7,784 bases of DNA from Candidatus Undinarchaeales archaeon SRR5007147.bin71 (GCA_014189675.1 DVAE01000012.1:1-7784), one strand, 5' to 3'; counted from the first letter of the stretch, positions 1 to 7,784 are shown. Notes: a model not told the origin generated them from the sequence alone. Made by a program: numbers and translations.

Positions 1-48
1 CTTGATGATGCTCTTGGAGATTTGGACGAGCTCGAAGAACTAGAGTAA
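1..48 (+). CDS. C-terminal tail of an unidentified protein (partial)
   Basis: Fifteen codons and a TAA stop read in from the left edge of the window. The visible tail is LDDALGDLDELEELE, strongly acidic and probably helical. Nothing in it identifies a family. It ends 47 bases before tRNA-Lys. That this is a real gene end is inferred from the stop, the archaeal-style acidic tail and the promoter-like sequence immediately downstream. Confidence 0.5.
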   Translation, partial: LDDALGDLDELEELE

Positions 49-58
49 TATCAGCAAA

Positions 59-70
59 CTTAAATAAAGG
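59..70 (+). promoter_or_regulatory. TATA-like box of tRNA-Lys
   Basis: The AT-rich element TTAAATAAA at 60-68 lies about 30 bases before the tRNA-Lys gene. That is the usual place for an archaeal box A when the leader is a few bases long. It resembles the boxes ahead of the other two tRNA genes (AGAAATAAAAAG). Confidence 0.45.
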
Positions 71-95
71 AAAGTTTTCTATAAAGCTCTACTGT

Positions 96-169
96 GGGCC
101 CGTAGCTCAGGCTGGTAGAGCGCTTGGCTCTTAACCAAGGTGTCACGGGTTCAAATCCCGTCGGGCCCT
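96..169 (+). tRNA. tRNA-Lys(CTT)
   Basis: A complete cloverleaf without an intron. The acceptor GGGCCCG (96-102) pairs fully with CGGGCCC (162-168). The D arm is GCTC/GAGC. The anticodon stem CTTGG/CCAAG encloses loop CTCTTAA, giving anticodon CTT, which reads the lysine codon AAG. The variable loop has five bases, and the T arm is ACGGG-TTCAAAT-CCCGT. The discriminator base is T169 and CCA is not encoded. A T6 run at 175-180 follows and probably ends transcription. An exact copy of the 3' end from T-loop position 59 through the first two trailer bases recurs at 213-229. Confidence 0.96.
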
Positions 170-171
170 CT
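155..171 (+). repeat. Direct repeat, copy 1: 3' end of tRNA-Lys
   Basis: Seventeen bases, ATCCCGTCGGGCCCTCT, cover the last two T-loop bases, the 3' strand of the T stem, the 3' acceptor strand, the discriminator and two trailer bases. They recur exactly at 213-229, a period of 58 bases. The repeat continues past the mature tRNA end and contains no CCA, so it arose at the DNA level rather than from a mature tRNA. Confidence 0.9.
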
Positions 172-174
172 ACG

Positions 175-180
175 TTTTTT
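175..180 (+). terminator. T-run terminator of tRNA-Lys
   Basis: Six consecutive T residues lie five bases after the mature 3' end of tRNA-Lys. Such runs end archaeal transcripts without needing a hairpin. Confidence 0.5.
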
Positions 181-182
181 GT

Positions 183-206
183 GCACCTTTTTTTCTAAAA
201 AAGTGC
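183..206 (+). other. Hairpin with T-run/A-run stem between the tRNA-Lys 3'-end copies
   Basis: GCAC, one bulged C and TTTTTT pair with AAAAAA and GTGC across a TCT loop, giving a ten-pair stem with one bulge. It sits directly before the bases TTCTGG and the second copy of the tRNA-Lys 3' end. The same order occurs after tRNA-Thr: A/T-stem hairpin, then YCTGG, then the tRNA 3'-end copy. Confidence 0.6.
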
Positions 207-212
207 TTCTGG

Positions 213-229
213 ATCCCGTCGGGCCCTCT
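213..229 (+). repeat. Direct repeat, copy 2: detached tRNA-Lys 3' end (att-like)
   Basis: An exact 17-base copy of 155-171. It lacks the 5' parts of a tRNA, so it cannot fold into one. A T7 run at 229-235 follows, so this copy also ends in a terminator-like tract. The flanking pair of identical tRNA 3' ends resembles attL/attR left by an integrative element, but only 41 bases lie between the copies and no integrase is present. Confidence 0.85.
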
Positions 230-235
230 TTTTTT
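229..235 (+). terminator. T-run after the detached tRNA-Lys 3' end
   Basis: Seven T residues end the repeat unit on the plus strand. They lie just beyond the stop codon of the convergent minus-strand gene at 244-546. A tract here would keep tRNA-Lys read-through from running into that gene. Confidence 0.4.
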
Positions 236-243
236 ATTGTATA

Positions 244-546
244 TTACGATAAGGAACGTGTTGTTTTGTAAAGAAGCGTACTCATTTCCCTGAACTGTGT
301 TGGTTCCATACTGTCAAGCCTGTTTAATATATCTTCAAGTGACATTTTCTCTTCTTCATCAATATCAAAACGCATTGCCCTCACAGAGCTTTCCTTTTCA
401 ATTAGCCGTCGAAGTTTTTTAGTATTTCTGTCGTATTTTTTCCAGCTAGGAGCTCCACCCCCACTTTTGACTTTACTCGTAATCGCTCCATACATATTAA
501 TGAGAATATTTCTGACTTTTTCCCTAGGGTCTTTTGTCCAGAACAT
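244..546 (-). CDS. Small hypothetical charged protein, 100 residues
   Basis: I do not recognise this protein. It starts MFWTKDPREK. A helical stretch (about 8-27) is followed by a glycine-rich turn SGGGAPSW (28-35), a very basic segment with KKYDRNTKKLRRLIEKE (36-52), and an acidic region with DIDEEEKMSLEDILNRLD (61-78). It has no signal peptide, membrane segment or cysteine cluster, so it is probably a soluble, helical cytoplasmic protein. Support for it being real: a TATA-like box (571-584 on this strand) centred about 28 bases before the ATG, and natural codon use. It stands alone, convergent with tRNA-Lys and divergent from the membrane protein at 630. The basic segment could bind nucleic acid, but that is a guess. 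Confidence 0.7.
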   Translation of the reverse strand: MFWTKDPREKVRNILINMYGAITSKVKSGGGAPSWKKYDRNTKKLRRLIEKESSVRAMRFDIDEEEKMSLEDILNRLDSMEPTQFREMSTLLYKTTRSLS

Positions 547-570
547 CTTAACAATAACAATATAAGTTCA

Positions 571-584
571 TTTTATTTAAATTT
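571..584 (-). promoter_or_regulatory. TATA box of the minus-strand hypothetical gene
   Basis: Read on the minus strand, this is AAATTTAAATAAAA, about 25-38 bases before the ATG at 546. The spacing places transcription start at or next to the start codon, so the mRNA would be leaderless. Confidence 0.5.
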
Positions 585-598
585 AAGCTGTCCGATTT

Positions 599-607
599 CT
601 TTATAAG
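599..607 (+). promoter_or_regulatory. TATA box of the membrane protein gene
   Basis: CTTTATAAG is centred about 26 bases before the ATG at 630, and no ribosome binding site lies between. This is the pattern of a leaderless archaeal gene and supports the chosen start. Confidence 0.55.
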
Positions 608-629
608 AGAGATAGTCATCTTATCAAGA

Positions 630-1085
630 ATGTTTACCCAAGCCGTAACATTGTTTGGGCTCATAATACTGGGAGCCTTCATAAGCATAGGCGCTAGAAG
701 GGCCGACCTCCAAGGAATCGAACTATGGCTTCCTTTCGGACTACTTGTTTCCTACGCATATTCTCCTCTATGGGGTTTCCTCATCGCCTTTCTGATGCTT
801 CTGATATCCTGGATTATATTCCCCTATGGATTGCAATACCTAGCTCTGACATCAGTATTTCTTATTCCAGCTTTCGCAATAACAAAATTCTTTCCTGTGA
901 CCGAAGCCAGCTTCTTCACAGTAGCAATGGGAATAGTTATAGCATACAATATAATCTCAAACGCGGCATACATAGTAGTCGGAGCGAATATAGTACGCGT
1001 AATAAAGTTCGCGGCATTTTCGATTGCATTTAACTGGACAGTAATGTATTACTTTGGATGGACATTCATTCAATGGCTAGTCTGA
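630..1085 (+). CDS. Five-helix integral membrane protein of unknown function
   Basis: The protein has 151 residues and is almost entirely hydrophobic. Likely membrane helices lie at about 4-20, 33-64 (long, possibly two short segments around SPLWG), 69-88, 94-118 and 124-148. The only strongly charged stretch is GARRADLQ at 21-28, a probable cytoplasmic loop under the positive-inside rule. There is no signal peptide, no catalytic motif and no soluble domain. Five or six short helices and small size are shared by MreD-like and energy-coupling-factor S proteins, but I see no diagnostic motif for either. The ATG is supported by a TATA box 26 bases upstream. The gene ends about 50 bases before the cation transporter region, which has its own promoter, so the two need not share a transcript. 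Confidence 0.8.
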   Translation: MFTQAVTLFGLIILGAFISIGARRADLQGIELWLPFGLLVSYAYSPLWGFLIAFLMLLISWIIFPYGLQYLALTSVFLIPAFAITKFFPVTEASFFTVAMGIVIAYNIISNAAYIVVGANIVRVIKFAAFSIAFNWTVMYYFGWTFIQWLV

Positions 1086-1090
1086 GGAAC

Positions 1091-1101
1091 ATTAATATAA
1101 G
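1091..1101 (+). promoter_or_regulatory. TATA box ahead of the cation transporter
   Basis: ATTAATATAAG predicts a transcript start near 1120-1123. That leaves a leader of about 14 bases before the ATG at 1136, enough to carry the ribosome binding site at 1126-1134. The arrangement fits the ATG at 1136 better than the GTG at 1155 or the ATG at 1194, which lie in the transporter frame. Confidence 0.5.
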
Positions 1102-1125
1102 CACATCTTCAAGAAAATTGTGACA

Positions 1126-1134
1126 GGTGAGGAG
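1126..1134 (+). promoter_or_regulatory. Ribosome binding site that points to the ATG at 1136
   Basis: GGTGAGGAG contains the Shine-Dalgarno core GGTGAGG and GGAG, and sits just upstream of the ATG at 1136. It is the best such site in the region and it decides the start. However, the frame it opens is not the transporter frame, because a TGA at 1137-1139 closes that frame on its 5' side. Confidence 0.55.
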
Positions 1135-1135
1135 A

Positions 1136-1240
1136 ATGACAGAAAACGCAAAAGGTGATCCAGGTGACCATAGTGGAGAACCCTACAGTGAATATGAAGT
1201 TCCTGCTCAGCTTCATAGAAGAGAATGCGAAAGAGCTTAA
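1136..1240 (+). CDS. 34-codon frame: displaced transporter N-terminus or overlapping leader peptide
   Basis: From the well-placed ATG at 1136 a frame runs 34 codons to TAA at 1238. It begins MTENAKGDPGDHSGEPYSEY and ends in a basic stretch (QLHRRECERA). Its first 21 codons look natural for this genome (GAA, AAA, GGT, GAT, CCA). The transporter frame over the same bases is unusually rich in GTG. The simplest reading is that residues up to about EYE are the true hydrophilic N-terminus of the transporter. A one-base shift near 1193-1200 would then join the frame to KFLLSFIEEN. The alternative is a genuine leader peptide overlapping the transporter start. No homology evidence is available. Confidence 0.4.
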   Translation: MTENAKGDPGDHSGEPYSEYEVPAQLHRRECERA

Positions 1241-2405
1241 AGAGAGCTCCGCTGCACTTTTTTTGTCAATATTTGCTTCCGCAGTCGCAGGAGCCTTTCT
1301 AAGCAACTCGAAAGAGATGCTACTTATTATACCGGGACTCATAATTTTGATTCCTGGCGCAAGCAATATGCGAGGTGCTATTTTCGGGGCAGTAGGAGCA
1401 AGGCTCGGCTCGGCATTTCATCTCGGACAGATAAAGTCCTTCGGCCTTCAGAATGATATAGTAAAAACAAATATTCTTTCTTCTGCCTATCTGAGCGTTA
1501 TTTTTCCAGTGATGCTTGCGTCCCTTGCATCTCTGTTTTCCAGACTTCTGGGATATGAGGGGGCGACAATTTCTACATTTATAACAATAGCATTTATAGG
1601 AAGTATAGTTGCAGGCTCAATACTTCTTGTCGTAACTTTCTTTATCGCCTTTACTGCGTATAGAAGAGGATGGGACCCGGACAATGTTACCGCTCCTCTA
1701 ATTGCTTCAATCGGCGATATAATAACTCTGCCCTCTCTTATTGCCGCTGCCTGGCTGACCCTTCGATTTTCGAGATTCTCCGGCTACTTTTCTCTTGCAG
1801 TTATTGGCCTTCTGATGGCATTGGTAGTATCTATATTACTTAATGAAGAGTCTAAAACGCGTACAATAGTAATTCAGAGTGCGGTAGTTCTTTCGCTAAC
1901 AACTCTTCTGAACACATTGTCTGGACTGCTTCTGCAGGAGAAACTTGTAGCCTTGATTGCGATACCGAGTATATTGGTTCTCTTGCCTGCTTTTCTTTCC
2001 CAAGGAGGAAATATTGGAAGTATATTCGCGTCACGATTTTCGACTAAGCTACACCTTGGTATTATTCAAGAGAAAGGCAGAGGAAGGATTGAAACCATTA
2101 AGGAAATGCTTGGAGCGTACACCTTTGCACTTTTGATATTCCCTGTAGTCGGAGCAATTTCAATTGGGATTTCAGGATTTATGGGAATACCAAATATTCT
2201 TGGAACCAGGCTTATTCTAGTAAGCCTCTTTGGAGGATTGATTGTTACAACAGTTGTAGTGCTTACCTCATTCTACATATCAATATTTTTTATGCGCCGC
2301 TCAATTGACCCAGACAACGTTATAGTTCCAATAATAACTAGCATTGCAGACATACTAGGTGTTGTTTCCCTAGTAATAGTTCTGACACTTTTCGGAGCAG
2401 TATAA
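1155..2405 (+). CDS. SLC41/MgtE-type divalent cation transporter, two membrane domains
   Basis: An integral membrane transporter, expected to move Mg2+ or a related divalent cation. Counted from GTG 1155 it has 416 residues, made of two repeated MgtE-like membrane domains. The first carries PGLIILIPGASNMRG from residue 60 and DPDNVTAPLIASIGD at 174-188. The second carries PSILVLLPAFLSQGGNIG from residue 271 and DPDNVIVPIITSIAD at 385-399. The acidic residues of these matching DPDN...D motifs are the likely ion-path residues by family knowledge. The bacterial MgtE cytosolic N domain and CBS domains are absent, as in SLC41 proteins and their archaeal relatives. The start is uncertain: neither GTG 1155 nor ATG 1194 has a good ribosome binding site. 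The N-terminus may instead begin at ATG 1136 in another frame. Which ion is carried cannot be read from sequence. Confidence 0.87.
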   Translation: MIQVTIVENPTVNMKFLLSFIEENAKELKESSAALFLSIFASAVAGAFLSNSKEMLLIIPGLIILIPGASNMRGAIFGAVGARLGSAFHLGQIKSFGLQNDIVKTNILSSAYLSVIFPVMLASLASLFSRLLGYEGATISTFITIAFIGSIVAGSILLVVTFFIAFTAYRRGWDPDNVTAPLIASIGDIITLPSLIAAAWLTLRFSRFSGYFSLAVIGLLMALVVSILLNEESKTRTIVIQSAVVLSLTTLLNTLSGLLLQEKLVALIAIPSILVLLPAFLSQGGNIGSIFASRFSTKLHLGIIQEKGRGRIETIKEMLGAYTFALLIFPVVGAISIGISGFMGIPNILGTRLILVSLFGGLIVTTVVVLTSFYISIFFMRRSIDPDNVIVPIITSIADILGVVSLVIVLTLFGAV

Positions 2406-2408
2406 ACA

Positions 2409-2424
2409 CAAGAAATAAAAAGAG
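2409..2424 (+). promoter_or_regulatory. Shared tRNA promoter element, copy 1 (tRNA-Met)
   Basis: The 16 bases CAAGAAATAAAAAGAG recur exactly at 2634-2649. The copies end 33 bases before tRNA-Met and 23 bases before tRNA-Thr. The AT-rich core is a plausible box A and the flanking bases a plausible BRE. The identical sequence suggests one promoter type, or a duplication that carried promoter plus tRNA. Confidence 0.5.
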
Positions 2425-2456
2425 CTGAATTCAAACATAGAGAGCCAGACACAAGT

Positions 2457-2595
2457 GCCGGTGTAGCTCAGTCTGGTTAGAGCGCTAGACTCATAAGCAT
2501 CTTATGAGTGATGATCCCTTCGTGAGCAAGAAGAGAAGTGACTTATGTGGCGCTAAGACATCTAGAAGTCGCGTGTTCAAATCACGCCACCGGCA
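2457..2595 (+). tRNA. Elongator tRNA-Met(CAT) with a 64-base intron
   Basis: The exons form a complete cloverleaf. The acceptor GCCGGTG pairs with CACCGGC (2588-2594), the D arm is GCTC/GAGC, and the anticodon stem is CTAGA (2485-2489)/TCTAG (2561-2565). The loop CTCATAA gives anticodon CAT (2492-2494). The T arm is GCGTG-TTCAAAT-CACGC, the discriminator is A2595, and CCA is absent. The anticodon stem lacks the three G:C pairs of initiator tRNA, and the acceptor does not resemble that of tRNA-Ile2. Elongator Met is therefore the best call, though CAT alone cannot exclude Ile2. The intron at 2496-2559 follows position 37, the canonical archaeal site. A short T5 run follows at 2597-2601. Confidence 0.93.
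2496..2559 (+). other. tRNA-Met intron with a bulge-helix-bulge splice motif
   Basis: A splice motif can be drawn. The 5' bulge is TAA (2494-2496) and the 3' bulge is ACA (2558-2560). The four-base central helix pairs CTCA (2490-2493) with TAAG (2554-2557), with one C/A mismatch. An inner helix begins GC (2497-2498) with GC (2552-2553) and continues imperfectly. Cutting between bases two and three of each bulge yields the correct anticodon loop. The intron also holds a perfect 8-base complement to the anticodon loop (CTTATGAG, 2501-2508) and the sequence GTGATGA (2508-2514), which matches a C-box consensus. No clear D box (CTGA) is present. Confidence 0.75.
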
Positions 2596-2633
2596 CTTTT
2601 TACTTAGTTCAGTGCACCAACTAGCTCTAATAG

Positions 2634-2649
2634 CAAGAAATAAAAAGAG
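2634..2649 (+). promoter_or_regulatory. Shared tRNA promoter element, copy 2 (tRNA-Thr)
   Basis: An exact copy of the 16 bases at 2409-2424, here ending 23 bases before tRNA-Thr. The distance suits an archaeal box A for a transcript starting at or near the tRNA 5' end. This suggests that tRNA-Thr is transcribed independently of tRNA-Met. Confidence 0.5.
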
Positions 2650-2671
2650 ATTACTTCATCAATACTTCCAT

Positions 2672-2745
2672 GCCTCAGTAGCTCAATCTGGTAGAGCGTC
2701 TGTTTTGTAAACAGAAGGTTGGGAGTTCAAATCTCTCCTGGGGCT
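2672..2745 (+). tRNA. tRNA-Thr(TGT)
   Basis: An intronless cloverleaf. The acceptor GCCTCAG pairs with CTGGGGC (2738-2744) with one T:G pair. The D arm is GCTC/GAGC. The anticodon stem TCTGT/ACAGA carries loop TTTGTAA, giving anticodon TGT for threonine ACA and related codons. The T arm is GGGAG-TTCAAAT-CTCTC with one G:T pair. The discriminator T2745 is usual for archaeal tRNA-Thr, and CCA is absent. The 3' end from T-loop position 59 onward is repeated exactly at 2844-2861. Confidence 0.96.
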
Positions 2746-2748
2746 TAT
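2731..2748 (+). repeat. Direct repeat, copy 1: 3' end of tRNA-Thr
   Basis: Eighteen bases, ATCTCTCCTGGGGCTTAT, run from T-loop position 59 through the discriminator and three trailer bases. They recur exactly at 2844-2861, a period of 113 bases. The 5' boundary is the same tRNA position as in the tRNA-Lys repeat. Confidence 0.9.
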
Positions 2749-2752
2749 ATTA

Positions 2753-2789
2753 TTTCTGCGAAGCAGGAAATTGCGCTTGTCGCATTTTT
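2753..2789 (+). terminator. Hairpins followed by a T5 run after tRNA-Thr
   Basis: Two foldings compete. One pairs TGCGAAGC (2757-2764) with GCTT and CGCA (2775-2784, two-base bulge). The other forms two small hairpins: TTTCTGC with GCAGGAA (2753-2769) and TGCG with CGCA (2772-2784). Either ends directly before TTTTT at 2785-2789, as an intrinsic terminator would. It is the first plausible end for a tRNA-Thr transcript. Confidence 0.4.
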
Positions 2790-2792
2790 CAT

Positions 2793-2835
2793 CAATGTTT
2801 TTGCCGAGGAGCAAAGCGACGAGGGAAAAACATTG
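2793..2835 (+). other. Long hairpin before the detached tRNA-Thr 3' end
   Basis: CAATGTTTTT (2793-2802) pairs perfectly with AAAAACATTG (2826-2835), and two more pairs (CC/GG) follow after a G/G mismatch. The loop is purine-rich, containing GAGGAGCAAAGCGACGA. The stem's T-run/A-run composition and its position just before GTTCCTGG and the tRNA 3'-end copy mirror the hairpin at 183-206 near tRNA-Lys. The element resembles a REP-like palindrome. It has no reading frame of note. Confidence 0.6.
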
Positions 2836-2843
2836 GTTCCTGG

Positions 2844-2861
2844 ATCTCTCCTGGGGCTTAT
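2844..2861 (+). repeat. Direct repeat, copy 2: detached tRNA-Thr 3' end (att-like)
   Basis: An exact 18-base copy of 2731-2748, without the rest of a tRNA. As at tRNA-Lys, the preceding bases are CTGG and the copy is followed by a T-rich tract. The 95 bases between copies carry hairpins but no gene. Confidence 0.85.
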
Positions 2862-2878
2862 TTTAATTTTCTAAAATC

Positions 2879-2888
2879 TATTTATACT
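2879..2888 (+). promoter_or_regulatory. TATA box of the glutaredoxin operon
   Basis: TATTTATACT is centred about 25 bases before the ATG at 2908, with no ribosome binding site between. It predicts a leaderless mRNA for the first gene. The following genes overlap, so the box probably drives all of them. Confidence 0.55.
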
Positions 2889-2907
2889 AGGATTAATTAT
2901 TTCAATT

Positions 2908-3186
2908 ATGATAAAAGTAAAAATTTACACAACGCCGACTTGCGCCTACTGTATCTCTGCGAAGGAATTTTTCGACAAAAATGATATTGAATACGAAGCA
3001 ATAGATATAACAAAGGACGCTGAGGGAATGAAATGGATGCAAGAGCGCGGTTTTCAGGGAGTCCCAGTTATTGTACTTGGAGAGGGAGATAAAGAAGAAA
3101 TACTTCAGGGATTTAATGAGGAAGTGCAATCCCAAATAGAAGAAGAGCTTGGAATGAGGAGTGACTCAGACAAAGGATATGGCTGA
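2908..3186 (+). CDS. Glutaredoxin-like thiol-disulfide oxidoreductase
   Basis: A 92-residue thioredoxin-fold protein that likely reduces disulfides or carries electrons in the cytoplasm. The N-terminal strand MIKVKIYTTP leads into the redox motif C12-A-Y-C15. The cis-proline motif GVPVIV, with Pro53, follows at 51-56, and the acidic C-terminal helix covers about 66-82. The pattern and length match the short glutaredoxin/NrdH-like group. Its true electron donor is unknown, since glutathione is absent from most archaea. The ten or so residues after 82 (GMRSDSDKGYG) are an unstructured tail created where the gene overlaps the next one by 8 bases. It is first in an apparent four-gene operon, next to a cysteine-rich protein that is a possible redox partner (inference). 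Confidence 0.9.
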   Translation: MIKVKIYTTPTCAYCISAKEFFDKNDIEYEAIDITKDAEGMKWMQERGFQGVPVIVLGEGDKEEILQGFNEEVQSQIEEELGMRSDSDKGYG

Positions 3187-3382
3187 AGGAATAATAACTT
3201 GCCCGAAGTGCGGACACAATCAAGATATGGAAATACCAGAGACTATATGCCAGTTCTCCTATCTTTGCCTTGGATGCAAGGAAACAATTTTATCAGAAAC
3301 AAAATGCTGCGTCTTCTGTGATTATGGAGACAGACCCTGCCACACTGGCAAGAAAGAAGCTGAAGTGACCATAGTAGAATGA
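3179..3382 (+). CDS. Small cysteine-rich GDCCVxC-like protein
   Basis: The protein has 67 residues, of which eight are cysteines. C8-P-K-C11 opens a zinc-ribbon-like half, and C24, C30 and C33 follow. The segment KCCVFCDYGDRPC (42-54) matches the core of the family named for GDCCVxC, in which the second half is usually close to CSYGxxPCPP. Here the leading GD is replaced by TK. I chose ATG 3179 rather than GTG 3161: the family starts close to the first CxxC, and AAGGA lies just upstream. It overlaps the glutaredoxin gene by 8 bases and the acylphosphatase gene by 4 (ATGA). Some family members are selenoproteins; here all positions are plain Cys. Metal binding or thiol redox chemistry is likely, but the function is not established. 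Confidence 0.78.
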   Translation: MAEGIITCPKCGHNQDMEIPETICQFSYLCLGCKETILSETKCCVFCDYGDRPCHTGKKEAEVTIVE

Positions 3383-3648
3383 AGCGAGTTCATTTATTTA
3401 TATCAGGAAAGGTACAGGGAGTCTATTTCAGAGCTTTTGTAAAGGAAAACGCAGAGAAAATTGGTGTAAATGGGTGGGTTCGAAATACGGACGATAAAGT
3501 TGAGGCTGTGGCAGAAGGAAATGATAATAAAGTTGAGGCCTTTATAGAGGTCTGCAGAGACGGCCCGACAACCGCTGTAGTTGAGAAGGTCGAAGTAAAA
3601 ACTGAAGACTACTCAGGTGAATTCAGTGAGTTCGCAATATTACGCTGA
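3379..3648 (+). CDS. acyP: Acylphosphatase
   Basis: An 89-residue enzyme that hydrolyses the carboxyl-phosphate bond of acyl phosphates in the cytoplasm. The signature SGKVQGVYFR (9-18) contains the phosphate-binding loop and catalytic Arg18. GWVRNTDDKVEAVAEG (32-47) supplies the catalytic Asn36 and the conserved VEAVAEG strand. Length and domain order are those of stand-alone acylphosphatases. It overlaps the upstream cysteine-rich gene through ATGA, so translation is probably coupled. A 48-residue gene follows after 12 bases. The physiological substrate is not known from context. Confidence 0.96.
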   Translation: MKRVHLFISGKVQGVYFRAFVKENAEKIGVNGWVRNTDDKVEAVAEGNDNKVEAFIEVCRDGPTTAVVEKVEVKTEDYSGEFSEFAILR

Positions 3649-3660
3649 GAGGAAAGAAAA

Positions 3661-3807
3661 ATGAATGAAGAAGAGAAGGCAAAAAAGTATGTGAAGAAGC
3701 TGGAGTCTGAAGATGAAGTGGACGAACACACAGAGAAACTAATGATACACGACTCTCTTGAAGACAAAAAGCCGAAAAAAGCCAACAAAGCAAGAATACA
3801 GGACTAG
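3661..3807 (+). CDS. 48-residue highly charged hypothetical protein
   Basis: I do not recognise a family. The protein starts MNEEEKAKKYVKKLESEDEV and ends KKPKKANKARIQD. It has an amphipathic, helix-prone N-terminal half, an acidic middle and a basic, lysine-rich tail, with no cysteine and no membrane segment. GAGAGGA at about 3648-3653, with suitable spacing to the ATG, supports translation. The 12-base gap from acylphosphatase suggests that it is the last gene of the same operon. A small regulator or nucleic-acid binding protein would be possible, but nothing in the sequence decides this. Confidence 0.6.
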   Translation: MNEEEKAKKYVKKLESEDEVDEHTEKLMIHDSLEDKKPKKANKARIQD

Positions 3808-3827
3808 ACATTGTTCTGAAACGCCAT

Positions 3828-3855
3828 AAAGCTTAATAACACGGCAAGCTTATAG
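3828..3855 (+). promoter_or_regulatory. Two AAGCTTA-type boxes ahead of the nuclease-like gene
   Basis: Two similar AT-rich boxes, AAAGCTTAATAA (from 3828) and CAAGCTTATAG (from 3845), lie about 17 bases apart. The first would start transcription close to ATG 3860, which opens a five-codon frame (MEFLP, stop at 3875-3877). The second would start it near 3878, shortly before the gene at 3892. AAGGA at 3876-3880 could serve as ribosome binding site if the first box is used. Confidence 0.35.
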
Positions 3856-3891
3856 GGGAATGGAGTTCTTACCCTAAGGAAATTATTTTGT

Positions 3892-4359
3892 ATGAAAAAA
3901 GACCTTGAGAAAATAGAGGAAGAACTTAAAGAAGGCGCAGATCTTGAGGCTATACTTGAAAAATATGACTGGCGGGACTTTGAAAGCCTTGTAGCATCCA
4001 TCTTCGCAGAAAGGAATTATAAAGTAAAGACAGACCATAGATTCAAGCACGACGGACGACACCAAATAGATGTTGTAGCACAGGGATTCAGAGAAATATT
4101 TTGTGTGGATTGTAAAAAGTGGTCAGACCGGAAAGGAAAAATATCTGCCCTGAAAAAGGCAATTCTGGACCAGAAGCTACGGACACAGGCCCTGAAGGAC
4201 AGCGCACACAACAAAAGTGACGTTTATCCCTTAATAGTGACCTTGCTGCAGGAAGATATAGAGACGCATGAGAATATTCCCGTTGTTCCAGTGTGGAAAC
4301 TTAACAGTTTCCTTGAGGATTTTCCACAAAATCGCGGTCAGCTACACAAAGCAAACTAG
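3892..4359 (+). CDS. Stand-alone PD-(D/E)XK nuclease-like protein (Mrr-type fold)
   Basis: A 155-residue soluble protein, probably a DNA-cleaving or DNA-binding enzyme. An acidic/basic helical N-terminus (1-24) precedes DWRDFESLVASIFAERNY (26-43), the typical first helix of restriction-endonuclease-like folds, with Glu31. The putative active site follows as IDVVA with Asp60, then VDCKKW with Asp73-x-Lys75. This D...DxK arrangement is that of Mrr_cat-like nucleases and archaeal Holliday-junction-type enzymes. The rest (78-140) alternates helix and strand (YPLIVTLL, NIPVVPVWKLNSFL), which could complete the fold. No methyltransferase or specificity gene is nearby, so a classical restriction system is unlikely. 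A role in DNA repair is an inference. It lies between an operon end and ileS, each apparently with its own promoter. Confidence 0.75.
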   Translation: MKKDLEKIEEELKEGADLEAILEKYDWRDFESLVASIFAERNYKVKTDHRFKHDGRHQIDVVAQGFREIFCVDCKKWSDRKGKISALKKAILDQKLRTQALKDSAHNKSDVYPLIVTLLQEDIETHENIPVVPVWKLNSFLEDFPQNRGQLHKAN

Positions 4360-4370
4360 TATCGCGAAAC

Positions 4371-4381
4371 ATTATTATAAG
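4371..4381 (+). promoter_or_regulatory. TATA box of ileS
   Basis: ATTATTATAAG is centred about 27 bases before ATG 4404, with no Shine-Dalgarno between. This predicts a leaderless ileS mRNA. Confidence 0.55.
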
Positions 4382-4403
4382 AACCTAAGCATTTTTACCC
4401 AAT

Positions 4404-7244
4404 ATGTTTGAGAAGGAAAACCTGGAAGAAGAAGTCCGAAAACTTTGGGACAAGAACAAGACAGAAAAAAAGGCTCTGGCTCTAAATGAGAAGGCCGATC
4501 CCTACTATTTTCTTGACGGACCCCCATATGCAACAGGGAATATACATATGGGAACTGCCTGGAATAAGATACTGAAAGATTTTTACCTCAGATACAACAG
4601 AATGACTGGGAAAAATGTTTGGGCTCGACCAGGATATGACTGCCACGGACTTCCTACAGAGCTGAAGGTTGAGAAAAAGCTTGGAATAAAAGACAAGAAA
4701 GAGATTGAAAGCCGTATAGGGATTGCAAAGTTCAACGAAGAGTGCTACAAATTTTCAACTGAATTCATAGGAACAATGAATCAGGAGTTTGAAAATCTCG
4801 GAGTATGGATGGACTGGGACAATCCTTACAGGACTCTTGATAAAGATTACATTGAGGCAGGATGGTTCACTTTCAAAACGGCATACGACAAAGGTCTGGT
4901 CTACAAGGACAAATACACAGTTCATGTTTGCTCAAGCTGCGAAACTGTTGTTTCAAACAACGAAGTTGAATACCAGAAAATCACAGATGAATCAGTTTAT
5001 GTTAAATTAAAAGTAAAGGGGACTGAAAAGGAGTATCTAATTATATGGACAACCACACCGTGGACTCTTCCAAGTAACACAGGAGTAATCGCGCACCCGG
5101 ATTTTGACTATGTAAAAGTTGAGCTTAATAATGGTGAGAAGTGGATACTTGCAAAAGAGCTTGTTGACCCTCTAATGGAAAAAATAGAAGCCGGATATAA
5201 AACTCTTGAAAAATTCAAAGGACGGAAGTTAAAGGACCTTGAATATGAAACACCTTTTCACGACTTGCCACTCCAGAAAGAAATAAACGCAAAAATTGTT
5301 CTTAACGAAGAGTATGTAAATCTTGAGAAGGGAACAGGACTTGTCCACTGCGCTCCCGGTCATGGAACTGAGGACTTTCTTGTCGGCAGGGAGAATAAGC
5401 TGACAGCACTTTGTCCTCTTACAATGACAGGAGAATATACTGAAGAAGCAGGAAAGTACTCTGGAAAATACGTAAAAGATGCTGACAGCGAACTTGTAGA
5501 GGAACTTAGAGAAAAGGGCTTACTTGTTACGACAGAAAAGATAAAACACGACTATCCCATGTGCTGGCGATGTAAGACGCCCCTACTTTTCATGGCCATG
5601 CCCCAGTGGTTCATAAAAGTCAGCGCGATAAGGAAGAAGATTATATCTGACAACAAGAAAAATGTCAACTGGGCTTATGATTGGGCAGGAAAGCGTTTTG
5701 AAGACTGGCTACAGAACATGGGGGACTGGCCGATTTCAAGACAGAGATACTGGGGAATCCCAGTTCCAATATGGGAATGCCAGAAAGAAGACTGTGATGA
5801 AATAAAAGTTATTGGTTCTGTGAAGGAACTCGGAAAAGATACGGAAAACCTTCACCGCCAGTTTGTTGACCCTATAGAGTTCAAATGCAAGTGTGGAGAT
5901 AAGATGAAACGAATAGAGGACATACTTGATGTTTGGTTTGACTCAGGAATATCCCCATGGGCTTCTGTAGGCTACCCTCAAAAAGAAAAGCCATTTAAGA
6001 GTTTGTGGCCCGTGGATTTCATACTTGAGGGCTCAGATCAGACAAGAGGATGGCTCAATTCCTTGGCTGTCTGCGGAATGCTGACATTTGATAGGATTCC
6101 TTACGTAAATGTGGTTCAGCACGCTCTGGTTCTTGCAGAAGGAGGGCTTAAAATGAGCAAGTCCCGTGGAAACATAGTTTCTCCAGATGAAGTGATTGAA
6201 AAATATGGAAGAGACCATATGCGCCACTATCTTCTATATTACGACCCAGCAGAGGATTTTGTATTTTCATGGGAAAAGATGAAGGAGGTCAATAGGTTCT
6301 TCAATACATGGAAAAACACAGTGAAATTCCAGGAATTGTACGGGAGCAGAGAAAAGTTCCCAAGTAAGCTGGAGCTTGCGGATCGATGGATACTCTCCAT
6401 GCTTAACTCACTTATCCAAAAAGTTCAGGAATCCAATGAAAAATACTACGGATTTAAGTCAGTTCAGGCAATACAGGAATTTATTGTAAACGACCTCAGT
6501 AGGTGGTACATCAAATTGGTGAGAGAAAGACTGTGGCCGACCTATACTGGAAGAGGGAAAAAAGCGGCGCAGGCTACCTTATATCACCTTCTCGACACCT
6601 TAAACACAATGATGGCACCAGTTCTTGTTCATATGTCTGAGGCTGCATATCAGGATATTTTCAGGGGCGAAGGATATGAAGAAAGTGTACACTTAAGGAA
6701 GTTCCCGAAGGAAAATAAAAAACATATAGACAAAAACTTAGAAGGTGCCATGGGAGAAACAAGGCTTGTAGTTGAAGCTGCTGCTGCTGCAAGACAGGAG
6801 AGCGGAATAAAACTTAGGTGGCCTGTTAAAAAAGTAACGATTTCCACAAAGAATGAAGTTCTAAAAAAGGAATTCAAGGAAATTCTGATCTCAGTACTCA
6901 ATGCAAAGAATGTGGAATTCGCTGATTCAGCAAAGGACGCAGTTAAAATCGATCACGCAAAGGGTGTAATTTTCCTTGACAAGACTGTAGACACAGAGCT
7001 AGAGAGAGAGTGGATGATAAAGGAGTTGGGGAGGCATGTACAAGAACAGAGAAAGAAAGCTGGCTTCAAGATAGAGGACAAGATAAATCTTACTGTGGAC
7101 TCTTCTATGAACACACAGTTTGAGAACGCTGACAATTTAATTTCAGAAAAGATAGGACTGGATTCGTATAGTGTTGGAAAACTCAAGGGGAAAAATAAGA
7201 GTGAATTTGAGTTCCGAGGAAAAAAGGTATCAGTCGCATTCTAG
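4404..7244 (+). CDS. ileS: Isoleucyl-tRNA synthetase
   Basis: A class I synthetase of 946 residues that charges tRNA-Ile with isoleucine using ATP in the cytoplasm. The Rossmann catalytic fold carries GPPYATGNIHMGTA with the HIGH-equivalent HMGT at 48-51, and KMSKS at 583-587. The CP1 editing domain has WTTTPWTLPSNTG at 215-227 and HCAPGHGTEDF, with Asp324, the residue expected to hold the amino group of mischarged valine. Cysteine pairs C176/C179, C387/C390, C459/C464 and C495/C497 look like zinc-ribbon ligands. WFDSG is at 511-515. The region after about 650 is the helical anticodon-binding domain, followed by a C-terminal domain of archaeal/eukaryotic style. The length is a little short of many archaeal IleRS but no domain seems missing. 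The gene is complete and probably monocistronic: its own TATA box is at 4371, and the next gene also has one. Confidence 0.98.
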   Translation: MFEKENLEEEVRKLWDKNKTEKKALALNEKADPYYFLDGPPYATGNIHMGTAWNKILKDFYLRYNRMTGKNVWARPGYDCHGLPTELKVEKKLGIKDKKEIESRIGIAKFNEECYKFSTEFIGTMNQEFENLGVWMDWDNPYRTLDKDYIEAGWFTFKTAYDKGLVYKDKYTVHVCSSCETVVSNNEVEYQKITDESVYVKLKVKGTEKEYLIIWTTTPWTLPSNTGVIAHPDFDYVKVELNNGEKWILAKELVDPLMEKIEAGYKTLEKFKGRKLKDLEYETPFHDLPLQKEINAKIVLNEEYVNLEKGTGLVHCAPGHGTEDFLVGRENKLTALCPLTMTGEYTEEAGKYSGKYVKDADSELVEELREKGLLVTTEKIKHDYPMCWRCKTPLLFMAMPQWFIKVSAIRKKIISDNKKNVNWAYDWAGKRFEDWLQNMGDWPISRQRYWGIPVPIWECQKEDCDEIKVIGSVKELGKDTENLHRQFVDPIEFKCKCGDKMKRIEDILDVWFDSGISPWASVGYPQKEKPFKSLWPVDFILEGSDQTRGWLNSLAVCGMLTFDRIPYVNVVQHALVLAEGGLKMSKSRGNIVSPDEVIEKYGRDHMRHYLLYYDPAEDFVFSWEKMKEVNRFFNTWKNTVKFQELYGSREKFPSKLELADRWILSMLNSLIQKVQESNEKYYGFKSVQAIQEFIVNDLSRWYIKLVRERLWPTYTGRGKKAAQATLYHLLDTLNTMMAPVLVHMSEAAYQDIFRGEGYEESVHLRKFPKENKKHIDKNLEGAMGETRLVVEAAAAARQESGIKLRWPVKKVTISTKNEVLKKEFKEILISVLNAKNVEFADSAKDAVKIDHAKGVIFLDKTVDTELEREWMIKELGRHVQEQRKKAGFKIEDKINLTVDSSMNTQFENADNLISEKIGLDSYSVGKLKGKNKSEFEFRGKKVSVAF

Positions 7245-7250
7245 GAAAGT

Positions 7251-7258
7251 AATTAAAG
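7251..7258 (+). promoter_or_regulatory. TATA-like box of the zinc finger-rnp4 unit
   Basis: AATTAAAG is centred about 25 bases before ATG 7279. No ribosome binding site is close to the start, so this gene is probably leaderless and rnp4 is translated from the same mRNA. Confidence 0.4.
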
Positions 7259-7278
7259 ACAACAGGATATTTTAGCTT

Positions 7279-7443
7279 ATGGACTGCGCAAAATGCAAGC
7301 AGGAGACTGATGATGGCATACAGTGTGAGAGCTGTGACTCAAGTCTGCACAGAAAATGTGGAAGAAAGTATGGAGGACAGTTCCTCTGCAAGAAATGCCT
7401 CAAGAACTCCCGTTTTGAGACCACAATGTCCTCAGGATTCTGA
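7279..7443 (+). CDS. 54-residue PHD/RING-like zinc finger protein
   Basis: The start MDCAKCK opens a regular metal-binding pattern. C3-x2-C6, nine residues, C16-x2-C19, four residues, H24-x2-C27, nine residues, C37-x2-C40 is a C4HC3 cross-brace arrangement. The core IQCESCDSSLHRKC reads like the middle of a eukaryotic PHD finger, where CxxC-x4-HxxC is the usual spacing. The loop before the last pair is shorter than usual. A short tail (41-54) ends the protein. It binds two zinc ions if folded as a PHD finger (inference). Its stop codon TGA shares one base with the ATG of rnp4 (TGATG). Translational coupling and a link to RNase P or RNA metabolism are therefore likely. A histone-reading role is not implied. 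The ATG is supported by a TATA-like box 25 bases upstream. Confidence 0.8.
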   Translation: MDCAKCKQETDDGIQCESCDSSLHRKCGRKYGGQFLCKKCLKNSRFETTMSSGF

Positions 7444-7769
7444 TGGGAAAGAAGAAAGGAAAAGACAGGGTGATTGCACAGGAGAGAATAACGCGACTAT
7501 TTAGCCTATCAGGAAAAGTGTTCAAAGAAAGTCCTGAGCTTTCCAATAGATATGTAAAAATGGCACGGGACCTTGGAATGCGGTTCCGAGTTAAGATACC
7601 TAAAAAGTATAAGAAAGAGTATTGCAAGAAGTGTCATTCATACTTGAAACCAGGACTAAGTTCAAAAGTAAGACTTAGCCAGAAAAGGCAGCCAAAGCTT
7701 GTTATAAGCTGTCTTACCTGCGGAAACATAATGCGCTATCCCTATTCTAAAGAGAAAGAAAAAGCTTAA
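7443..7769 (+). CDS. rnp4: Ribonuclease P protein component 4 (Rpp21/Rpr2 family)
   Basis: A 108-residue protein subunit of archaeal RNase P, the ribonucleoprotein that removes 5' leaders from pre-tRNA. The basic N-terminus MGKKKGKDRVIAQERI and helices up to about 48 form the part that pairs with the Rpp29 subunit in known structures. The zinc ribbon uses C61-x2-C64 (YCKKCHSYLKPG) and C90-x2-C93 (ISCLTCGNIMRYPY). The arginine/lysine-rich stretch between them is the expected RNA contact. Length and motif order are standard for the family. It overlaps the preceding PHD-like gene by one base, so the two are probably cotranscribed and translationally coupled. The substrates, including the three tRNAs in this window, act in the same pathway. 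It ends 15 bases before the window edge. Confidence 0.95.
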   Translation: MGKKKGKDRVIAQERITRLFSLSGKVFKESPELSNRYVKMARDLGMRFRVKIPKKYKKEYCKKCHSYLKPGLSSKVRLSQKRQPKLVISCLTCGNIMRYPYSKEKEKA

Positions 7770-7784
7770 TAAACCAAGTATTCA

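Follow-up and report, generated by a model that had tools for sequence, protein, structure and literature searches.

Short inserts lie behind many tRNA genes of a Candidatus Undinarchaeota genome, and each is followed by a detached copy of the 3' end of the very tRNA gene that precedes it. We think that these inserts are probably miniature mobile elements, non-coding and non-autonomous, that enter the DNA behind tRNA genes by a duplication-making insertion and nearly always in the same orientation. The elements appear to be a real and recently active family, and the enzyme that moves them may reside outside the assembled genome or arrive from elsewhere.

Two inserts in the window

The window, by which we mean the whole 7,784-nt stretch of DNA that was analysed, is contig 34 of Candidatus Undinarchaeales archaeon SRR5007147.bin71, a Ca. 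Undinarchaeota MAG with 39 contigs, 623,718 bases and a completeness of 83%. It contains two cases, with all features on the plus strand. The first is at an intact tRNA-Lys(CTT) gene at 96–169 (ARAGORN and Rfam RF00005, 69 bits). The left copy of its putative target-site duplication, ATCCCGTCGGGCCCTCT at 155–171, covers tRNA nt 59–73 plus 2 nt, and the same 17 nt occur a second time, exactly, at 213–229 as the detached tRNA-Lys 3' end. Between the copies is a B-type insert (172–212) with a T-run/A-run hairpin and the end TTCTGG, recognized from its fold and its B-type matches. It is 5'-truncated when compared with the Glu element of the relative ARS1358, which has no insert at Lys.

The second case is at an intact tRNA-Thr(TGT) gene at 2672–2745 (ARAGORN and Rfam, 70 bits). 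Here the left copy is ATCTCTCCTGGGGCTTAT at 2731–2748 (tRNA nt 59–73 plus 3 nt), and the detached tRNA-Thr 3' end at 2844–2861 repeats all 18 nt exactly. The insert between them (2749–2843) is A-type, ends in TTCCTGG, is missing from the relative UBA55 and shares 92% identity with the contig 32 insert behind tRNA-Val. It has three predicted hairpins. Hairpin 1 (TTTCTGC GAA GCAGGAA, 2753–2769) comes from the fold, hairpin 2 (TGCG CTTGT CGCA, 2772–2784) has compensatory double changes across copies in 4/4 pairs, and hairpin 3 (CAATGTTTTT ... AAAAACATTG, 2793–2835) comes from the fold and the alignment. The preliminary description of this DNA had reported both detached copies, with T-run/A-run hairpins between gene and copy and with TTCTGG (Lys) or TTCCTGG (Thr) ahead of the copy, and we confirmed its positions, order and motifs at both loci.

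Tail copies across the genome

At least 12 of the 38 tRNA genes in this genome have a copy of their own tail within about 120 nt 3' of the gene. The copies in direct orientation are found at Thr, Val(TAC), Ile, Lys(CTT), Phe, Pro(TGG), Pro(GGG), Glu(CTC), Glu(TTC), Arg(GCG), Ser(TGA) and Trp. We inspected the DNA surrounding 37 Rfam tRNA hits. The Trp gene, which brings the set to 38, contains an intron and was missed by the tRNA scan; we located it via its B-type insert and judged the isotype by eye.

For the counts we used a strict rule, which asks for the last 15 nt of the tRNA to recur in the 260 nt downstream with no more than 2 mismatches. By this rule 9 of the 36 testable tRNAs were positive. 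Permuting the tails among the tRNAs gave a mean of 0.98 positives, with 5 as the highest count in 2000 permutations, and shuffled downstream DNA gave an expected 0.01. In an earlier test with mismatched tail/tRNA pairs, 115 of 11,390 were positive. There were no tail copies upstream of tRNAs in this genome (0/108), and neither the 5' end nor the middle of a tRNA was copied downstream (0/108). The control set of about 80 archaeal loci, mostly distant, had 0 tail copies at 29 tRNAs, and a search up to 3 kb downstream for a larger autonomous version found no tail copies.

The pattern is genome-wide and not a coincidence at two sites. The preliminary description had said that its proposal would shrink to coincidence if other tRNAs and relatives lacked the pattern, and we see it in both. 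Its idea of a family of miniature tRNA-anchored elements gains support from the many tRNAs with own-tail copies, and the variable part is indeed the tRNA-specific 3' end. It had also taken the bases YCTGG as the constant part, and this did not hold up: they stand ahead of only 3 of the 12 copies (Lys, Thr and Glu-TTC), and inserts ending in GG are commoner in this genome (7/12). The constant feature is the T-loop breakpoint.

Empty sites and duplication edges

Judged by IleRS, the closest named relatives are archaeon UBA55 (95%) and Euryarchaeota archaeon ARS1358 (86%). In UBA55 the Thr, Val and Arg sites are empty, and in ARS1358 the Lys, Ile and Phe sites are empty. UBA55 does have the Lys insert, with a drifted tail copy, ACCCAGCCGGGCCCT, that differs by several changes, and the Ser tail copies have drifted in both relatives. 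The Pro(TGG) insert is common to our genome and UBA55 and is missing from ARS1358. Because some sites are shared and others are lineage-specific, we conclude that insertions both preceded and followed the divergence of two lineages with about 95% identity.

At Val, UBA55 reads gggcccaCCTTATTTCTTTG, and our genome reads gggcccaCCT, then a 95 bp insert, then CTCTGGCCGGGCCCACCTTATTTCTTTG, which makes a clean 18-bp duplication. At Arg the duplication is 20–22 bp. The flanking DNA resumes beyond the detached copy. Empty sites together with continuing flanks argue for insertion and against a simple tandem duplication of local DNA, and from these alignments each case reads as an insertion of about 40–100 bp bounded by a target-site duplication.

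The empty sites also bear on the suggestion, made in the preliminary description, that the copies act as decoys for tRNA-processing enzymes. If the copies were selected as RNA-processing decoys or as terminators, and were not mobile DNA, then we would understand why they sit directly behind tRNAs with T-tracts and hairpins. But their presence varies between genomes with flanks that are about 95% identical, the tail copies drift (at Lys in UBA55, at Ser in both relatives), and a copy that has no T arm should not be recognised by tRNA enzymes. The suggestion found no support and we regard it as highly improbable.

The left edge of the duplication falls 13 to 18 nt before the tRNA end, with a mode of 15, which places it at T-loop nt 58/59. 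The scatter of a few bases is what would arise if matches extend by chance or edge bases mutate later. In most cases the right edge is 0–8 nt downstream of the gene; one lies at 15 nt, and longer ones occur at Trp (about 25 nt) and at the Lys gene of the related genome G005 (more than 30 nt). Overall the duplications range from 15 to about 60 nt. We read this as one end that is fixed by the tRNA and another end that is loose. The longer duplications (Trp, G005 Lys) resemble local tandem duplication in part.

A breakpoint inside the T-loop brings to mind the permuted tRNAs of archaea, which join at 59/60 within the T-loop (PMC3218864, PMC3978253). That likeness would favor a T-loop intron, where tail and element are spliced out at nt 58/59 and the detached tail is the real 3' exon. 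But the upstream tRNA is already complete. We rejected this candidate when the 4-bp central helix of a bulge-helix-bulge was present at 0/6 loci, with at most 3 of the 4 helix pairs, and we give it next to no chance.

Insert families

The inserts form related hairpin families that are non-coding, about 40–100 bp long and predominantly in one orientation; our statements on insert ends are based on about a dozen sequences. Three hairpins characterise the A type. The B type has a single T-run/A-run hairpin, and its full-length members have CTCCCGAGCGAAGCGAGG ahead of that hairpin. Other types are found behind Ser(TGA) and Pro(GGG), where the units are tandemly repeated. The changes on both sides of all four pairs in A-type hairpin 2 score 0.92, against 0.46 when shuffled, in a small sample of seven distinct sequences, and its CTTGT loop hardly varies. 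Each of the nine A-type matches in our genome adjoins a tRNA, for which the chance is about 2e-20 if the matches are independent.

In a small sample of inserts, at Pro(TGG), Glu(CTC), Glu(TTC) and UBA55 Pro(GGG), the 5' part is missing and the 3' side is kept. There are also a few reverse-orientation copies behind tRNA genes, and these have no tail copy. A DNA search across the phylum with the A-type hairpin gave matches limited to our genome and UBA55. Exact-pattern scans, which are narrow and perhaps excluded our own and near records, gave 0 matches in genome contigs (A-type) and 0 in viral contigs (A and B types), so these scans found no virus or distant host carrying A or B elements.

We consider template switching during replication or repair to be a serious rival, even if on balance an unlikely one. 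Here a break or stall at the T-arm would cause the nascent strand to switch to a distant hairpin element and then return to the T-loop, which would leave an insert and a duplication with no dedicated enzyme. The variable right edge, extra junction nucleotides, tandem units and long duplications are all in its favor, and the tails have AATC directly after the breakpoint, which is possible microhomology. However, a single breakpoint and largely one orientation would have to recur at 12 tRNAs of one genome, and the covariation and the tRNA-specific occurrence of the families are as for a propagating entity.

Related genomes in the phylum

Tail copies were counted in our own genome and in G001, G002, G004 and G005, with G003 left out. 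We infer that G001 is GCA_002495465.1, G002 is GCA_002687935.1, G004 is SRR2090159.bin1129 (Naiadarchaeum limnaeum) and G005 is GCA_002502135.1. All of the genomes are incomplete metagenome drafts, and the genomes sampled at class and phylum level are those of the order.

The same layout occurs with different hairpins in other families of the phylum, in G004 (tRNA-Phe) and in G005 (Lys, two Gln, Leu and Ser), and two of the G005 inserts have a common core, GGGCTTCG...CGTCCGCGGCAAGGCGGACGTTCGG. The strict rule gave 3/29 positives in G001, 2/40 in G002, 2/29 in G004 and 4/35 in G005, counts that are, per genome, equal to or slightly above the permutation maximum. One of the two strict hits in G004 is a complete T-arm that belongs to a second tRNA-like piece; the Phe case alone was counted. 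Outside our own genome, the case is made by empty sites and by the layout that the inserts have in common. A target and breakpoint that are conserved while the cargo differs suggest a lasting mechanism rather than one lucky repeat, and by comparison of these sequences the data point to a lasting insertion mechanism in the phylum.

How the elements may insert

In conservative site-specific recombination the att sequence travels unchanged with the element, and a new tRNA would receive a foreign tail. Since the same insert family is found with a locus-matching tail at each tRNA, we favor a staggered cut that is filled in over conservative recombination. In the mechanism that we propose, a first nick would fall on one strand in the conserved T-loop and a second nick on the opposite strand at a loosely chosen spot shortly beyond the gene, and the element would be copied in between the nicks, so that the tRNA stays intact. 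The sub-step that we tentatively favor is target-primed copying, by analogy with SINEs and LINEs, because the first nick is fixed, the second is loose and the inserts are 5'-truncated, though we hold it with less than even confidence.

We searched for three enzyme families. Tyrosine recombinase (PF00589) had no match in our genome, which is 83% complete, and 14 of 14 control genomes were positive. Cas1/casposase (PF01867) also had no match in our 83% complete genome, reverse transcriptase (PF00078) had none in six incomplete genomes of the phylum, and we saw no autonomous partner element.

The preliminary description had proposed a recombinase that recognises the T-arm boundary at several tRNAs. 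Something does act at that boundary at many tRNAs, but a tyrosine recombinase does not fit the missing PF00589 and the locus-specific tails. The inserts could in principle be scars of such a recombinase, remnants of integrative elements with an att from the T-loop to the tRNA 3' end, in keeping with archaeal integrases, which target the tRNA T stem-loop and 3' end with an element that carries the matching tail (PMC8371274, PMC9897764). Besides the missing protein, one insert is found at many tRNAs with a tail that matches the locus each time, and the inserts are gene-free and 40–100 bp. We strongly disfavor scars as an explanation and consider them very unlikely.

A DNA integrase or transposase that we did not recognise, for example a distant Cas1-like one, could make a wide-stagger cut in the T-arm and insert DNA directly. 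There is a precedent in the A. boonei casposase, which uses T-loop sequence as a motif (TCAAATC, beside its tRNA-Pro target) and makes 14–15 bp duplications at the tRNA 3' end (PMC6614799, PMC6977970). The motif TCAAATC is itself T-loop sequence. However, our genome has no Cas1 match, the inserts have no terminal inverted repeats, and the duplication begins within the T-loop and not 9–15 bp beyond it, with a length that is not fixed. We think direct DNA insertion of this kind is rather improbable.

For target-primed copying, a possible cause of the fixed breakpoint is tRNA modification. Many archaeal tRNAs have m1A58 or m1I57 in the T-loop (PMC7912444), and we speculate that these could halt a copying enzyme at exactly 58/59. 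Taken furthest, the elements could be what SINEs are in other organisms, here in archaea: hairpin RNAs that a target-primed system specific for the tRNA T-loop spreads behind tRNA genes throughout a DPANN phylum. The breakpoint would possibly be set by the T-loop, either through a T-loop-specific nickase or through a methylated A57/A58 that stops the copying enzyme. We regard this proposal as unlikely. Several observations weaken our best explanation: six genomes had no reverse transcriptase match and we saw no autonomous partner, the duplications of 15 to about 60 nt are wider than most transposases produce, the reverse-orientation copies without a tail are unaccounted for by the simple model, the Trp and G005 Lys duplications are partly tandem-like, and the drafts are incomplete.

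Comparison with known systems

SINEs and non-LTR retrotransposons are similar in having a short non-coding insert, a fixed first breakpoint, a variable duplication and frequent 5' truncation with the 3' side kept. Our inserts have target-site duplications of variable length and, in a small sample, 5' truncation with a conserved 3' side. Unlike SINEs, they are archaeal and have a T-loop target, they lack a tRNA- or 5S-derived head and a poly-A or microsatellite tail, and a reverse transcriptase acting in trans (PF00078) was not found in six incomplete genomes of the phylum.

Among the duplication-making enzymes known to use the T-loop, casposases come closest. Like our inserts, casposons and their miniature derivatives have the tRNA 3' end as target, the T-loop motif and the target-site duplication. 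They need inverted repeats and place their 14–15 bp duplications after the T-loop motif (PMC6614799, PMC6977970). In our case no Cas1 was found, we saw no matching inverted ends in the inserts by eye, and the duplication starts inside the T-loop with no fixed length, unlike the 14–15 bp duplication at 9–15 bp after the motif (PMC6614799).

In archaeal tyrosine-recombinase integrative elements the tRNA also stays intact and a detached 3' fragment is found at the far end. Our inserts differ in being 40–100 bp and gene-free, with many tRNAs per insert family and each tRNA's own tail, and we found neither an integrase gene nor a fixed att carried by the element. Miniature elements of the REP/IS200-IS605 type are likewise hairpin-based non-coding repeats, but they are not tied to tRNA genes. 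To our knowledge, they make no target-site duplication.

A literature search covering part of the literature found no earlier report of such elements.

Significance

In archaeal genomes of about 0.6–1 Mb, insertions have occurred repeatedly and recently at the same fixed point in many tRNA genes and have left the genes unbroken. The breakpoint at 58/59 is adjacent to the 59/60 junction of permuted tRNAs, so the inserts may exemplify how tRNA genes gain duplicated 3' parts, and they may bear on how split and permuted tRNAs originated. Should the enzyme be found, it would provide a compact system for DNA insertion at a universal tRNA motif.

The window carries an intron-containing, Met-like tRNA gene at 2457-2595 that scores 59.7 bits with Rfam and whose CAT anticodon region we read by eye; ARAGORN at default settings made no call for this gene.

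Three contigs of the close relative UBA55 (C15, C19 and C1) have runs of N and one contig end within or adjoining the hairpin-rich inserts that lie 3' of tRNA genes, so short-read assemblies probably under-report these inserts. Behind tRNA-Glu(CTC) on C26 of SRR5007147.bin71, the insert is separated from the flank common to UBA55 and the second relative, ARS1358, by some 750 bp of additional DNA, and we judged by eye that an ORF in this DNA is glutamine amidotransferase-like. Several tRNAs of G005, a genome from another family of the phylum, have CCA encoded 3' of the discriminator, in contrast to tRNAs of the genus to which the window belongs.

The remaining observations are from SRR5007147.bin71. 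Elements of the three-hairpin A-type family stand in reverse orientation 3' of two tRNA-Leu genes and tRNA-Val(CAC) (C30:5861, C9:13902 and C24:2443), and on reading these three sequences we found no detached repeat of the host tRNA's 3' end. At tRNA-Val(CAC), a degenerate fragment resembling the T arm of a different tRNA comes after the reverse element. Two different long-arm tRNAs have the same trailer of about 44 nt (TATAGGTCTTTAGTTCATTGCCCAACC...; C30 after 5944, C12 before 6799), which suggests that trailers may have been exchanged between tRNA loci in this genome.
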